Assembly: GCA_025210175.1 (NCBI GenBank) | Contig: JAOASF010000104.1 | Coordinates: forward strand, 1-64,000 | Source of the DNA: Crocinitomicaceae bacterium | GTDB lineage: Bacteria > Bacteroidota > Bacteroidia > Flavobacteriales_D > Crocinitomicaceae | DNA length: 64,000 nucleotides | Direction: 5' to 3' | Shown here: one piece after another, positions 1 to 64,000 of the stretch | Position numbering within the stretch: the first letter of the stretch is position 1 | Layout of the letters: every line of letters begins with the position of its first letter | Notes under the pieces: generated by a model | What the model saw: only the letters and a program-made list of their open reading frames with translations | Database searches by the model: none | What the model was told of the DNA's origin: nothing | Position numbers and translations under genes: made by a program

Positions 1-12
1 CTTAAGAGTTTA

Positions 13-92
13 TGAAGACCGAGCGCCGCCCGAAAGGAAGGGAGCAGCGAGGGAATGAATAAGTGTAATTTGAACCGAAGTAGTTAGAATCC
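13..92. repeat. Non-coding repeat A, copy 1 (second copy 328-407)
   Basis: An 80-base block that recurs almost unchanged at 328-407. Both copies run from tgaagac through a GC-rich centre (gagcgccgcccgaaagg) to an AT-rich tail ending in tagttagaatcc. They differ at only a handful of positions. The block overlaps repeat B by seven bases, because the 3' end of A (agaatcc) is the 5' end of B. Open frames across it are short, follow the repeat rather than any protein family, and I do not regard them as genes. The origin is unknown; it looks like an intergenic interspersed repeat. Confidence 0.75.
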
Positions 93-173
93 AAAAAGGA
101 GTTATGAGTTAGAGTATTGAGGGAGTTCAAGTAAAAGTTGCGAGTAATTTGCACAGACTCACTACTCACACTC
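86..173. repeat. Non-coding repeat B, copy 1 (second copy 199-286)
   Basis: An 88-base block starting agaatccaaaaaggagtta and ending in a run of act/cact units. It recurs at 199-286 with only a few substitutions. The two copies are 113 bases apart start to start and are interleaved with repeat A, so 13-407 reads A-B-spacer-B-spacer-A. No protein signal was found. Confidence 0.75.
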
Positions 174-198
174 ATTACTTTCATTCGTCGAGGTAAAT

Positions 199-286
199 AG
201 AATCCAAAAAGGAGTTATGAGTTAGAGTATTGAGGGAGTTGAAGTAAAAGTGGTGAGTAATTCGCACATGCTCATTACTCACACTC
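199..286. repeat. Non-coding repeat B, copy 2
   Basis: Second copy of the 88-base block at 86-173. A 12-base match to the 3' end of the tRNA gene (gtgaccctggag, 298-309) follows it after 11 bases. Confidence 0.75.
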
Positions 287-327
287 CGTACTGCTTCGTG
301 ACCCTGGAGAAGAGCAAACGTAGTTTG

Positions 328-407
328 TGAAGACTGAGCGCCGCCCGAAAGGAAGGAAAAAGCGAGGGAATGAATAAGTGTAATTTGAACCGAAATAGTT
401 AGAATCC
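328..407. repeat. Non-coding repeat A, copy 2
   Basis: Second copy of the 80-base block at 13-92. Here the shared tail gttagaatcc continues as ctcca. That makes 398-412 an exact inverted copy of 15 bases from the T-arm of the neighbouring tRNA gene (483-497). Confidence 0.75.
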
Positions 408-476
408 CTCCAAAACGAACATTTCTAAACATAAAAATCCCACCTGTCGAAACAAATGGGACTGTTAATTATTGTG

Positions 477-550
477 TGACCCTGGAGGGATTCTAACCCC
501 CAACCGCTGGAGCCGAAATCCAGTGCTCTATACAGTTAAGCTACAGGGCC
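477..550 (-). tRNA. tRNA-Arg (anticodon UCG) with U19-A56 instead of G19-C56
   Basis: The reverse complement folds into a complete 74-nt cloverleaf. It has a 7-bp acceptor stem (one G-U) and discriminator A73. The D stem is 10-13/22-25. The anticodon stem is CTGGA/TCCAG around loop TTTCGGC, which places UCG at 34-36. The variable loop has five bases and the T stem five pairs. The arginine identity bases A20 and C35 are present. No CCA end is encoded, as is usual in this phylum. Two positions are odd. The D loop reads GT where GG (18-19) is almost universal, and the T loop reads TTAGAAT instead of TTCGAAT. Together they replace the G19-C56 tertiary pair by U19-A56, a matched change that suggests a working molecule rather than a decaying one. 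It would read CGN arginine codons. Confidence 0.88.
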
Positions 551-700
551 AGTTTGGTTCCAAATAAAAAAATTTAGAACCCGGCAAATGTAGGAAATCA
601 GCCTCGAACAGGCAAGGTGGAATTTGTAGATTTGTAGACCATATTAGAAATATATAATCAAAACCTGCGTTTGATTGTCAAACTTGAATTTCGAAAGCAA

Positions 701-3037
701 ATGATAGCAAAAAATTGGTTCTTCTCTCTCGTAACGTTTGCCTTTGGGTTGAATGGTTTCGCGCAAAGCTCGATGGGAGGGTGGACCTTTCACGTGAGCA
801 CCAGACAGGCGGTTGATGTCAAGCATATGGGGAATACGATTTATGCTGCTTTTGGTAATGGAGTTTTGGAATACGATCTTGATGCTGGTGAAAAGTACAT
901 TTACGACCGGGTCAAGGGTTTAAGCGATATCAGCATTACGAGTTTGGGCACCGACGGTAAATCTACCCTAGCCATTGGTTACGAAAACGGCAATATTGAT
1001 GTGCTTAAAAACGGCGTTGTTACCAATATTCCTGCTATCCGATTGGCACAAATCCAAGGTTCAAAAAAGGTCAATCAAATCTCCTTTCATTCCAACTTTA
1101 TCTATGTTACAACAGGTTTTGGTATCGTCAAAATAGACCCCAAAAAAATGGAGGTGAGAGAATCCTATTATCCCAATAGTACTTCACAGGATGTGCAAGC
1201 CATCTGTTTTATCGGTGATACGATTTATGCCTCGCTGGGGAATCAAATCTGGAAGGCGTCTTTGTTGAGCCCACTGCTTACAGACCCCAATCAATGGAAG
1301 GTGGAAACGAAAGTTCCAACAAATTTGAACTATGAGTATACCGATTTGGAAACGGATGGCGAACAATTGTTCGTGTTAAAACAAAAAGAAAACTTTGGCC
1401 TTGATTCCGTATTTACACTCAAGAATCAGGTGTATTCTTTTGTAGGAGCCATCACCTTCGATCTTGAAATTAATTCCTTGAGTTTGGTTCAAAATAAAGT
1501 TGCGCTCAACCTGGGAGATGGGTTTTTGTGCTTGAAGGAAGATTTATCTGGATTTGCTTTTGGGTTTAGCAATTACTCCAGCACACAAAAAGTAAATGCC
1601 AATGAAAGCATAGCTCTAAATGGTAGCATTTATGTCGCGGATAACAACTTAGGATTGATCAAATCTACAACGGATGGATTCATGGAGCGTATTGACTTTA
1701 TTGGTCCGCCCAAGAGTGATTTTTATGCCCTAAAATCGGGTCGAAATCAATTGGTTGTTTCCGGAGGTGGACTTTCAGGTGCTCAAAACACCAATAATCC
1801 GGCTGGCTCGTATCGCTTGAAAGATGGAACTTGGAGCCTTTTAGACAACAATTCTGTTCCAGAATGGAGACAAAACGTACCAGTTTACGATCATCTCTGT
1901 GCGGCCATACATCCCTTCGAAGAGAAATTGGCGATCGGAACATACTCCTATGGTCCTTTGAGTATTCTAAATGACAACAATGAAATACTGAACTTTTTCA
2001 CTGCTGATAACTCACCTTTAGAGAATACAATCTTGGGGAACAACAATGCGTTTGTTTCGGATCTTCAATACGACTCGCAAGGAAACTTGTGGATACTCAA
2101 TGGTTACTCTTCTGTGGGTGCGTTAAAGTGTTACGATGCCAATGAAAAATGGACAACCATTAGTCTGGGAAATTCTTTAAATGGCTTTCGTTCTGCCAAA
2201 ATGGTGGTAGATTACAATGATAACATTTGGATGTCTTTCGTTGGAAAGGGCATGGTGGGATACAGTGCCAACGGAACGATTGATAACCCTGCAGATGACC
2301 TCCTTCAATACTTCAACACCGGAGAAAACTCAGGCGCACTTCCATCGAGCGATGTTACAGCGCTGGCTGTAGACTTGGACAATGAAATTTGGATAGGCAC
2401 CGAAAATGGTTTTGCCATTTTATACAACTCCGAGGATGCGCTATCGGCAGCACCGGGTGATTATAATGTGCAGAGAATCAAATTGGAATTCGAAGGAAAC
2501 GTGGAATACTTGTTGGGTTCCACCTACATTTCTTCAATTGAAGTGGATGGAGGAAATCGAAAATGGATCGGAACGGCAGGATCGGGTATTTTTTGCTTGA
2601 GCCCAGACGGACTTACAATCTTAGCCAATTACACGACCGATAATTCACCCTTGATTTCAAACAATGTAGTGGACCTGAAAATCGATCAAAAAACAGGTGA
2701 ATTGTACATTATTACAGATGTTGGTTTGATTTCTACAAGAATAGATGCCAGCCAAGGTGAAGATGATTACGATGAGGTGAAGGTGTTTCCCAATCCGGTA
2801 TCTCCAGGATATACAGGTGTGATTACCATACAAGGAATTAAATTCAATTCCGATGTTAAAATAACCGATGCAGGTGGAAACTTGGTTTATGAAACAACTT
2901 CAAATGGTGGAACGGCAACATGGAACGGGCTCACCTTGAATGGGGATAGAGTAGCGACTGGCATTTATTTGATCTGGACAGCTTCTAACGAGGAAAAAGG
3001 TAGATTTGTAGGCAAAGTTGCCGTAGTAAACAATTAA
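701..3037 (+). CDS. porZ: PorZ-like T9SS component with two-component-regulator-type propeller
   Basis: A 778-residue secreted protein. I chose the ATG at 701 because it opens directly into a signal peptide (MIAKNWFFSLVTFAFGLNGFAQ); the frame is open upstream only to a TTG at 671. The body is a run of beta-propeller blades of the kind found in sensor propellers, with recurrent WIGT, NLWI and FNTGENSGALPSSDV-type segments. The last 80 or so residues (from VKVFPNPV) form a C-terminal sorting domain. In Porphyromonas, PorZ is a surface protein of the T9SS attachment complex that delivers anionic LPS to the sortase. It is likewise commonly found next to recO, and here recO starts on the last base of this stop codon (taATG). 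Function is inferred from architecture and neighbourhood. Confidence 0.85.
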   Translation: MIAKNWFFSLVTFAFGLNGFAQSSMGGWTFHVSTRQAVDVKHMGNTIYAAFGNGVLEYDLDAGEKYIYDRVKGLSDISITSLGTDGKSTLAIGYENGNIDVLKNGVVTNIPAIRLAQIQGSKKVNQISFHSNFIYVTTGFGIVKIDPKKMEVRESYYPNSTSQDVQAICFIGDTIYASLGNQIWKASLLSPLLTDPNQWKVETKVPTNLNYEYTDLETDGEQLFVLKQKENFGLDSVFTLKNQVYSFVGAITFDLEINSLSLVQNKVALNLGDGFLCLKEDLSGFAFGFSNYSSTQKVNANESIALNGSIYVADNNLGLIKSTTDGFMERIDFIGPPKSDFYALKSGRNQLVVSGGGLSGAQNTNNPAGSYRLKDGTWSLLDNNSVPEWRQNVPVYDHLCAAIHPFEEKLAIGTYSYGPLSILNDNNEILNFFTADNSPLENTILGNNNAFVSDLQYDSQGNLWILNGYSSVGALKCYDANEKWTTISLGNSLNGFRSAKMVVDYNDNIWMSFVGKGMVGYSANGTIDNPADDLLQYFNTGENSGALPSSDVTALAVDLDNEIWIGTENGFAILYNSEDALSAAPGDYNVQRIKLEFEGNVEYLLGSTYISSIEVDGGNRKWIGTAGSGIFCLSPDGLTILANYTTDNSPLISNNVVDLKIDQKTGELYIITDVGLISTRIDASQGEDDYDEVKVFPNPVSPGYTGVITIQGIKFNSDVKITDAGGNLVYETTSNGGTATWNGLTLNGDRVATGIYLIWTASNEEKGRFVGKVAVVNN

Positions 3038-3723
3038 TGAAAACAGCCGATACTGGAATTTTTCTCAACCGCATACCGTATTCCGAAAGCTCCGTAATCG
3101 TTTCCTATTTCACCAAGAATCTAGGTTACAAGCGTTTCATCTATTTAGGTGGTCGAAAAAAGAACCCACAATTGTTTCCACTTAATATTCAACAACTCAC
3201 TTATTACAACAGGCAGGATAGCGAATTGCTCAAATTGAGCAGCGCTGAATCAGATGGTCGTGTGAAGGAAATTCCCTTTCACCCACTGCGGTCGGCTTTG
3301 GCCTTCTTTGTTGCAGAAATTCTCCAAAAATGCCTTAACCATACGGAACAAGATCTTGCCCTCTATGCGTTTCTGGAAAAGCAGATAGAACAACTCGACC
3401 AACGGGAAGACCTTTCCTATTTTCCACATCTATTTTTATTGGACTTAAGCGGCTACCTGGGATTTCAACCGAGTATTGAATCCAAATTTCCCAATTCCTT
3501 TCACTTGCAAGACGGTCGATTTACGGATGAACACCTCAAGGAAGAATCCATAACTGGAAACGAAATGCTTTTTTTATTTCATTTGCTCTGTCAACAAAAG
3601 TATAGCGTAACAAGGACCGAAAGAGCAAAGGCTTTGGATGCACTTGTTCGTTATTACGAATTGCATCTAGAAAGCTTCGGACCGCTCAAATCCAAGGCCA
3701 TTCTTCAAGAACTTTTTGAATAA
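3037..3723 (+). CDS. recO: DNA repair protein RecO
   Basis: 228 residues, matching the RecO family in length and N-terminus: an OB-fold with TGIFLNRIPYSESSVIVSYFT, followed by LGYKRFIYLGGRKK. RecO works with RecF and RecR to load RecA on SSB-coated single-stranded DNA during gap repair. The bacterial zinc-finger cysteines are not evident here, since only two cysteines occur (C98 in LQKC and one in LLCQQK). This is common in Bacteroidota RecO. It overlaps the upstream porZ stop by one base, so the two are very likely co-transcribed. A weak hairpin follows the stop. Confidence 0.93.
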   Translation: MKTADTGIFLNRIPYSESSVIVSYFTKNLGYKRFIYLGGRKKNPQLFPLNIQQLTYYNRQDSELLKLSSAESDGRVKEIPFHPLRSALAFFVAEILQKCLNHTEQDLALYAFLEKQIEQLDQREDLSYFPHLFLLDLSGYLGFQPSIESKFPNSFHLQDGRFTDEHLKEESITGNEMLFLFHLLCQQKYSVTRTERAKALDALVRYYELHLESFGPLKSKAILQELFE

Positions 3724-3725
3724 AA

Positions 3726-3751
3726 AAAATGAGCCTAATCAGACTCATTTT
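3726..3751. terminator. Hairpin after recO, probable terminator
   Basis: aaaatgag (3726-3733) pairs perfectly with ctcatttt (3744-3751) around a 10-base loop, directly after the recO stop. The stem is AT-rich and weak, but its symmetric A and T tracts fit a terminator in either direction. Confidence 0.5.
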
Positions 3752-3800
3752 AACTCGCAATTTGTAGTAGCATTTAGCGTTGCTGTAAGCCAAATGTGTG

Positions 3801-3816
3801 GGTGCTCTCCAGCACC
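3801..3816. other. Small GC-rich hairpin in a gene-free stretch
   Basis: ggtgct (3801-3806) pairs exactly with agcacc (3811-3816) across a ctcc loop. It lies in the 258-base gap between recO and the barrel gene at 3982. No T-run follows, so it is not an obvious terminator. I see no coding signal here; role unknown. Confidence 0.35.
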
Positions 3817-3949
3817 ACAGTGTAAAGATGAGGGTATTAGATGATTGTTTTAGTTGAATTGAATTTAATGGTCATTTCATTGATTGAATGGCAGCTAAAT
3901 AAATTCTTTGGTAAGCAATAAAAATTGATCGACCGTATGGAAAAAGAAT

Positions 3950-3957
3950 TATATTTG
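3950..3957 (+). promoter_or_regulatory. -7 promoter element (TATATTTG) for the 3982 gene
   Basis: Exact match to the Bacteroidota TAnnTTTG element, with attg 22 bases upstream as a weak -33 candidate. It lies 24 bases before the ATG at 3982 and downstream of the earlier in-frame start at 3925. This argues for the later start. Confidence 0.6.
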
Positions 3958-3981
3958 GCGCATAATAAAAACTATTCATTT

Positions 3982-4626
3982 ATGAGATCCTTTCTTATCA
4001 AAAGTGCAACAGTGGTAACCATGTTGCTTTCAACTCAACTTTCTTTCGGACAATTTACCATGGGAGTAGCTCCTGGGTTCAATCTATCTGGGGCAGATTT
4101 TGGGTACAAAATTAATCGCTACGTTCCTCAGCTTGGGTTCAATTACATGACTGCTTCTGGAATGTATACTTGGGATCGCAAAGAATACGACGGAAGCCAA
4201 ATCGTAGATGTGTCAGACACCTACACGTACCGTCTCGGATTCTTGCTACCAAGAGTAGGCTTAAAAGTTTTTGTAGCTGAAAAAGAAGATTTGAAAATGT
4301 TTGTTTCAGCTGGATTCATGAAGCCTTTCCTTTTCGGAACTTCTGAAAGCAATGGAATCAATGATTACGCCGTGGAAGACGAATTGAACCGAATTTCATT
4401 GTGGGGTTCTGACCTTTCTTTTGGAATGGAATATTTCTTTTCAGAGCGTTTTTCGTTTAGCGGACAGTTTGGTCTTCGCTACTTCTCGTTTAAATACGAC
4501 AACAAGTACAATACCTCTGTTTACAACCCAGATACAGGCGAGTCGCAAGACTATCAAGCAAGAGAAGTGTTCAAATTATCAATGAACCCAACTTTTACAC
4601 GTGTTGGATTGAATTTTTATTTCTAG
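3982..4626 (+). CDS. Outer membrane beta-barrel protein
   Basis: 214 residues from the ATG at 3982, which opens a clean signal peptide (MRSFLIKSATVVTMLLSTQLSFGQ). The mature part has alternating-residue amphipathic strands rich in aromatics and glycine (for example FGLRYFSFKYD). It ends in FYF, the C-terminal aromatic expected of a barrel strand recognised by BAM. Size suggests eight strands. The family cannot be named beyond outer membrane beta-barrel. It is monocistronic: its own -7 element lies upstream and a strong UUCG hairpin terminator downstream. The frame extends back to 3925, but that stretch lies upstream of the promoter. Confidence 0.75.
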   Translation: MRSFLIKSATVVTMLLSTQLSFGQFTMGVAPGFNLSGADFGYKINRYVPQLGFNYMTASGMYTWDRKEYDGSQIVDVSDTYTYRLGFLLPRVGLKVFVAEKEDLKMFVSAGFMKPFLFGTSESNGINDYAVEDELNRISLWGSDLSFGMEYFFSERFSFSGQFGLRYFSFKYDNKYNTSVYNPDTGESQDYQAREVFKLSMNPTFTRVGLNFYF

Positions 4627-4652
4627 AACAGAAATCGATAAAAGATTGATAA

Positions 4653-4684
4653 AGAGGGGCTAATTCGTTAGTTCCTCTTTTTTT
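4653..4684 (+). terminator. Strong UUCG-loop terminator
   Basis: An 11-bp stem (agaggggctaa with ttagttcctct, two G-T pairs) closed by a ttcg tetraloop and followed by a run of T. It sits 27 bases after the barrel-gene stop. Confidence 0.88.
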
Positions 4685-4769
4685 ATTCAATCAATTGAAG
4701 ATTTTTTACCTTGAGCTGTCACTTTTTGAAAACAAAGAACACTTCTATTAATAGAGAGTAAGATTTTTC

Positions 4770-5282
4770 ATGAGCAACCGAAAAAAAAGAGCGTTCATGG
4801 CATTGTATAACCCAATCCATGCCCGATTTGAGCGATTTTGCAAGGCGCGAACCTTTGGGCATGGGCCTCATGAGGATCTGATGCATGATTCTCTTTTGGT
4901 TGCTTTTGAAAAATTTGATGATCTAAAAGACAAAGATGCTTTCTGCTCCTTTTTGTTTGGAATTTGCAGACGAATTTGCGCAAACCTGTATAGGAAGCAA
5001 AACGAAAGTTCCTGGTTGGATGCATACGACCAGATGCAAGCGGTGGAGTCTCAAGGTGAAAAAAATCTGGTTCGCGATGACCTGTACAAAGCCTTGGATC
5101 AATTACCAGAAGAACAGGGCGAAGCATTGATATTGTTTGAAATTGCTGGATTCTCTATCCGCGAAACAGCCAAGATTCAAGAAACCTCTGAAGATGCTGT
5201 GAAACAGCGTTTGCATCGAGGACGAAAGATGTTGGTTCGTCTCCTGAGCGATGAACCCAAATTAAGCTTACAAGAAAAATGA
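4770..5282 (+). CDS. ECF-type RNA polymerase sigma factor
   Basis: 170 residues in the sigma-70 region 2/region 4 arrangement. Region 2 includes HEDLMHDSLLVAFEKFDD and FCSFLFGICRRICANLYR (residues about 34-75). Region 4 includes LPEEQGEALILFEIAGFSIRETA and the helix-turn-helix segment TSEDAVKQRLHRGRKML (about 110-155), the standard ECF signature. It should direct polymerase to a small envelope-related regulon. The stop overlaps the next start as ATGA, so it is translationally coupled to the membrane-anchored GIN-domain protein. That is the position normally held by an anti-sigma factor. I found no -7/-33 element of the housekeeping type upstream, which would fit autoregulation; this is inference. 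Confidence 0.9.
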   Translation: MSNRKKRAFMALYNPIHARFERFCKARTFGHGPHEDLMHDSLLVAFEKFDDLKDKDAFCSFLFGICRRICANLYRKQNESSWLDAYDQMQAVESQGEKNLVRDDLYKALDQLPEEQGEALILFEIAGFSIRETAKIQETSEDAVKQRLHRGRKMLVRLLSDEPKLSLQEK

Positions 5283-6361
5283 AAAGGGAAGCAGAGTTGA
5301 ATGAAATGTTTGCCTCCATGCGCGAGGAGAAACCGGAAGTTTCGGTGAAGAAAGTGCATAGATGGCTAGGTATTTCGAGTGGTGTTGTCTTGAGCATTTA
5401 TCTGCTCTCTTGGATAAAACGAATTCTATTTTTAAAACCAGTTCTTATGATTTCATCAGTAATTGCATTAGGTTCTTTGACGTTTGTAACTCTTTTCTCT
5501 ACAGGAAAGGTTGCGGCAGAGGACAGAAAACAAACTTTGGCTACCCAGGAACATGTGGTACCAGCTAAGGCCCCTGCCGAATCAAACATTCAACCGAAAG
5601 AAAACGAAGCGAAGAAAACCACCTCGGCAAAGGAGGAGGAACTTCCTCTTACCTTGCCCTTTAATCCTTTGAGTGAGTTTCATAGCCAACAAGAAACGGT
5701 TCTAAGCCCATTGGCACCTCGTCCGCAAACCTCGGCGTTGGCACCAAAAGAAATGGGAGATTTTCACTCGGTAGTGGTGGGTTCAGCATTTAAGGTAATA
5801 CTCAAACAAGGAGAAAAATGCAGTGTAGAAATCCAGGGTTCGGAAGAGGAGAAAGCAAATGTCCAGTTGGAAATAAAGGACAATCAATTGCGAATTACGG
5901 CAGACTGTAAAGGCAAGAAAAACTGTGAACTTCCAGAAAAAATCGTTCTCACCATGAAGGATTTGAAGAAACTAAATGTCTCTGGTGCGTGTAACCTAGA
6001 GATGGAAGGAAAATTCAAGGCTTCTGGAGAGGTCGATCTCCTTTTGTCAGGGGCAGCCAATGTGGAATTGGATATCGACGCACCCGAGATTGATTGCAAG
6101 GTTTCGGGAGCCGTCAATCTTGAATTGGAGGGAAGTACACCAGAACTAGATTTGAAAACATCAGGTGCGGCCAACATTGATGCTTCCGACATGAAGGCAC
6201 AGAAAGTACGTGTTGGTGCTTCCGGCGCCTCTCATTCAGAAGTGTATGCGGCCAATGAAATACAAATTGCAGCCTCAGGAGCCTGTTCTGTGCAATATGC
6301 CGGAGGAGGAACCCTCACAGAAAAATCCGTTTCAGGAGCCAGTTCCGTCAAGAAGAAATAA
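5279..6361 (+). CDS. Membrane-anchored head-GIN (DUF2807) protein, sigma-factor partner
   Basis: 360 residues. A charged N-terminus of about 28 residues is followed by hydrophobic segments at about 29-46 and 52-72, split by KRILFLK. A low-complexity linker then leads to a head-GIN/DUF2807 beta-helix domain (about 160-358). That domain shows a regular SGA ladder: VSGACN, LSGAAN, VSGAVN, TSGAAN, ASGASH, ASGACS and VSGASS, one per rung. Head-GIN proteins are predicted envelope proteins of unknown role. The domain is probably periplasmic, because the positive charges precede the second hydrophobic segment. Overlap with the sigma gene suggests the N-terminal tail could hold the sigma factor at the membrane, but no known anti-sigma domain is visible. 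Confidence 0.82.
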   Translation: MKREAELNEMFASMREEKPEVSVKKVHRWLGISSGVVLSIYLLSWIKRILFLKPVLMISSVIALGSLTFVTLFSTGKVAAEDRKQTLATQEHVVPAKAPAESNIQPKENEAKKTTSAKEEELPLTLPFNPLSEFHSQQETVLSPLAPRPQTSALAPKEMGDFHSVVVGSAFKVILKQGEKCSVEIQGSEEEKANVQLEIKDNQLRITADCKGKKNCELPEKIVLTMKDLKKLNVSGACNLEMEGKFKASGEVDLLLSGAANVELDIDAPEIDCKVSGAVNLELEGSTPELDLKTSGAANIDASDMKAQKVRVGASGASHSEVYAANEIQIAASGACSVQYAGGGTLTEKSVSGASSVKKK

Positions 6362-6385
6362 AAATTTACTTTTCGCATAAGTTAG

Positions 6386-6421
6386 AAGGTGGATTCCCTG
6401 TAGGGGCCACCTTTCTTTTTT
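6386..6421 (+). terminator. Terminator after the sigma/GIN operon
   Basis: aaggtgg (6386-6392) pairs with ccacctt (6407-6413), with ccct/aggg pairing inside the loop. A T-rich run follows. It separates the sigma/GIN operon from era. Confidence 0.85.
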
Positions 6422-6444
6422 AAGGGTGGCGTTAAAAAATGACC

Positions 6445-6452
6445 TATCTTTG
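6445..6452 (+). promoter_or_regulatory. -7 promoter element (TATCTTTG) of era
   Basis: Exact TAnnTTTG match 18 bases before the era ATG at 6471 and downstream of the alternative in-frame GTG at 6426. No convincing -33 box was found. Confidence 0.7.
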
Positions 6453-6470
6453 CACTCTTCAAATCAAATT

Positions 6471-7346
6471 ATGGCACACAAGGCTGGTTTCGTGAATATT
6501 GTAGGTAGCCCAAATGTTGGGAAATCTACCTTGATGAATCAATTGGTGGGAGAGCGAATTTCTATTGTTACTTCCAAGGCTCAGACTACGCGTCACCGTA
6601 TCTTGGGTATTGTAAATGATGAGGATTACCAAATTGTATTTTCGGATACTCCAGGGGTGGTTAACTCGGCGTATAAGCTACACGACCAAATGATGTCCTA
6701 TGTCCAAACCTCCCTAAAAGATGCGGATGTTTTGATTTTCATTACGGATATTTTTGAAAACGACATGAACCATGTTGAAACCTTGGAAAAAATCCAAAAA
6801 ATGGATGTTCCTAAGTTGGTTTTGGTCAATAAAATGGACTTGGGCGATCAAGAAAAAGTAACGGAACGACTGGCTTACTGGGCCGAAAAACTTCCGGATG
6901 CCACCATCTTTCCAATATCGGCCTTGCACGGGTTTAACTTGGAAGGAATTTGGGAGAAAATTTTAGAAAACCTACCTGAAAATCCTCCGTATTACGACAA
7001 AGAAGAACTGAGCGACCGACCGATGCGTTTCTTCGCAGCGGAAATGATTCGCGAAAAGATCTTTTTGCATTGTAAGAAAGAAGTACCGTACGCTTGTCAA
7101 GTAGAAATTGAAGAGTACAAAGAGGAACCGGAAATAACGAGAATTCGTGCCTTGATTATTGTTGAACGCGATACCCAAAAAGGAATCATCATTGGGAAAG
7201 GTGGGGAAATGTTAAAACGCATCGGAAAAGATGCCCGCATCGAAATTGAAAAATTTATCGAGCAAAAAGTGTTCTTGGAGACTTATGTGAAAGTAGACAA
7301 AGACTGGAGAACAAGCGATCAAAAATTAAAGAAGTACGGATACTAA
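6471..7346 (+). CDS. era: GTPase Era
   Basis: 291 residues. The G1 motif is GSPNVGKST (12-20). G2 and G3 regions are present (TTRH, DTPG). G4 is NKMD and G5 is SAL. A C-terminal KH domain (GIIIGKGGEMLKRIG) follows. Era binds the 3' end of 16S rRNA and acts in 30S assembly. The start at 6471 is set by the -7 element at 6445-6452 and by the usual family N-terminus; a GTG 45 bases upstream would lie before the promoter. der follows after 27 bases with no terminator, so the two ribosome-assembly GTPases probably share a transcript. Confidence 0.96.
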   Translation: MAHKAGFVNIVGSPNVGKSTLMNQLVGERISIVTSKAQTTRHRILGIVNDEDYQIVFSDTPGVVNSAYKLHDQMMSYVQTSLKDADVLIFITDIFENDMNHVETLEKIQKMDVPKLVLVNKMDLGDQEKVTERLAYWAEKLPDATIFPISALHGFNLEGIWEKILENLPENPPYYDKEELSDRPMRFFAAEMIREKIFLHCKKEVPYACQVEIEEYKEEPEITRIRALIIVERDTQKGIIIGKGGEMLKRIGKDARIEIEKFIEQKVFLETYVKVDKDWRTSDQKLKKYGY

Positions 7347-7373
7347 ACGTACGGAATACCTAATAAAAGTAAA

Positions 7374-8684
7374 ATGGGAAATGTAATCGCCATTGTCGGC
7401 CGACCAAATGTTGGAAAATCAACCTTATTCAACCGTTTAACTGAATCCAAACGAGCCATTGTAAAAGAGGTTTCTGGAGTAACGCGCGACCGTTTGTACG
7501 GCCGTGGAGAGTGGAACGGAGTGAATTTTTCTGTAATCGATACAGGAGGATACATTCACGGGTCAGACGACGTATTTGAAGGCGAAATCCGCAAGCAAGT
7601 TGAGTTAGCCATAGAAGAAGCCAAAGTGATTATGTTCGTTGTGGATGTAATGACGGGTGTTCTAGATTTAGATAAAGTGGTCGCATCCATGCTACGCAAA
7701 GCGAAAAAGCCAGTTTTTATCGTGGCCAACAAAGTTGATAATACGGACCGCATCGGTCTTTCATCTGAATTTTATTCCTTAGGATTGGGGGATGTCTTTG
7801 ACGTTTCTGCTACTAACGGAGGTGGAACAGGTGATTTGCTGGATGAGGTTGTAAAACACCTAGACAAGGAAGACGAAAGCATACGCGAAGAGGATTATTT
7901 GCCGAAAATTACCATCGTTGGAAAACCAAACGTTGGGAAATCGTCTTTGGTGAATGCCCTTACAGGTAAGGAATCAAACATTGTTACAGATATTTCTGGA
8001 ACGACAAGAGATACGGTCAATACGCGTTACAATTCCTTTGGATTTGATTTCGTTTTGATCGATACGGCTGGAATTCGCAAGAAAGCCAAGGTTCATGAAG
8101 ATTTGGAGTTCTACTCTGTTCTTCGTTCCGTTAATGCAATTGAAAATTCGGACGTCTGTATCTTCATGATTGATGCCCAGGAAGGTTTGCAAAAACAAGA
8201 TTTGCAGATTTTTTACATGATCGAGAAGAACTCCAAAGGTGTGGTTGTATTGGTGAATAAATGGGATTTGATTGAAAAAGACCACAAAACCATGCAAGAT
8301 TACGAGGACAAAATTCGCGAAGGTTTGGCTCCATTCAAAGATGTACCGATCATCTTTACATCGACCATTTCCAAACAGCGTATTCACAAAGCCTTGGAGG
8401 AAGCAATGGAGGTTTACCACAACCGAACCAAGAAAATTCCAACCTCGGAGTTAAATGATGTAATGCTGGAAGTAATTGATCAAAATCCACCGCCATCCAA
8501 CAAAGGAAAGTATGTGAAGATCAAATTCGTGACCCAATTGCCAACACACGCACCTTCATTTGCCTTTTTCTGTAATTTACCACAGTATATTCCAGATAGT
8601 TACAAGCGTTATTTGGAGAATAAATTGCGTCAGCGATTCAACTTTACTGGGGTGCCAGTAAAAATCTTCTTCAGAAAAAAATAG
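7374..8684 (+). CDS. der: Ribosome-assembly GTPase Der (EngA)
   Basis: 436 residues with the diagnostic pair of tandem G domains: GRPNVGKST at 9-17 and GKPNVGKSS near 182-190. Each has its own DTGG/DTAG and NKxD motifs (NKVD, NKWD). A C-terminal KH-like domain ends in [11 protein letters not shown]. Der takes part in late 50S subunit assembly. It lies just downstream of era in the same orientation. No terminator is visible in the 69-base gap to the next gene. Confidence 0.96.
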
Positions 8685-8753
8685 TTCAGAAACCCTCAGT
8701 CCTTCGACAATTTTTAAATTTAGTTTCTGTTCATTTAAAAGTCTGTACGTATA

Positions 8754-9656
8754 GTGAAATTTGGCGCAATCGATATAGGAACCAATGCTGCCCGTCTGCT
8801 GGTAGGCGAGGTAACAAAGGAAGAAGGGAGAACCTTCATCAAGAAATTATCCTATACGCGTATTCCGCTTCGTTTGGGTGAAGATGTTTTCGAAAACGGG
8901 AAAATCTCCAAAAAGAAAGCCGAAAACTTCATCAAAACCATGCGTGCTTTTCGCTTGATTGCCGAAATATTTGATGTCCGCGATTTAAGAGCATGTGCTA
9001 CTTCAGCTATGCGTGAGGCGAGTAACGGAAAGAAAATCAGAGAGCGAATTCTAGAAGAAACTGAGGTGGATATTGAAGTAATTTCGGGAGACGACGAAGC
9101 AGAAATCATTTTCAGTACCTTCCAATTGGTTCAGCCTGATAAAACCATTCCATTTGTGGTGATTGATGTGGGAGGGGGTAGCACCGAAGTTTCTGTTTTT
9201 GAAAATGGAAATCGCGTCGCAGCTCGATCGTTTGAAGTGGGTACCCTTCGCATGGTCAAAGGAAAAGTGAATCCCCAAGTTTGGAACGACATCAAGGAAT
9301 GGTTGACACAAAGCGTTACCTTGTCGCACCAACACCTGGTTTATGGAACGGGTGGAAATATCAACAAGGCCCATAAATTGGTGGGAGGGCAACAGAATGA
9401 GCCAGTTAGTTTGAAAAAACTGGAAGATTTGAGAGATACCCTGGAACCGCTCACAATCGCACAAAGAGTAGATCGCTTTCAATTGAAGCCCGACCGTGCA
9501 GACGTATTGGTTCCGGCCATGGACATCTACTGTTTCATTATGAGACATTTAAAAATCCGCCAGATTCATGTGCCTAAAATTGGTCTATCTGACGGTATCG
9601 TATATACATTACACAAAACACATCGCAAAAGAAAAATTACCAATGACAAAGCGTGA
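8754..9656 (+). CDS. Ppx/GppA-family phosphatase (exopolyphosphatase-like)
   Basis: 300 residues with the ASKHA-fold signatures of Ppx/Gpp[13 protein letters not shown] at 5-16, [10 protein letters not shown] near 141-150, and GTGGNINKA. The family hydrolyses polyphosphate or pppGpp. This copy has only the two actin-like lobes and lacks the C-terminal HD-type extension of E. coli Ppx, a length typical of short Bacteroidota members. Start codon is GTG at 8754; no ATG fits the family N-terminus. Its 3' end overlaps pyrF by 14 bases. Whether the substrate is polyphosphate or (p)ppGpp cannot be told from sequence. A PPK2 kinase lies at 35.5-36.2 kb. Confidence 0.88.
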
Positions 9657-10461
9657 ATTGATTGAACAGATCCGAAGAAAAAAATCCTTTTTATGTGTTG
9701 GATTGGATACCGATTTAACCAAAATTCCGAGTCATTTATTGGAGGAAGAAGACCCGATCTTCGCCTTCAACAAAGCAATCATTGATGCGACAAAAGATTT
9801 TGCTGTAGCCTACAAACCCAACACAGCCTTTTACGAATGTCATGGACCAAAAGGCTGGGAGTCACTGCGAAAAACCTTAGAATATATTCCAAAAGACTGT
9901 TTTACCATTGCCGATGCAAAACGCGGAGATATTGGAAATACCTCTGGATACTATGCGAAGACCTTCTTCGAATATTTAAACTTTGACTCAGTAACGGTTG
10001 CGCCGTACATGGGGGTTGATAGTGTGAGTCCTTTCTTGGATTTTGAAAATAAATGGGTGATTCTTCTGGCGCTAACTTCGAACAAGGGAGCTTTGGACTT
10101 CCAAATGACCGAAGCAACGGATGGCGAACGTTTGTTTGAGAAAGTATTGAAGACTTCGAGCACTTGGGGATCTGATGAAAACATGATGTACGTGGTAGGA
10201 GCTACAAGAGCTGAAGGAATCGGAGAAGTTCGTAAACTCGTTCCCGATCATTTCTTCCTGGTACCTGGCGTGGGAGCGCAAGGAGGTTCTTTGCAAGATG
10301 TTGCCCAATACGGTTGGAACCAAGACTGTGGTCTTTTGGTCAACTCTTCTCGTGGAATTATTTACGCTTCTCAGGAAAAAGACTTTGCTGAAAAAGCGGG
10401 TCAAGAAGCGAAGAAAATCCAAGAAGAAATGGCCCAAATCCTTTTGGAAAAGGCTTTCTAA
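9643..10461 (+). CDS. pyrF: Orotidine 5'-phosphate decarboxylase, type 2
   Basis: 272 residues from the ATG at 9643. The catalytic signature is [13 protein letters not shown] and an earlier substrate-binding segment reads [12 protein letters not shown]. It catalyses the last step of UMP synthesis. The length and motif spacing are those of the longer type 2 subfamily rather than the 230-residue E. coli type. The frame is open further upstream, but that stretch lies inside the ppx-like gene and is not family-like. Its stop overlaps the convergent marC stop. Confidence 0.95.
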
Positions 10462-11087
10462 GAAAATAACAATCCAATTTCTGAAACCACTGTGCTGCGG
10501 ATGTACTCAATTCCGATAGCAATAACGATGAACCCAATAATGCGGGACAAGGCCTGAATGCCCGTTGCGCCCAGACTTTTAACGATTACCTTGGAGCTCA
10601 GCAATAAGAAACAAACGGAAAACGAAACGGTAATAATGGCCAAGATAATGGCCAGTTTTTCCCAAGTTTCGGGATGTTCAGATTGAAAAGAAATCAATAA
10701 AGAAATGGTTCCTGGTCCGGCCAACATGGGAATAGCCAGTGGAGTTAAGGAAACATCTGATTTGTTAAATGCTTCGTCCTTCTCGCGTTTTTTCATTCCC
10801 TTGTGCTTGGTGAAATTACCCGTCAACAAGGCAAAACCAGACGAGGCGATGATCAAACCTCCTGCAATTTTCAAGGAGGACAAACTGATCCCAAAAAATT
10901 GAAGAACATACTTCCCCAAAAAGAATGAAATCAAGAGAATAATCAACATGTTGACCGAAGTCCAAATAGCAGTTCGTTGAATCTCTTTCGGGGCTTTGTC
11001 TTTGGTAAGTCCAACAAAGATGGGTAAGGTCCCAAGTGGGTTGACCACCGATATCAGTGCGGTGAAGGTCAAAAGGAATAATTGCAT
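10458..11087 (-). CDS. MarC-family integral membrane protein
   Basis: 209 residues with about six transmembrane helices, starting [22 protein letters not shown], the conserved MarC/UPF0056 opening. The central region carries [14 protein letters not shown], also family-specific. The family is widespread and its transported substrate is not established; early claims linking MarC to antibiotic resistance were not upheld. I use the ATG at 11087 rather than the TTG two codons earlier. It is convergent with pyrF, with stop codons sharing bases 10459-10460. Confidence 0.93.
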
Positions 11088-11222
11088 AACCAATATTTAT
11101 TTGCTGCAAAATTCCATTTCAAAGGTGAACTCTAGTGTCGCGAGACTTTAAAGTTTAGTTACAATGAGGTTAGGGAATGTGGTGGTTTTTGGTTGATGTT
11201 TTTAAATTGAATTAACATTGGA

Positions 11223-11270
11223 CCTCCCCCTTGATCCCCCTGTCTGACACAGGCAGGACTCCAAAGGAGG
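11223..11270. repeat. Interspersed palindromic element
   Basis: Outer arms cctcc (11223-11227) and ggagg (11266-11270) enclose an inner hairpin cctgt/acagg (11239-11243/11249-11253) with loop ctgac. The form is of the small intergenic palindromes common in Bacteroidota. It lies in the 341-base gene-free stretch 11088-11428, which otherwise holds the tandem repeat below and no coding signal. Confidence 0.55.
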
Positions 11271-11320
11271 AAACAATAAAGTTCTTCCCGAACCCTGTTT
11301 GCCATCAGGCAGAGAAGTCG

Positions 11321-11368
11321 AATTTAGTTGTCTGAGCGAAGTCGGATTTGGTTGTCTGAGCGAAGTCG
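11321..11368. repeat. 24-bp tandem repeat, two copies
   Basis: aatttagttgtctgagcgaa plus gtcg (11321-11344) is followed directly by a copy with two changes (11345-11368). A partial third unit (gagaagtcg) precedes and another (aagac) follows. This gtctgagcgaagtcg motif is a typical interspersed intergenic sequence of flavobacteria, in my recollection. No protein is expected. Confidence 0.7.
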
Positions 11369-11373
11369 AAGAC

Positions 11374-11404
11374 AAAAAAAGCCCTCAGTCACTGACCAAA
11401 GGCT
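11374..11404 (-). terminator. Terminator of the 52-residue membrane protein gene
   Basis: Reading the minus strand, agcc pairs with ggct and tcag with ctga around a short loop (11380-11404). A run of seven T follows (11374-11380). It lies 24 bases after the small gene's stop, which supports that gene as real. Confidence 0.7.
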
Positions 11405-11428
11405 CACATATCTTAAAGAAAAGTAGTC

Positions 11429-11587
11429 TTACTTGTTCTCTTCGTCTTCAAAAATTCTTTTTGGTTGCAATTGTTGGAACACGCCCAAAGTAATCCAGAA
11501 AGGAAGAACGAATCCCATCAAAAATACTAGCATCCAGAATGCCATTCCGCCAATCAATAAGAAAAGTGCTAATCCTAAAAAACTCAT
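11429..11587 (-). CDS. Small membrane protein, 52 residues
   Basis: A short reading frame that length filters would miss: MSFLGLALFLLIGGMAFWML, then a second hydrophobic stretch (VFLMGFVLPFWITLGVF), then the charged tail RIFEDEENK. It looks like two closely packed or one long transmembrane segment with a cytoplasmic acidic end. Support comes from complete start and stop, strongly hydrophobic composition, and a terminator just downstream on the same strand. It is divergent from fumC. No family recognised. Confidence 0.65.
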   Translation of the reverse strand: MSFLGLALFLLIGGMAFWMLVFLMGFVLPFWITLGVFQQLQPKRIFEDEENK

Positions 11588-11773
11588 GTTGCTTGTAAAG
11601 TTTGATTACGGCGTAAAAGTAGAAAATAAATTCTGGAACAAAGTGCAGTTTTCGGGAGATTTTCCCTTTTCAGGACAAATATTTTGATTCAGAATCCAGT
11701 TTTGGTGAATTGCTGGTGGAAAAGCCGAATGGGGTTTGTTGATATCGGGATCAATTAACTCTATTTGAAGTGT

Positions 11774-11781
11774 TATTTTTG
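11774..11781 (+). promoter_or_regulatory. -7 promoter element (TATTTTTG) of fumC
   Basis: Exact TAnnTTTG match 38 bases before the fumC ATG. It is followed by tgg, giving the same 11-mer tattttttgtgg core (TATTTTTGTGG) as the aminotransferase promoter at 26203-26210. The in-frame GTG at 11781 overlaps the element and so cannot be the start. Confidence 0.65.
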
Positions 11782-11819
11782 TGGCACAAAAAGTAGAACT
11801 AGTTTCAAATCCAAAGAAT

Positions 11820-13217
11820 ATGGAATTCAGAATAGAAAAAGACACGATGGGGGAGGTACAAGTACCTGCAGATCGTTACTGGGGAGCGCAAACAGAGCGT
11901 TCACGCAACAACTTTAAAATCGGTCCAGAAGGATCTATGCCGAAAGAAATCATCCACGCTTTTGCTTACTTGAAAAAAGCGGCGGCGCACGCAAACTGTG
12001 AGTTGGGGGTGCTTTCTGCAGAAAAAAGAGATTTGATCTCTAAAGTATGTGACGAAATCTTGACGGGTGCTTTGGACAATGAATTCCCGTTGGTGATTTG
12101 GCAAACAGGTTCAGGAACTCAATCGAACATGAACTGTAACGAGGTAATCGCTTACCGCGCTCACGTATTGAATGGAGGTTCTTTGACCGATGCTGAGAAA
12201 GTGTTGAACCCAAATGACGATGTGAACAAATCACAATCATCAAACGATACATTCCCAACAGCCATGCACATTGCGGCTTACAAAAAGGTTGTTGAAGTGA
12301 CAATTCCAGGAATGAAAACCTTGCGTGCTTCGTTGCAAAGTAAGGTGGAAGAGTTCAAGGATGTTGTGAAAACAGGACGTACGCACTTCATGGATGCAAC
12401 CCCTTTGACTTTGGGTCAGGAGTTCAGTGGATATGTTGCTCAAATCGATAACTCTATCCGTACAATTGAGAACGCATTGGTAGCTGTAGCTGAATTGGCT
12501 TTGGGTGGAACGGCGGTTGGTACCGGATTGAATACACCGAAAGGTTACGATGTCTTGGTGGCGAAGAAAATCGCAGAATTCACAGGTTTACCATTCATAA
12601 CTGCGAAAAACAAGTTCGAAGCTTTGGCAGCGCACGATGCCATGGTTGAATTGTCGGCGGCTTTGAAAAGATCGGCTGTTTCCTTGATGAAAATCGGTAA
12701 CGATATCCGTATGTTGTCTTCAGGACCTCGTTGTGGAATCGGTGAGATTGTTATTCCAGACAACGAACCAGGATCATCTATCATGCCTGGTAAGGTGAAC
12801 CCAACTCAACCTGAAGCATTGACAATGGTTTGTGCGCAGGTGATGGGGAACGACATGACGGTTTCTGTTGCAGGTTCAAACGGACATTTCGAATTGAATG
12901 TATTTAAACCGGTAATAGCTTCTAATGTATTGGAGTCGGCGCGTTTGATCGGAGATGCTTGTGTTTCCTTCACCGAAAAATGTGCGAACGGAATCGAGGC
13001 AAACTTGCCAGTAGTGAAAAAGCACTTGGACAACTCTTTGATGTTGGTAACAGCATTGAACACAAAAATTGGTTACTACAAGGCTGCTGAAATCGCGAAA
13101 TACGCTCATAAAAACGGAACGACTTTGAGAGAAGCGGCTGTTGGATTGGGTCACGTGACGGATGCAGAATACGATGAGTATGTAGATCCTTCAAAAATGA
13201 TTGGTTCGATGGACTAA
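11820..13217 (+). CDS. fumC: Fumarate hydratase, class II
   Basis: 465 residues, the usual FumC length. It begins [28 protein letters not shown] and contains [19 protein letters not shown], and the superfamily signature [15 protein letters not shown] (residues about 318-332). Class II fumarases are iron-free homotetramers that interconvert fumarate and malate in the citric acid cycle. The start at 11820 is fixed by the -7 element at 11774. A strong hairpin terminator follows, so the gene is monocistronic. Confidence 0.97.
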
Positions 13218-13238
13218 TCTTTTTGATTCAAAATACCG

Positions 13239-13277
13239 AAGGCCATTCGCACGTTTGATCGTGGAATGGCCTTTTTA
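13239..13277 (+). terminator. Terminator after fumC
   Basis: aaggccatt (13239-13247) pairs with aatggcctt (13265-13273), with a second inner stem cacg/cgtg, followed by T-rich sequence. Confidence 0.9.
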
Positions 13278-13300
13278 TTTTACCTTCAACGCCAAATTGA

Positions 13301-14800
13301 TTGATATTGTTGAAGCCCAAGTCCCTCTACTTATCTGATCGAAAGAAGCTGTTTCTTTTGGCGGCAACGTTCTTGGTCTTGTATGCTGTCATTTCATTGG
13401 TCAATCACTATTTATTTCGAACCTATGCACTTGATTTAGGTTTATACATCAATGCGCTGTATGATTACGCCCATTTTCAGTGGAACGACAGTTTGGTTTT
13501 TCGTTCGGAACCTGAGAATCTTCTAGCCGATCATTTTGACCTTTACCTTCCTATTTTATCCCCTCTTGGATTCGTTTTTGGTTCCTATACGCTCTTGATC
13601 GTTCAGATTGTTGCGCTTATTTTCGGAGGATTAGGCGTTTACCGTTTTGCATCCGTTAAGTTATCGAACAATTCTTTGGCCTTGTTTGGGGCAGCTCATT
13701 TCTTTTTGTTTTTCGGAATTTTCTCGAGCTTATCTTTTGATTATCACAGCATTGTAGTGGGATCGTGTTTGATTCCTTGGTTGTTCATTGGGGTTGAAAA
13801 GAAGTCACTATCTCAAACACTCATTTGGGGAGTGTTGATTTTGTTCGCCAAGGAAACGGCCTCGATTTATTTGTTCTTCATTTGTTTGGCTTTGCTTTGT
13901 CTGTATTGGAAGGATGCAGAAAGAAGAATGTTCTTGGCATTGTTGATGGCTCTAAGTGTTCTCTACGCATTTGTGATTTTCAAATTCATCATGCCCGCTT
14001 TATCGGTCAATGGAGAGTATCATCATTTTCATTACGCTTATTTCGGTGAAAACATGAAGGAGGCAATTTGGGGGGCAATCAGCAATCCGATTGAGACCTT
14101 CAAAGCTTTTTTCATCAATCACATGGAGGTTGAAAACGCGGATTTTGTCAAGACGGAATCCATGATTTTTATTTTCCTAAGCGGGTTTTGGATCCTCTTT
14201 CGAAAACCTGTTTTTCTGATTATTCTTGCTCCTTTGCTTGCCCAGAAATACTTGCATGACGATCCGTCGATCTGGAGTTTTGGCGGACATTACAACATTG
14301 AATTTGCTCCAATTCTAGTGCTTGGTTCCATTTGGGTGTTGGGAGAAATGAAATCCAAAAAATGGCAATATTGGACTCAGGTGTTACTGATTGTAGGAAC
14401 GCTGGTGGTTACCTTTAAAAGTCTTGATCAAACGATTTTTTACACCGATAAGTCTCGCGTACGCTTTTACCAGGCAAAGCATTATCAAAAGCATTACTCG
14501 ACAGAAGACATTTACGAATTGATGAAACGAATTCCTCAATCGGCAATTGTTTCGACCCAGTCTCCATTTTTACCTCATTTGGCTTGGCGCGATCAAGTGT
14601 ATCAATTCCCTGCGATAGGAGATGCGGACTACATTCTTTGTTCTTTAAATGAATCTACGTACCCAATTACGGAGTTGGAATTTCAAGTAAAAATTGAGCA
14701 ATTAAAAACGGATACGGATTGGTTCCTGGTGCAAGAGGTCAATGGAAATATGCTTTTTGAGCGCATAAAAAAAGACGGGATGGTTCCCGCCTCTTTCTGA
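13301..14800 (+). CDS. DUF2079 multi-pass membrane protein (GT-C-like)
   Basis: About 499 residues with roughly ten transmembrane helices and a soluble C-terminal part (about 385-499). The N-terminal region YLFRTYALDLGLYINALYDY, followed by LLADHFDLYLPILSPLG, is characteristic of DUF2079. This family resembles polyprenol-linked (GT-C) glycosyltransferases, and the DHFD acidic motif sits where the catalytic loop would be. The frame is closed by a stop just before 13301. The first in-frame initiators are TTG codons at 13301, 13307 and 13310, so translation probably starts on a TTG. Substrate unknown; a role in cell-envelope glycan assembly is inference. Confidence 0.8.
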   Translation: MILLKPKSLYLSDRKKLFLLAATFLVLYAVISLVNHYLFRTYALDLGLYINALYDYAHFQWNDSLVFRSEPENLLADHFDLYLPILSPLGFVFGSYTLLIVQIVALIFGGLGVYRFASVKLSNNSLALFGAAHFFLFFGIFSSLSFDYHSIVVGSCLIPWLFIGVEKKSLSQTLIWGVLILFAKETASIYLFFICLALLCLYWKDAERRMFLALLMALSVLYAFVIFKFIMPALSVNGEYHHFHYAYFGENMKEAIWGAISNPIETFKAFFINHMEVENADFVKTESMIFIFLSGFWILFRKPVFLIILAPLLAQKYLHDDPSIWSFGGHYNIEFAPILVLGSIWVLGEMKSKKWQYWTQVLLIVGTLVVTFKSLDQTIFYTDKSRVRFYQAKHYQKHYSTEDIYELMKRIPQSAIVSTQSPFLPHLAWRDQVYQFPAIGDADYILCSLNESTYPITELEFQVKIEQLKTDTDWFLVQEVNGNMLFERIKKDGMVPASF

Positions 14801-14838
14801 AAATGAACGCTGAATTGCCGGAGCAACTCAAACGGTAG

Positions 14839-14868
14839 CAGTGGTAAAACCCAATAACCACTGTTTTT
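14839..14868. terminator. Bidirectional terminator between DUF2079 and tonB-like genes
   Basis: cagtggt (14839-14845) pairs with accactg (14857-14863) with a T-run on the right. It lies between two convergent genes and slightly overlaps the end of the minus-strand gene. Confidence 0.7.
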
Positions 14869-15595
14869 AGTTGCCTATTTCAAATCGAATGGGCAACATA
14901 ACTCTTGAACGTACCTTCTCGTATTGGTTTTCACCTGGAATCCATTTTGGAGATTTCATCAATAATCTTTTCGCTTCACGATCCAATTCCTTAGAAACGC
15001 CTCTTGAGATTTCTATATTGGATACGGTTCCGTCTTTTTCCACAACAAAGGTTAAAGCAACAACTCCTTCATCTCCCCAATCCAATGCTTCTTGCGGGTA
15101 ATTCATGTTGTCCACGATGTACTTTTGCAAAGCAGGGTATCCTCCTGGGAACATGGCTTCGATTTTGGGGAAGTTATCGATTTCATCCTCAGGTGTAACC
15201 GGAACAACTCCTCCACCAACTTTGATATCCACACCAGCCAGTAAATTTCCTAGTTCAACTCCTGCTTGCGCATCCGGTTCTTTGTTGGAATTATTCACTT
15301 GCGTCATCAACTCACTCGCTTGTTGTTGCGCGTTTACCGTACTCGCCGTTTGTTGATCGTTGGTTTGTGGCTGCTGCTGTTCTTGGGTTTTTTGCTCTAC
15401 CTTGGGCCTCTCCATAACTACATAATCAACCTCGGTAGACCTTGTTTCAATTTTGGCTTGCATATCGGCCAAGGCATCTGGATTTTTGTAGGTGAAAGCT
15501 GCCAATGTCAATGACCCGGTAACTAAAAATCCAATTTGCAGAATCCAAGCTCTTTTCGATTCCAAATCAGCTTTTTTGCTTTTTTTAATTTCCAT
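14867..15595 (-). CDS. TonB-family energy transducer
   Basis: 242 residues. A short basic N-terminus is followed by one transmembrane helix (about 17-36), a glutamine-rich linker (about 70-120) and a TonB C-terminal domain (about 150-240). The domain shows YPALQKYIVDNMNYPQEAL, VVALTFVVEKDGTVSNIEI and VMLPIRFEI. TonB couples the inner-membrane proton motive force to outer-membrane receptors; Bacteroidota carry many paralogues. No exbB or exbD lies beside it. It is divergent from the alpha-2-macroglobulin operon. Confidence 0.92.
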   Translation of the reverse strand: MEIKKSKKADLESKRAWILQIGFLVTGSLTLAAFTYKNPDALADMQAKIETRSTEVDYVVMERPKVEQKTQEQQQPQTNDQQTASTVNAQQQASELMTQVNNSNKEPDAQAGVELGNLLAGVDIKVGGGVVPVTPEDEIDNFPKIEAMFPGGYPALQKYIVDNMNYPQEALDWGDEGVVALTFVVEKDGTVSNIEISRGVSKELDREAKRLLMKSPKWIPGENQYEKVRSRVMLPIRFEIGN

Positions 15596-15687
15596 AACAA
15601 TTTGGTTTATAATTTATTGAACAACGGCAATAACTTTGCCGAAATTTGATGCTTCAAGGGTGGAAGCAGGTTCTGTTGAATTATAGG

Positions 15688-15695
15688 TACCTTTG
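15688..15695 (+). promoter_or_regulatory. -7 promoter element (TACCTTTG) of the macroglobulin operon
   Basis: Exact TAnnTTTG match 19 bases before the ATG at 15715, in the divergent gap between the tonB-like gene and the operon. No clear -33 box. Confidence 0.65.
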
Positions 15696-15714
15696 AGCGA
15701 GTAAACGGTTCATT

Positions 15715-16020
15715 ATGCGTAGTTTCCCGTGGAAAGTATTTGTTCTTTCCGTAGTAGTTTTATCAGCAATCTTGTTTGTTTTCCCGATTAACTTGTTTCA
15801 AGGAGTTATCGTTTTTCAAGATGATCTCAAAGAAATGGTCGTAGAAGCGCCATTGAGCTTGTCTTATTTCTTGGGCTTGGGATACAATGAAGGAGATTTG
15901 GTTGGCGTAAAAGATTTCTACTTAAAGCCTTCTGGCATTTTCCTTGCAATAGCAATTACAATCGGTATCCCGTTTTTAGTGGCTTACCGCATTTATTTGA
16001 AAAAAGAAAAAAACGGATGA
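15715..16020 (+). CDS. Small two-helix membrane protein upstream of macroglobulin
   Basis: 101 residues. A first hydrophobic helix (about 7-30), a loop of about 40 residues with several acidic residues (DDLKEM, NEGDLVGVKD), and a second helix (about 74-93) ending in YLKKEKNG. The loop is probably periplasmic, with both ends in the cytoplasm. No family recognised. Its stop overlaps the next start as ATGA, so production is coupled to the 1838-residue macroglobulin-like protein; it may be an anchor or partner for it (inference). Confidence 0.75.
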   Translation: MRSFPWKVFVLSVVVLSAILFVFPINLFQGVIVFQDDLKEMVVEAPLSLSYFLGLGYNEGDLVGVKDFYLKPSGIFLAIAITIGIPFLVAYRIYLKKEKNG

Positions 16021-19000
16021 AAATACTCTTCTCCCTGATCTTCTTAATACTACCTCTCGCTACTTTGGCTCAGGAGTTTTATCCCACTTATTACGGCATG
16101 AACTTCCCGGAAGTGGAGCATCACGAGTATGATTCATTGGTAGAAAATGGCTTCTACAACGATGCCTTTCGACTTTTGCCTTCTTACCTTGAACGAGGTG
16201 TGAAAGATCACAACTTGCGCAGCTTGATGTTTGTGAAACAAAAGGCACAGGACCTCGTTTATCGAATTCGACTTTCAGAAAAAGAAGTTGAGGCCATATT
16301 TCATGAGTTTCATGTTGTCTGGGACAAGGCAGACGAATACGAGCAAAACATCATCGGATGGATGCTCCTCACCTTGCTCGACTCGTATAAAATTCGTCAA
16401 TCATTCGGGTATGATGAGGAAAGTTTATCCTGGTACGTTGGAGATGGTTACACCAAGCTATACAATGAAAGCGTAGAGGTATTGCAGCAAGTGTATTCGG
16501 AACAAATTTTAGACGGATTGTACAAAACAACCCGTATTCCAGTGAAGGCATTGATCAATGAAAATGATTCTTTGTTGCCTACCTTGGGTGATCGATTGTT
16601 TGCCTACTTTATGGATCAAACCGACAAGCAAGTGCCAGAAGAGAGGTTGGCCTTGTTACAAGATTTGATTTACGAATATCACTACCAGCGAAAGGAATGG
16701 ACAGCGGTGCGTTACTTAATCTTGAACTGTCGCAGACCCTGGGAGTATGAGAACGATGACTACATCGAACTCTTAGAGAAGTGGGAAGGGTTGATTGAGG
16801 ATGAAAACGCAACGTATTTGTCTTTGAAAATAGCTCGACACAAATACACTGAAAGCCAGAATTATAACTATAAGCTCAATCGAGAAGTTGAGAATCAGGC
16901 GGTACAAGCCCTGAATAAAATTGATCGAACTCTCGAGAAATATCCAAATGCGCCAGTTAGGGAGGAGTTGGAAAAACTCAAAGAGATTATTCTTGAAAAG
17001 ACACTGCGGTTTGAAATTAAAACCGTTCCAAAGCCGAAGAAGCCAACCTTGCTTTCTATTTCCTATTCGAATTTAGAAGAAGTATACATGGAGGTTCGAC
17101 ACGTGGTTCGCGTTAAGGACGTAGACCCTTACGACCCTAGAACTTTCAAAGGTTACCGATATGAAAAGGAAAAGTATAGACAAACACATGCTTTAATCGA
17201 TCGCAAGCTATACTTGAATCATACGACCGATTTGTTGGTAGAATGTTTCCCAACAACCGGGTTGTACTTAGTCGTGATTGGCAAAGACAGAAATGAAGTA
17301 CGCGATTTTTTCAAATTAAAGCCAGAAGACCCTCTACCAACAACGAGCTATGCGCTTATTGAAGTTACCAATTTGGGGGTGTCGCTGGGAGAAACAAACG
17401 ATTCCTTGTTTGTGCAAGTAGCCAACCGTTTTAAGGGAAAACCGATTAAAAAAGCTCAGGTTTTGGTGAAGGACGATAGTGTGGTTTCAAACTACATCAC
17501 GGACAAAAATGGATTGGCAAAAATTCCAGTAGGCAAGCGACAAGCTATTTACATCCAAAAGGAAGAAGATAGTACCCGAATTTCTTCATGGCAGAGGTAC
17601 CATTGGGAAGTAGATCAATCAAAGGATGTTGCCTACACCGATCGTCCAATTTATCGACCAGGCCAGATGGTTCAATTGAAACTCATCGCCTTGAAACAAG
17701 AAGGCTATAACTTGAAGGTGGACGCGAATGCCAAGAGAACTTTGTTGATTCGAAATCAACAAGATGAAGTGTTGTATTCAGAAGAGCTGACTGTTAATAG
17801 TTTAGGGTCTATTAGTTCCTCTATTGCTTTAAAAGAGTCAATAGCAACAGGGTATTATCTCATTGAATCGAATGGCAACGTCATTGGATCTTTCCGTGTA
17901 GAAGAATACAAAAGACCAACCTTCAGTGTTCAATTTGATCCCATCAAAGGTTTAATGGCCAATAAAAACCCAATTACTATATCTGGAACTGTAATGGCCT
18001 ATGCTGGATACCCCTTGGCTAGTGAGTTGGTGAAAATCCATGTGCGAAAATGGGAATACAAAGGGTATTCCTATTCAAGGCTTACAACGCATGCATCCGA
18101 TACGGTATACCTAGTTTACACAGATAATTCAGGGCGTTTTGCTTTCGTATATACACCGCAACTCAAAGAAAATAGTTTTGGAACATCGATTTTTTGTGAA
18201 GCCTCTGTAACACGTAATACGGGAGAGACCAACTTCGGTGAGGCCAGTTTTTACATCGGCAATGAACGATACCAAATGCATAGCGAAAAGGTGGTTCGAG
18301 ACGAATGGAATATAGAAGGTTATCGCACTACCATAACGGGAAATAACGAGTCGAATATTGACAAATTCGTTGATTTCTATATACTGAAAAGAAAGAACGT
18401 AAAACGATACGTTCAAGAGATTGAACCGGCTGAGTTTTCGCGTTTTTCGGGGCAGGAATGGAGAAAAACCTTTCCCAATATGCTCTACGGGGAACTTGAG
18501 AAAGAATACGACACCATTACCATGGGAGTGGTACAAACGGGAGAAGTTTTGAATTTGGATCAGTTTGACTTGGAAAGTGGAGAATACAAAATCATTTTTT
18601 CAGTGATCATGAGCACCAAAGAAGTTTTAACCAACGAGGATGCTTTTGTTTGGAGAGAAAAAGGGTGGAACTATACCATTCAGCCTTTGGAAATTTACGC
18701 AAAGAAGAAGGACCCAGCCTTGATGGAGTTTTTACCGATTCGGATCAATACTGCATGGAGAAAGGTACATTTGTTTGAAGTGCTCGAAAACGAACACAAA
18801 ATGAAATTTTCAACCTATCCTTTGAAGGTTGGGCATGACTTTACCTTGAAGTTGGACAGTTCCTTTTATTCTGGCGGACAAATCTATGCCTCCTTTTGGA
18901 AGGATGGGTATCACTTCAACAACAGCTACGAATTTCACCCAAAAGATACCACCCGGAAATTGGAATGGCGTTGGATACACAAGGTAAACGAATCAGAACC

Positions 19001-21533
19001 TGGAAGAAAGGAAACATGGTCTTTTGAAGTAAGAGATGCTTACGGATATTTTGTGGAGGGGGAAGCCTTGTTGAACGCCTATGATGCCAGCCTGGATCAG
19101 TTTGCCCAAGGCAAGTACAGAATTCCATACGCCAGTTCGAACTTTCGCCCAAGTACGTGGAAAAGTGAAGGGTTTTATGGAGGGAGTAATAATGGACAAC
19201 TGTTTCTAAACGCTCGAATGGCCGAAGGATCAGTAGCATATTTCGCCAATAGTGCGAATTACAAAGTAGCTGGTTCCAAAGCAGGTTCGATGAACGACAA
19301 GAAGGAGACCACATCTAGTGAGAATGGCAGTGGAGTGAGAAGCAATTTTGCTGAAACAGCCCTTTTCATTCCGCAGTTCCGTACCAAGGCTGGAGTGAAT
19401 GAATTCGAAATGAAGCTACCCGATAATCTCACCACTTATCATTTCAATGGAGTTGTGCATACTACAGATGGTCGTTTCGTATTGGAGCAATCCGATTTTG
19501 TAGTGAAAAAGAAGCTCATGTTGGAAATGAACCAACCGCGTTTTATCCGCAGCAAGGATGAGATGAATTGGGAAATCAACTTCCGAAACTTGAGCAACAA
19601 GGACCTGCGTCTCAAACCAGTGGTGCAATTTTTCTCCATCGAAACAGGGGAGGACATCACAGCTCAATTCAAACTGCAGCCGCTTGAAGAACAAACCATC
19701 AAACCTGGAAAGTCACAAGCATGGCTTCTTCCATTTGTGGTGCCCAACTTGGATACCCGTGAGGTGAAAATACGCATCGAAGGAAGAACCTTGGACTATT
19801 CAGACATCCTTGAGAATCGGATTACAGTGCTACCATCAACCGACGAAAAGACCTTCGCTCAATCTTTTGTGTTGTATCCGAAATCCAACAAAAGATGGGG
19901 GCTTAATCTGGCGGAAAAAATAGCTCCAAATGCGGAATTACTGTCGGCAAGACTTTCCTATAGCGCAGATGAGCACTTGCTTTATTTGGATCGATTGGTT
20001 CGCAATTTTTTCAGAGATAATGAACTTACAGAATCGTATTTCTACCAGTTTGCAGCCTTTTCTGTGGCCCAACACTTGATGCAAACGGTGCATTCTTTGT
20101 CCAATTTAGTGGAGGGAAGAGCAAACCAATTAAAAGGAGCATCTAATGCGGCATCCGTGGATGAATTATGGCCAGATTCAAAAACAGATCAGGAACGCTT
20201 ATTTCAAGGTTATCAAATGCTTTTGAATCCAGAAGTTTTGGAGAATGCACGCAACCAAGCATATCAAAAACTTTTGGCAAAACAGGATGAAAAAGGACTT
20301 TGGTCTTGGGTGGGTAAAGGTTATGGCAATGCTTGGTTAACAACACATATTATTGACGAATACGTTCAACTCGGAGACTTGGGTGTACTCTTCGACGGTG
20401 AACCTTTTCTGAAAGCACTCAAGGCAATCGATTCATTGAAAACACTTGAATTCGAAAAATTGGTCGATCCAGCAAATTTTGTGATTGACGAGGCATCTTT
20501 GAGTTGGTATCAGGCACGAACAAGTTTGGGAATGGCAGAAACCAAGGCCTCTGCGTTTTTCAAGACGAAGTTAGATAGTACGTGGAGAAAACTTCCAGCC
20601 GAAGATTGGTCTAGAGTGGCGAGTATCTATATTTTACAGGAAGACAACATGTCGGCTGAGGTAATCTACAAAGCGATAGTAAAAATGAAGCTACGCGATA
20701 CAAGTTTGGGAGTGTATTGGGCGGTGAAAAACAATCGAGTTACTGGCTACAAGGAAGACATCAATTTGAGAAATCAGATTCTGGGTTGGAAAATGAGGCA
20801 CTACGCTGTTCCACCAGACTCCATGCGACTTTACTTGTTGCAAAACCTGAGTGGCATGGCCCAGTTGTCTCCCAACATTGACTTGTTGTTGGCTACCTTC
20901 TATTTATCGCTTAAGAAAAACAGCAGTATTTCAGGGGAAATTCAAGCCTTTGGTGGAGAGGTTCTGAAAGTAGATCGCTTGTCTGGTGAAAGGATCATTC
21001 CTCAACCACCAATGGTGGACTTACAGAAAGGGATCAAAGCAGATAATTATGGAGATAATTTCATCGTTATCAACGCCGAGGTGGATTATCGAGCACAAGC
21101 CAGCGAAGTACTGAAGAGTGATGGAGAGTTTCGCATTGAAAGACAATATTACTTGGTTTACAATGGTCTAGAAATACCAATGAAGAAAGGAATTACCTTG
21201 CATGAAGGATCCTTGATTCGTATCAAGTTGAAGATTATTTCTCCCACTGCTTTGAGTTATTTGGAAGTGGAAGATCCAAGAATGGCAGGGGCTGAGCCCA
21301 AGGAACTCGAAAGTGGGTACCAATACAACGATTTTCTTTATTGGATTTCCCCACGCGATGTGAAAACGACTTTTTACATAGAGAACCTTCCGGCCGGCAC
21401 TACTCAGCTGAGCTATGATGTGGTTCTTACGAATAAAGGAGTTTTGGTGGCGCCAGCGGCTTCTGTGAAAAGTTATTATCAACCTGCCAAAAAGGCGAAT
21501 ACGGAGGGAGGTGTTTGGAACATTGAGCCGTAA
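16017..21533 (+). CDS. Alpha-2-macroglobulin-family protein lacking the thioester
   Basis: 1838 residues with a signal peptide (MKILFSLIFLILPLATLAQ). The N-terminal 500 residues are largely helical and charged. The family landmark AYTDRPIYRPGQMVQLKLIA (MG2) lies near 539. The bait-to-MG10 region has FIPQFRTKAGVNEFEMKLPDNLTTYHF near 1115, and a helical thioester-type domain follows at about 1320-1600 (for example NAWLTTHIIDEY). The thioester motif CxEQ is absent: the few cysteines occur in NCRRP, VECFP and FCEAS. Thioester-less bacterial macroglobulins exist and are thought to act as envelope protease traps or to have lost that role. It is co-transcribed with the upstream 101-residue membrane protein. 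Location is periplasm or outer surface; no sorting domain is seen at the C-terminus. Confidence 0.88.
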   Translation: MKILFSLIFLILPLATLAQEFYPTYYGMNFPEVEHHEYDSLVENGFYNDAFRLLPSYLERGVKDHNLRSLMFVKQKAQDLVYRIRLSEKEVEAIFHEFHVVWDKADEYEQNIIGWMLLTLLDSYKIRQSFGYDEESLSWYVGDGYTKLYNESVEVLQQVYSEQILDGLYKTTRIPVKALINENDSLLPTLGDRLFAYFMDQTDKQVPEERLALLQDLIYEYHYQRKEWTAVRYLILNCRRPWEYENDDYIELLEKWEGLIEDENATYLSLKIARHKYTESQNYNYKLNREVENQAVQALNKIDRTLEKYPNAPVREELEKLKEIILEKTLRFEIKTVPKPKKPTLLSISYSNLEEVYMEVRHVVRVKDVDPYDPRTFKGYRYEKEKYRQTHALIDRKLYLNHTTDLLVECFPTTGLYLVVIGKDRNEVRDFFKLKPEDPLPTTSYALIEVTNLGVSLGETNDSLFVQVANRFKGKPIKKAQVLVKDDSVVSNYITDKNGLAKIPVGKRQAIYIQKEEDSTRISSWQRYHWEVDQSKDVAYTDRPIYRPGQMVQLKLIALKQEGYNLKVDANAKRTLLIRNQQDEVLYSEELTVNSLGSISSSIALKESIATGYYLIESNGNVIGSFRVEEYKRPTFSVQFDPIKGLMANKNPITISGTVMAYAGYPLASELVKIHVRKWEYKGYSYSRLTTHASDTVYLVYTDNSGRFAFVYTPQLKENSFGTSIFCEASVTRNTGETNFGEASFYIGNERYQMHSEKVVRDEWNIEGYRTTITGNNESNIDKFVDFYILKRKNVKRYVQEIEPAEFSRFSGQEWRKTFPNMLYGELEKEYDTITMGVVQTGEVLNLDQFDLESGEYKIIFSVIMSTKEVLTNEDAFVWREKGWNYTIQPLEIYAKKKDPALMEFLPIRINTAWRKVHLFEVLENEHKMKFSTYPLKVGHDFTLKLDSSFYSGGQIYASFWKDGYHFNNSYEFHPKDTTRKLEWRWIHKVNESEPGRKETWSFEVRDAYGYFVEGEALLNAYDASLDQFAQGKYRIPYASSNFRPSTWKSEGFYGGSNNGQLFLNARMAEGSVAYFANSANYKVAGSKAGSMNDKKETTSSENGSGVRSNFAETALFIPQFRTKAGVNEFEMKLPDNLTTYHFNGVVHTTDGRFVLEQSDFVVKKKLMLEMNQPRFIRSKDEMNWEINFRNLSNKDLRLKPVVQFFSIETGEDITAQFKLQPLEEQTIKPGKSQAWLLPFVVPNLDTREVKIRIEGRTLDYSDILENRITVLPSTDEKTFAQSFVLYPKSNKRWGLNLAEKIAPNAELLSARLSYSADEHLLYLDRLVRNFFRDNELTESYFYQFAAFSVAQHLMQTVHSLSNLVEGRANQLKGASNAASVDELWPDSKTDQERLFQGYQMLLNPEVLENARNQAYQKLLAKQDEKGLWSWVGKGYGNAWLTTHIIDEYVQLGDLGVLFDGEPFLKALKAIDSLKTLEFEKLVDPANFVIDEASLSWYQARTSLGMAETKASAFFKTKLDSTWRKLPAEDWSRVASIYILQEDNMSAEVIYKAIVKMKLRDTSLGVYWAVKNNRVTGYKEDINLRNQILGWKMRHYAVPPDSMRLYLLQNLSGMAQLSPNIDLLLATFYLSLKKNSSISGEIQAFGGEVLKVDRLSGERIIPQPPMVDLQKGIKADNYGDNFIVINAEVDYRAQASEVLKSDGEFRIERQYYLVYNGLEIPMKKGITLHEGSLIRIKLKIISPTALSYLEVEDPRMAGAEPKELESGYQYNDFLYWISPRDVKTTFYIENLPAGTTQLSYDVVLTNKGVLVAPAASVKSYYQPAKKANTEGGVWNIEP

Positions 21534-21579
21534 ACTTTGAAGCGTTACTCTTGTTACATTTCGTAAGTTTCATTTGCTT

Positions 21580-21587
21580 TAAATTTG
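21580..21587 (+). promoter_or_regulatory. -7 promoter element (TAAATTTG), close to the start codon
   Basis: Exact TAnnTTTG match. tttc lies 17 bases upstream as a near -33 box. The element ends four bases before the ATG at 21592, so the transcript would have almost no leader. Confidence 0.5.
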
Positions 21588-21591
21588 AATC

Positions 21592-22470
21592 ATGGAAATT
21601 TGGGAGGTAATAACAAGGGCATATACGGGTTACGGTAGATACCTGTACAAGCAGATCTTTCATCCATTCGAGGGTGGACACAATAGCTTTTATCTCTTGA
21701 TTTTCATTTCCTTGCTTATTTGGGGGTTCGAAATTGCCTTTCCATGGAGGAGGGAACAAAAGGTGTTTCGAAAAGATTTTTGGTTGGATGCTTTTTATAT
21801 GTTTTTCAATTATTTCTTTTTTAACCTCCTTATTTATATGGCGCTTTCCAACACAACGGAACTGTTGTTTAAAAAAGCGATGACGACCATTGGCTTATCT
21901 TCAGGCCCCTTGGTTTCTTTTGCCAATTTGCCTCTTTGGCTGCAGTTTATACTTTTCTTTTTAATCTATGATTTCGTGCAATGGTGTATGCACAATGCCT
22001 TGCATCGCTTCCCATTTCTATGGCGTTTTCACCGCGTCCATCACTCGGTGCAAGAAATGGGATTTGCGGCCCATTTGCGCTATCATTTCATGGAAAACAT
22101 CGTATATCGCTTGGCTTTGTACATCTTCTTGAGCTACCTTTTTCAATTCAAGCTAGAGCACACATTCTGGATGTATGCAGCCACTACACTAATCGGTCAT
22201 TTGAATCATGCCAATATTCGTTTGGATTACGGCCCGCTAAAATACCTCCTCAACAGCCCGAGAATGCACATCTGGCACCATGCCAAAGCCCTACCTGCCT
22301 CACACCCCAAAGGAATGAACTTCGGTCTTACCTTGAGTATTTGGGATTACTTGTTTGGAACCAATTATGAACCCTACGAAGGCCGTGATATCGAGTTGGG
22401 GTTTGAGGACGTTGAGCAGTTTCCCGATAACTTTATCGAACAACAAATTGAAGCCTTTCAAAAGAAATGA
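21592..22470 (+). CDS. Fatty acid hydroxylase / sterol desaturase family protein
   Basis: 292 residues, membrane-bound, with the histidine clusters that bind the di-iron centre: HNALH (near 137), HRVHH (near 150), an HLNHANIR segment (near 203) and MHIWHHA (near 223). Hydrophobic helices precede and separate them. The superfamily inserts oxygen into lipid or sterol-like substrates; in Bacteroidota the substrate is usually unknown. The stop overlaps the following small gene as ATGA. Confidence 0.9.
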   Translation: MEIWEVITRAYTGYGRYLYKQIFHPFEGGHNSFYLLIFISLLIWGFEIAFPWRREQKVFRKDFWLDAFYMFFNYFFFNLLIYMALSNTTELLFKKAMTTIGLSSGPLVSFANLPLWLQFILFFLIYDFVQWCMHNALHRFPFLWRFHRVHHSVQEMGFAAHLRYHFMENIVYRLALYIFLSYLFQFKLEHTFWMYAATTLIGHLNHANIRLDYGPLKYLLNSPRMHIWHHAKALPASHPKGMNFGLTLSIWDYLFGTNYEPYEGRDIELGFEDVEQFPDNFIEQQIEAFQKK

Positions 22471-22688
22471 TTAACAACAAACAAAATTGGGTTTTCGCCA
22501 TCTTAGCGTGCCTTACGCTCGGTTTAGCTCCTCATCATGAACCTCACATTTGGAAACAAATCATGAACCTTTACCTTGGCCGACCGATGTTAATGATGGA
22601 TTGGGTTGATATTTTGATGCATGGCGCACCTTGGGGTTACTTGGTGTATTTAGTTGTTAAAAGTATTCGTAGTTCTAAGCTTGCTTAA
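22467..22688 (+). CDS. Small membrane protein downstream of the hydroxylase
   Basis: 73 residues with a hydrophobic N-terminal helix (about 7-22), a middle with PHHEPHIWKQ, and a second helix (about 52-66) ending in KSIRSSKLA. Overlaps the hydroxylase gene by four bases, so the two are coupled. No family firmly recognised. Its histidine-rich APHHEPH stretch suggests possible metal or lipid contact, but this is speculation. Confidence 0.7.
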   Translation: MINNKQNWVFAILACLTLGLAPHHEPHIWKQIMNLYLGRPMLMMDWVDILMHGAPWGYLVYLVVKSIRSSKLA

Positions 22689-23098
22689 GCCGTTAGACGG
22701 GTAAAAATACCTGACATGTTATCCCACTCCAACGGTTTTGATAAAAACCCTAGTGTGTTTTGGGCTCTTTCGTACTTTTCAAAATCTCTCGAATGATTCG
22801 ACCCACTAACGATTACGTATTTCGGGCGCAGCATGATGGTTTCATGATCGAACAAATCATTGAGTTCGTCAATGAGTTCGAACCCATCTAACATGGGCAT
22901 GCGAATGTCAATTAAATACAATGCGGGAATACTGTGGCCTGTGTGCAAACGGTCTTTGGTGAAGCGAATTACATTTTCGGGATGATCGAATACATGCACA
23001 ATATCAAACATCTCCGTATTCTTCAGAAAATGCTCGTGCAGTATGTTGGTATCACGATCGTCATCCACAATGACTATTTCGTGGAGTGTAGTATGCAT
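22685..23098 (-). CDS. Single-domain response regulator
   Basis: 137 residues made up only of a receiver domain. The acidic pair is in IVDDDRD (10-16), the phosphoacceptor aspartate in LIDIRMPMLDG (near 66), a serine in VIVSGSN, and the conserved lysine in LSKPLEW. No output domain, so it acts by protein contact in a phosphorelay, as CheY- or Spo0F-like proteins do. No histidine kinase is nearby. Convergent with the small membrane gene, with four shared bases at the stops. Confidence 0.92.
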   Translation of the reverse strand: MHTTLHEIVIVDDDRDTNILHEHFLKNTEMFDIVHVFDHPENVIRFTKDRLHTGHSIPALYLIDIRMPMLDGFELIDELNDLFDHETIMLRPKYVIVSGSNHSRDFEKYERAQNTLGFLSKPLEWDNMSGIFTRLTA

Positions 23099-23120
23099 AG
23101 ATTAAATTGTTGATGTCTCT

Positions 23121-23152
23121 ACAATTTAGGTTAGTGCAAGGGTTTTTCCAAA
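23121..23152 (-). promoter_or_regulatory. Possible -33/-7 promoter of the response regulator
   Basis: On the minus strand TTTG (23149-23152) is followed after 20 bases by TAAATTGT (23121-23128), two mismatches from TAnnTTTG. Correct spacing, weak -7. Confidence 0.35.
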
Positions 23153-23230
23153 ATTATTTCACGGAATAACAATAAATTAATACGAAATAATTAGTTGTTA
23201 GTTAGCCCTTTACTGCTTGGATATAGGCAG

Positions 23231-23255
23231 AAAAAAGGCCCCAAACTCGGGGCCT
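23231..23255 (-). terminator. Terminator of glyS
   Basis: aggcccc pairs with ggggcct (23236-23242/23249-23255) with a six-base loop. On the minus strand it is followed by six T. It begins six bases after the glyS stop. Confidence 0.92.
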
Positions 23256-23260
23256 CAGAA

Positions 23261-24808
23261 TTATTTTTGTAGTGACTTTAAAAGTTGTCCAATGTCTGTT
23301 CTCTTTCTGAGTATCTGGTGCAACTCCTCAATGGAAACTCTTTTTTGCTCCATGGTGTCTCGGTCGCGGACAGTTACAGAGCCGTCTTCCAAGGTTTGAT
23401 GGTCAACCGTTACACTGAAAGGCGTACCAATGGCGTCCTGACGACGGTAGCGCTTTCCGATTGAGTCTTTTTCGTCGTACTGACAGGTAAAGTCAAACTT
23501 CAACTCATTGATAATTTCTCTCGCCTTTTCGGGAAGCCCATCCTTTTTGGTTAAAGGCATTACGGCAACTTTATACGGAGATAAGGCAGGGGGTAGGTTT
23601 AATACCACTCGCTCCGAACCATCTTCTAGTTGCTCCTTTTTAAGGCTTGAACTCATAATGGCCAAGAACATTCGGTCTAGTCCAATCGAAGTTTCGATAA
23701 CGTATGGAACGTAGTTCTGATTGATTTCTGGATCGAAATATTGCAATTTTCTACCTGAAAGAGCTTCGTGTTGCTTCAAGTCGAAATCCGTTCTACTGTG
23801 AATACCTTCCAATTCTTTGAAGCCCATTGGGAAATTGAATTCGATGTCACAAGCTGCGTTAGCGTAGTGAGCCAACTTAATATGATCGTGGAAACGATAG
23901 TTTTCTTGACCCAGACCCAATGATGAATGCCATTTTAAGCGGTGATCTTTCCAGTAGTCGTACCACTTCATTTCCTCTCCTGGACGAACGAAGAATTGCA
24001 TTTCCATTTGCTCGAACTCGCGCATGCGGAAAATGAACTGACGAGCGATAATCTCGTTACGGAAAGCCTTACCAATTTGAGCAATTCCAAACGGAACCTT
24101 CATTCTACCTGATTTCTGAACGTTCAAGAAGTTCACAAATATACCTTGTGCCGTTTCCGGACGAAGATAAATGGTAGATGCATCTCCGGCTACAGAACCA
24201 AGTTCAGTGGAGAACATGAGGTTGAACTGACGAACATCTGTCCAGTTTTTTGAACCCGAAATTGGACAAGCGATTTCAAGGTCTTCGATCAGTTGTTTTA
24301 CCGCTACTAGATCGTTCGCACCCAAAGATTGGCGCATGCGCTCTTCTATATCAGCTATTTTATTGGTGTTGCGAAGGACATTTGGATTGGTCGCACGGAA
24401 TTGCTCTTCATCAAAGCTATCACCGAACTTTTTGCGTCCTTTTTCAACTTCCTTATTGGCTTTTTGTCGAATTTTCTCAATGTGCTCTTCGATTAAAACG
24501 TCAGCGCGGTATCTCTTTTTCGAGTCTTTGTTGTCGATCAATGGATCGTTGAAGGCATCCACGTGACCAGAAGCCTTCCATGTACTTGGGTGCATGAAAA
24601 TTGCAGCGTCTATACCTACAATGTTTTCGTGCATTTGCACCATGGATTTCCACCAATACGATTTGATGTTATTTTTCAGTTCAGAACCCAACTGACCGTA
24701 GTCGTAAGTTGCACTCAAACCATCGTAAATCTCCGAAGAGGGAAATACAAAACCGTATTCTTTAGCATGGGAAATTACTTCCTTTAATAAATCGTCCTTC
24801 TGTTCCAT
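23261..24808 (-). CDS. glyS: Glycyl-tRNA synthetase (dimeric alpha2 type)
   Basis: 515 residues, class II synthetase of the single-chain type (COG0423). It starts with HAKEYGFVFPSSEIYDGLSATYDYGQLG, a glycine-enzyme hallmark. The motif 2 region is IGKAFRNEIIARQFIFRMREFEQME, and motif 3 is in the C-terminal third (VIETSIGLDRMFLAI). An anticodon-binding domain closes the protein (KVAVMPLTKKDGLPEKA onward). It charges tRNA-Gly. It is monocistronic between its own -7 element and terminator. Confidence 0.97.
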   Translation of the reverse strand: MEQKDDLLKEVISHAKEYGFVFPSSEIYDGLSATYDYGQLGSELKNNIKSYWWKSMVQMHENIVGIDAAIFMHPSTWKASGHVDAFNDPLIDNKDSKKRYRADVLIEEHIEKIRQKANKEVEKGRKKFGDSFDEEQFRATNPNVLRNTNKIADIEERMRQSLGANDLVAVKQLIEDLEIACPISGSKNWTDVRQFNLMFSTELGSVAGDASTIYLRPETAQGIFVNFLNVQKSGRMKVPFGIAQIGKAFRNEIIARQFIFRMREFEQMEMQFFVRPGEEMKWYDYWKDHRLKWHSSLGLGQENYRFHDHIKLAHYANAACDIEFNFPMGFKELEGIHSRTDFDLKQHEALSGRKLQYFDPEINQNYVPYVIETSIGLDRMFLAIMSSSLKKEQLEDGSERVVLNLPPALSPYKVAVMPLTKKDGLPEKAREIINELKFDFTCQYDEKDSIGKRYRRQDAIGTPFSVTVDHQTLEDGSVTVRDRDTMEQKRVSIEELHQILRKRTDIGQLLKSLQK

Positions 24809-24813
24809 GGCCG

Positions 24814-24821
24814 CAAAATTA
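24814..24821 (-). promoter_or_regulatory. -7 promoter element (TAATTTTG) of glyS
   Basis: Exact TAnnTTTG on the minus strand, five bases before the glyS ATG. This implies a very short leader. Confidence 0.55.
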
Positions 24822-24856
24822 ATTCAATTCTAGGTCTTTGGAATAGCTAAAAACGA

Positions 24857-24880
24857 AAAAAGCCCTCGTGAAAGGGCTTT
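24857..24880. terminator. Hairpin terminator downstream of the aminotransferase
   Basis: aaagccct (24859-24866) pairs with agggcttt (24873-24880) around cgtgaa, with an A-run on the left. Reading the minus strand it ends in a T-run, fitting termination of the aminotransferase gene. Confidence 0.8.
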
Positions 24881-24899
24881 GTCTGTATTTTTTGTGGGC

Positions 24900-26186
24900 T
24901 TACTTCAATTTTGAAAGTGCTTCGCGAAGATTTTCGATTACTTCAGCTACGTTTTCTTTACTGCAGGTTCCAACTGAAAGACGATACCAAGTAGATGAAT
25001 CACTCGCGCCAAACGCGTAGAAAGGAACGATTGCAACTTTTGCCTCATTCAACAAGAAAGAAGTGATTTCTTTTGAGTTTGAAATAACCGTTCCGTTTGG
25101 AAGGGTTTTTCCAATCAAGTTGAATTGAACAGTCAAGTAAATTGCTGCCTCTGGTGCAATGGCATCTACCGAATGTCCCTCCGCTTTTAAAGCTTGGAAA
25201 CCGTCGTAGAATCCATTCAAACGATAAGTCAATTCACTTTTAATATTGGCCAAATAGCTATCAAAAAGATCCAATTGGTTCAAGTATTTTGCAGTTGCAA
25301 CTTGCTCCGACATGCCAGCCCAAGCTCCAACGTGCGTCAGAATAGATTTGATTTTATTGATAATGGCTTGCGGGCCCATGGTCCAACCAACGCGAACACC
25401 GGTTGCAGCCAATGATTTTGAAATACCATCAATGAACAAAGTGTATTCCTTCATTTCTGGGCGCAAGGTCACTGGGTTGAAATGTTCCATTTCGCCGTAA
25501 GTCAAAGGCCAATATATTTGATCGTACATTACATACAAAGGCTTTTTGTTCAAAGCTTTGCGCTTCAAGTTTTCAGCCAAGATTAAGTCACAAATTTCTT
25601 CCAATTCTTTCTTTCTGAAAACAGTTCCCGTGGGGTTCAATGGAGAACACAAGGCCAAAAGTGAAGCTTCTTCGATGTGCGGCGCTATTTCAGCCACGGT
25701 TGGCATGAACTTATTTTCTGGGGTTGTTTCAATCATGATTGCATCCGCTACATTTAAATACGTGTAGTGGTTGTTGTTCCAAGATGGAGTAGGAAAGATC
25801 ACTTTGTCTCCTGGATCAACCAAAGCTTTGAAAACTGTGTAAATTGCTGGTCGAGCTCCACCAGTAATTACGATTTCATCAGAGGTATAATCCAAAGAAC
25901 ATCTTTCGCTAAGTAATTTGCTTACAGCCTGACGCAATTCTAACACACCGTTGGCAGGTGGATAATTGGTCAAACCTTTGTTGTAAGCTGCAATGATTTC
26001 ATCGCGAAGCTCAGTAGGAATAGGAAATTGCTGAGGGTTGAAATCGCCAATAGTAAGGTTAAAAACGCGTTCTCCCTGTTTGATTTTTTCATTGACTTCT
26101 CCGGCCAATTTAATGATCTCAGAACCAATGATGTTTTCAGCGATTTTAGACACCTTAGGTGCCTCTTGGGTGATGTTCAAACTCAT
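24900..26186 (-). CDS. PLP-dependent class I/II aminotransferase (aspartate aminotransferase-like)
   Basis: 428 residues. The PLP-fold signatures are GDFNPQQFPIP, a YPPANGVLELRQAV segment, NPTGTVF (near 187), a YDQIYW segment, and the cofactor lysine in DGISKSLAATGVRVGW (near 265). Closest in character to aspartate aminotransferases (subgroup I), but the exact amino acid is not provable from sequence. Start at 26186, because the -7 element at 26203-26210 lies between it and an upstream in-frame ATG at 26231. Divergent from ruvB. Confidence 0.88.
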   Translation of the reverse strand: MSLNITQEAPKVSKIAENIIGSEIIKLAGEVNEKIKQGERVFNLTIGDFNPQQFPIPTELRDEIIAAYNKGLTNYPPANGVLELRQAVSKLLSERCSLDYTSDEIVITGGARPAIYTVFKALVDPGDKVIFPTPSWNNNHYTYLNVADAIMIETTPENKFMPTVAEIAPHIEEASLLALCSPLNPTGTVFRKKELEEICDLILAENLKRKALNKKPLYVMYDQIYWPLTYGEMEHFNPVTLRPEMKEYTLFIDGISKSLAATGVRVGWTMGPQAIINKIKSILTHVGAWAGMSEQVATAKYLNQLDLFDSYLANIKSELTYRLNGFYDGFQALKAEGHSVDAIAPEAAIYLTVQFNLIGKTLPNGTVISNSKEITSFLLNEAKVAIVPFYAFGASDSSTWYRLSVGTCSKENVAEVIENLREALSKLK

Positions 26187-26202
26187 GCTCAAATATTTTC
26201 CA

Positions 26203-26210
26203 CAAAAATA
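26203..26210 (-). promoter_or_regulatory. -7 promoter element (TATTTTTG) of the aminotransferase
   Basis: Exact TAnnTTTG on the minus strand, 16 bases before the chosen ATG. Confidence 0.65.
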
Positions 26211-26285
26211 CACCAAAACCAAGGTTTTCATATCAATTATGTGCTGAACGGTCGGAGATTGAAAATTTTATTCTTGGGGCTTTTG

Positions 26286-26293
26286 TATTTTTG
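26286..26293 (+). promoter_or_regulatory. -7 promoter element (TATTTTTG) of ruvB
   Basis: Exact TAnnTTTG, 10 bases before the ruvB ATG. It sits 75 bases from the divergent aminotransferase element, so the two promoters occupy one 117-base gap. Confidence 0.65.
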
Positions 26294-26303
26294 AGCAAAG
26301 TTC

Positions 26304-27332
26304 ATGAGTGTGGAAGATTCTTTCGATTATCGCAGCGAGGCAGAGGGCGCTAAAGACCAAGATTACGACAAGGTATTACGGCCAAAAAGTTTAGAAGACT
26401 TTGCTGGACAGCCTGGTATTGTTGAGAATCTGTCCATTTTCGTGAAGGCGGCGAAGCTTCGAAATGAACCCCTCGATCACGTACTTTTACACGGCCCTCC
26501 TGGATTGGGAAAGACCACTTTGGCCAATATTATTGCTAACGAACTAGAGGTAAATATCAAAATTACTTCGGGTCCTGTCTTGGACAAACCGGGAGATTTA
26601 GCTGGTTTGTTAACCAATCTCGACAGAGGAGATGTCTTGTTCATTGATGAAATACATCGACTTTCACCCGTGGTTGAAGAGTATTTGTACTCGGCTATGG
26701 AAGACTACGTCATCGATATTCTCCTGGACAGTGGTCCGAATGCACGTACTGTACAAATCGAATTGAGTCCGTTTACCCTCATTGGTGCTACAACGCGTTC
26801 GGGCTTGCTCACTTCTCCTTTGCGTGCGCGATTTGGAATCAACAGTCGATTGGAATATTATGATTCCAAAACACTTTCCATGATCGTGGAAAGAAGTGCC
26901 CAGTTGCTGGATATCCCCATTCAAGAGTCGGCTGCATATGCCATTGCCAGTCGTTCTCGAGGGACACCTAGAATAGCCAATGCCATGCTTCGTCGAGTGC
27001 GCGATTTTGCTCAAATTAAAGGAGACGGCACCATTACCTTGGATATTACAGAATTTGCGCTGGAAGCATTGAACGTAGATAAATACGGACTAGATGAAAT
27101 GGATAACCGAATGCTCAATGCCATCATCCAAAAATTTAGCGGAGGTCCGGTGGGACTAACCACGATTGCTACTGCCATTGGAGAAAACGCAGGAACTTTG
27201 GAGGAAGTGTATGAGCCCTTTCTTATTCAAGAAGGATTTCTGATTCGTACTCCTCGAGGTAGAAAAGTTACGGAAAAGGCTTACAAGCATTTAGGGCATA
27301 ACATGGGGTGGTCGCAAGGGGGACTTTTTTAA
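26304..27332 (+). CDS. ruvB: Holliday junction helicase RuvB
   Basis: 342 residues. Walker A is GPPGLGKTT (64-72), Walker B is LFIDEIHRL (near 115), sensor 1 is [10 protein letters not shown], and the C-terminal winged helix contains [21 protein letters not shown]. RuvB is the hexameric motor that drives branch migration with RuvA. ruvA and ruvC are not adjacent, as is usual in this phylum. queG starts four bases after its stop. Confidence 0.97.
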
Positions 27333-27336
27333 TAAA

Positions 27337-28266
27337 ATGCTTCTTCCCAAGGATTACAAACAGGCAATTAAAAACAAGGCTTTCGAGCTTGGCTTCTTTC
27401 ATTTTGGTGTTTCAAAAGCGGATTTTCTCGAAGAGCAAGCTCCGCGTCTGGAGTCCTGGCTCAAAAATTCCTATCAAGGAAGTATGTCATACATGAACAA
27501 CCATTTCGACAAGAGGTTGGACCCAAGATTGCTCGTTGATGGTTCTAAGTCCGTTGTCTCCTTGTTGTTGAATTACTACCCCTCCGAAAAGCAAAGAGAA
27601 GATACTCCGCAAATTTCTAAGTATGCCTATGGCGAAGATTATCATTATGTTATAAAAGATAAGTTAAAGTCTTTATTAAGGTATATTCAAGAAGAAATTG
27701 GTGAAGTGTCAGGGCGTGTATTTGTCGATTCAGCTCCCGTTATGGATAAGGTTTGGGCTGAAAAATCTGGTTTAGGCTGGATAGCTAAAAACAGCAATTT
27801 AATTCATCCCAAAAAAGGATCCTTTTTCTTCATAGCAGAATTAATTATTGACTTGGAATTGGAACCCGATGGACCGATTAAGGATTATTGTGGAACTTGT
27901 ACAAAGTGCATCGACGCTTGTCCCACAGAAGCAATCGTAACGCCTTACGTTGTTGACGGGTCCAAGTGTATTAGTCATTTAACCATCGAATTGAAGGATC
28001 AACTCATTCCGGGTGAATTTAAGGGGAAGATGGAAAACTGGATGTTTGGTTGCGATATTTGCCAGGATGTTTGTCCTTGGAATCGTTTTTCAACTCCTCA
28101 TTCGGAACAAAGATTGAAGCCCAATCAAGAGGTTCTGGATATGTCGAAGTCGGATTGGACGGAATTAACAGAGGAAGTTTTCAAAAGTCTTTTCCAAAAT
28201 AGCGCCATCCAGCGGACAAAATATGCGGGCATAAAAAGAAACTTGCGCTTTCTACAAAAAGATTAG
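27337..28266 (+). CDS. queG: Epoxyqueuosine reductase QueG
   Basis: 309 residues. A cobalamin-binding catalytic domain includes [23 protein letters not shown], with the catalytic Asp in VDSAP. Two 4Fe-4S sites follow: C185, C188, C191 and C195 (CxxCxxCxxxCP), and C239, C242 and C246 ([10 protein letters not shown]), plus the SKC cysteine between them. QueG performs the last step of queuosine synthesis on tRNA. It lacks the C-terminal HEAT-like extension of longer versions. It follows ruvB by four bases and probably shares its transcript. Confidence 0.96.
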
Positions 28267-28290
28267 TAAATTGAAGAAATTTTACCGCAT

Positions 28291-29904
28291 ATGCAGCCAG
28301 ATGTAGTTGTAGATGAGCCGGTAACACTCAGCATGAACCCTTATACAGGACCATGGACAAGAGCTGAAGCCGCACATTTACTTAGGAGAACGTTAGTTGG
28401 GCCGACGTTCGCACAAATTCAGGATGCAGTGAATAATGGCATGAATGCCACTATAGCCACTCTTCTAACTCCCAACACGATTGATTTACCATTGACCTAT
28501 GATCCAGGTGAGGCTGTTGCTGCGCATGGAACTACTTGGGTTAATACGCCTTATCCAACGGGTGATACTGCGCCTACCGACAATGCACGTAGAAGGTCTT
28601 TGGGGGCGTGGATAATGAAAAGGTTGAATTCAAACGACACTTCCATTTCAGAGAAAATGACGTTGTTTTGGATCAATCATTTCGCTGTAACGCAGCAATT
28701 TGATGCGCGTTCGGCGTATGATTACTTCAAGCTACTTCACGACAATTGTCTGGGCAATTTCAAACAGTTGGTCAAGGACGTCACCATTCATCCAGAAATG
28801 CTCTTGTTCCTGAACGGAGCTACAAATACAGTTTTTTCACCAAATGAAAATTATGCCCGCGAGTTATTGGAGCTTTTTTCAATTGGCAAAGGGCCGCAAA
28901 TCGGACCGGGAGATTATACGTATTACACCGAAGATGATGTAGCAGCTGGAGCCAAAATTTTGACGGGTTGGACCGTAAACGGGTTGAGAGACTCTGTTCA
29001 AACAGACGTGCAATCGGCTTTTCAAATGAACCTGCACCATCAAGGGACCAAGCAACTTTCGAGTAAATTTGGAAGTGTGGTCATGTCCAATCAAGGGGCA
29101 AATGAGTATTCAGACTACATCGATATCATTTTCCAGCAAAACCAATGTGCTGTTTTCATTTGTACCAAGCTTTATCGATATTTTGTCAATTACGATATGA
29201 CACAAGACGTTATTGACAATGTGATTCCGGTAATGGTAACCACAATGATCAATAACAATTACGATGTTCAACCAGTAGTAGAGCAATTGCTAAAAAGTGA
29301 GCACTTCTACGATATTTCAATGAGAGGAACCATCATCAAGAGTCCAATAGAGTCACTCATGACGATGTTTACTTCTTCCATGACTCAGCCAACGTATGAT
29401 TTGGATACCAATTCTGAAATGTATTTGAATTTGTTTTGGGGAACATCTGTTATGGGACAGAACTATGCGGCTCCTCCAAGTGTATCAGGTTGGCCGGCAT
29501 ATTACCAAGCACCTTCCTATACGAAGTTGTGGGTCAACTCTACTTACATAAAGTTGCGATTCGACTATGCCATTTGGTTAACTCAATACGGGGGAATCAA
29601 CATCAATGGAAATGCCTTTAAAGTAAAGGCGCTTAACGTTGTAGATGGCTTGTCTCTTCCCAACGATGCCGTATCGGTTATAAACGACCTTTGCGATCTT
29701 TATTTTTCCAAGGCAATTTCACAAACTGAAAAAGATAACCTAAAATCAATTCTCACGAACGGATTACCCGATTTTGAATGGACCATTCAGTACAATGACT
29801 ATCAAAATAATCCTGGGGATCCGAGCTACTCAGACCCCGTTCGAATTCGTGTGGAATTAGTACTAACTGCCATGTTTAGAATGGCACAATATCAAACCAT
29901 TTAA
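28291..29904 (+). CDS. DUF1800 family protein
   Basis: 537 residues with the DUF1800 hallmarks: EAAHLLRRTLVGPT near the N-terminus, KMTLFWINHFAV, and NENYARELLELFSIG. The later region is rich in aromatic and asparagine residues. DUF1800 proteins are almost always encoded next to a DUF1501 protein, as here (three-base gap). No signal peptide is obvious at the annotated start. Function is unproven; the pair is predicted to be exported. Confidence 0.88.
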   Translation: MQPDVVVDEPVTLSMNPYTGPWTRAEAAHLLRRTLVGPTFAQIQDAVNNGMNATIATLLTPNTIDLPLTYDPGEAVAAHGTTWVNTPYPTGDTAPTDNARRRSLGAWIMKRLNSNDTSISEKMTLFWINHFAVTQQFDARSAYDYFKLLHDNCLGNFKQLVKDVTIHPEMLLFLNGATNTVFSPNENYARELLELFSIGKGPQIGPGDYTYYTEDDVAAGAKILTGWTVNGLRDSVQTDVQSAFQMNLHHQGTKQLSSKFGSVVMSNQGANEYSDYIDIIFQQNQCAVFICTKLYRYFVNYDMTQDVIDNVIPVMVTTMINNNYDVQPVVEQLLKSEHFYDISMRGTIIKSPIESLMTMFTSSMTQPTYDLDTNSEMYLNLFWGTSVMGQNYAAPPSVSGWPAYYQAPSYTKLWVNSTYIKLRFDYAIWLTQYGGININGNAFKVKALNVVDGLSLPNDAVSVINDLCDLYFSKAISQTEKDNLKSILTNGLPDFEWTIQYNDYQNNPGDPSYSDPVRIRVELVLTAMFRMAQYQTI

Positions 29905-29907
29905 ATC

Positions 29908-31458
29908 ATGAAAAGAAGAAGTTTTATAAAGAACGTATCCTTGGCAGGGGCTTCCATGCCATTTGTACTCAACAATATGAATTTTCAGGTAGTTTCTCAA
30001 AAACTATTTGGGTTCTCAAAATCGGCAGAGGATAGAGTTTTGGTAATTATTCGAATGAATGGAGGTAACGATGGTTTGAACATGGTTTTCCCTATTGATG
30101 GTTACGACAACTTGGCAAACCACCGAAACAACATCATTATCCCAGAAAATCAATTGTTGAGCTTAACACCAGACGTTGCCTTGCATCCTACGATGACTGG
30201 CTTGCAGGGGATGTACAATGTAGGAAAGTTGAGCGTTATCCAAAATGTTGGTTATCCCGAACAAAATAGGTCGCACTTCCGATCCATGGATATCTGGAAT
30301 TCGGGAATGATGGACCCAAGTGCAACTACAGGTTGGTTGGGCCGACCATTTGATGAAGCTTATCCCAATTTCCCGTCAGATTATCCCAATTCTACTTACG
30401 AGGATCCTTTTGCCATTAGTATGGGTTATGAGGTTTCTCAAACTTGTCAGGGGCTCATGGGTAATTTCTCCATGGCCATTCAAGATCCTTTTGATACCAT
30501 AAGTTTGGGTCAATCCTCTGTTCCCAATGATGGAACCTATTACGGATCACATATGGAGTATATCTCTACCTTGATTGCACAATCCAATTCGTATGGTAGT
30601 CAGATTAATGATGCGGCAAATGCAGGGAATAGTTTGTCCACCATGTACGATCCTAACAATCCACTGGCAACGCAATTGAAATATGTGGCTCAGATGATTT
30701 CTGGAGGACTGCAAACCAAGGTTTACATTTTGAATATCAATGGATTTGATACGCACGATTCGCAAGTAGATCTTGTAAATCCAGCTACTGGAGCTCATGC
30801 CGATTTATTGAAAACCCTTTCGGACGCAGTTGCCGCCTTTCAAGATGATTTGGCTCTTCTTGGGTTGGAACAACGCGTCGCAGGTATGACGTATTCAGAG
30901 TTTGGACGTCAAATTAAATCGAATGCGAGTAGAGGAACCGACCATGGTGATGCAGCTCCGTTGATGTTGTTTGGATCATGTATTTCGAGTGGAATTTTGG
31001 GACCCAATCCTGTAATAGACTCGCAGGTGGCAAATCAGGCGGGTGTACCAATGCAGATTGATTTCCGCGATGTTTACGCATCTATTTTAAAAGACTGGTT
31101 TGAGGTAGACCCTACTGAAATACAGACTTTCTTCGAGCAAAATGTTACTTTCTACCCGGTACTTGGGGCATGTAATTTGAGCACAGAAGAATTGGATAAG
31201 GAAAAATCCAATGTATTGCTTTATCCAAATCCAGCCGTAACGGCTACTACCCTTAGATTTGAATCTTCTGGGGAAAGAGTGCGAATTGAAATTACTTCCA
31301 TTACTGGAGCTCAAGCCTATGTAGTTTGTGACAAAGACTTGAAACCAGGTCTGCACAATGTTCCAATTGATTTGAGTGATTTGGCTGCTGGAGCTTATGT
31401 CGTGAAGGTGATGAAAAACTCTGGTAACGAGAATATAACATTGACCAGATTGAAATAA
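29908..31458 (+). CDS. DUF1501 family protein with T9SS type A sorting domain
   Basis: 516 residues starting with a twin-basic leader (MKRRSFIKNVSLAGASMPF) that resembles a Tat signal. The sulfatase-like DUF1501 body has VLVIIRMNGGNDGLNMVFP, then ALHPTMTGLQGMY, NRSHFRSMDIWNSG and YSEFGRQIKSNASRGTDHG, where metal-binding Asp and His residues would lie. The last 75 residues (from VLLYPNPAVTATTLRF) are a type A C-terminal sorting domain, so the protein should cross the outer membrane by T9SS. Paired with DUF1800 upstream; substrate unknown. A terminator follows. Confidence 0.9.
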   Translation: MKRRSFIKNVSLAGASMPFVLNNMNFQVVSQKLFGFSKSAEDRVLVIIRMNGGNDGLNMVFPIDGYDNLANHRNNIIIPENQLLSLTPDVALHPTMTGLQGMYNVGKLSVIQNVGYPEQNRSHFRSMDIWNSGMMDPSATTGWLGRPFDEAYPNFPSDYPNSTYEDPFAISMGYEVSQTCQGLMGNFSMAIQDPFDTISLGQSSVPNDGTYYGSHMEYISTLIAQSNSYGSQINDAANAGNSLSTMYDPNNPLATQLKYVAQMISGGLQTKVYILNINGFDTHDSQVDLVNPATGAHADLLKTLSDAVAAFQDDLALLGLEQRVAGMTYSEFGRQIKSNASRGTDHGDAAPLMLFGSCISSGILGPNPVIDSQVANQAGVPMQIDFRDVYASILKDWFEVDPTEIQTFFEQNVTFYPVLGACNLSTEELDKEKSNVLLYPNPAVTATTLRFESSGERVRIEITSITGAQAYVVCDKDLKPGLHNVPIDLSDLAAGAYVVKVMKNSGNENITLTRLK

Positions 31459-31477
31459 TTCAAGATAAATTATAGTG

Positions 31478-31508
31478 AGCCGTTCTAGTTTTAGGACGGC
31501 TTTTTTTA
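31478..31508 (+). terminator. Terminator after the DUF1800/DUF1501 operon
   Basis: agccgt pairs with acggct (31478-31483/31496-31501), with an inner cta/tag, followed by seven T. Confidence 0.9.
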
Positions 31509-31510
31509 AT

Positions 31511-31543
31511 GAAAAAAGTCATCTGCCAGAAGACGGATGACTT
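31511..31543 (-). terminator. Terminator of the substrate-binding lipoprotein gene
   Basis: aagtcatc (31516-31523) pairs with gatgactt (31536-31543). The minus-strand T-run covers 31511-31517. Together with the preceding plus-strand terminator it insulates two convergent genes. Confidence 0.75.
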
Positions 31544-31590
31544 GTATTGCAAGCTGAGAGCCTTTAAAAATTAAACTTTGATTAAACCCA

Positions 31591-33312
31591 TTAATAGGGT
31601 CTTATAAATGTATTCGAAAAATCTAAAATCTCCAATGAATTGGGTTCGAAATTTTTCACACGATCATTGAGAAAAACGATGAAGTCTTCTGTTAATACAG
31701 GTATTACAACTCCTTCATTTACAATGATTTGATCGCACAAAGCAAAGAGTTGATTTCTAATAGTTTCGTCCTGTTCTTTATTGGCTTGTTCAAAAATTGC
31801 GTCGAATTCTTGATTCCTAAATCTAAAGGAATTGATGGTGCTATTGCTTTTGTTGATGTTGCGCGAATAAAACAAACTCATGAAGCTTTCCGGATTCGGG
31901 TAGTCGGCTATCCAGCCAGCACGCCACATTTTAGCCTTGCCACTCGCAACCGCTTGGTCGCGCTCCTTTGCCGTGCATACCTTTACCTTTATTTTGGTCC
32001 CAAGCTTCTCGTTGATCTGGTCAATTACCCCCTTGGTCATGTTGTAATTAGGGTCCCCAATTACCCCGTTGACGTACACTTCTAGTTCTGGAAAGTTCTT
32101 CCCGTTTGGATACCCAGCGTCCGACATCAGACTTCGGGCTTCCTCTATGTTGTTCTCCAGTGGTTGTACATCCTCGTTCGGGAAAAAATCGAGCGGCGGA
32201 ATGAAACCGTTCTTGGCTGGCCAACCTTCGCCGCTGAGGTATTGGTTTACGACCAAATTGCGGTCTACTACCATGTTGAATGCTCTGCGAATGCGGACAT
32301 CCGAAAACTCTTTTGATTGGCAAGCAAACCCAATAAACATCATGCTCATACTGGGTTCTGAAAGTACTTTGTGCATTACATTTTCGCCTTTTTGAGCGTC
32401 TTGTAGACTTCCGAGTAGGTAGTTGATCTGGTCCACGGGAATGTCCAAAACACAATCGAGCTTTTCACTTTGAAAGTCGTTTAGTTCGTTCTTTTTGTTG
32501 TCCGAAAAACGAACCAAAATTCCGTCCAAATAAGGTAGTCGATTGGACCATTTGTCTCGCTTCCAATAGCGTTCATTTCTCGATAGCTCAATTTGGTAAT
32601 CCGTTTGTGTCTTCAAACAAAAAGGACCTGTGCCCACTGGGTGATTGCCCATTTCGTTGCCATAGGCTTGATAAATTTCTGGAGCAATAATGGCGAGGTT
32701 GGGATGAGCTAAGATCTCTTTAAATCCGGAAAAAGGCTCAACCAATTCAATCTGAAGTGTTGAATCATTCACCACTCGAATACCTGGTACACCTGCTTTG
32801 GGCATTTTCCTTTTCGATCGATTGAAGAATGTTTTTGCGCCTTTTATTTTAGAAGATAACAAGAAGGCAGCTTTATTCACTGGCAAGTTTGAACAGGCCA
32901 TTTCGAGGGAAAACTTAACGTCTTGTACGGTTAATTTTCGTTCTTGACCTTGAAAAGCAGGGTCGTCGTGAAAAAATACACTGTCACGGATGGTTAGTGT
33001 ATATATTTTGCCCGTAGGATCCAAGGTGATCGTCTTGGCCAGATTGGGTTCCGGACGCATGGTCTTGGTATCGATCCTGAGCAGATTTTCAAAAATTTGA
33101 AACGTTATATTCCTTGTGTAGGGATTGGTGATTTCCAAGGGGTTTAAACTTTCGAATAGCTGTGGCGATTGGAAACGAAAATAACCTCCATAGCTCACGG
33201 GCCCTTTGGCTTTTCTTTTTTGAACGGCAGTGTCCTCATTCTTTGTGCCACATGAAATAACAATGGCCAAGATGAGCGTGGTAAGGAAGGCAAATGAAAT
33301 CTTCTTACACAT
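31591..33312 (-). CDS. Peptide-type ABC substrate-binding lipoprotein (SBP family 5)
   Basis: 573 residues. A lipoprotein signal with lipobox VISC (cysteine near 21) is followed by the family 5 substrate-binding fold: FRFQSPQLFESLNPLEITNPYT, then FFHDDPAFQG, and IDPV-type segments such as NHPVGTGPFCLKTQ (the conserved VGTGPF motif). The family captures oligopeptides or nickel and hands them to an ABC permease. No permease or ATPase gene is nearby, so it is an orphan receptor. Such orphans can supply a distant transporter or have other roles. The gene follows trpS by 38 bases on the same strand. Confidence 0.88.
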   Translation of the reverse strand: MCKKISFAFLTTLILAIVISCGTKNEDTAVQKRKAKGPVSYGGYFRFQSPQLFESLNPLEITNPYTRNITFQIFENLLRIDTKTMRPEPNLAKTITLDPTGKIYTLTIRDSVFFHDDPAFQGQERKLTVQDVKFSLEMACSNLPVNKAAFLLSSKIKGAKTFFNRSKRKMPKAGVPGIRVVNDSTLQIELVEPFSGFKEILAHPNLAIIAPEIYQAYGNEMGNHPVGTGPFCLKTQTDYQIELSRNERYWKRDKWSNRLPYLDGILVRFSDNKKNELNDFQSEKLDCVLDIPVDQINYLLGSLQDAQKGENVMHKVLSEPSMSMMFIGFACQSKEFSDVRIRRAFNMVVDRNLVVNQYLSGEGWPAKNGFIPPLDFFPNEDVQPLENNIEEARSLMSDAGYPNGKNFPELEVYVNGVIGDPNYNMTKGVIDQINEKLGTKIKVKVCTAKERDQAVASGKAKMWRAGWIADYPNPESFMSLFYSRNINKSNSTINSFRFRNQEFDAIFEQANKEQDETIRNQLFALCDQIIVNEGVVIPVLTEDFIVFLNDRVKNFEPNSLEILDFSNTFIRPY

Positions 33313-33350
33313 GTATTGTCAGTTACCTTTTTAAAGTTAAGAAAGTGCCG

Positions 33351-34319
33351 TTAATAACCAAGTTTAGCGCGGCTGCGCTCCAGAACTTTCGAGGCCGTTG
33401 CTTTTGCCTTCTTTGCTCCTTCCATCAAATTTTCTTCGATTTCCTCTGGGTTGGCCATCAGTCGAGCGTATTCTGCCCTTTCCTTCTCGAAGCGGGAGCA
33501 AATTAATTCAAACAAAGCCTGTTTGGCGTGCCCGTATCCGTAGTTTCCAGCCTCATAATTTTGGCGCATAGCCTGAACTTGATCTGGGCTGCCCAATAAA
33601 CGATAAAGTGCAAAAACATTGCAGGAATCTGGATTCTTGGGTTCTTCCAAGGGAGTACTGTCAGTGGTGATTGCCATGACTTGTTTGCGCAAGGCTTTGT
33701 CCGCCAAGAAAATGTTGATGGTGTTGTTACGCGATTTGCTCATTTTTTCGCCATCAGTTCCCGGAATAATTTGCGTTTGCTCATCTACTCGGGCTTCTGG
33801 AATTACAAAAGTTTCCCCCATTTGGTGATTGAACCTTTCGGCTACATCTCTAGTAATTTCTAGATGTTGCAACTGATCCTTACCAACTGGAACAACTTCT
33901 GCATCGTACAATAAAATGTCAGCAGCCATCAGAATAGGGTAGGTGAAAAGTCCACCATTTACGTCGCTCAAACGATCAGCTTTGTCTTTAAAACTGTGGG
34001 CTAAGGTTAAACGTTGATATGGGAAAAAACACAACAAATACCAAGTCAACTCTGTAACTTCTGGAATATCACTTTGTCTATAAAATACGGATGATTTTGG
34101 GTCCAAACCACATGCGAGCCAAACGGCTGCAGTTGACAAAGTATTTTGGCGCAACTCAGACGGATCTTTTATTTGAGTCAAAGAGTGCATGTCGGCTATG
34201 AAAAGGTACGAATCGTTTTCTGGCTTCGAGGCCATATCAATAGCGGGTAAAATAGCACCTAATAAATTGCCTAAATGTGGCGTTCCTGTACTTTGTATTC
34301 CGGTAAGTATGCGAGGCAT
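33351..34319 (-). CDS. trpS: Tryptophanyl-tRNA synthetase
   Basis: 322 residues, class I enzyme. The HIGH-like motif is PHLGN (14-18 region, after RILTGIQSTGTP), the KMSKS motif is GEKMSKSRNN, and VPVGKDQLQHLEITRDVA is also present. I chose the ATG at 34319, the normal family start. The frame continues 75 bases upstream, but that part crosses the -7 promoter element at 34338-34345. It charges tRNA-Trp. Divergent from the acyltransferase gene. Confidence 0.96.
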   Translation of the reverse strand: MPRILTGIQSTGTPHLGNLLGAILPAIDMASKPENDSYLFIADMHSLTQIKDPSELRQNTLSTAAVWLACGLDPKSSVFYRQSDIPEVTELTWYLLCFFPYQRLTLAHSFKDKADRLSDVNGGLFTYPILMAADILLYDAEVVPVGKDQLQHLEITRDVAERFNHQMGETFVIPEARVDEQTQIIPGTDGEKMSKSRNNTINIFLADKALRKQVMAITTDSTPLEEPKNPDSCNVFALYRLLGSPDQVQAMRQNYEAGNYGYGHAKQALFELICSRFEKERAEYARLMANPEEIEENLMEGAKKAKATASKVLERSRAKLGY

Positions 34320-34337
34320 TTTCGTATTTTGTTTGCC

Positions 34338-34345
34338 CAAAAGTA
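34338..34345 (-). promoter_or_regulatory. -7 promoter element (TACTTTTG) of trpS
   Basis: Exact TAnnTTTG on the minus strand, 18 bases before the trpS ATG. Confidence 0.6.
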
Positions 34346-34412
34346 AGGAAAAAAGGAGCAAAGATGGCGCCATGAAAGTGGTTGAAAATGGCATTTGTTT
34401 AATTTAGCAACG

Positions 34413-35147
34413 ATGAAAGGGTTCTGGTTCATTTTTGGAAATCTGTGGAAGTTGTACGTGGGGGTGTTATTTTGCCTTACCGCAATACTTTTGTACCCAT
34501 TTTTCATCTTTGTTTTGTCCACACCATCCGGTAAAAAATCGAGCTTTAGACTCTTTGTCTTTTGGTCGCGCCTTTTTCAAGTACTATGTCTTTATCCCAC
34601 CAAAAATAGGGGTGTTCATCAGCTTGAAGGGCCAAAGATTATCGTTGCAAATCACACTTCGTATTTAGACATTTTTCTCATGTTTGCTCACTTTCCGAAA
34701 GAACCGTTTTTGTTCATGGGCAAAAGTGAAATATTGGGCTATCCCATTTTGAAAACCTATTTCAGAAACTTGAATATTCCGGTGGATAGAAAGTCAAAAA
34801 TGGGCTCGGCAAAATCGTTTTTAGCAGCTAAAAAGGCTTTGAGTGACGGTTTTAGTGTCGTTATTTTTCCAGAAGGTGGCATACCCGATATTCTAGCACC
34901 AGAGGTCGCTCGGTTCAAGGATGGCGCATTTCGGCTTGCACAGGTAAGTAATGTACCCATTTTGCCAGTTGCCATTTTGAATCATTATCGGCTTTTTTCA
35001 GATCCAGGCTTGCCTTTTGGTTCAGCGCGACCAGGTCTTTCTGTTTTTCAAATTTTGGACCCGATTTACCTAGAAAATAAAACGAATATTGCGCAAGTGA
35101 GTAAAGATTGTCGGGAGAAAATTAGAGAGCAACTCTTGCACGGATAA
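34413..35147 (+). CDS. 1-acyl-sn-glycerol-3-phosphate acyltransferase (PlsC-like)
   Basis: 244 residues. An N-terminal membrane helix (about 12-34) is followed by the acyltransferase motifs: NHTSYLD (HX4D, near 83), the phosphate-binding FPEGG (near 152) and PILPVAI. PlsC-type enzymes add the second acyl chain in phosphatidic acid synthesis; some homologues act on ornithine or other lipids. The ATG at 34413 is chosen over the TTG at 34395. A weak TAATTTAG (34400-34407) may be its -7 element, divergent from trpS. Confidence 0.9.
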   Translation: MKGFWFIFGNLWKLYVGVLFCLTAILLYPFFIFVLSTPSGKKSSFRLFVFWSRLFQVLCLYPTKNRGVHQLEGPKIIVANHTSYLDIFLMFAHFPKEPFLFMGKSEILGYPILKTYFRNLNIPVDRKSKMGSAKSFLAAKKALSDGFSVVIFPEGGIPDILAPEVARFKDGAFRLAQVSNVPILPVAILNHYRLFSDPGLPFGSARPGLSVFQILDPIYLENKTNIAQVSKDCREKIREQLLHG

Positions 35148-35151
35148 TTTG

Positions 35152-35159
35152 TATTTTTG
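35152..35159 (+). promoter_or_regulatory. -7 promoter element (TATTTTTG) of gatC
   Basis: Exact TAnnTTTG, 14 bases before the gatC ATG and just after the acyltransferase stop. Confidence 0.6.
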
Positions 35160-35173
35160 CCCAAAATAGGAGG

Positions 35174-35461
35174 ATGAAGATTACAGACGAAATCATAGAT
35201 CACATTGCACATCTTGCGCGATTGGAATTTTCTGGAGAGAAAAAAGAAACCATTAAGCAAGACATGGAGAAGATAATTTCGTTCATGGAAAAGCTCCAAG
35301 AGGTGGATACCGAAAAGGTTGAACCTCTCATATTCATGTCGGATGAGGTGAATGTGCTTCGCGAAGATGTGGCTGAGGTTAGTTTGACTCAGCAACAAGC
35401 TTTGGAAAACGCACCCAAGAAAGATTCTGACTACTTCCGTATTCCCAAGGTATTGGGTTAA
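35174..35461 (+). CDS. gatC: Aspartyl/glutamyl-tRNA amidotransferase subunit C
   Basis: 95 residues with the GatC pattern: an N-terminal IDHIAHLARLEFSGEK, then QDMEKIISFMEKLQEVDTEKVEPL, and a C-terminal DSDYFRIPKVLG. GatC is the small clamp subunit of the GatCAB amidotransferase that makes Gln-tRNA-Gln (and sometimes Asn-tRNA-Asn). gatA and gatB are elsewhere. The stop overlaps the convergent ppk2 stop. Confidence 0.95.
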   Translation: MKITDEIIDHIAHLARLEFSGEKKETIKQDMEKIISFMEKLQEVDTEKVEPLIFMSDEVNVLREDVAEVSLTQQQALENAPKKDSDYFRIPKVLG

Positions 35462-36237
35462 TACGATATTCTCGCCTTTTCGTAATTCGGTGTGAATTTG
35501 TCACTTTTTAAAGGAGGGAACTGAGGGTCCATTTTTTTGAGTGTATCAGCAACCAATTTACTTACTGCATACAATTTGGTCCAATTTCGATTGCAAGGTA
35601 CTATGTGCCAAGGAACGTCATTGCATTTTAGGAATATCTTTTCATACACTTCCATGAATTCAGCCCAATGCTCTCTGGTTTCCCAATCTTGGTCTGAATG
35701 TTTCCAATGCTTTTCTGGCGTATCTATTCGTTCGCGTAGTTTTTTGGCTTGAACATTTGGAGCGATGTTCATGTAAACTTTAATGATTTTGGTTCCATTC
35801 TCTTCAGCCATTCGTTCAAAATCATTGATTTGTTTGTATCGCTTTTCAATGTCACGTGCCGCCAACCCGCCATATACACTGGGTACCAATATATCCTCGT
35901 AATGTGATCTGTTGAAAACGGTAATCATACCTTTTTCAGGCATCTTGTCGTGGACGCGCCATAAAAAATCATGGGTCAACTCTTCAACACTAGGAGCCTT
36001 AAAGGAATGAACATTCACCCATGCCGGTGATACCAGCTTGAACAATTCGCGAATCAAACCATCTTTTCCGGAACCGTCCATGCCTTGCAAGACCAACAGT
36101 ACTGATCGCTGATGTTCGGCAAACAAGCGTTTAGAATATTCGTAAATATCAGCCAATAGACGCTGAGTATCGCGTTCCATTTTAGCTTTTCGCCATGAAC
36201 TTGGTCCGTTCGGGTCGTGTTTTTTCAAGAGGTTCAT
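35458..36237 (-). CDS. Polyphosphate kinase 2 family protein
   Basis: 259 residues with the PPK2 core. Walker A is QGMDGSGKDGLIRELF (about 51-65). FKAPSVEELTHDFLWRVHDKMPEKG and the Walker B-like FNRSHYEDILVPSVYG follow, then a lid segment (RERIDTPEKHWKHSDQDWETREHW). PPK2 enzymes transfer phosphate from polyphosphate to nucleoside mono- or diphosphates. Single-domain length; class not determinable by eye. Start overlaps the upstream EEP gene stop, so they are coupled. Confidence 0.93.
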   Translation of the reverse strand: MNLLKKHDPNGPSSWRKAKMERDTQRLLADIYEYSKRLFAEHQRSVLLVLQGMDGSGKDGLIRELFKLVSPAWVNVHSFKAPSVEELTHDFLWRVHDKMPEKGMITVFNRSHYEDILVPSVYGGLAARDIEKRYKQINDFERMAEENGTKIIKVYMNIAPNVQAKKLRERIDTPEKHWKHSDQDWETREHWAEFMEVYEKIFLKCNDVPWHIVPCNRNWTKLYAVSKLVADTLKKMDPQFPPLKSDKFTPNYEKARISY

Positions 36238-37202
36238 TTTGTCAATTTAAGATATATAGGCAAATGATCCGAATACCCACCGTAGTAAGTTTCTCCTCCG
36301 AAGGTAGCATTTGGTTTTTTAGTTCCGTCCGGAAACTCGTGTAAAAGTTTTTCGGAGGAGTAGACAAATGCTTTTTTGTCAATAATGTGAAGGCCCTCTG
36401 GGGTCAGTAAGTTGTTGGAAACTAGAAACTGATCATAGAGCAACCATTTTTTGTTGTGCACAAGCGTGCCAATTCCTTTTTCCTGTATTTCGTGCATCAG
36501 GTTGACCATCATTGGTTTTTCTTTTTGGTTCAACAAGGTTTCAATATTTCCGATACTGGCATCTGAAGGCTCGTCGTTAAAGTCTCCCATCACCAATACC
36601 TGGGCCTCTGGGTCGTCCATTTGGATCAAGCGAAGTCGATTGTACAAAACCTTCGAGGCAGCCATGCGCTTTTCAGCCGTTTCGCCCACACCATCTCTTC
36701 TGCTCGACCAATGGTTCACGAAAACATGAATCGTCTGCTCATCAGAATCCATTCCTTGAAAATATAGGATGTCGCGCGTGCTAAATTCGGGGTCATCCGG
36801 AATCCGAATTTGGATTTTTTCTTCGTGCAAACTCTTCAATTTATCTGCGTCGTAAAGCAGGGCACAATCAATTCCTCTCTTGTCGTCTGAGTTGAAGTGA
36901 ACGATTTTGTAGGTTGTGTTTTTGAGTTCGTTGTTGTGGGCTATGTCCAAGGCTACTTTAGCATTTTCTATTTCTACAAGGCCAATAAGGAGGGGGTTTT
37001 TACCTGTAATCTGGTGTAGAACTTGCGATAATAGGCTCGTTTTTTTGTCCAATCTATTTTGACTCCACGACATGGTGCCAATTTTTGTGAATGCCTGACC
37101 TTCGTTCAAGGGATCGGCATGATAGTCAAAGAGGTTTTGCACATTGTAAAAAACGACGGTTTCATCGTATAATGGAGTAAGATCGAGAGGGGCTTTGTTC
37201 AT
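36234..37202 (-). CDS. Endonuclease/exonuclease/phosphatase-family protein
   Basis: 322 residues with the EEP active-site series: YNVQNLFDYH (start), LVEIENAK, the NHWSSRRDGVGET segment, MGDFNDEPSD, and the terminal SDHLPIYLKL. These hold the metal-binding Asn, Glu, Asp and catalytic His. No signal peptide, so probably cytoplasmic. The substrate may be DNA, RNA or a phosphoester; not resolvable. First gene of a two-gene operon with ppk2. Confidence 0.9.
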   Translation of the reverse strand: MNKAPLDLTPLYDETVVFYNVQNLFDYHADPLNEGQAFTKIGTMSWSQNRLDKKTSLLSQVLHQITGKNPLLIGLVEIENAKVALDIAHNNELKNTTYKIVHFNSDDKRGIDCALLYDADKLKSLHEEKIQIRIPDDPEFSTRDILYFQGMDSDEQTIHVFVNHWSSRRDGVGETAEKRMAASKVLYNRLRLIQMDDPEAQVLVMGDFNDEPSDASIGNIETLLNQKEKPMMVNLMHEIQEKGIGTLVHNKKWLLYDQFLVSNNLLTPEGLHIIDKKAFVYSSEKLLHEFPDGTKKPNATFGGETYYGGYSDHLPIYLKLTK

Positions 37203-37353
37203 ACGATGTTAGTTCTTGTGTGTAGAGGGATATGTTCTTACAAAGTTAGTTGAAAGAATAGAAGGTCAAAACCAAAAGAATGGATTCCGAAAATGCAAGG
37301 TTTTTTGGCAATTCGAAAGTGTCTAATTATAGCGTTTTCCCTTAGATATTCAG

Positions 37354-37361
37354 TACATTTG
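37354..37361 (+). promoter_or_regulatory. -7 promoter element (TACATTTG) of aspS
   Basis: Exact TAnnTTTG, 23 bases before the aspS ATG. A gtttt block (37334-37338) lies at -33 distance. Confidence 0.65.
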
Positions 37362-37384
37362 CGCCTGAAATCAAAAGAAAATAC

Positions 37385-39130
37385 ATGTTTAGGACGCATA
37401 CTTGTGGAGAATTACGTGAAGAGCATATAGGCGAAGTAGTGACCCTTTCTGGGTGGATTCAAAAGTCGAGAGATTTGGGAGGTATGACCTTTATCGATCT
37501 ACGCGACCGTTATGGAATTACACAGTTGGCTTTTAATTTGGAGGAGAATGAAAGCCTGTGCTTGTCTGCTCGTAAGCTCGGACGCGAATTTGTGGTTCAA
37601 ATAGAGGGAGAGGTAATTGAAAGAGCAAGTAAGAATGCTAAGATGCCTACCGGTAATATAGAAATTAAAGTAGCGAAATTGGTTGTGCTTAATGCAGCTA
37701 AAACTCCCCCTTTTACGATTGAAGACAATACGGACGGGGGAGAGGAGTTGAGAGCTCAGTATCGCTATTTGGATTTGAGAAGAAAGCCAGTGCAAAACAA
37801 ATTAATGTTGCGCAACCAAGTGGCTCTTCAAACAAGAGTTTATTTGGATGGTCAAGGTTTCTGGGATGTTGAAACTCCTTATCTGATTAAATCTACCCCT
37901 GAGGGAGCGCGCGATTTTGTTGTGCCTAGTCGCATGAACGAAGGGCAGTTTTACGCTTTACCACAGTCTCCTCAAACATTCAAGCAGTTGTTGATGGTTT
38001 CAGGTTTCGACCGTTACTATCAGATTGTGAAATGTTTCCGTGATGAGGATCTTCGAGCAGATCGCCAACCTGAGTTTACACAAATCGACTGTGAAATGGC
38101 CTTTGTGGAACAAGAGGATGTATTGATGATGTTTGAAGGCATGGTTAAGCATTTGTTTAAGTCCATAAAGAATTATGAATGGGACCAGGCTTTTCCGCGA
38201 ATGACTTACGCAGAGGCGATGGAAAAGTACGGATCTGATAAGCCTGATATTCGATTCGGAATGGAGTTTAACGATATTTCGGATTTGGCTCAAAACAAAG
38301 GTTTTGTGGTTTTCGATCAGGCAGAGGTAGTTTTGGCCATTAATGCAGAAGACTGTGCGATTTATACGAGAAAACAGTTGGACGCGCTAACAGCCTGGGT
38401 TAAACGACCGCAAATTGGAGCAAAAGGATTGGTTTATGTGAAATACAATGAAGATGGAACTATAAAGTCATCAGTAGACAAGTTCTATTCCGAAGAAGAT
38501 TTAAAGTCTTGGTTGGAAAGAGCAGGCGCTAAACCAGGTGATTTGATGTTTGTGTTGTCTGGAGAATTGGATAAGACGCGCAAACAAATGAATGAGTTGC
38601 GATTGCACATGGGGAATGAACTTGGTTTGAGAAATCCGAACGTGTTCAAGCCTGTATGGGTTGTTGACTTCCCACTTCTGGAGTGGGACGAGGAAAGCGG
38701 TCGCTACCACGCCATGCACCATCCTTTTACTTCGCCTAAACCAGAAGATTTGGATCTAATTAATACGGATCCAGGTAAGGTTCGTGCCAATGCCTACGAT
38801 TTGGCCATGAACGGAGTGGAACTCGGAGGAGGATCCATTCGTATTCACGACCGAGATTTGCAGGCAAAAATGTTTGACCTACTTGGTTTCACGTCAGAAG
38901 AAGCACAAGCTCAATTTGGATTCTTGATGAATGCCTTTGAATACGGAGCGCCACCGCATGGAGGTTTGGCCTTTGGTTTGGATCGATTGGTTGCAACAAT
39001 GGGAGGTTCTGAGTCCATTCGAGACTATATTGCTTTTCCGAAAAATAACTCTGGAAGGGATGTAATGATCGATGCACCGTCACCGTTAGACGCTGCTCAG
39101 TTGGATGAATTGAATATTCAATTGAAGTAA
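37385..39130 (+). CDS. aspS: Aspartyl-tRNA synthetase
   Basis: 581 residues, bacterial-type class II. An N-terminal OB anticodon domain ([22 protein letters not shown]) is followed by motif 2 ([22 protein letters not shown]), the bacterial GAD insertion (about 285-420), and motif 3 ([18 protein letters not shown]). The start [10 protein letters not shown] is standard. It charges tRNA-Asp, or also tRNA-Asn where asparagine is made by GatCAB. The next gene starts within its stop codon (taATG). Confidence 0.97.
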
Positions 39131-39369
39131 TGTCGTTTCTCGATTTATTTGGCTACCTAGCATCGGGAGTTGTCTTGCTTTCGTTTTTAATGAAAGACAT
39201 TCGCAAACTCAGATGGTTGAGTATTGTGGGGTGTACAATGTTCATTGTGTACGGTTTTTTAATCGACTCCGTTCCTGTAATCGTTACCAATGTGGCCATT
39301 TCGAGCATCAACTTGTGGCATTTGTTTGTTATAAAGGACAAAAACCAATTAACTTCAAAGAAGGATTAG
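39130..39369 (+). CDS. Small three-helix membrane protein, YgjV-like or SemiSWEET-like
   Basis: 79 residues with three hydrophobic helices (about 5-22, 28-47 and 49-68) and a lysine-rich tail. The pattern GYLASGVVLLSFLMKDIRKLRWLSIVGC followed by FIVYGF fits the YgjV family or a single three-helix bundle of the SemiSWEET fold. Either would dimerise to form a transporter. Substrate unknown. It sits between aspS, with which it shares one base, and cysS, probably on one transcript. Confidence 0.75.
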   Translation: MSFLDLFGYLASGVVLLSFLMKDIRKLRWLSIVGCTMFIVYGFLIDSVPVIVTNVAISSINLWHLFVIKDKNQLTSKKD

Positions 39370-39403
39370 TTTGTTAATCGTTGATTTTCAAAAAGATAAG
39401 AAA

Positions 39404-40867
39404 ATGCACAATAAAGAAAACTTACACATATACAATACACTAACCGGTAAAAAGGAGGCCTTTAAGTCTATAGTTCCTGACAAAATAGGCTTGTATGTTT
39501 GTGGTCCAACTCTTTATTCGGAACCCCACATGGGCAATATGCGAACCTTTATCAACTTTGATATGGTCTACCGCTATTTGACTTTTATTGGATATGATGT
39601 AAAGTATGTGAGAAACATCACCGATGCGGGGCATATTACCAATAGTGCGGGAAATGCTGTGGACGCTATAGGAACGGCTGCACGATTGGAGCAAGTACAG
39701 TCGCTCGAAATCGTATACAAGTTCAATACAAAATTTCAGGAGCTACAGCGTTTGTACAACATGCTTCCGCCAAGTATTGAGCCAACGGCCACAGGTCATA
39801 TTCAAGAACAAATCGAATTGATTGAAAAAATTCTTGAAAATGGGATGGGGTATGTAGTGAATGGATCGGTTTATTTTGATGTTAAAGCCTATACCGAGAA
39901 ATACGAGTACGGAATATTGAGTGGTCGGAAAATAGAGGAATTAGAAGAAGAAACCAGAGAGCTCAACGCCCAAAGCGAAAAAAGATTTTTTGCTGATTTT
40001 GCCTTGTGGAAGAAAGCGAACCCGGACGATATGCAGATTTGGCGATCGCCTTGGGGAAATGGGAATCCAGGTTGGCATATTGAATGTACGGCAATGAGTA
40101 CAAAGTATTTGGGAGCTGAATTTGACATTCACGGAGGCGGAATGGATCTAAAATTCCCACATCATGAAGATGAAATTGCCCAGAGTTGTGCTTCATTGGG
40201 TAAACAGCCTGCGCGTTATTGGATGCATGCAAATATGCTCAACGTAAACGGTCAGAAAATGAGTAAATCTTTCGGAAATTATTTCCTACCTAAGGAAATC
40301 GTCGAAGGAAAAACCGAAATATTTGATAAGCCATATTCGGCTGAGGTTGTTCGTTTTTTAATGATGCAAGCTCATTATCGAAGCACCATGGATATGTCTT
40401 CTGAATCATTGGCGGCAGCGGAGAAAGGGTTACAAAGATTGTTTGAAGCCGTTAATACGCTCGATAAAGTAGAGGCAAAGACAAGCTCATCCTATGATGT
40501 AGATGGCTTGATCGAGAGTTTTTACAGAGCGATGGACGATGATTTCAATACACCGATGCTCATTGCACAGCTATTTGAGGCAACACGCTTTATCAATACT
40601 TTGAACGATGGAAAAGAAACCATCACTGAGAAGGATAAGGCAAGTCTATTGAAAGAGATGAAAGGGTTTTTGATGGATGTGCTTGGGGTAAAAGGTGAAG
40701 AGACGCAAGCCGATGACAGACTATCACCAGTTATGGATTTGGTTCTAGAGCTTCGTCAGAGCGCTCGTGAGGCGAAAGATTGGACAATGAGCGACAAAAT
40801 AAGAGATGGCTTGTTGGCTGCTGGAATAATTGTGAAAGATAGCAAGGAAGGTACGAGCTGGAAATAA
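39404..40867 (+). CDS. cysS: Cysteinyl-tRNA synthetase
   Basis: 487 residues from the ATG at 39404. The frame opens at a TTG at 39371, but the family start is the later one. The HIGH-like motif is SEPHMGNMRT, KMSKS is GQKMSKSFGN, and the zinc ligands lie in YVCGPT, HIECTAMS and HHEDEIAQS. A DALR-type helical tail follows. It charges tRNA-Cys. The last gene of an aspS-ygjV-like-cysS run, followed by a very strong hairpin. Confidence 0.97.
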   Translation: MHNKENLHIYNTLTGKKEAFKSIVPDKIGLYVCGPTLYSEPHMGNMRTFINFDMVYRYLTFIGYDVKYVRNITDAGHITNSAGNAVDAIGTAARLEQVQSLEIVYKFNTKFQELQRLYNMLPPSIEPTATGHIQEQIELIEKILENGMGYVVNGSVYFDVKAYTEKYEYGILSGRKIEELEEETRELNAQSEKRFFADFALWKKANPDDMQIWRSPWGNGNPGWHIECTAMSTKYLGAEFDIHGGGMDLKFPHHEDEIAQSCASLGKQPARYWMHANMLNVNGQKMSKSFGNYFLPKEIVEGKTEIFDKPYSAEVVRFLMMQAHYRSTMDMSSESLAAAEKGLQRLFEAVNTLDKVEAKTSSSYDVDGLIESFYRAMDDDFNTPMLIAQLFEATRFINTLNDGKETITEKDKASLLKEMKGFLMDVLGVKGEETQADDRLSPVMDLVLELRQSAREAKDWTMSDKIRDGLLAAGIIVKDSKEGTSWK

Positions 40868-40886
40868 GTAGTTCGGCTTTGACAAA

Positions 40887-40922
40887 ACAAAAATGGCGCC
40901 CGATTGAAGGCGCCATTTTTGT
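40887..40922. terminator. Strong bidirectional terminator, cysS and ompA-like
   Basis: A perfect 14-bp stem (40887-40900 with 40909-40922, core ggcgcc) with an eight-base loop and A/T tracts on both sides. It lies between convergent cysS and the T9SS operon and can serve both. Confidence 0.95.
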
Positions 40923-40934
40923 TTCTTGAATATT

Positions 40935-42929
40935 TTATTGATTAACAATCCACTTGAATTCCGTTCGACGATTCAACTGATGTTGTTCTTCTGTTTCTGC
41001 ATTAATGACAATTGGGTTGGTCTCGCCATATCCATTGGATGTAATTCTTTTGGCGGCAATACCGTGTTGAATTAAGTAATTCTTCACAGAAGTAGCACGT
41101 CGCTTAGAAAGAGCCAAATTGTATGAGTCCGTACCTCTACTGTCTGTATATGAACGCAAGAACACGTTGTATTGAGGTTTTGCTTTCATAATGGCTACAA
41201 TGGCATCCAATTGAGGGTAGGACTCCACTTTAATAACCGCACTGTTGAAGTCATATTGAATGTTTTCCAACAAATCGTTTTCATCGATTACTGCCACCGT
41301 GTTAGGAGCATCTAGCTGAACATCTACAGAATTGGTAAAAAACCCATCTTTACTCGCTCTAATTTTGTAGGATCCATCATTCACTCTCTCGAAATTGAAG
41401 AAACCATTATCGTCCGTTTGGGTGCTCATTTTATTACCATAAGGGTCCAGCATCGTTACTGTAACAGTGGTGTCAAATGGGAGCAAAATGGTATCGATAT
41501 ACTTTTTAACGCGTCCTGATAAATAGAAACTGCTATCGTTGTCATTTTGTCGAAGTTTCAGATCTTCTATTTTTAAATAACGTTGCGCATCTTTCGGGTA
41601 TTTCGGTTCATTTGATTCTGTTGAAGCAATTACTTCCTCCTCCTTTTTGTCGTGAGGCCCCTCATTCATAACGAAACCATAAATGTCATCCAAGCCCACA
41701 CCGTCTCTTCTGTTAGATGCTAGGAAACCGGTTTTTTCATCCGGGCCAAAGATCATAGCGAAATCGTCTCGAGAAGTGTTGAATGGTGGGTTAAGAGCAA
41801 AGGCTGGTTCCCAACCTGTTTTCGATTTTTTAGCTGTAAAGATGTCCATACCTCCCATTCCTTCTGGACGAGTCGATGCGAAGTAAAGCTCTTCAGATTT
41901 GCGGATTACGGGGTAAAGTTCGTCGAATTCAGAGTTCACTTCATTCCCGGCATTCATCGGCGCGGTCCATCCGTTGCCATTTTTCTTGCAAACGAAAATG
42001 TCGGTCCCTCCCAAAGATTGGGGTCTGTTTGAAATAAAATACAATTCGTTTCCATCTGCTGTTACAAATGCGTGTCCTTCGGAGTAATCATCTGTATTGT
42101 GCTCGAATGGGCGTAAGTCTGTAATGGCATGGGTATTCGGATCGAAATTTCCTATCAGTAGATCAAGAGCGAGCTGTCCACCTTTTTTCTTTTCTGGGGA
42201 CTTGTCAACGGTTAAATATGCCTTGTTATCTTTTGTAATAAAAACAGGCCCTTGATGATATGGGAATTCATTTCCATCTTCCACCTTGTAATTTTGTTTG
42301 GATTTTAGTCCGAAGATATCGGCACCAAAAATGGAGTAATAAGGATAGCCATTTTCTTCGTTGACTTTTTTATATCCAGGGTTTGACTCCGTTCTGTTCG
42401 ATGCGAAGAACAATTGTTGCTTAACAAATACACTTGGAAACTCAGTCATTTTTGAATTGACGTTTTCCATTCTCAACAGTTCATTCTTCGTTTCGATTTG
42501 CATCTTTTTGATGGCCTCATCACAACTCTTGATTTCAACAGAGTAATCTGCTGGAACAATGCTGTCATTTCCTTCCTGAGGAGGAATACTAATGCTTTGA
42601 TAAATCAATTTTGCATCCTCGTATTTACCGTTCATCTTCAAGATGTTGGCATAATAAGGTAGCAAACTATCGTTCGCATCTTTCAGTTCTACTGCATTTC
42701 TGTACCACTCTTCTGCATCGTCATATCGGTGTACCTTTTCGAAACAATAGGCTAGTTTACTAGAAGCCTCAAAAGTTCGCTTTTTGGCAAAGGCAACTTG
42801 ATAATAGTTTATAGCTTTCGCGTAAAGTCCAGCGTTCAAAGCGTCATTTCCAAAGTAGAGCGATTCTTGAGACCACACCGAAACAGTCACCATCAAGGTG
42901 AAAATAGGCAGAAGAAGGGTTTTGGTCAT
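40935..42929 (-). CDS. OmpA-family T9SS protein (PorE-like)
   Basis: 664 residues. Signal peptide MTKTLLLPIFTLMVTVSVWSQ. A TPR-like region (about 25-120, for example YAKAINYYQVAFAKK) precedes PD40-type propeller repeats (ELYFISNRPQSLGGTDIFV, ELYFASTRPEGMGGMDIF). A carboxypeptidase-regulatory-like beta domain (about 480-540) and a C-terminal OmpA domain (about 545-660) follow, the latter with peptidoglycan-binding TDSRGTDSYNLALSKRRA. This layout matches PorE-type proteins that tie the T9SS to peptidoglycan. I use the ATG at 42929, one base after the sprF-like stop. Third gene of the operon. Confidence 0.88.
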   Translation of the reverse strand: MTKTLLLPIFTLMVTVSVWSQESLYFGNDALNAGLYAKAINYYQVAFAKKRTFEASSKLAYCFEKVHRYDDAEEWYRNAVELKDANDSLLPYYANILKMNGKYEDAKLIYQSISIPPQEGNDSIVPADYSVEIKSCDEAIKKMQIETKNELLRMENVNSKMTEFPSVFVKQQLFFASNRTESNPGYKKVNEENGYPYYSIFGADIFGLKSKQNYKVEDGNEFPYHQGPVFITKDNKAYLTVDKSPEKKKGGQLALDLLIGNFDPNTHAITDLRPFEHNTDDYSEGHAFVTADGNELYFISNRPQSLGGTDIFVCKKNGNGWTAPMNAGNEVNSEFDELYPVIRKSEELYFASTRPEGMGGMDIFTAKKSKTGWEPAFALNPPFNTSRDDFAMIFGPDEKTGFLASNRRDGVGLDDIYGFVMNEGPHDKKEEEVIASTESNEPKYPKDAQRYLKIEDLKLRQNDNDSSFYLSGRVKKYIDTILLPFDTTVTVTMLDPYGNKMSTQTDDNGFFNFERVNDGSYKIRASKDGFFTNSVDVQLDAPNTVAVIDENDLLENIQYDFNSAVIKVESYPQLDAIVAIMKAKPQYNVFLRSYTDSRGTDSYNLALSKRRATSVKNYLIQHGIAAKRITSNGYGETNPIVINAETEEQHQLNRRTEFKWIVNQ

Positions 42930-42930
42930 T

Positions 42931-43848
42931 TTAAAAAGTTCGTGGGTTAATAAATGAAGGTCTTTCTTTAACAAAAACGTATCGTAGTTGAAGTTCATGA
43001 GAACCATTTGTTACTGAAGATAATCCATTTGTTTGAAAGTCGTATGCGTAACCAACAGAGAAATTTTGATTAATCTTATTTTGAACGATTAAGGATACTG
43101 ACTCATCATATCGATAGCCCAAGCCAAATCTAAACCTGTCTTGAATGGCCAACATAGGTGTAATGTCTAACTGAACTGGATTTCGGTATTCAAACTTCAA
43201 AGACATTGCTGGAATAAAAGCCAAATTCTTACCAATAGGAAAGCGTTGCTGAGCAATAAAATAGTATCGCGTAACGGCACGTGATGTTACGGCTCTGTCT
43301 ACATCTGTATAGGCTATCTTGTATTGAATTACGTTTTCAGAAGACAAGCCTATTTTGGTATTTCTGTTGTACAAAAACAAGCCCCATGTGGTAGCAGGAG
43401 AAAAATTGCTCATGTACAATGTGGCAATGGCTGCATCTCCTGAACTTTCGAATGTAGATTGGGTACCGTCAATTACGTGTTGCTTAAACCCAAGACCAAC
43501 ACCCGCACTTAGCCAAGTGGTTTGGGTTAAACGAATGCGGTAGTTAATATTCCCCAACAACAACCTTTGTGTAAGTAAAGAAGCTTGATCGTTGACTAGT
43601 TGAGCACCAAACCCCCATTTTTCATTGCGTGAAACACCGTCTACTGATATGAATTGAGTTTTTGGGGCACCCGGCACACTGTTCCACATGGATTTAAAAC
43701 CACCAGAAACAGCCCAAAATCCTTCATAGCCGCTTGCAGCTGTATTTACTAGCATGGGGTTAAACATATATTGAGATAAACGAGTTGACTGTTGAGCATA
43801 ACCTGCTCCAACGATCAAACATAAGATTAGGGTATAAAGCTGTTTCAT
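42931..43848 (-). CDS. SprF/PorP-family outer membrane protein
   Basis: 305 residues. Signal peptide MKQLYTLILCLIVGAGYAQQ, then the PorP/SprF opening STRLSQYMFNPMLVNTAASGYEG and barrel strands to the C-terminus (HELQLRYVFVKERP). In Flavobacterium, SprF is needed for export of the adhesin SprB; PorP-like paralogues usually accompany one type B cargo each. It lies two bases after that cargo gene, which fits a dedicated exporter or anchor for the Ig-repeat adhesin. Confidence 0.93.
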   Translation of the reverse strand: MKQLYTLILCLIVGAGYAQQSTRLSQYMFNPMLVNTAASGYEGFWAVSGGFKSMWNSVPGAPKTQFISVDGVSRNEKWGFGAQLVNDQASLLTQRLLLGNINYRIRLTQTTWLSAGVGLGFKQHVIDGTQSTFESSGDAAIATLYMSNFSPATTWGLFLYNRNTKIGLSSENVIQYKIAYTDVDRAVTSRAVTRYYFIAQQRFPIGKNLAFIPAMSLKFEYRNPVQLDITPMLAIQDRFRFGLGYRYDESVSLIVQNKINQNFSVGYAYDFQTNGLSSVTNGSHELQLRYVFVKERPSFINPRTF

Positions 43849-43850
43849 GT

Positions 43851-46800
43851 TTAGCGTGTTAGGATTAAGTATCCAGTTTGTTGGAAGTCGATGGACGGAA
43901 CCGTTACCACATAATAATAACTTCCCGTAGCCAATCCTTCTCCTCTGAAGACATTGTTCGTGTTGTTATATCCAGTCGTACTAAATACTTCTTCTCCAAT
44001 ACGGTTGAATATACGGACTTCATTGTCAGAATGTTTCGTAATACCGTTTCCAACATTCCACCAGTCATTTTTCCCGTCATTGTTTGGAGAGAAGGTATTG
44101 TACGGTAGAATCAAATCTTCTTCATCCGAACGACAACTTACAGAAATCTCGTCACTCTCTGGTGTGATACAGTCAGCGGTTCCAGAGTAGGTTGCTCGAA
44201 TATATAAGGTTACATCCTCACCTGACTCAAGGTTGCCTACCTCGTAGAACGTGTTAGCACCTATAGGTGTCCAAAGCGTTGTTGAGTTTACACCAACTTC
44301 ATAACCGTCGGCATAAGGAACATTGTCCCATGTGAAAATAACCGCGTTGTCATCCGGTGTACAATTCATTTGAGGTGAATCCAGCTTGATGCTGTCTTGT
44401 ACACTAATTGAAATTTCTTTTGCCTCTCCTGGACATAGTAAAGAGTCTAAAATTTGAACAAAAATGGATGTGTCGCTCAAAATTGGACCGGTTACATAGT
44501 TCAATCCTGTTCCGAGAATGTTACCATTTTGAGGTAAATCCAAATAAACAGTCAATCCTAAGCCAGATAGAGAAGAAGCTGAAATGTTAACAATACTTCC
44601 GGCACACACAGTGGTATCTTGGGTCGTTCCAAGTACTACGATGTCTCCTAGTGAAATGCGCAAGTTAACAGGTGTACGCTTACTTTTACACCCGGTCAAG
44701 TTCACCGTTTCTAGGTAATACGTTTTGTCCTCGGACAAGGTAGGTGAGAAAAGAATTCCAGAACCAACAGGAGAACCTCCAGAGATGGTATCATACCAAT
44801 TGTAACCAACAGAACCGTTCAAGGAAACACCAGCCAAAAATGCTGTATCTCCGATACATCCAATTAATGGAGCACCAGTAACTAGTGGGTTGTCGTCATT
44901 TTTGTTGACAATCATAGTCACAGGAGTGCGAATACTTCTACACCCTTCAGCACTTTCTGATTCTACGTGAAAAATTTGTGAAGTATCACCGGCTTGTATT
45001 GCATAGTCATTTCCTACATACATCGGAATTGAGTCTAATAAGTCATCATACCAATAGAAGGTAGAAGACCCAATTAAACTCGTTGCTGAAAGCGTTACAC
45101 TGTCACCAGGACATACAGCCAATGGATTGGCAGTTGCTACCGGAACGTCGATGTTCGGGATGACCACAACTACAGCTGGCGTTCTTACAGAAGAACAGCC
45201 TGTGCTATTCTGTGTTTCAAGATACACAGTAAGGTTGCCCATTACATTCGTTGTGTAGTTTTGATCTGTAGACAATAAGTTTCCACCAATCAATTGATCA
45301 TACCAACGGAAAACGGTAGATCCAGTAACGGATGTACCTTCAAAGGTAACCTCCTCATTCGGACATGCAATAGGCGGGTTGGCAACAGCCAATGGCACAT
45401 CGATATTAGGCAAGACCGAGATAAGGATTGGTGTAAGGATACTTTCACAACCATTCGCATTTACGGTTTGCAGATAGTAAATGGTCGTTGTAAGAGGTGA
45501 AACTACAAGGTTGGCAACACTTCCAATCAAATTCGTTCCATTTGAATCCGTAAACCAATTGAAAATTGTTGATCCGTTAAGTGAACTTCCCAATAGGGTC
45601 GTGCTATCACCAGGACACAATAAAAGGTCTGTTGCGTTCGCGATCGGAATATCCAAATTTGGTGTCACGATTGCCGTTACAGGTACTCTGATACTCTTAC
45701 ATCCAGCAGCCGATTCAGTTTCTAAATACTTAATTGTTGTTGAAGTCGGATTCGTGGTGAATGTTTGGCCAGTATACTCAGGCGTAGTTGCCGTGAGGTT
45801 ATCATACCAATTAAAAATCGTATTTCCAGTTACGGAAGTTCCTTCAAAATCCACTGGAGTGTCGCCACAAGAAATGGTTGGATTGGCTATCCCTACGGGC
45901 ACATCAAGGTTCGGTAAAACTGTCACCAATACTGGAATTCTTGGGCTTTCACATCCGGCTGAGTTAACAGAAGAAATATGAAAAGTTTGGGTTGAATTCA
46001 CCGTTTGTGTGAAAGTAGGACCTGTGGCTTCTGGAGTTGGGTCTAAAATATCATCATACCAATTGAAATTGGTTTGACCCGTGGTTGAGTTTCCAGTCAT
46101 CGTTACAGATTCTCCCGGACATGCGATCAATGGATCTGGAGTGGCATAAGGCACATCGATATTTGGCAAAACTGTTACTAGAACAGGGATTCTTGGACTT
46201 TCACATCCTGCAGAATTAACTGAAGAAATATGGAAAGTTTGGGTAGAATTTACCGTTTGCGTAAAAGTGGCCCCACTTGCTACTGGAGTTGGATCAAGAA
46301 TGTCATCATACCAGTTAAAATTGGTTGCGCCAGCAATTGAATTTCCGGTCATAGTTACAGATTCACCGGGACAAGCAATGATTGGGTCTGGCGATGCGAA
46401 TGGCACATCCAAATTAGGTAATACCGTAACAATCACAGGGACCCTTGGACTTTCACATCCTGTTCCATTCACAGAAGCAAGATAGAAGGTGGAAGTGGTA
46501 TTCACGGTCGGTGAATAGCTGGCTCCTGTAGCTACCGGAGTTGGATCCAATAAATTTTCGTACCAATTAAAGTCAGTGGCGCCGGCTATAGAGTTTCCAG
46601 TTAAGGTAACTGTTTCTCCTGGACAAGCAACAATTGGGTCTGGAGACGCAAAAGGAACGTCCAAATTCGGTAAAACTGTAACTAGAACAGGAGTTCGAAT
46701 ACTTGGACATCCAATTCCCGAATAGGTTTCAAGATAATAGGTTGTCGTACTTGCTGTATTGGTCGTATAACTTTGACCAGTATGTAAAAGGTTTCCACCA

Positions 46801-47495
46801 GTAATATTGTCATACCAATTAAACGTACTAGCTCCTAAGACACTAGTTCCATTAAGGGTGAAGTCCTCACCAGGACAAACAATCGGAGGTGTAGCTGTTC
46901 CTACTGGCACATCCAAATTAGGCAAAACTGTTACCGTTACTGGTGTGCGAAGACTTGCACAGCCATCACTGTTAACCGTTTCCAAATAAAATAGTGTGGT
47001 TGCGGTTACGTTGGTATTGTATACAGCACCAGTATGAAGCAGGTTTCCACCAATAAGAGCGTCGTACCAGTTAAAGGTAGTGGCACCCGTTAAAGAAGTT
47101 CCGGTCAGGGCAATATCATCGCCTGGACAAGCTATGGTAGGATTAGCCAAACCAACAGGAACGTCCAAATTAGGAAGTACGGTTAATAAAACAGGTGTAC
47201 GGATAATACTCGGAGTACCTCCTTCTACACTTTCTACATAAATTGTTGTGGTTGCCTTTAATGGTGCCGTTGTATACGGGTTATTCGTGGAAAGTAAATT
47301 TCCACCAATCAAAGCATCGTACCAACGATAAGTTACGTTGGTTCCTGCGGCTGAGGCCGTCAGCGTGGTTGTTGCTCCTTGACAAACAATGGTGTTACCG
47401 CTTACAGTGGGTGGTAACGCATTAACTGATGCGAATCCAGAAGTGGACAAACCGAATACAGTTAAAATTACTGTTAGGTAGTGTTTATTCAGCAT
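43851..47495 (-). CDS. Ig-like repeat surface adhesin with type B T9SS sorting domain
   Basis: 1214 residues. A signal peptide (about 1-26) is followed by about 12 tandem Ig-like repeats of about 84 residues. Each repeat has CPGE or CPGD, a FNWYD core, and a closing LETxxxxGCxSxRTPV segment with a pair of cysteines that could form a disulfide. A fibronectin-like segment (about 1040-1120, FTWDNVPYADGYEVGV) precedes the C-terminal gliding-motility-associated domain (LPYNTFSPNNDGKNDWW to the end, type B). Predicted to be secreted by T9SS and held on the surface as an adhesin. First gene of an operon with sprF/porP- and porE-like genes. Confidence 0.9.
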   Translation of the reverse strand: MLNKHYLTVILTVFGLSTSGFASVNALPPTVSGNTIVCQGATTTLTASAAGTNVTYRWYDALIGGNLLSTNNPYTTAPLKATTTIYVESVEGGTPSIIRTPVLLTVLPNLDVPVGLANPTIACPGDDIALTGTSLTGATTFNWYDALIGGNLLHTGAVYNTNVTATTLFYLETVNSDGCASLRTPVTVTVLPNLDVPVGTATPPIVCPGEDFTLNGTSVLGASTFNWYDNITGGNLLHTGQSYTTNTASTTTYYLETYSGIGCPSIRTPVLVTVLPNLDVPFASPDPIVACPGETVTLTGNSIAGATDFNWYENLLDPTPVATGASYSPTVNTTSTFYLASVNGTGCESPRVPVIVTVLPNLDVPFASPDPIIACPGESVTMTGNSIAGATNFNWYDDILDPTPVASGATFTQTVNSTQTFHISSVNSAGCESPRIPVLVTVLPNIDVPYATPDPLIACPGESVTMTGNSTTGQTNFNWYDDILDPTPEATGPTFTQTVNSTQTFHISSVNSAGCESPRIPVLVTVLPNLDVPVGIANPTISCGDTPVDFEGTSVTGNTIFNWYDNLTATTPEYTGQTFTTNPTSTTIKYLETESAAGCKSIRVPVTAIVTPNLDIPIANATDLLLCPGDSTTLLGSSLNGSTIFNWFTDSNGTNLIGSVANLVVSPLTTTIYYLQTVNANGCESILTPILISVLPNIDVPLAVANPPIACPNEEVTFEGTSVTGSTVFRWYDQLIGGNLLSTDQNYTTNVMGNLTVYLETQNSTGCSSVRTPAVVVVIPNIDVPVATANPLAVCPGDSVTLSATSLIGSSTFYWYDDLLDSIPMYVGNDYAIQAGDTSQIFHVESESAEGCRSIRTPVTMIVNKNDDNPLVTGAPLIGCIGDTAFLAGVSLNGSVGYNWYDTISGGSPVGSGILFSPTLSEDKTYYLETVNLTGCKSKRTPVNLRISLGDIVVLGTTQDTTVCAGSIVNISASSLSGLGLTVYLDLPQNGNILGTGLNYVTGPILSDTSIFVQILDSLLCPGEAKEISISVQDSIKLDSPQMNCTPDDNAVIFTWDNVPYADGYEVGVNSTTLWTPIGANTFYEVGNLESGEDVTLYIRATYSGTADCITPESDEISVSCRSDEEDLILPYNTFSPNNDGKNDWWNVGNGITKHSDNEVRIFNRIGEEVFSTTGYNNTNNVFRGEGLATGSYYYVVTVPSIDFQQTGYLILTR
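44640..47430 (-). repeat. Tandem 252-bp coding repeats of the Ig adhesin
   Basis: The repeats encoding the Ig domains have a period of about 252 bases. The ttgg(g/a)ctttcacatcc marker recurs at 45941, 46193 and 46445, exactly 252 bases apart. The units at 45.9-46.4 kb are the most alike; two share 29 consecutive identical residues. Outer units are more diverged. Confidence 0.8.
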
Positions 47496-47764
47496 AATTT
47501 TTCAATGTTAGGGTAGAGTATGTGGATCAGATCCAACAGTGTAGGGTGTTAGTGTATGAATGCCTGCCGGGGACAGAAATTCCTAACGAAGGTAAAAAGC
47601 CTTTTGTTTTTCTCCAAAAAAAAGTTAACGACGGCTGCTTATTATGCGATGTTAAGTAAAAGTTAGTAACTAAAAAACCCATTAAATACTGATGGTTCAG
47701 GGAGTTTACTAGTATAAAAGGGTGATTTAAATTTTTTCAGTTTAACACGATGATAATGCTAAAA

Positions 47765-47794
47765 TTGTCGTAAAAAGAATGTTCCTTATCTTCA
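47765..47794 (+). promoter_or_regulatory. Possible -33/-7 promoter of polA
   Basis: TTG (47765-47767), a 19-base spacer, then TATCTTCA (47787-47794). The spacing is the Bacteroidota optimum, with two mismatches in the -7 box. It lies in the 337-base gap 47496-47832, which contains nothing else I can support. On the other strand TAACATTG (47503-47510) could be the adhesin operon's -7 box. Confidence 0.45.
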
Positions 47795-47832
47795 CTTGCC
47801 AATACGGAAATAATTCTGAGAATTTTAATATT

Positions 47833-50634
47833 ATGCTGACACCCCAAGTTGAAAAAAAATTGTTTTTACTGGATGCCTTTGCTTTGATTTACAGGGCTTA
47901 CTTTGCTTTTTCAAAGAATCCAAGAGTTAATTCCAAAGGGCAGAATACTTCCGCAGCATTTGGGTTTACAGCAGCCATGCTTGATGTTATTCAAAAGGAA
48001 AAGCCAACTCATATTGCGGTTGTTTTTGACGCGCCAGGCGGTGCGACAAATCGAACGGCAGATTTTGCTGATTACAAGGCAAATAGAGAAGAAATGCCTG
48101 AGGATATTCGCTCCATGCTAGAGCCTATCAAAGAAATTATTCGTGCATTCAAGATTCCGATTCTGTTGTTGGAAGGCTATGAAGCAGACGACATCATTGG
48201 GACTTTAGCGAAAAAAGCTGAGAAAGAGGGGTTTCAAACCTACATGATGACACCCGATAAGGATTTTGGTCAATTGGTCTCAGAGAACATATTCATTTAC
48301 AAGCCTGGGAGGGGCAAGGACCCTGCTTCGATTATGGGCGTAAAGGAGGTCTGTGAAAAGTTTGAGGTGAACGACCCCTTGCAAGTCATAGACATTCTTG
48401 GATTATGGGGAGATGCGGTCGACAATATTCCTGGAATCCCTGGTGTAGGGGAGAAAACGGCTAAAAAATTCATCGGTCAATATGGCTCGATGGAAGCCTT
48501 GTTTGAAAACACCGATGACCTCAAAGGCAAAATGAAGGAAAATGTGATCAACTTTAAAGAGCAAGGTTTGATGTCCAAAATGCTGGCAACCATCATTACC
48601 GATGCACCTGTACCCTTCGATCCTGTGGATTTAAACTTAGACGCCCCAGATCATGAGGCAGTATTAAAAATATTTACGGAATTAGAATTCCGAAACTTAG
48701 CTAAGAAGGTAACTGGGGAGGAAATTGTAGTCACTGCTTCCAAAACTGATGATGGGCAGTTGGATTTATTCGGTCAACAAAGTTTGGTGAACGAACAATC
48801 TCCGGCTGAAACGGCGGAATTGAAAACCATCGCAACGGAAAAACCATCCTATCACTTGGTAACGAATCCAGAAGAACGCACGCGTTTATTGGGCCTTCTT
48901 TTGAAAGAAAAACAAGTTTGCTTCGATACTGAAACCACCGATATCAATGCGCTACACGCCGACTTGGTTGGAATGTCATTCTCCTTTAAGCCAAGAGAAG
49001 GATATTATGTTGCGGTACCTAAGGATTTCGAAGAAGCCAAAGAAATTGTGGAATTCTTCAGACCGTTTTTTGAAAGTGAAAAGGTTGAAAAGATCGCGCA
49101 CAACATGAAATACGATTTGCAGGTGCTTTATCGCTATGGGATGGAATTGCAAGGTCCTTTGTTTGACACCATGATTGCGCATTATTTAATTCAACCTGAA
49201 TCGAAGCAAGGAATGGATTTCTTGGCTGAATATTATTTGCGTTATCAACCCATTTCGATTGAAACCTTGATCGGAAAAAAAGGTAAGAACCAAGGAAACA
49301 TGGGAGATCTTGCGCCAGCCGAAGTGTGTGATTACGCCTGTGAGGATGCAGATATTACCTTCCAGTTGAAGCAAATTTTTGAACCAGAAATACAAAAACC
49401 TCACCTCAAAGGGCTTTTCTACGATATGGAAATGCCGTTGGTGAAAGTTCTCCGTGCCATGGAGTATGAGGGGGTTGCAATAGATGTGGATGGGTTGCAT
49501 GCATACTCGGCAGATATTGCTCAACAACTTGAAACCTTAGAGGCGTCAATAAAAGAAATGGCCGGGATGGATTTTAATGTGGATTCACCTCGACAATTGG
49601 GAGAAGTATTGTTCGACCATCTCAAAATATCGACTAAAGCAAAAAAGACCAAAACGGGTCAGTATGCTACTTCGGAGGATGTTCTTTTAAAGCACGAAAA
49701 AGATCACCCGATCATTCCTGCTATTTTGGATTACCGACAAATGCGCAAATTGAAAAGTACGTATGTCGACCCTTTGCCAACCATGTGCGACCCTGTGGAC
49801 GGAAGAGTGCACACGAATTTTATGCAAACCGTTACAGCTACGGGGCGCTTGAGTTCAAATGGACCGAATTTGCAAAACATTCCAATCCGCTCTGCACGTG
49901 GTAAAGAAATCCGAAAGGCATTTATTCCGAGAAGTGAGGAGTTTGTTTTGATGGCTGCGGATTACTCCCAAATTGAGTTGCGAATTATAGCCGCTTTGAG
50001 TGGTGACGAGAATATGATTCATGCCTTTCAAAATGGATTAGATATTCACGCGGCAACAGCTGCAAAAGTTTACCATGTAGATATCAACGAGGTAACTCGC
50101 GATCAACGTTCAGCTGCAAAAGCGGTCAACTTTGGAATTATCTATGGTCAAGGTGCTTTCGGATTGGCACAGAACTTAGGAATTTCCAGAAAGGAAGCGA
50201 AAGAAATAATTGATGGCTATTTCGAGCAATACAGTTCGATCAAAGATTACATGGAGAATGTGGTACTGATCGCAAGAGAAAATGGCTTTGTGGAAACCAT
50301 TATGAAACGAAGAAGGTACTTGGCGGACATCAATTCAGCGAATGCAGTGGTAAGAGGATTTGCGGAGCGAAATGCTGTCAATGCGCCTATTCAAGGATCG
50401 GCGGCCGATATTATTAAATTGGCCATGATCAAAGTGAAAGCGGAAATGGATAAGCGACAATTAAAATCCAAAATGATTCTTCAAGTACATGATGAATTGG
50501 TTTTTGATGTTCACAAAAGCGAAGAAGCTGAAATGAGAGAATTGGTAAAAAACCTTATGGAAGCTGCTATTGATTTACCGGTTCCAATGGAAGTAGAGGT
50601 AGAAACGGGCGCAAACTGGTTGGACGCTCACTAG
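47833..50634 (+). CDS. polA: DNA polymerase I
   Basis: 933 residues with all three domains. The 5' nuclease comes first (to about 300; ALIYRAYFAF, EGYEADDIIGT, DIPGIPGVGEKTA-type helix-hairpin-helix). A 3'-5' exonuclease has intact catalytic residues D365 and E367 (CFDTETTDINALHADLVG). The polymerase domain has MAADYSQIELRIIAALSGD, RSAAKAVNFGIIYGQG and QVHDELVF. So it should proofread, unlike some bacterial PolA. It removes primers and fills gaps. The frame begins 54 bases earlier on an ATG, but the likely promoter overlaps that part, so I use 47833. Confidence 0.96.
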   Translation: MLTPQVEKKLFLLDAFALIYRAYFAFSKNPRVNSKGQNTSAAFGFTAAMLDVIQKEKPTHIAVVFDAPGGATNRTADFADYKANREEMPEDIRSMLEPIKEIIRAFKIPILLLEGYEADDIIGTLAKKAEKEGFQTYMMTPDKDFGQLVSENIFIYKPGRGKDPASIMGVKEVCEKFEVNDPLQVIDILGLWGDAVDNIPGIPGVGEKTAKKFIGQYGSMEALFENTDDLKGKMKENVINFKEQGLMSKMLATIITDAPVPFDPVDLNLDAPDHEAVLKIFTELEFRNLAKKVTGEEIVVTASKTDDGQLDLFGQQSLVNEQSPAETAELKTIATEKPSYHLVTNPEERTRLLGLLLKEKQVCFDTETTDINALHADLVGMSFSFKPREGYYVAVPKDFEEAKEIVEFFRPFFESEKVEKIAHNMKYDLQVLYRYGMELQGPLFDTMIAHYLIQPESKQGMDFLAEYYLRYQPISIETLIGKKGKNQGNMGDLAPAEVCDYACEDADITFQLKQIFEPEIQKPHLKGLFYDMEMPLVKVLRAMEYEGVAIDVDGLHAYSADIAQQLETLEASIKEMAGMDFNVDSPRQLGEVLFDHLKISTKAKKTKTGQYATSEDVLLKHEKDHPIIPAILDYRQMRKLKSTYVDPLPTMCDPVDGRVHTNFMQTVTATGRLSSNGPNLQNIPIRSARGKEIRKAFIPRSEEFVLMAADYSQIELRIIAALSGDENMIHAFQNGLDIHAATAAKVYHVDINEVTRDQRSAAKAVNFGIIYGQGAFGLAQNLGISRKEAKEIIDGYFEQYSSIKDYMENVVLIARENGFVETIMKRRRYLADINSANAVVRGFAERNAVNAPIQGSAADIIKLAMIKVKAEMDKRQLKSKMILQVHDELVFDVHKSEEAEMRELVKNLMEAAIDLPVPMEVEVETGANWLDAH

Positions 50635-50798
50635 TTTAACGCTTTCTTAACAAGTTCATTTAATTAATTGAAAATCAGCAAATAAAATTATTTTTAACCC
50701 GAATTTTTATGGGTGAATTGAGTAAAAATCGTCGTCGGGACACAAATTTCTTATCCTTGGCATAGTAATGGATTTTACTCGATTCAAAATCGAAGCAT

Positions 50799-53700
50799 AT
50801 GAAAAATCGTTACCTAATTCTTTTGTTCAGTTTCTTGTTGGTGCAAGCCAAAGCACAGGTTGCAACGAACTATTCTGCGAAGTGGTTCATTGGTTTCAAT
50901 ACAGGAGCTACTTGGAACACAGCAGATGTAAAAACACAAGTCAACTCAGGTTGGGGATTATACTTGGGAAGATCTTTCAATTACAATTACGGTCGCATCG
51001 CCAGTTTTGATCTTCGCACCCGCTTTCTCAAAGGTTGGTGGTATGGTCAAGATATAACAGCAACGGATTCAACTTTTGCAAATTCAGTTTTAGGGAGTGA
51101 TCCAACAAATTATTACGATTCATTGGGCTTTGCAGTAAACAACTTTCAAACGGAGACTTATCGTTGGTCGTTGGAACTGGCTTTGCATTTCAATAGATTG
51201 CGAGAAAATAGCCGAATTGACCCGTATATATTTGGAGGAATTGGGTTGACTTGGCATCAGACTTATGGAGATTTACTTTACACGGACACGATTTCAGGGG
51301 GTCAAAATTTGTATCAATACGATGCAAATGACCTGTCAAAAAGCACAGTCAAGAAATTAAGAGATGGCGTATACGAAACAGCTTTGGTTGGTTCCGATCA
51401 GGAAAAGTTCAATTTAAACGTAATGCCTTCATTAGGTTTCGGAATCGGGTACCAACTTGGAAAAGGAACAACCATTGGTTTTGAACACAAGACGACTTTT
51501 ACAGGGATTGATACCTATGATGGCGTGGTCAAGGATGGAAAATATGCGCAAGACATCTACCATTACTCCAACCTCTATATTCAGTTTCGCTTAGGAAAAG
51601 ACAAATACAAGGAGGAGCCGCAGAGCTTGTATCCGCCAGAAGTTGATTTTACAAAACCCGCGGCAGATAGAACAGAGGTGACTGATTCGATCTATCAATT
51701 GGAGGCGATTGTTAAGCATGTTGAAGACAAAGAAGGCCTGACTTTTTTGGCGAATGGACGTAACAATACCGCTTACTATTTCAGTGGGAACAACGATCGT
51801 TTTACCGCTCAGGTAAGATTGCAAGAGGGGGTGAATACCTTCATTCTGGTTGGTGTAAACAATTTTGGGCAAGATGCTGATACAGTAATTTTAACCTACA
51901 AAAAGAAAATAGTGAACGATGTAGTTCGCCAATTACCAGTAGTGGATTATATCAATCCGGGCACCGATCCATTAACGGTTCACAATCCCAACTATACGGT
52001 GATTGCGAAGGTTTATCACGTCGACAATAGGGCTGATATCACTGTTCGTTTTAGAAACAACATCGTGACGAATTTTAGCTTCAATGCGCAAAATAAGGAG
52101 GTTAAATTCCCTGTTTCCCTGCAGTTTGGAGCTAACGAAATAGAAATTACGGGAGTGAATAAGGACGGAAGCGATGTGGAACGCACAACCATTGTATACG
52201 AGCGCACGCAAACAGTTAATCCTCCAAGTGTAAGATTCACTAACCCAAGTGCAAGTGGTCGATCTGTAAACTCGCCAAACTATCAGGTAGTTGGTCAACT
52301 TTCTCACGTCAATGCCAAAGATCGAGTACGATTCAAGCAAAACGGAAACGATCAAGCCAACTTCCAATACAATGCTGCAACTGGTGTTTTTTCAGCTGAT
52401 GTGTACTTGATTCCGGGAAACAATGTTTTTGAATTATACGGTACGAACGAAAGTGGAACAGCGAGCGATCAAACGGTTATTATTTACCAAAGAAGTTCTC
52501 CAAAACCACCGGTAGTAACGATTCAGAATCCATCTCAGAACAATGCGACCACTAGCAATCAAACCTTCAATTTTGTTGGTCGAGTTTTGAATGTAACCAA
52601 TGTGAATCAAGTCCAATTGACCTGGAACGGCAATACCATTTCCAATTTTAGTTTTGACCCCAATACAGGTGATGTAAGGTACACCGTTCAATTGATTTCG
52701 GGGAATAACAGTTTTGAACTAAGGGGAACGAATTCAGACGGAACAGACAGTAAGGATGCCAATGTACTTTATCGACCTAGCAGTAGCTTGCAACCACCTG
52801 TTGTCAATTTTGTGAACCCATCTATTAATCCAGAAAATGTAAGTTCTTCGGGGTATACAGTTAAAGCTACCGTGACAAATGTGAGTTCAAATTCAGGCTT
52901 ATTGGTTCGCGTCAATGGTCAGGTAGTGACCAATTATACCTTCTCGGGTCAGAATTTAACATTGCCATTGACTTTGGTGAGAGGGGCCAATGTGATTTTC
53001 GTTCAAGGAACGAATGCAGCGGGAACAGATAGTAAAGAAACGGCCATTTATTACCAGAAGGTTCCAACGGAAAACCCGCCTTTGGTGACATATTTGAACC
53101 CATCTGTAAATCCAACAACCGTAAGCACGGCAGGATTCTTATTGAAGGCACGCGTGGATGAAATAAGTACAGCTTCTCAGATTGAAGTAAGGTACAACGG
53201 AACGGTCACTTCTTCTTTCGCTTTTTCATCGAGTTCGCACGAGTTGATGATGAATGTGAACTTAGTAGAAGGATCGAATGTTTTTGAAATCAAAGCAACT
53301 AATTCTGCAGGGTCGGACATGAAGTCTACAGTAGTCATCTATCGACCTATCGAAAAGAATCCACCGGTTGTAGACATCACAGAACCACAGCAAAACCCTT
53401 ACTCGGTTCAAGTGTCTTCTTTCGTGTTGAAAGCTAATGTGGAGAATGTTCAGAACAAGAACCAAATCGTCTTCAAAGTGAATGGGTCGCCAACCTCAGG
53501 TTTCACTTTTGATGCAAGCACAGGTCAGATTCAGTCGAATGTTTACCTGCAAGAAGGGAACAACACGGTTCAAATTTTGGCAACGAATGAGGATGGTACC
53601 GATTCGGATGAAACGACCCTGATTTACAGAAAGCCAGCTGTAGTGAATCCTCCTAGTATTGTTTACACCAATCCAAACCAACCGAATACAGAAGTGAATA

Positions 53701-55409
53701 ATTCAGCCTTTGTATTGGAAGCAAAAGTTTTGAATGTGGATAGTAAGAACCAAATCAGTTTAAAAGTGAACGGATTGGAAGTTGCTTCAAATAGTTACAA
53801 CTTCGACTTGAATGCCAAGGTTCTCACGTATGCCATGACTTTAATTGAAGGGAGCAACGTTTTTCATATTCAGGCAAGTAATGAAGGAGGAACAATAGAC
53901 AATACAACGAATATTCTCTACAAAAAGCCACAAGAGCCATGTGAAGGTCCGAAGTTTAGCTTTGTAACTCCGAGTGCAAGTGGACAAAAGACGACGGCAG
54001 GCACTTATACCTTGAAGTTTACCTCTTTGAGTAAAACAAAGCTGACCAACTTGACCGTGAAATTGAATGGTTCTCCGATTGGAGTTCAATCATCGGGATC
54101 TACTTACACGGCTAATTTGAACCTGATTAAGGGGAACAACATAGTGGAGGTTTTTGGAAAGAACAGTTGCGACCAAACGATAGTAAACACAACCATTGTT
54201 TACGAACCAAACGATGTGCCTTGTAGTATGCCAGGCTTGACGGTTGTTTCTCCAAGACAAAGGGATTTTGCCACCTACGAGGATCAAGTTACCTTGGAAA
54301 TGGGAGCATCCAACGTTTCATCTACTGAAATAAGTTTGACCTTGAATGGAAATCCAATCGCGTTCAATTTCGATAATGTTTCGCATGTAGTAAAGGTACA
54401 GGCTAACTTGTCGCTTGGAAGAAATGTCTTTTTGTTGAAGGCCAAAAACAGTTGCGGTGAAAAACAATTGGAGAGAACAATTACAAAGGAGGTGTGTAAA
54501 GAGCCCACTTTGAACTTGGCAGCAACCAACGCACCTAACAATACACAAACGACTAACCGTTCATTTGAATTGGACGTGAAAGCCAATGAAATAACCCTAA
54601 AAAGTCAAATTGAGGTTACCTTAAATAACAAGCCAGTGGCCTTTACCTATTCTGAATCTACAGGAATTATCTCCATCAGACAGATCTTAAATATGGGTGT
54701 GGCCAAGTTCAAGATTTCGGGTCAGAACAATTGTGGAACTGCTATTTACAATCATACCGTAACGGTGGTAAAATCAACTGACAAACCGCCTACAGTAAGT
54801 TTTGTGAATCCAGCTTCAACGTCACAGACAGTATCGAATGCGGGATATTTAGCAAAAATGAAAACCGCCAATGTAATGCTTGCGGAAAAAATAATTTTCA
54901 AGTTGAATGGAGTTAGTCTTCCAGTACAATTTGATTTCAACCAGCAAGAAGCTACGGTTCAGTTAAACTTGAATCCTGGCAATAATCAGTTGGAAGTTAC
55001 AGTGGTCAATGATGCCGGAAGTGCCAGTGCAAGCTGTGAGATTAACTACGTGCTCAGCGTACAATTAAGAAAGCCTGTGATTCGCATGGATGGAACCTAT
55101 GGTCCAACCAATAAAGTTGCACCAGGTAACATTCGAATACACGGAGTTGCGCAAAATATTACGGACATAAAGAATGTTACGATCATAGTGAACAACAAGG
55201 AGTATACGAGAGTATCGAAGAAAATTGCTCGCGGTGGAGTTGATTTCGACTTTAGAGTCAACATGGAAGCCGGAAAAACGTATCGCGTTATTATTAAAGG
55301 CGAGCAAAATGGCCAAAAGGTAACTGAGACCTTGCAATTTGAAGTCAATGCGACCTCAACGCCAACGCCACGTCCTACACCAAACAGACCTGCAGGAGGA
55401 AGAAGATAA
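50799..55409 (+). CDS. N-terminal barrel protein with 13 Ig-like repeats
   Basis: 1536 residues. Signal peptide MKNRYLILLFSFLLVQAKAQ. The next 250 or so residues look like an outer-membrane beta-barrel of about eight strands (WSLELALHFNRL, NVMPSLGFGIGYQLGKGTTIGFEHK, LYIQFRLGKD). From about 277 come 13 repeats of about 90 residues with the pattern PPVVxFxNPS, xVNG, FxFxxxTG, LxxGxNxFxxxGTNxxGTDSxxTxxxY. The C-terminus is proline/threonine-rich and ends GGRR. No T9SS sorting domain. Repeats 9-11 each carry two cysteines. Whether the chain faces the periplasm or the outside is undecided. No known family recognised for the whole. It is convergent with a type B T9SS cargo gene. Confidence 0.8.
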   Translation: MKNRYLILLFSFLLVQAKAQVATNYSAKWFIGFNTGATWNTADVKTQVNSGWGLYLGRSFNYNYGRIASFDLRTRFLKGWWYGQDITATDSTFANSVLGSDPTNYYDSLGFAVNNFQTETYRWSLELALHFNRLRENSRIDPYIFGGIGLTWHQTYGDLLYTDTISGGQNLYQYDANDLSKSTVKKLRDGVYETALVGSDQEKFNLNVMPSLGFGIGYQLGKGTTIGFEHKTTFTGIDTYDGVVKDGKYAQDIYHYSNLYIQFRLGKDKYKEEPQSLYPPEVDFTKPAADRTEVTDSIYQLEAIVKHVEDKEGLTFLANGRNNTAYYFSGNNDRFTAQVRLQEGVNTFILVGVNNFGQDADTVILTYKKKIVNDVVRQLPVVDYINPGTDPLTVHNPNYTVIAKVYHVDNRADITVRFRNNIVTNFSFNAQNKEVKFPVSLQFGANEIEITGVNKDGSDVERTTIVYERTQTVNPPSVRFTNPSASGRSVNSPNYQVVGQLSHVNAKDRVRFKQNGNDQANFQYNAATGVFSADVYLIPGNNVFELYGTNESGTASDQTVIIYQRSSPKPPVVTIQNPSQNNATTSNQTFNFVGRVLNVTNVNQVQLTWNGNTISNFSFDPNTGDVRYTVQLISGNNSFELRGTNSDGTDSKDANVLYRPSSSLQPPVVNFVNPSINPENVSSSGYTVKATVTNVSSNSGLLVRVNGQVVTNYTFSGQNLTLPLTLVRGANVIFVQGTNAAGTDSKETAIYYQKVPTENPPLVTYLNPSVNPTTVSTAGFLLKARVDEISTASQIEVRYNGTVTSSFAFSSSSHELMMNVNLVEGSNVFEIKATNSAGSDMKSTVVIYRPIEKNPPVVDITEPQQNPYSVQVSSFVLKANVENVQNKNQIVFKVNGSPTSGFTFDASTGQIQSNVYLQEGNNTVQILATNEDGTDSDETTLIYRKPAVVNPPSIVYTNPNQPNTEVNNSAFVLEAKVLNVDSKNQISLKVNGLEVASNSYNFDLNAKVLTYAMTLIEGSNVFHIQASNEGGTIDNTTNILYKKPQEPCEGPKFSFVTPSASGQKTTAGTYTLKFTSLSKTKLTNLTVKLNGSPIGVQSSGSTYTANLNLIKGNNIVEVFGKNSCDQTIVNTTIVYEPNDVPCSMPGLTVVSPRQRDFATYEDQVTLEMGASNVSSTEISLTLNGNPIAFNFDNVSHVVKVQANLSLGRNVFLLKAKNSCGEKQLERTITKEVCKEPTLNLAATNAPNNTQTTNRSFELDVKANEITLKSQIEVTLNNKPVAFTYSESTGIISIRQILNMGVAKFKISGQNNCGTAIYNHTVTVVKSTDKPPTVSFVNPASTSQTVSNAGYLAKMKTANVMLAEKIIFKLNGVSLPVQFDFNQQEATVQLNLNPGNNQLEVTVVNDAGSASASCEINYVLSVQLRKPVIRMDGTYGPTNKVAPGNIRIHGVAQNITDIKNVTIIVNNKEYTRVSKKIARGGVDFDFRVNMEAGKTYRVIIKGEQNGQKVTETLQFEVNATSTPTPRPTPNRPAGGRR
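51627..55340 (+). repeat. 13 diverged coding repeats of about 280 bp
   Basis: The repeat part of the barrel/Ig gene. Units 4-8 are most alike (PPVV or PPLV start, GTN or ATN near the end); units 9-12 are more diverged and carry cysteines. DNA identity between units is low, so the array is old or under diversifying change. Confidence 0.75.
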
Positions 55410-55411
55410 TC

Positions 55412-57232
55412 CTACCTGCGCAAATGTAAAAAGCCTGAGCCCGAGAGAATTTCTCCGTTCAGGCTTTTTGCTGTGTAGGTGTAAAAATAGACACCTTCCG
55501 TGCATTCCTTTCCGGTAGGATCTTTACCGTCCCATTCAAAGTCTGGTTGACCGACTACTTCAAATACCGGCTCTCCCCATCTATTGGAAATGAGAATGTC
55601 AATGGATTGAATTCCATTCATGATGAAAGTGTAAACATCATTGGATTGATCGCCGTTGGGGGAGAAAACATTGGTTGGCTCCAAATAAAATGGAGGAAGT
55701 TCCGGTTCAATTATCACTTCTGGCTCGGTTACAATTACTTGGAGATAAACAGTATCCGAACAGCTTCCATTTTGGCTAACAAGCATGACCGTGTATACGC
55801 CTACTGTATCATAAATTTGGTTCTGTCCAATGGTCGAGTTTTCGTTTTGCGTATGACCATTTCCAAAATCCCAAAAGAAGGTATTTCCACCCGTTGAGTT
55901 ATTGATAAAGTCCACGGTCAAGGGAGCCGGCCCGGTAATGGGATTGGCTGATAGGTCAGATATTGGAGGGTTACTCACCGTCAATTCAACTGAGTCGTAA
56001 CGGTAGCATCCATTGTTTTGTACTGTGAGATAATACCAACCCGGTCCTAAGTTTGACCATACAGAGGCTGATATGCTATTTGGGCTGTTTGGGCCTGGGC
56101 CAGACCACTCGTAAAAAACGGTTCCAGTGGTAGTTCCTCCCGTAAGGGCAGAAACATATCCATCATTGGCACCACAGCTTGTGGGTTGCACGAGAATGGT
56201 ATCAATGAACCAATCCATTGCTTTGATTGTAACCAAGGCAGAATCTTGAGCTACACAGCCATTTTGAGAGGTGGCAGTAATCGTGTACATACCAGAACTT
56301 GGTGGCACTTGTGACGAGTCTTGTACACCGTTCTGCCAAACATAACTTGCTCCAGGAATATTGGCTGAAGCAACCAAGGTATCGGTTTCATTGGCACAAA
56401 AGGTAAGGTCCGGTCCTGCATTCACCGTAAAGTTCTCGTAGGTTACTTGAATGCTATCTTCTTTGATACAGACAGGCGCAAAATAAATATCGTCAATGGC
56501 AAAGTCGTTTCCACCTCCTACGGTACTTTGGTTGATAATTTTTAACACAGCCTGAGTGGCACTCCCACTGTTCCAAAATCCAGCAATTTGACTCCAGCTA
56601 CAAGCCGCCACATTTGTGGGAGTTATGGGAGTTACTGCGGTATTGTTGATGAACAATTGCAATTGCGCAACGTTCGGATCATTCACCACATTGATGTTCC
56701 AAAACTTGAAGATGAAATCTTGGTTTGGTGTGACGTTTACCGTTTGACTCCAAACAATTGTATTCGCCGTTGAAGCCCCATTCGCCCCCATCATATTTCC
56801 CGTTCCAGATGTATGGTCAGAACATGATACAAAGTTATTGTGGGTATTTGAAGGAGAAGTTGAAATAGCGTACTGACCCGGGTTGGACAATAATCCCCAA
56901 GAACCACCTGAGCCAGGTGCATAATCCGTTGTGAAATTGTTAGCTGTATTGGTAGTCCCTGCTTCGAAATCACCGTGCTGAATGAGGTTTGCTCCTATCA
57001 AACCTGCTACTACAGAATAAGTTCCTGCTTGGGTTACATTGATGGTAGAAACTTGTTGCCCAGTGGACCATTCGTAATAATCGTAGCCGGCAGGAACGGA
57101 TAAAATCAGGTTTTGACCTTGACACAAAACGGTGTCGTTTGCAAAATTAAATGGAGGCTCGCTACCATCACACTGTCCATAAGCCGATATCGATACAATT
57201 GCGGCCAACATTCCAACCAAAAGATTTTTCAT
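55412..57232 (-). CDS. PKD-domain protein with type B T9SS sorting domain
   Basis: 606 residues. Signal peptide MKNLLVGMLAAIVSISAYGQ. An Ig-like segment (VLCQGQNLILSVPAGYDYYEWSTGQ) precedes a jelly-roll-like region (about 80-250, HGDFEAG and DFAIDDIYF). Further Ig-like units, a PKD domain (about 430-500, FINNSTGGNTFFWDFGNGHTQ) and the gliding-motility-associated C-terminal domain (EPTNVFSPNGDQSND to FLHLRR) follow. The PKD fold and sorting domain fit a cell-surface binding protein. No sprF-like gene is next to it. Downstream it converges on the barrel/Ig gene, whose terminator lies in its last 60 bases. Confidence 0.9.
   Translation of the reverse strand: MKNLLVGMLAAIVSISAYGQCDGSEPPFNFANDTVLCQGQNLILSVPAGYDYYEWSTGQQVSTINVTQAGTYSVVAGLIGANLIQHGDFEAGTTNTANNFTTDYAPGSGGSWGLLSNPGQYAISTSPSNTHNNFVSCSDHTSGTGNMMGANGASTANTIVWSQTVNVTPNQDFIFKFWNINVVNDPNVAQLQLFINNTAVTPITPTNVAACSWSQIAGFWNSGSATQAVLKIINQSTVGGGNDFAIDDIYFAPVCIKEDSIQVTYENFTVNAGPDLTFCANETDTLVASANIPGASYVWQNGVQDSSQVPPSSGMYTITATSQNGCVAQDSALVTIKAMDWFIDTILVQPTSCGANDGYVSALTGGTTTGTVFYEWSGPGPNSPNSISASVWSNLGPGWYYLTVQNNGCYRYDSVELTVSNPPISDLSANPITGPAPLTVDFINNSTGGNTFFWDFGNGHTQNENSTIGQNQIYDTVGVYTVMLVSQNGSCSDTVYLQVIVTEPEVIIEPELPPFYLEPTNVFSPNGDQSNDVYTFIMNGIQSIDILISNRWGEPVFEVVGQPDFEWDGKDPTGKECTEGVYFYTYTAKSLNGEILSGSGFLHLRR
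55428..55469 (+). terminator. Terminator embedded in the convergent gene
   Basis: aaaaagcctga (55428-55438) pairs exactly with tcaggcttttt (55459-55469), with an inner gaga/tctc stem. It lies 18 bases after the barrel/Ig stop but inside the 3' coding end of the minus-strand gene 55412-57232. Confidence 0.8.
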
Positions 57233-57364
57233 AACATCACAAATACGCTATTCTATATGACTATGGAAATAGAATCGCGGTTGCACTAAAGTAGATAATT
57301 GGACAGCAAAAATGTGTGGGTAAACTAGGCTTTCACAACCTTTTGTTATTGTGTGAATAACAAT

Positions 57365-58057
57365 TTAGTCCTGCATCAAGTTTTCAATCCAAGGTTCAAC
57401 TTGGTGAGCTCCTTCGATGGAAAAATCTCCTGACTGAGTTCTTCGTAGTGAAGTAAGCGTGGCGCCGCTGTTTAGTTTTTTACCAAAATCACTTGCAATG
57501 GATCGAATGTAAGTCCCTTTTGTCACCTCTACCTCAAAGCTAATTTCCGGGAAGTTTGTAGCGTCTGTTGTAAAGGAGAATATTTCGATTTGATTGGCCT
57601 TTAGTTCTACTTCCTTACCATCTCTCGCTAGGTCATAGGCTCTTTTTCCATCTACCTGTTTGGCTGAAAAAATGGGAGGGTATTGTTCTTGTTGGCCAAT
57701 AAATGATGCCGTCACTTTAGCTATTTCTTCCGGAGTTATGTGATCCGTTGGGAATTCTTTATCGAAATCCATTTCCAAATCGAAGCAAGGAGTCGTTTTA
57801 CCTAGTAGGAAAGTACCTGTGTAGGTTTTTCTTCCCTTCATGATTTCATCAATCTTTTTGGTGTTTTTTCCGATGCAGACAATCAACACTCCCGTTGCCA
57901 ACGGGTCTAAAGTTCCAGCATGTCCTACCTTGATTTTTTTAACACCGAATTTGCGTTTCAAATGCCAGCGAACTTTGTTCACCAAATCAAAAGATGTCCA
58001 CTTATAAGGTTTGTCAAAAACGAGGGTAATTCCAGCTTGCGCTTCTTCTAATGTCAT
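57365..58057 (-). CDS. truB: tRNA pseudouridine(55) synthase TruB
   Basis: 230 residues. The catalytic motif is GHAGTLDPLATGVLIVCIGKNTKKI, with D51 as nucleophile; GRKTYTGTFLLGKTT and the RSIASDFGKKL region are also present. TruB makes pseudouridine 55 in the T loop of tRNAs. In the local tRNA-Arg that position is kept (T54-T55), although C56 is changed. Last gene of the ftsX-DUF3098-uppP-truB operon, one base after uppP. Confidence 0.96.
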   Translation of the reverse strand: MTLEEAQAGITLVFDKPYKWTSFDLVNKVRWHLKRKFGVKKIKVGHAGTLDPLATGVLIVCIGKNTKKIDEIMKGRKTYTGTFLLGKTTPCFDLEMDFDKEFPTDHITPEEIAKVTASFIGQQEQYPPIFSAKQVDGKRAYDLARDGKEVELKANQIEIFSFTTDATNFPEISFEVEVTKGTYIRSIASDFGKKLNSGATLTSLRRTQSGDFSIEGAHQVEPWIENLMQD

Positions 58058-58058
58058 C

Positions 58059-58850
58059 TTATAATAGGGTCCAAATCATGGTTGCTACACCGGCCAAGGC
58101 ACAGTAAAATGCAAAATAACTTAGCTTGCTTTTCTTCACCAACTGGATCATCCATGTACATGCTGCAAAACCAGTAACGAAGGCAAAAACAAATCCTCCA
58201 ACCATGGCACCAGTAGAAATTCCATCCGCAGTAAATCCATCAGACAACATGTCTTTGGCTACTTTTCCGAATATCAATGGAACGACCATTAAGAAAGAGA
58301 AACGAGCTGATTTTTCGCGATCAATACCCAACAAAACGGACGTTGCAATGGTGGAACCGGATCGAGAAATTCCAGGTAAAATGGCAATCGCCTGAGAAAT
58401 ACCGATGATAATCGCATTTCCGATGCTCACATCCTTATTGGTCGTTTTTGCTTTATTTGCGAAATGCAATAAAACAGCCGTTACCACCAACATAGCTCCT
58501 ACAAAGAACAAGTTACCGTCGAAGAAAGATTCGATGAAATCATCCAAGAAAACTCCCACAACTGCAGCAGGAATCATGGACAAGACAATCTTTAAAGAGA
58601 ATTGAAAAGCTTCGTTGTTTTTAAACTGGAATAACCCCTTGAAGAGTTCAGCCAAATCCTTTCGGAAAACGACAACCGTACTCAAAGCCGTAGCAAAGTG
58701 CAACAAGACCGTCATGAAAAGAGAACTTTCACCGCTCAATTCTTGACCTAAAATAACTTTCATGATTTCGAGATGTCCACTCGAAGAAACGGGCAAAAAC
58801 TCCGTCAATCCCTGAATGATTCCAAGGATAATTGCATCAATAATGCTCAT
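58059..58850 (-). CDS. uppP: Undecaprenyl-diphosphatase UppP
   Basis: 263 residues with about seven helices. The catalytic motifs are LTEFLPVSSSGHLEI (about 16-28) and PGISRSGSTI (about 160). It dephosphorylates undecaprenyl diphosphate to recycle the lipid carrier for peptidoglycan and O-antigen. Adjacent to truB and DUF3098 with gaps of one and three bases, so co-transcribed. Confidence 0.96.
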   Translation of the reverse strand: MSIIDAIILGIIQGLTEFLPVSSSGHLEIMKVILGQELSGESSLFMTVLLHFATALSTVVVFRKDLAELFKGLFQFKNNEAFQFSLKIVLSMIPAAVVGVFLDDFIESFFDGNLFFVGAMLVVTAVLLHFANKAKTTNKDVSIGNAIIIGISQAIAILPGISRSGSTIATSVLLGIDREKSARFSFLMVVPLIFGKVAKDMLSDGFTADGISTGAMVGGFVFAFVTGFAACTWMIQLVKKSKLSYFAFYCALAGVATMIWTLL

Positions 58851-58853
58851 CGT

Positions 58854-59099
58854 CTATTTTTCGGAAGATTTTGGTTTGCGCATAATCGCGTACATGATTA
58901 CAACGTAACCAGCAACGATTAAGAATGGTGCAACAGTAATACGCATATCACTGAACAACTCGTCTGCATTAAACTTGTTTGGATCGTCGGTTCCACCTCC
59001 AATCATCAACAAGAAACCAAGGATATTAACGGCCAAACCAATCAAAAGTAATTTGTAATTATCCGGGTGGAAGGCCAATTGTTTTTTCTCTTTATCCAT
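58854..59099 (-). CDS. DUF3098 membrane protein
   Basis: 81 residues with two transmembrane helices (about 15-35 and 53-72) joined by a GGTDDPNKFNADELFSDMRIT loop, typical of DUF3098. A Bacteroidota-specific family almost always found between ftsX and uppP. Role unknown; its constant position suggests envelope function. Confidence 0.92.
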   Translation of the reverse strand: MDKEKKQLAFHPDNYKLLLIGLAVNILGFLLMIGGGTDDPNKFNADELFSDMRITVAPFLIVAGYVVIMYAIMRKPKSSEK

Positions 59100-59110
59100 G
59101 TAAAATTCGT

Positions 59111-60001
59111 TTAGTACAAGTCGTCTAGTTTCATTCGCAAGAACTTATTCAGTGCGAAAAACGTGGAAACAAATGTAATGATTACACCCATTACCAACAA
59201 GCTACCAAAGAGGATCCCGAAGGTCTCAGGTCGGAAGCTTATTTCAAAATTGGTTAAGTAATTATTTAACGCATAAAAGAGAGCAACCAAAAGGGCCATT
59301 CCCAAAATTGCAGAGACCATTCCTTGAAAAATCGATCGAATCAAGAAAGGACGTCGAATGAATTTTGAGGTAGCACCCACCAATTGCATGGTTTTTATGG
59401 TAAAACGCTTACTGTAAAGAGCTAGACGAATGGTATTATTAATCATTGCAACTGCTACTACGATTAGCAGCAAGGCTACAACGAGAAACAAGAATACAAA
59501 TTGTTTAAAGCCTAAATTCACTGATTTTACCGCTTCTGGCTCAAAGCTTACTTCTTGCAATTCATCGGGAAAGGCTTGTTCCAGTTTCATGGCAAGCATG
59601 TTCATACCTTCAAGGGTAGCAAATTCTGCTTTGGGTTGAAAAGAGATGGTTGGAGGAAGTGGATTTTCTCCTTCGAAAATCGAAAGGATTTCTTCTGGGC
59701 TTTGGTCTGATCCACTAAATTCCTCGATAGCACGATCCGGCGAAACGAAAGTAACTTCCTTAAATTCTTTCCAAGTTTTGAGTTTTTGCTCAACTTGCTT
59801 TATGTCGGCTTCAGTATATTCTGGCTTGAAAAATAGGTCGCCTTGTAGTGTTTCTTTAGCCTGACGTTGCACATCATCCAAACCAACTACTCCTCCAATT
59901 ACGAGGCCTATCATAAACAAAACCAATGAGATACCGATTACGGTTGACACATAGCTACTGCGAACACCGCGTCTGTTGTATTTATCCAAGAGCTTACTCA
60001 T
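59111..60001 (-). CDS. ftsX: Cell division ABC permease FtsX
   Basis: 296 residues. A short cytoplasmic start (MSKLLDKYNRRGVRSSY), a first helix (about 20-42), a periplasmic domain (about 45-165) and three further helices near the C-terminus with MINNTIRLALYSKRFTIKTMQLVGAT. FtsX works with FtsE to activate peptidoglycan hydrolases at division. ftsE is not adjacent. I use the ATG at 60001; the upstream initiator is a TTG that lies in the promoter. Confidence 0.93.
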   Translation of the reverse strand: MSKLLDKYNRRGVRSSYVSTVIGISLVLFMIGLVIGGVVGLDDVQRQAKETLQGDLFFKPEYTEADIKQVEQKLKTWKEFKEVTFVSPDRAIEEFSGSDQSPEEILSIFEGENPLPPTISFQPKAEFATLEGMNMLAMKLEQAFPDELQEVSFEPEAVKSVNLGFKQFVFLFLVVALLLIVVAVAMINNTIRLALYSKRFTIKTMQLVGATSKFIRRPFLIRSIFQGMVSAILGMALLVALFYALNNYLTNFEISFRPETFGILFGSLLVMGVIITFVSTFFALNKFLRMKLDDLY

Positions 60002-60013
60002 ACGACGAATGTA

Positions 60014-60021
60014 CAAAGAGA
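60014..60021 (-). promoter_or_regulatory. -7-like element (TCTCTTTG) of the ftsX operon
   Basis: One mismatch to TAnnTTTG on the minus strand, 12 bases before the ftsX ATG at 60001. Confidence 0.4.
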
Positions 60022-60080
60022 ATGAAGACTAATTTGCTTTCGTGAAAGGAAGTATGCGCATTGCTTTGTGAATTACGCAA

Positions 60081-61991
60081 TTACTTTCTACGTTTCTCTT
60101 TTTTTCGTCGTTCGGCCAACCAGTTTGGAACTTCTTTTTGCGTCTTCGCATGAGGCTTGTCATCGTCCAATAACTTTTCAATCAAATCGGGACGTTTTGC
60201 CTTGTTTAACTCCTTTCGAATCCAATCACGGTTTTCTCTTTTGTACCAGAAAAAGAAACGATTTTGAGCCAATTTTTGCTCCTTGCTTTTTACCGTATTA
60301 ACTGGTTTCAACGTATAAGGGTGAACTCCCGAATAATAAATAACGGTTGCAACGGTCATCGGAGTTGGCGTGAAATCTTGTACTTGCTCCAACTGGAATC
60401 CCATGTCCTTGGTTTCGGCAGCCAGATTGGCCATGTCTTCCGATTCACAACCAGGGTGAGAAGAGATGAAATAAGGAATCAACTGTTGATTGATGCCATG
60501 TTTCTTCGATAACTTATCGTATTTCTCCTTGAATTTGTGGAAATATTTGAAAGACGGTTTACGCATGACGCGCAAGGTTGCATCGGATGTGTGTTCGGGC
60601 GCCACTTTTAATCGACCACTGACGTGACGAGTAATGACTTGCTCGATGTACTCATCGTGGTTTCCGTCCTCATTATTTTTGTTGAAATCATCCACCAACA
60701 AATCGTAGCGAATACCCGATCCCACAAAAGCCTTTTTAACTTTGGGGTGCGCATCTACTTTCCTATACAATTCCGTCAATGGTTTGTGGGACGTATCCAA
60801 GTTATTACAAATCACAGGGTGGATACAGCTCGGGCTAGAACAACGTGCACAAATGGCTTCGTCCTTCCCTTTCATGCGGTACATATTAGCCGAAGGTCCA
60901 CCCAAATCAGAAATATATCCCTTGAAAGTTGGGTCGTTTACAACCTGTTCAACCTCTGCTAGGATTGATTTTTCACTTCTGGAAGCAATAAACTTTCCTT
61001 GGTGAGCCGAAATTGTACAGAATGAACATCCTCCAAAACACCCACGGTGCATGTTGATTGAGAATTTGATCATCTCGAAAGCAGGAATGCTTCCTCTGTT
61101 TTTGTATTTCGGGTGCGGTTCGCGGGTGTAGGGTAAATCGAAACTTTGATCGATTTCTTTTTCCTCCATCGTCTTGTAAGGAGGATTGATCACCAATCTT
61201 TGATTTCCTACATTCTGAACGATGCGGTTCGCTTCCCATTTGTTCGACTCAACCTCAACGATTTTGAAGTTGGCGGCATATTTAATTTTGTCTTTCAAAC
61301 AGTCTTCATGTGAAGAAAGTTCGACCGTTTCCCATTGTTTGTTTTTTGGTAAGGCTTCGTCCGAATCCTGTAAAAAAGCAACATGCTTTAGCGTTCGAAG
61401 ATTGTCAAAAGGGACACCTTTTTTTAGCAATTTCAATACCTCACGTAAAGGTTGATCACCCATACCGTAAACCAATAAATCTGCCTTGGAATCCACCAAA
61501 ATACTCGGCATCAATTGATCTTTCCAATAATCGTAATGCGTTACGCGGCGAAGTGAGGCTTCGATTCCTCCAATTAATACCGGAACATCAGGATACAAAT
61601 CCTTCAAGATGTTACTGTAAACAATGGTCGTGTAATCTGGACGAAATCCTGCTTGACCTCCAGGAGTGTATGCGTCTGTTGAGCGCAAACGTTTGTTGGC
61701 AGTGTAATGGTTCACCATAGAATCCATACAACCAGCTGTTACACCGAAGAAGTATTTCGGTTTTCCGAATTTTTTAAAATCACGTAAATCATCTTTCCAA
61801 TTGGGCTGGGCAACGATACCAATTTTGAAACCTTCGTCTTCGATAATTCGACCAACAACCGCTGTACCAAAGGCTGGGTGGTCTACATAGGCATCACCCG
61901 AAAATAGAATGACATCTAAATCCGACCAACCACTTTTTTCGGCTTCTTTCTTGGTAAGGGGTAACCAGTCCGTTATGGGGCGCTCTTGCAT
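60081..61991 (-). CDS. YgiQ-family radical SAM protein
   Basis: 636 residues. It opens PITDWLPLTKKEAEKSGWSDLDVILFSGDAYVDHPAFG, the conserved YgiQ start. The cluster-binding CFGGCSFCTISAHQG (CxxxCxxC) lies near 325, and a second cysteine set is in ARCSSPSCIHPVICNN. A Lys/Arg-rich C-terminus follows. The family's reaction is not established. It is transcribed toward the ftsX operon, with its own -7 element almost touching the start. Confidence 0.93.
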   Translation of the reverse strand: MQERPITDWLPLTKKEAEKSGWSDLDVILFSGDAYVDHPAFGTAVVGRIIEDEGFKIGIVAQPNWKDDLRDFKKFGKPKYFFGVTAGCMDSMVNHYTANKRLRSTDAYTPGGQAGFRPDYTTIVYSNILKDLYPDVPVLIGGIEASLRRVTHYDYWKDQLMPSILVDSKADLLVYGMGDQPLREVLKLLKKGVPFDNLRTLKHVAFLQDSDEALPKNKQWETVELSSHEDCLKDKIKYAANFKIVEVESNKWEANRIVQNVGNQRLVINPPYKTMEEKEIDQSFDLPYTREPHPKYKNRGSIPAFEMIKFSINMHRGCFGGCSFCTISAHQGKFIASRSEKSILAEVEQVVNDPTFKGYISDLGGPSANMYRMKGKDEAICARCSSPSCIHPVICNNLDTSHKPLTELYRKVDAHPKVKKAFVGSGIRYDLLVDDFNKNNEDGNHDEYIEQVITRHVSGRLKVAPEHTSDATLRVMRKPSFKYFHKFKEKYDKLSKKHGINQQLIPYFISSHPGCESEDMANLAAETKDMGFQLEQVQDFTPTPMTVATVIYYSGVHPYTLKPVNTVKSKEQKLAQNRFFFWYKRENRDWIRKELNKAKRPDLIEKLLDDDKPHAKTQKEVPNWLAERRKKEKRRK

Positions 61992-61995
61992 GGTG

Positions 61996-62003
61996 CAAAG
62001 TTA
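61996..62003 (-). promoter_or_regulatory. -7 promoter element (TAACTTTG) of ygiQ-like gene
   Basis: Exact TAnnTTTG on the minus strand, four bases before the ATG at 61991. TTG lies 21 bases upstream (62025-62027). This would give a leaderless message. Confidence 0.55.
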
Positions 62004-62027
62004 GGCAAAAGCAGATGGATTGTTCAA

Positions 62028-62585
62028 TCATTTTCGCAACCAACCGAGGATGCGGCTATTATCGAGACGGAATTTTTCGTTTTCCAGCTCCAAATCGATC
62101 TCGTCTCTGGAACTACCAGTGTTTTGTTGAATGATTTCAATCTTATCTTCTTGTACATCAGATACAATAGCTACGTGACCAAAGGAATTGGAAATAGATG
62201 CGTCGAACACAATCAAATCACCAATTTGAGGTTTGCTTTTGCTGGGGTTGGTGAATTGGGTCAAGGCTCGGTCTCGATTCGTTTGTCCGTCCCCAAGCCC
62301 TTTTTGGAAAAAAGCTTTCGCATGACCATAACTGTTTGGCATGCGGTGTTGGTAGTATTCAAAATAGTAGCGTTTTACAAATTCCACGCATTGATACCGC
62401 AATCCAATATTGTAACCATCCACCACATTTCGTCCAGAGACATTTGAAAAACCGCCATTGTAAAAAACAGTCACATGGTTCAAGCTGTCAATAGCATCTC
62501 CAGTTTTGTATGATTTCGTGATGGAATTGCACGAAGATTGACCGAGCACCAAGAAAATTAAAATAAGAGCACTAAATAGTTTCAT
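62028..62585 (-). CDS. CHAP-domain lipoprotein, amidase-like
   Basis: 185 residues. A lipoprotein signal with GQSSC (cysteine near 19), then a CHAP/NlpC-type fold. The catalytic cysteine is in YQCVEFVKRYYFEYY (near 66), the histidine in FGHVAIVSDV (near 136), and a PQIGDLIVFDA segment lies between them. CHAP enzymes cut peptidoglycan peptides or glutathionylspermidine. The NGGFSNVSGRNVVDGYNIGLRYQCVEF context resembles the amidase half of glutathionylspermidine synthetase. Start overlaps the SanA-like stop (ATGA). Confidence 0.88.
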   Translation of the reverse strand: MKLFSALILIFLVLGQSSCNSITKSYKTGDAIDSLNHVTVFYNGGFSNVSGRNVVDGYNIGLRYQCVEFVKRYYFEYYQHRMPNSYGHAKAFFQKGLGDGQTNRDRALTQFTNPSKSKPQIGDLIVFDASISNSFGHVAIVSDVQEDKIEIIQQNTGSSRDEIDLELENEKFRLDNSRILGWLRK

Positions 62586-63235
62586 GGAATGGAAATTGGA
62601 TCACCGTAAAACTTGGGTTGAACGTTGAATAATAAGTCGATGAATACTTTGTCGCGAGCAAACCATTCGCGAATTTTAGTTTTCAATCCACTCATTTGTC
62701 GTACATCTCGGGCATTGTAACCCCAGACTTTCAATCCTTTTTTACGTCCTATAAATATGGCTCGTTCGTTGTGAAAGCGCTGCGAAATGACAATGAATTC
62801 CTCTTGTCCGAAGATTTTATTGGCTCTCAAAATGGAATCCAAGGTTCTAAAACCTGCATAGTCCAAATAGATCCTCGATGCTGGAATTCCTCGTGCAACG
62901 AGTTCGTCCATCATGTCCTGTGGCTCGCTGTAATCCTTTCGTGAATTGTCTCCAGAAATCAAGACATATTTGATTTTTCCGGCTTCATAAAGCTTTACGG
63001 TCGCTTTAATTCTCAAATAAAAGTAAGCGTTGGGTCTTCCTCCTTTGACCAAACGAGCTGTTCCGAGCAGTAATCCTACTTTGGTGTTAGGAAGGTCACT
63101 CATGTTTTTGGGTATGAATTCTTTTGAATAAGATTCTACCCAACTATTAGCTAGCAGTGTGCCAATTGCACTGATTATAGAGAACAAAAGGACTCCAAAG
63201 AAAATTCTTTTTCGGGTGAAATATTTTTTAATCAT
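62582..63235 (-). CDS. SanA/YdcF/ElyC-type DUF218 membrane protein
   Basis: 217 residues. One N-terminal transmembrane helix (about 12-30) anchors a DUF218 domain: KVGLLLGTARLVKGGRPNAYF, VLISGDNSRKDYSEP and FIVISQRFHNERAIFIG. The family (SanA, ElyC, YdcF) is linked to envelope integrity and vancomycin tolerance in E. coli; the enzyme activity is unknown. Eight-base overlap with the upstream gene and four-base overlap with the CHAP gene indicate one operon. Confidence 0.9.
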   Translation of the reverse strand: MIKKYFTRKRIFFGVLLFSIISAIGTLLANSWVESYSKEFIPKNMSDLPNTKVGLLLGTARLVKGGRPNAYFYLRIKATVKLYEAGKIKYVLISGDNSRKDYSEPQDMMDELVARGIPASRIYLDYAGFRTLDSILRANKIFGQEEFIVISQRFHNERAIFIGRKKGLKVWGYNARDVRQMSGLKTKIREWFARDKVFIDLLFNVQPKFYGDPISIP

Positions 63236-64000
63236 TGAAGCGAATCATTTGAAGTTCGTTATCCTCATATACAATTGTCCATTCCTCGGAAGGACTAAAA
63301 AAATGGGATGAGGCCAAAACGAAATCAGGAGTTACTTTATTTTCATTCCTCCAATTTTCGAAAGACTGATCGAGTGGAACCTGCCAGCCTAAGGTTTCCA
63401 AGGCCAAAAGGCTTCCATTTTTTGAAGGATCGCCGATGATGGCAACCGTAGATTTCCCAATTAATTTTTGAAGTGCAGTTTGACGTTCCATCACGGAGAA
63501 ATACATTTTTGATTGCAGATTGATTCTGTTTTCACGTCGTTCCTTCATTTTCATTCGAGAGTAATTTAACCCCGGAATACAAACGCCAAGTATGGCAATA
63601 CACAAAAGAATCAAGATCCATTTTTTGCCGTCCTTTAGAGCCGTGAGTATTGGAATCAAAAGGAAAAGAAAAAACGGTAGGGTGACAATTAAATAGTAAT
63701 CGTGATCCTGGAACTGTTGGAAGAATAGAATAAAGTAGCCAAGGCTTCCTATTCCGAGGATAATGGTCAACCAACCCAATTCAAAATGAATTTTACGATA
63801 GGCTAGAAGGGTCATCAAGATTATCAGCCCGATAAAATGATAGGTTGTATGTGCAAAATAAGCCGTGTACCAATAATCAATAATATGGGACCAAACCTCT
63901 GATATTGCCTGTACCGAAAGGGTCCAATAGGGCTTGGCCTCTCCCAGAAAGTATTCCGAATGATGGGCTTGATTGTAGTAATAAGTATAGAGGTTCCAAA
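63228..64000 (-). CDS. Membrane protein, C-terminal part (5' end beyond window); GT39-like
   Basis: The frame is open to the right edge, so the gene continues outside. Visible are at least 257 codons: a non-membrane start (QAHHSEYFLGEAKPYWTL), then SHIIDYWYTAYFAHTTYHFIG, four or so hydrophobic helices, and a soluble tail (KSTVAIIGDPSKNGSLLAL and LQMIRFND). The arrangement of helices plus a small C-terminal domain resembles membrane glycosyltransferases of the GT39/ArnT-like class, but the catalytic part is not in the window, so this is tentative. First visible gene of the operon with sanA-like and CHAP genes. Confidence 0.7.
   Translation of the reverse strand, partial: WNLYTYYYNQAHHSEYFLGEAKPYWTLSVQAISEVWSHIIDYWYTAYFAHTTYHFIGLIILMTLLAYRKIHFELGWLTIILGIGSLGYFILFFQQFQDHDYYLIVTLPFFLFLLIPILTALKDGKKWILILLCIAILGVCIPGLNYSRMKMKERRENRINLQSKMYFSVMERQTALQKLIGKSTVAIIGDPSKNGSLLALETLGWQVPLDQSFENWRNENKVTPDFVLASSHFFSPSEEWTIVYEDNELQMIRFND

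Follow-up and report, generated by a model that had tools for sequence, protein, structure and literature searches.

The G19-C56 tertiary pair of tRNA is regarded as near-universal, and the face it offers is where RNase P, the L1 stalk, ribosomal protein L5, and T-box RNAs dock. A tRNA-Arg(UCG) gene of a Crocinitomicaceae bacterium (order Flavobacteriales) carries U19-A56 instead, and the locus raises the question of whether this is a private accident, the mark of an unusual molecule, or part of a wider pattern in which the pair matters more than its letters. The window analysed here is a 64,000-nucleotide stretch of a 64.8-kb contig, from an assembly of 3.25 Mb in 217 contigs, and this gene is its sole tRNA gene. 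A first-pass annotation made from the letters alone had described a matched double change in an otherwise perfect cloverleaf, kept by selection for a working molecule.

The gene is what that annotation said it was. ARAGORN reports a tRNA-Arg(tcg) at 476-550 on the minus strand, and the covariance-model search that had been suggested as a check returned a full-length match to Rfam family RF00005 at 477-550 minus (62.5 bits, cut-off 29; E = 3.5e-11), which covers positions 1-73, without an encoded CCA. On the minus strand its segments read GGCCCTG TA GCTT AACTGTATA GAGC A CTGGA TTTCGGC TCCAG CGGTT GGGGG TTAGAAT CCCTC CAGGGTC A. A check of the numbering places G18 at 533 and U19 at 532, within the D loop AACTGTATA, and U55 at 495 and A56 at 494, within the T loop TTAGAAT. 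The usual G19 and C56 are thus absent, a departure from a trait of the tRNA consensus rather than from a strict requirement, and the two positions form a Watson-Crick U-A pair. The remaining core is normal (U8, A14, A15-U48, G18-U55, U54-A58, A20, C35, G36), and the D stem includes a U13-G22 wobble that the earlier description lacked. The elements of bacterial arginine identity, A20, C35, G36, and a purine at 73 (PMC9976931), are all present, with A73 as the purine.

Directly 3′ of the tRNA, at 436-463 on the minus strand, lies an intrinsic terminator with a 12-pair stem, a 4-nt loop, and a T run; the region 430-476 folds at -15.1 kcal/mol (z = -4.2). Upstream by 34 nt, at 585-592 minus, TACATTTG is a possible -7 box of the Bacteroidota type (TAnnTTTG), preceded at a distance of about 20 nt by a TTG, a tentative assignment given that motifs of this type number 67 in the window against 62 expected by chance. 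A generic sigma-70 promoter scan gave nothing useful. The strong terminator, the candidate promoter box, and the retention of the pair in relatives agree with the earlier view of a matched change kept by selection in a working molecule, and by all indirect signs the window tRNA-Arg(UCG) appears functional.

The neighbouring intergenic sequence, at 7-412, is repetitive: 7-92 and 322-407 are 93% alike, and 76-179 and 189-292 are 88% alike. These repeats hold fragments of the 3′ half of the tRNA, among them TTAGAATCC; the 398-412 segment GTTAGAATCCCTCCA repeats 483-497 in inverted orientation, and GTGACCCTGGAG at 298-309 repeats 476-487 directly. Repeats of this kind were not found in the other fetched loci. 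At one of these loci (L041), a partial tRNA-like stretch (GGCTCCGTGGCGCA...) stands immediately upstream of an intact U19-A56 Arg(UCG) gene at 1501.

Within the same genome, Arg(ACG) has A19-U56, Arg(UCU) has G19-C56, and the Pro, Ala, and Gly tRNAs retain G-C. The window gene is the only UCG or CCG gene found in this assembly, which is 93% complete and whose set of 23 tRNAs rests on one family search; the proposed search for a further UCG or ACG gene found no second UCG, and the Arg(ACG) just described. C56 was also present in all 38 readable T loops of the remaining tRNAs at the fetched loci. Four family genomes are complete in a single contig (G008, G082, G092, and G118), and in these the pattern searches found one UCG gene, one ACG gene, and no CCG gene, so Arg(UCG) is probably the only CGG reader in these genomes. 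The demand placed on it can be gauged from the 744 arginine codons of the window, which include 163 CGA and 16 CGG: because I34 of Arg(ACG) can read CGA too, the UCG tRNA would have a real job though not a heavy one.

The first-pass annotation had treated the exchange as a peculiarity of this locus, and here the relatives tell a different story. U19...A56 recurs in two genomes of the same genus (L033 and L034) and in a further genome from another genus (L024, whose tRNA is 97% identical), making a sequencing error at either position, which had been raised as a possibility, very unlikely. The recommended alignment with relatives gave U19-A56 or A19-U56 in the closest Arg(UCG) genes and G19-C56 in several order-level outgroups. 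A generic Arg(NCG) pattern matched in 193 of 200 family genomes; such patterns fix other positions (e.g., G18, A20, A21, G22), and odd variants escape them. A search of the same 200 genomes for G or C at 19 returned three genes, namely two Arg(CCG) genes and an extra UCG copy (in G204), all with G-C at 19-56. A or U at 19 combined with G or C at 56 turned up once, as an A19-C56 Arg(ACG) of genome G015, and A-A and U-U were not found in the pattern searches of these genomes. All other matched Arg(ACG) and Arg(UCG) genes are A-U or U-A. The G015 gene (L086, region 1501-1574) is a possible evolutionary intermediate. It had also been considered that relatives might have an ordinary G19-C56 while this locus was silent; in the 200 genomes, the sole ACG or UCG gene with G19-C56 is the extra copy in G204, whose body is unlike the family's. 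Arg(UCU), by comparison, has G19-C56 in 78 of 78 matches listed from 100 family genomes, and the change is thus limited in this family to the CGN readers ACG and UCG. The elbow exchange is family-wide and no private mutation of the window locus.

The two positions change together. Among 59 distinct ACG and UCG tRNAs, 29 have U-A, 24 A-U, 5 G-C, and one A-C, so that 58 are paired at 19-56, whereas 10,000 shuffles averaged 27 and never exceeded 41. Mutual information between the two columns (1.26 bits) ranks third among all column pairs, amid the true stem pairs. An alternative D-loop register with U18-G19 was ruled out, as the base after G18 is the one that covaries with 56, and G18 and U55 are invariant. 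In addition, six pairs of full-length natural tRNAs differ at 19 and 56 and nowhere else (L024/L061, L031/L056, L035/L038, L041/L051, L045/L097, and L062/L122), and they span six backgrounds of the D, anticodon, and T stems.

A tree of 79 Crocinitomicaceae was built on 2,049 columns from 15 ribosomal proteins encoded in the S10-spc cluster. Parsimony requires A-U and U-A to have interchanged seven times in the UCG gene and nine times in the ACG gene; with nodes below 0.9 collapsed, at least six and seven remain, respectively. The ACG count is close to that for shuffled labels (mean 12, minimum 9), so the elbow state of this gene has little phylogenetic inertia, and gene transfer between lineages, rather than new mutation, may lie behind some switches of both genes. 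Given the many exchanges between A-U and U-A and the near absence of mispaired genes, what selection preserves at 19-56 is the pairing and not which bases form it; gene comparison thus shows pairing to be under selection in this lineage, with base identity free within A-U and U-A. No switch to G-C was seen in the family's own genes on the 79-genome tree. If the other three Watson-Crick pairs were equally likely, the chance of 13 switches all falling within A-U and U-A would be about 6e-7, a figure that serves as an illustration and involves no mutation model. That this route was not taken, though a path through the G-U wobble should be easier, is the main hint of a bias against G-C; G19-C56 may be selected against in these CGN-reading Arg tRNAs, a suggestion based on its absence after many switches.

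Beyond the family, the change is wider for Arg(ACG), where it extends across several families of the class, than for Arg(UCG). Among the matches listed from a phylum sample, Arg(ACG) is usually A19-U56 in families f15, f16, f17, f19, and f22, and G-C prevails in f14, f18, f21, f28, f27, and f45; Arg(UCG) outside the order is mostly G-C, and U19-A56 occurs only in Crocinitomicaceae. Within the order, A-U was seen in families f3, f5, f8, and f13. Named examples of A19-U56 Arg(ACG) include Prevotella sp. oral taxon 299, Parabacteroides distasonis, Bacteroides finegoldii, and Phocaeicola massiliensis, each of the latter three species carrying three copies in a row, in records that are labelled plasmids though some are probably pieces of chromosome.

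Phage tRNA arrays, including that of Ochrobactrum phage vB_OspM_OC, also contain A19-U56 Arg(ACG), and no U19-A56 Arg tRNA was found in the viral contigs searched. Several viral loci (L222, L226, L246, and similar) have an Arg(CCG) with A19-U56, and the change therefore exceeds ACG and UCG outside Crocinitomicaceae. Phage arrays (L207-L263) show U56 in Phe, Ile, Thr, Ala, Gly, and Glu isoacceptors too, and one Gly(GCC) has C19 and G56. Exchange of the elbow pair thus seems more frequent among phage tRNAs, though a misplaced T loop may underlie some of these non-C56 calls.

How, then, should the window tRNA be understood? It would be an ordinary elongator tRNA-Arg reading CGA and CGG, in which G19-C56 was replaced by the near-isosteric U19-A56, most likely via the A19-U56 state common in relatives. 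We consider it highly probable that these are ordinary tRNAs in which selection maintains a Watson-Crick platform at 19-56 and the letters G and C are not needed. The flat face of any Watson-Crick pair would serve the contacts with RNase P, the ribosome, and the synthetase, and charging would use A20, C35, and G36 as usual. The earlier suggestion of altered use by RNase P, EF-Tu, or TruB found no sign in its favour, and the pattern suggests that the partners need the pair and not its letters. A decaying copy, or a tRNA withdrawn from translation in the manner of the staphylococcal cell-wall tRNA-Gly, seems to us scarcely credible. The adjoining repeats at 7-412, with their pieces of the tRNA 3′ half such as TTAGAATCC, might point to alteration by recombination, yet exchange at the 3′ end cannot change position 19 as well. 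Moreover, the cloverleaf and terminator are intact, the stems are unbroken and their constraint is visible as strong covariation in relatives that share the same state, and the gene is no spare copy beside a normal isoacceptor, since the assembly yielded no other UCG or CCG gene and complete relatives showed a single UCG gene each.

It is over what drove the exchange that the readings sharing this functional core part ways. On the one hand, the history may have been one of neutral, compensated drift, with an ancestral Arg(ACG) moving from G-C to A-U by way of G-U, the UCG gene acquiring its state by duplication and anticodon change, all Watson-Crick pairs equally fit, and G-C nowhere disfavoured. 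This differs from our preferred explanation in cause alone, and we take it as a serious contender without quite leaning towards it: A-U in Arg(ACG) is an old, inherited state, A-U UCG genes resemble ACG genes in body, and engineered pair swaps work, but switches between A-U and U-A require mispaired intermediates and yet none led to G-C, which a G-U wobble could reach, and G-C has been kept by every other tRNA examined in these genomes. On the other hand, G19-C56 may be disfavoured in the clade's CGN-reading Arg tRNAs, leaving the pair to alternate between two weak states; a looser elbow might favour decoding with their G+C-rich anticodons, or there might be a factor that recognises G19-C56 and has to be evaded. 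Simple tuning of G+C-rich codons was rejected, since it would predict a like change in the Pro, Ala, and Gly tRNAs of this genome, whose codons are just as strong and whose G-C is retained. A maintained elbow of weak pairs only (A-U or U-A) in the CGN-reading Arg tRNAs of much of Bacteroidia, acting as an antideterminant or tuning element, is a conjecture that we offer tentatively and would lean against; if true, it would separate these tRNAs from others towards a factor reading G19-C56, such as the ribosome, an enzyme of tRNA modification, or a defence system or toxin that cleaves tRNA. Far less likely is an arginyl-tRNA synthetase (ArgRS) that has co-evolved with the elbow and demands a weak 19-56 pair through a lineage-specific insertion or D-loop-binding domain. 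Arginine identity does depend on A20, which adjoins position 19 (PMC9976931), and Crocinitomicaceae ArgRS has an insertion of about 42 residues in its catalytic region. However, that insertion is missing from f3, f5, f8, and f13, whose tRNAs are A19-U56, but occurs in f7, where Arg(ACG) has G-C, and the same enzyme has to charge a G19-C56 Arg(UCU); as its distribution does not track the elbow, we rejected it as the cause. The insertion itself follows KGDKLVGKYYV in Crocinitomicaceae and in order families f6, f7, and f10 (L296-L311, L315), where this stretch is 33-103 residues longer than the 111 of other families.

Although the window molecule is no new kind of molecule, the elbow-pair exchange is a large pattern that is unreported as far as the literature searched shows; we found there no report of a natural bacterial A19-U56 or U19-A56. 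The clade offers a ready natural experiment on whether the elbow needs to present a flat pair or specific bases, and its strength is that two tRNAs on which cells depend have exchanged the pair repeatedly, so that both states occur in molecules that are otherwise the same. As A19-U56 is also found in Arg(ACG) of gut Bacteroides, Parabacteroides, Phocaeicola, and Prevotella, the question can be addressed in genetically tractable relatives.

Among known systems, the variant stands close to the canonical bacterial elbow, in which partners such as the ribosome and RNase P meet the outer face of the 19-56 pair (PMC4810234). The position, the expected Watson-Crick geometry, G18-U55, and U54-A58 are all as in that elbow (PMC4810234, PMC7912444), whereas the pair here is U-A or A-U and is confined, in the family, to Arg(ACG) and Arg(UCG). 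Engineered swaps have produced similar molecules: A19:U56 or C19:G56 restores charging of a mitochondrial tRNA-Ser (PMC10412605), tRNA-Leu with G19C/C56G is charged normally, as cited in PMC3602588, and G19A/C56U in a pre-tRNA hardly affects processing by PRORP3 (PMC5039416). These results, the tRNA-Leu one as relayed by its citing paper, likewise indicate that synthetases and an RNase P tolerate Watson-Crick exchange, but they concern laboratory constructs, while the exchange described here is natural, fixed, and repeated in tRNAs on which cells depend. Eukaryotic tRNA-Ala(IGC), with its unusual 15-48 and 54-58 pairs, is likewise a case of an isoacceptor-specific tertiary-pair change that involves A34/I34 and a G+C-rich anticodon; it differs in that other pairs are affected, these are purine-purine and not Watson-Crick, and the feature is stated to be absent from bacteria (PMC7566577). 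Finally, the staphylococcal non-proteinogenic tRNA-Gly species, as mentioned in PMC9976931, are also bacterial isoacceptors with altered T-arm features, but by that mention they are dedicated to cell-wall synthesis and escape EF-Tu, whereas the variant described here is apparently the cell's only reader of CGG.
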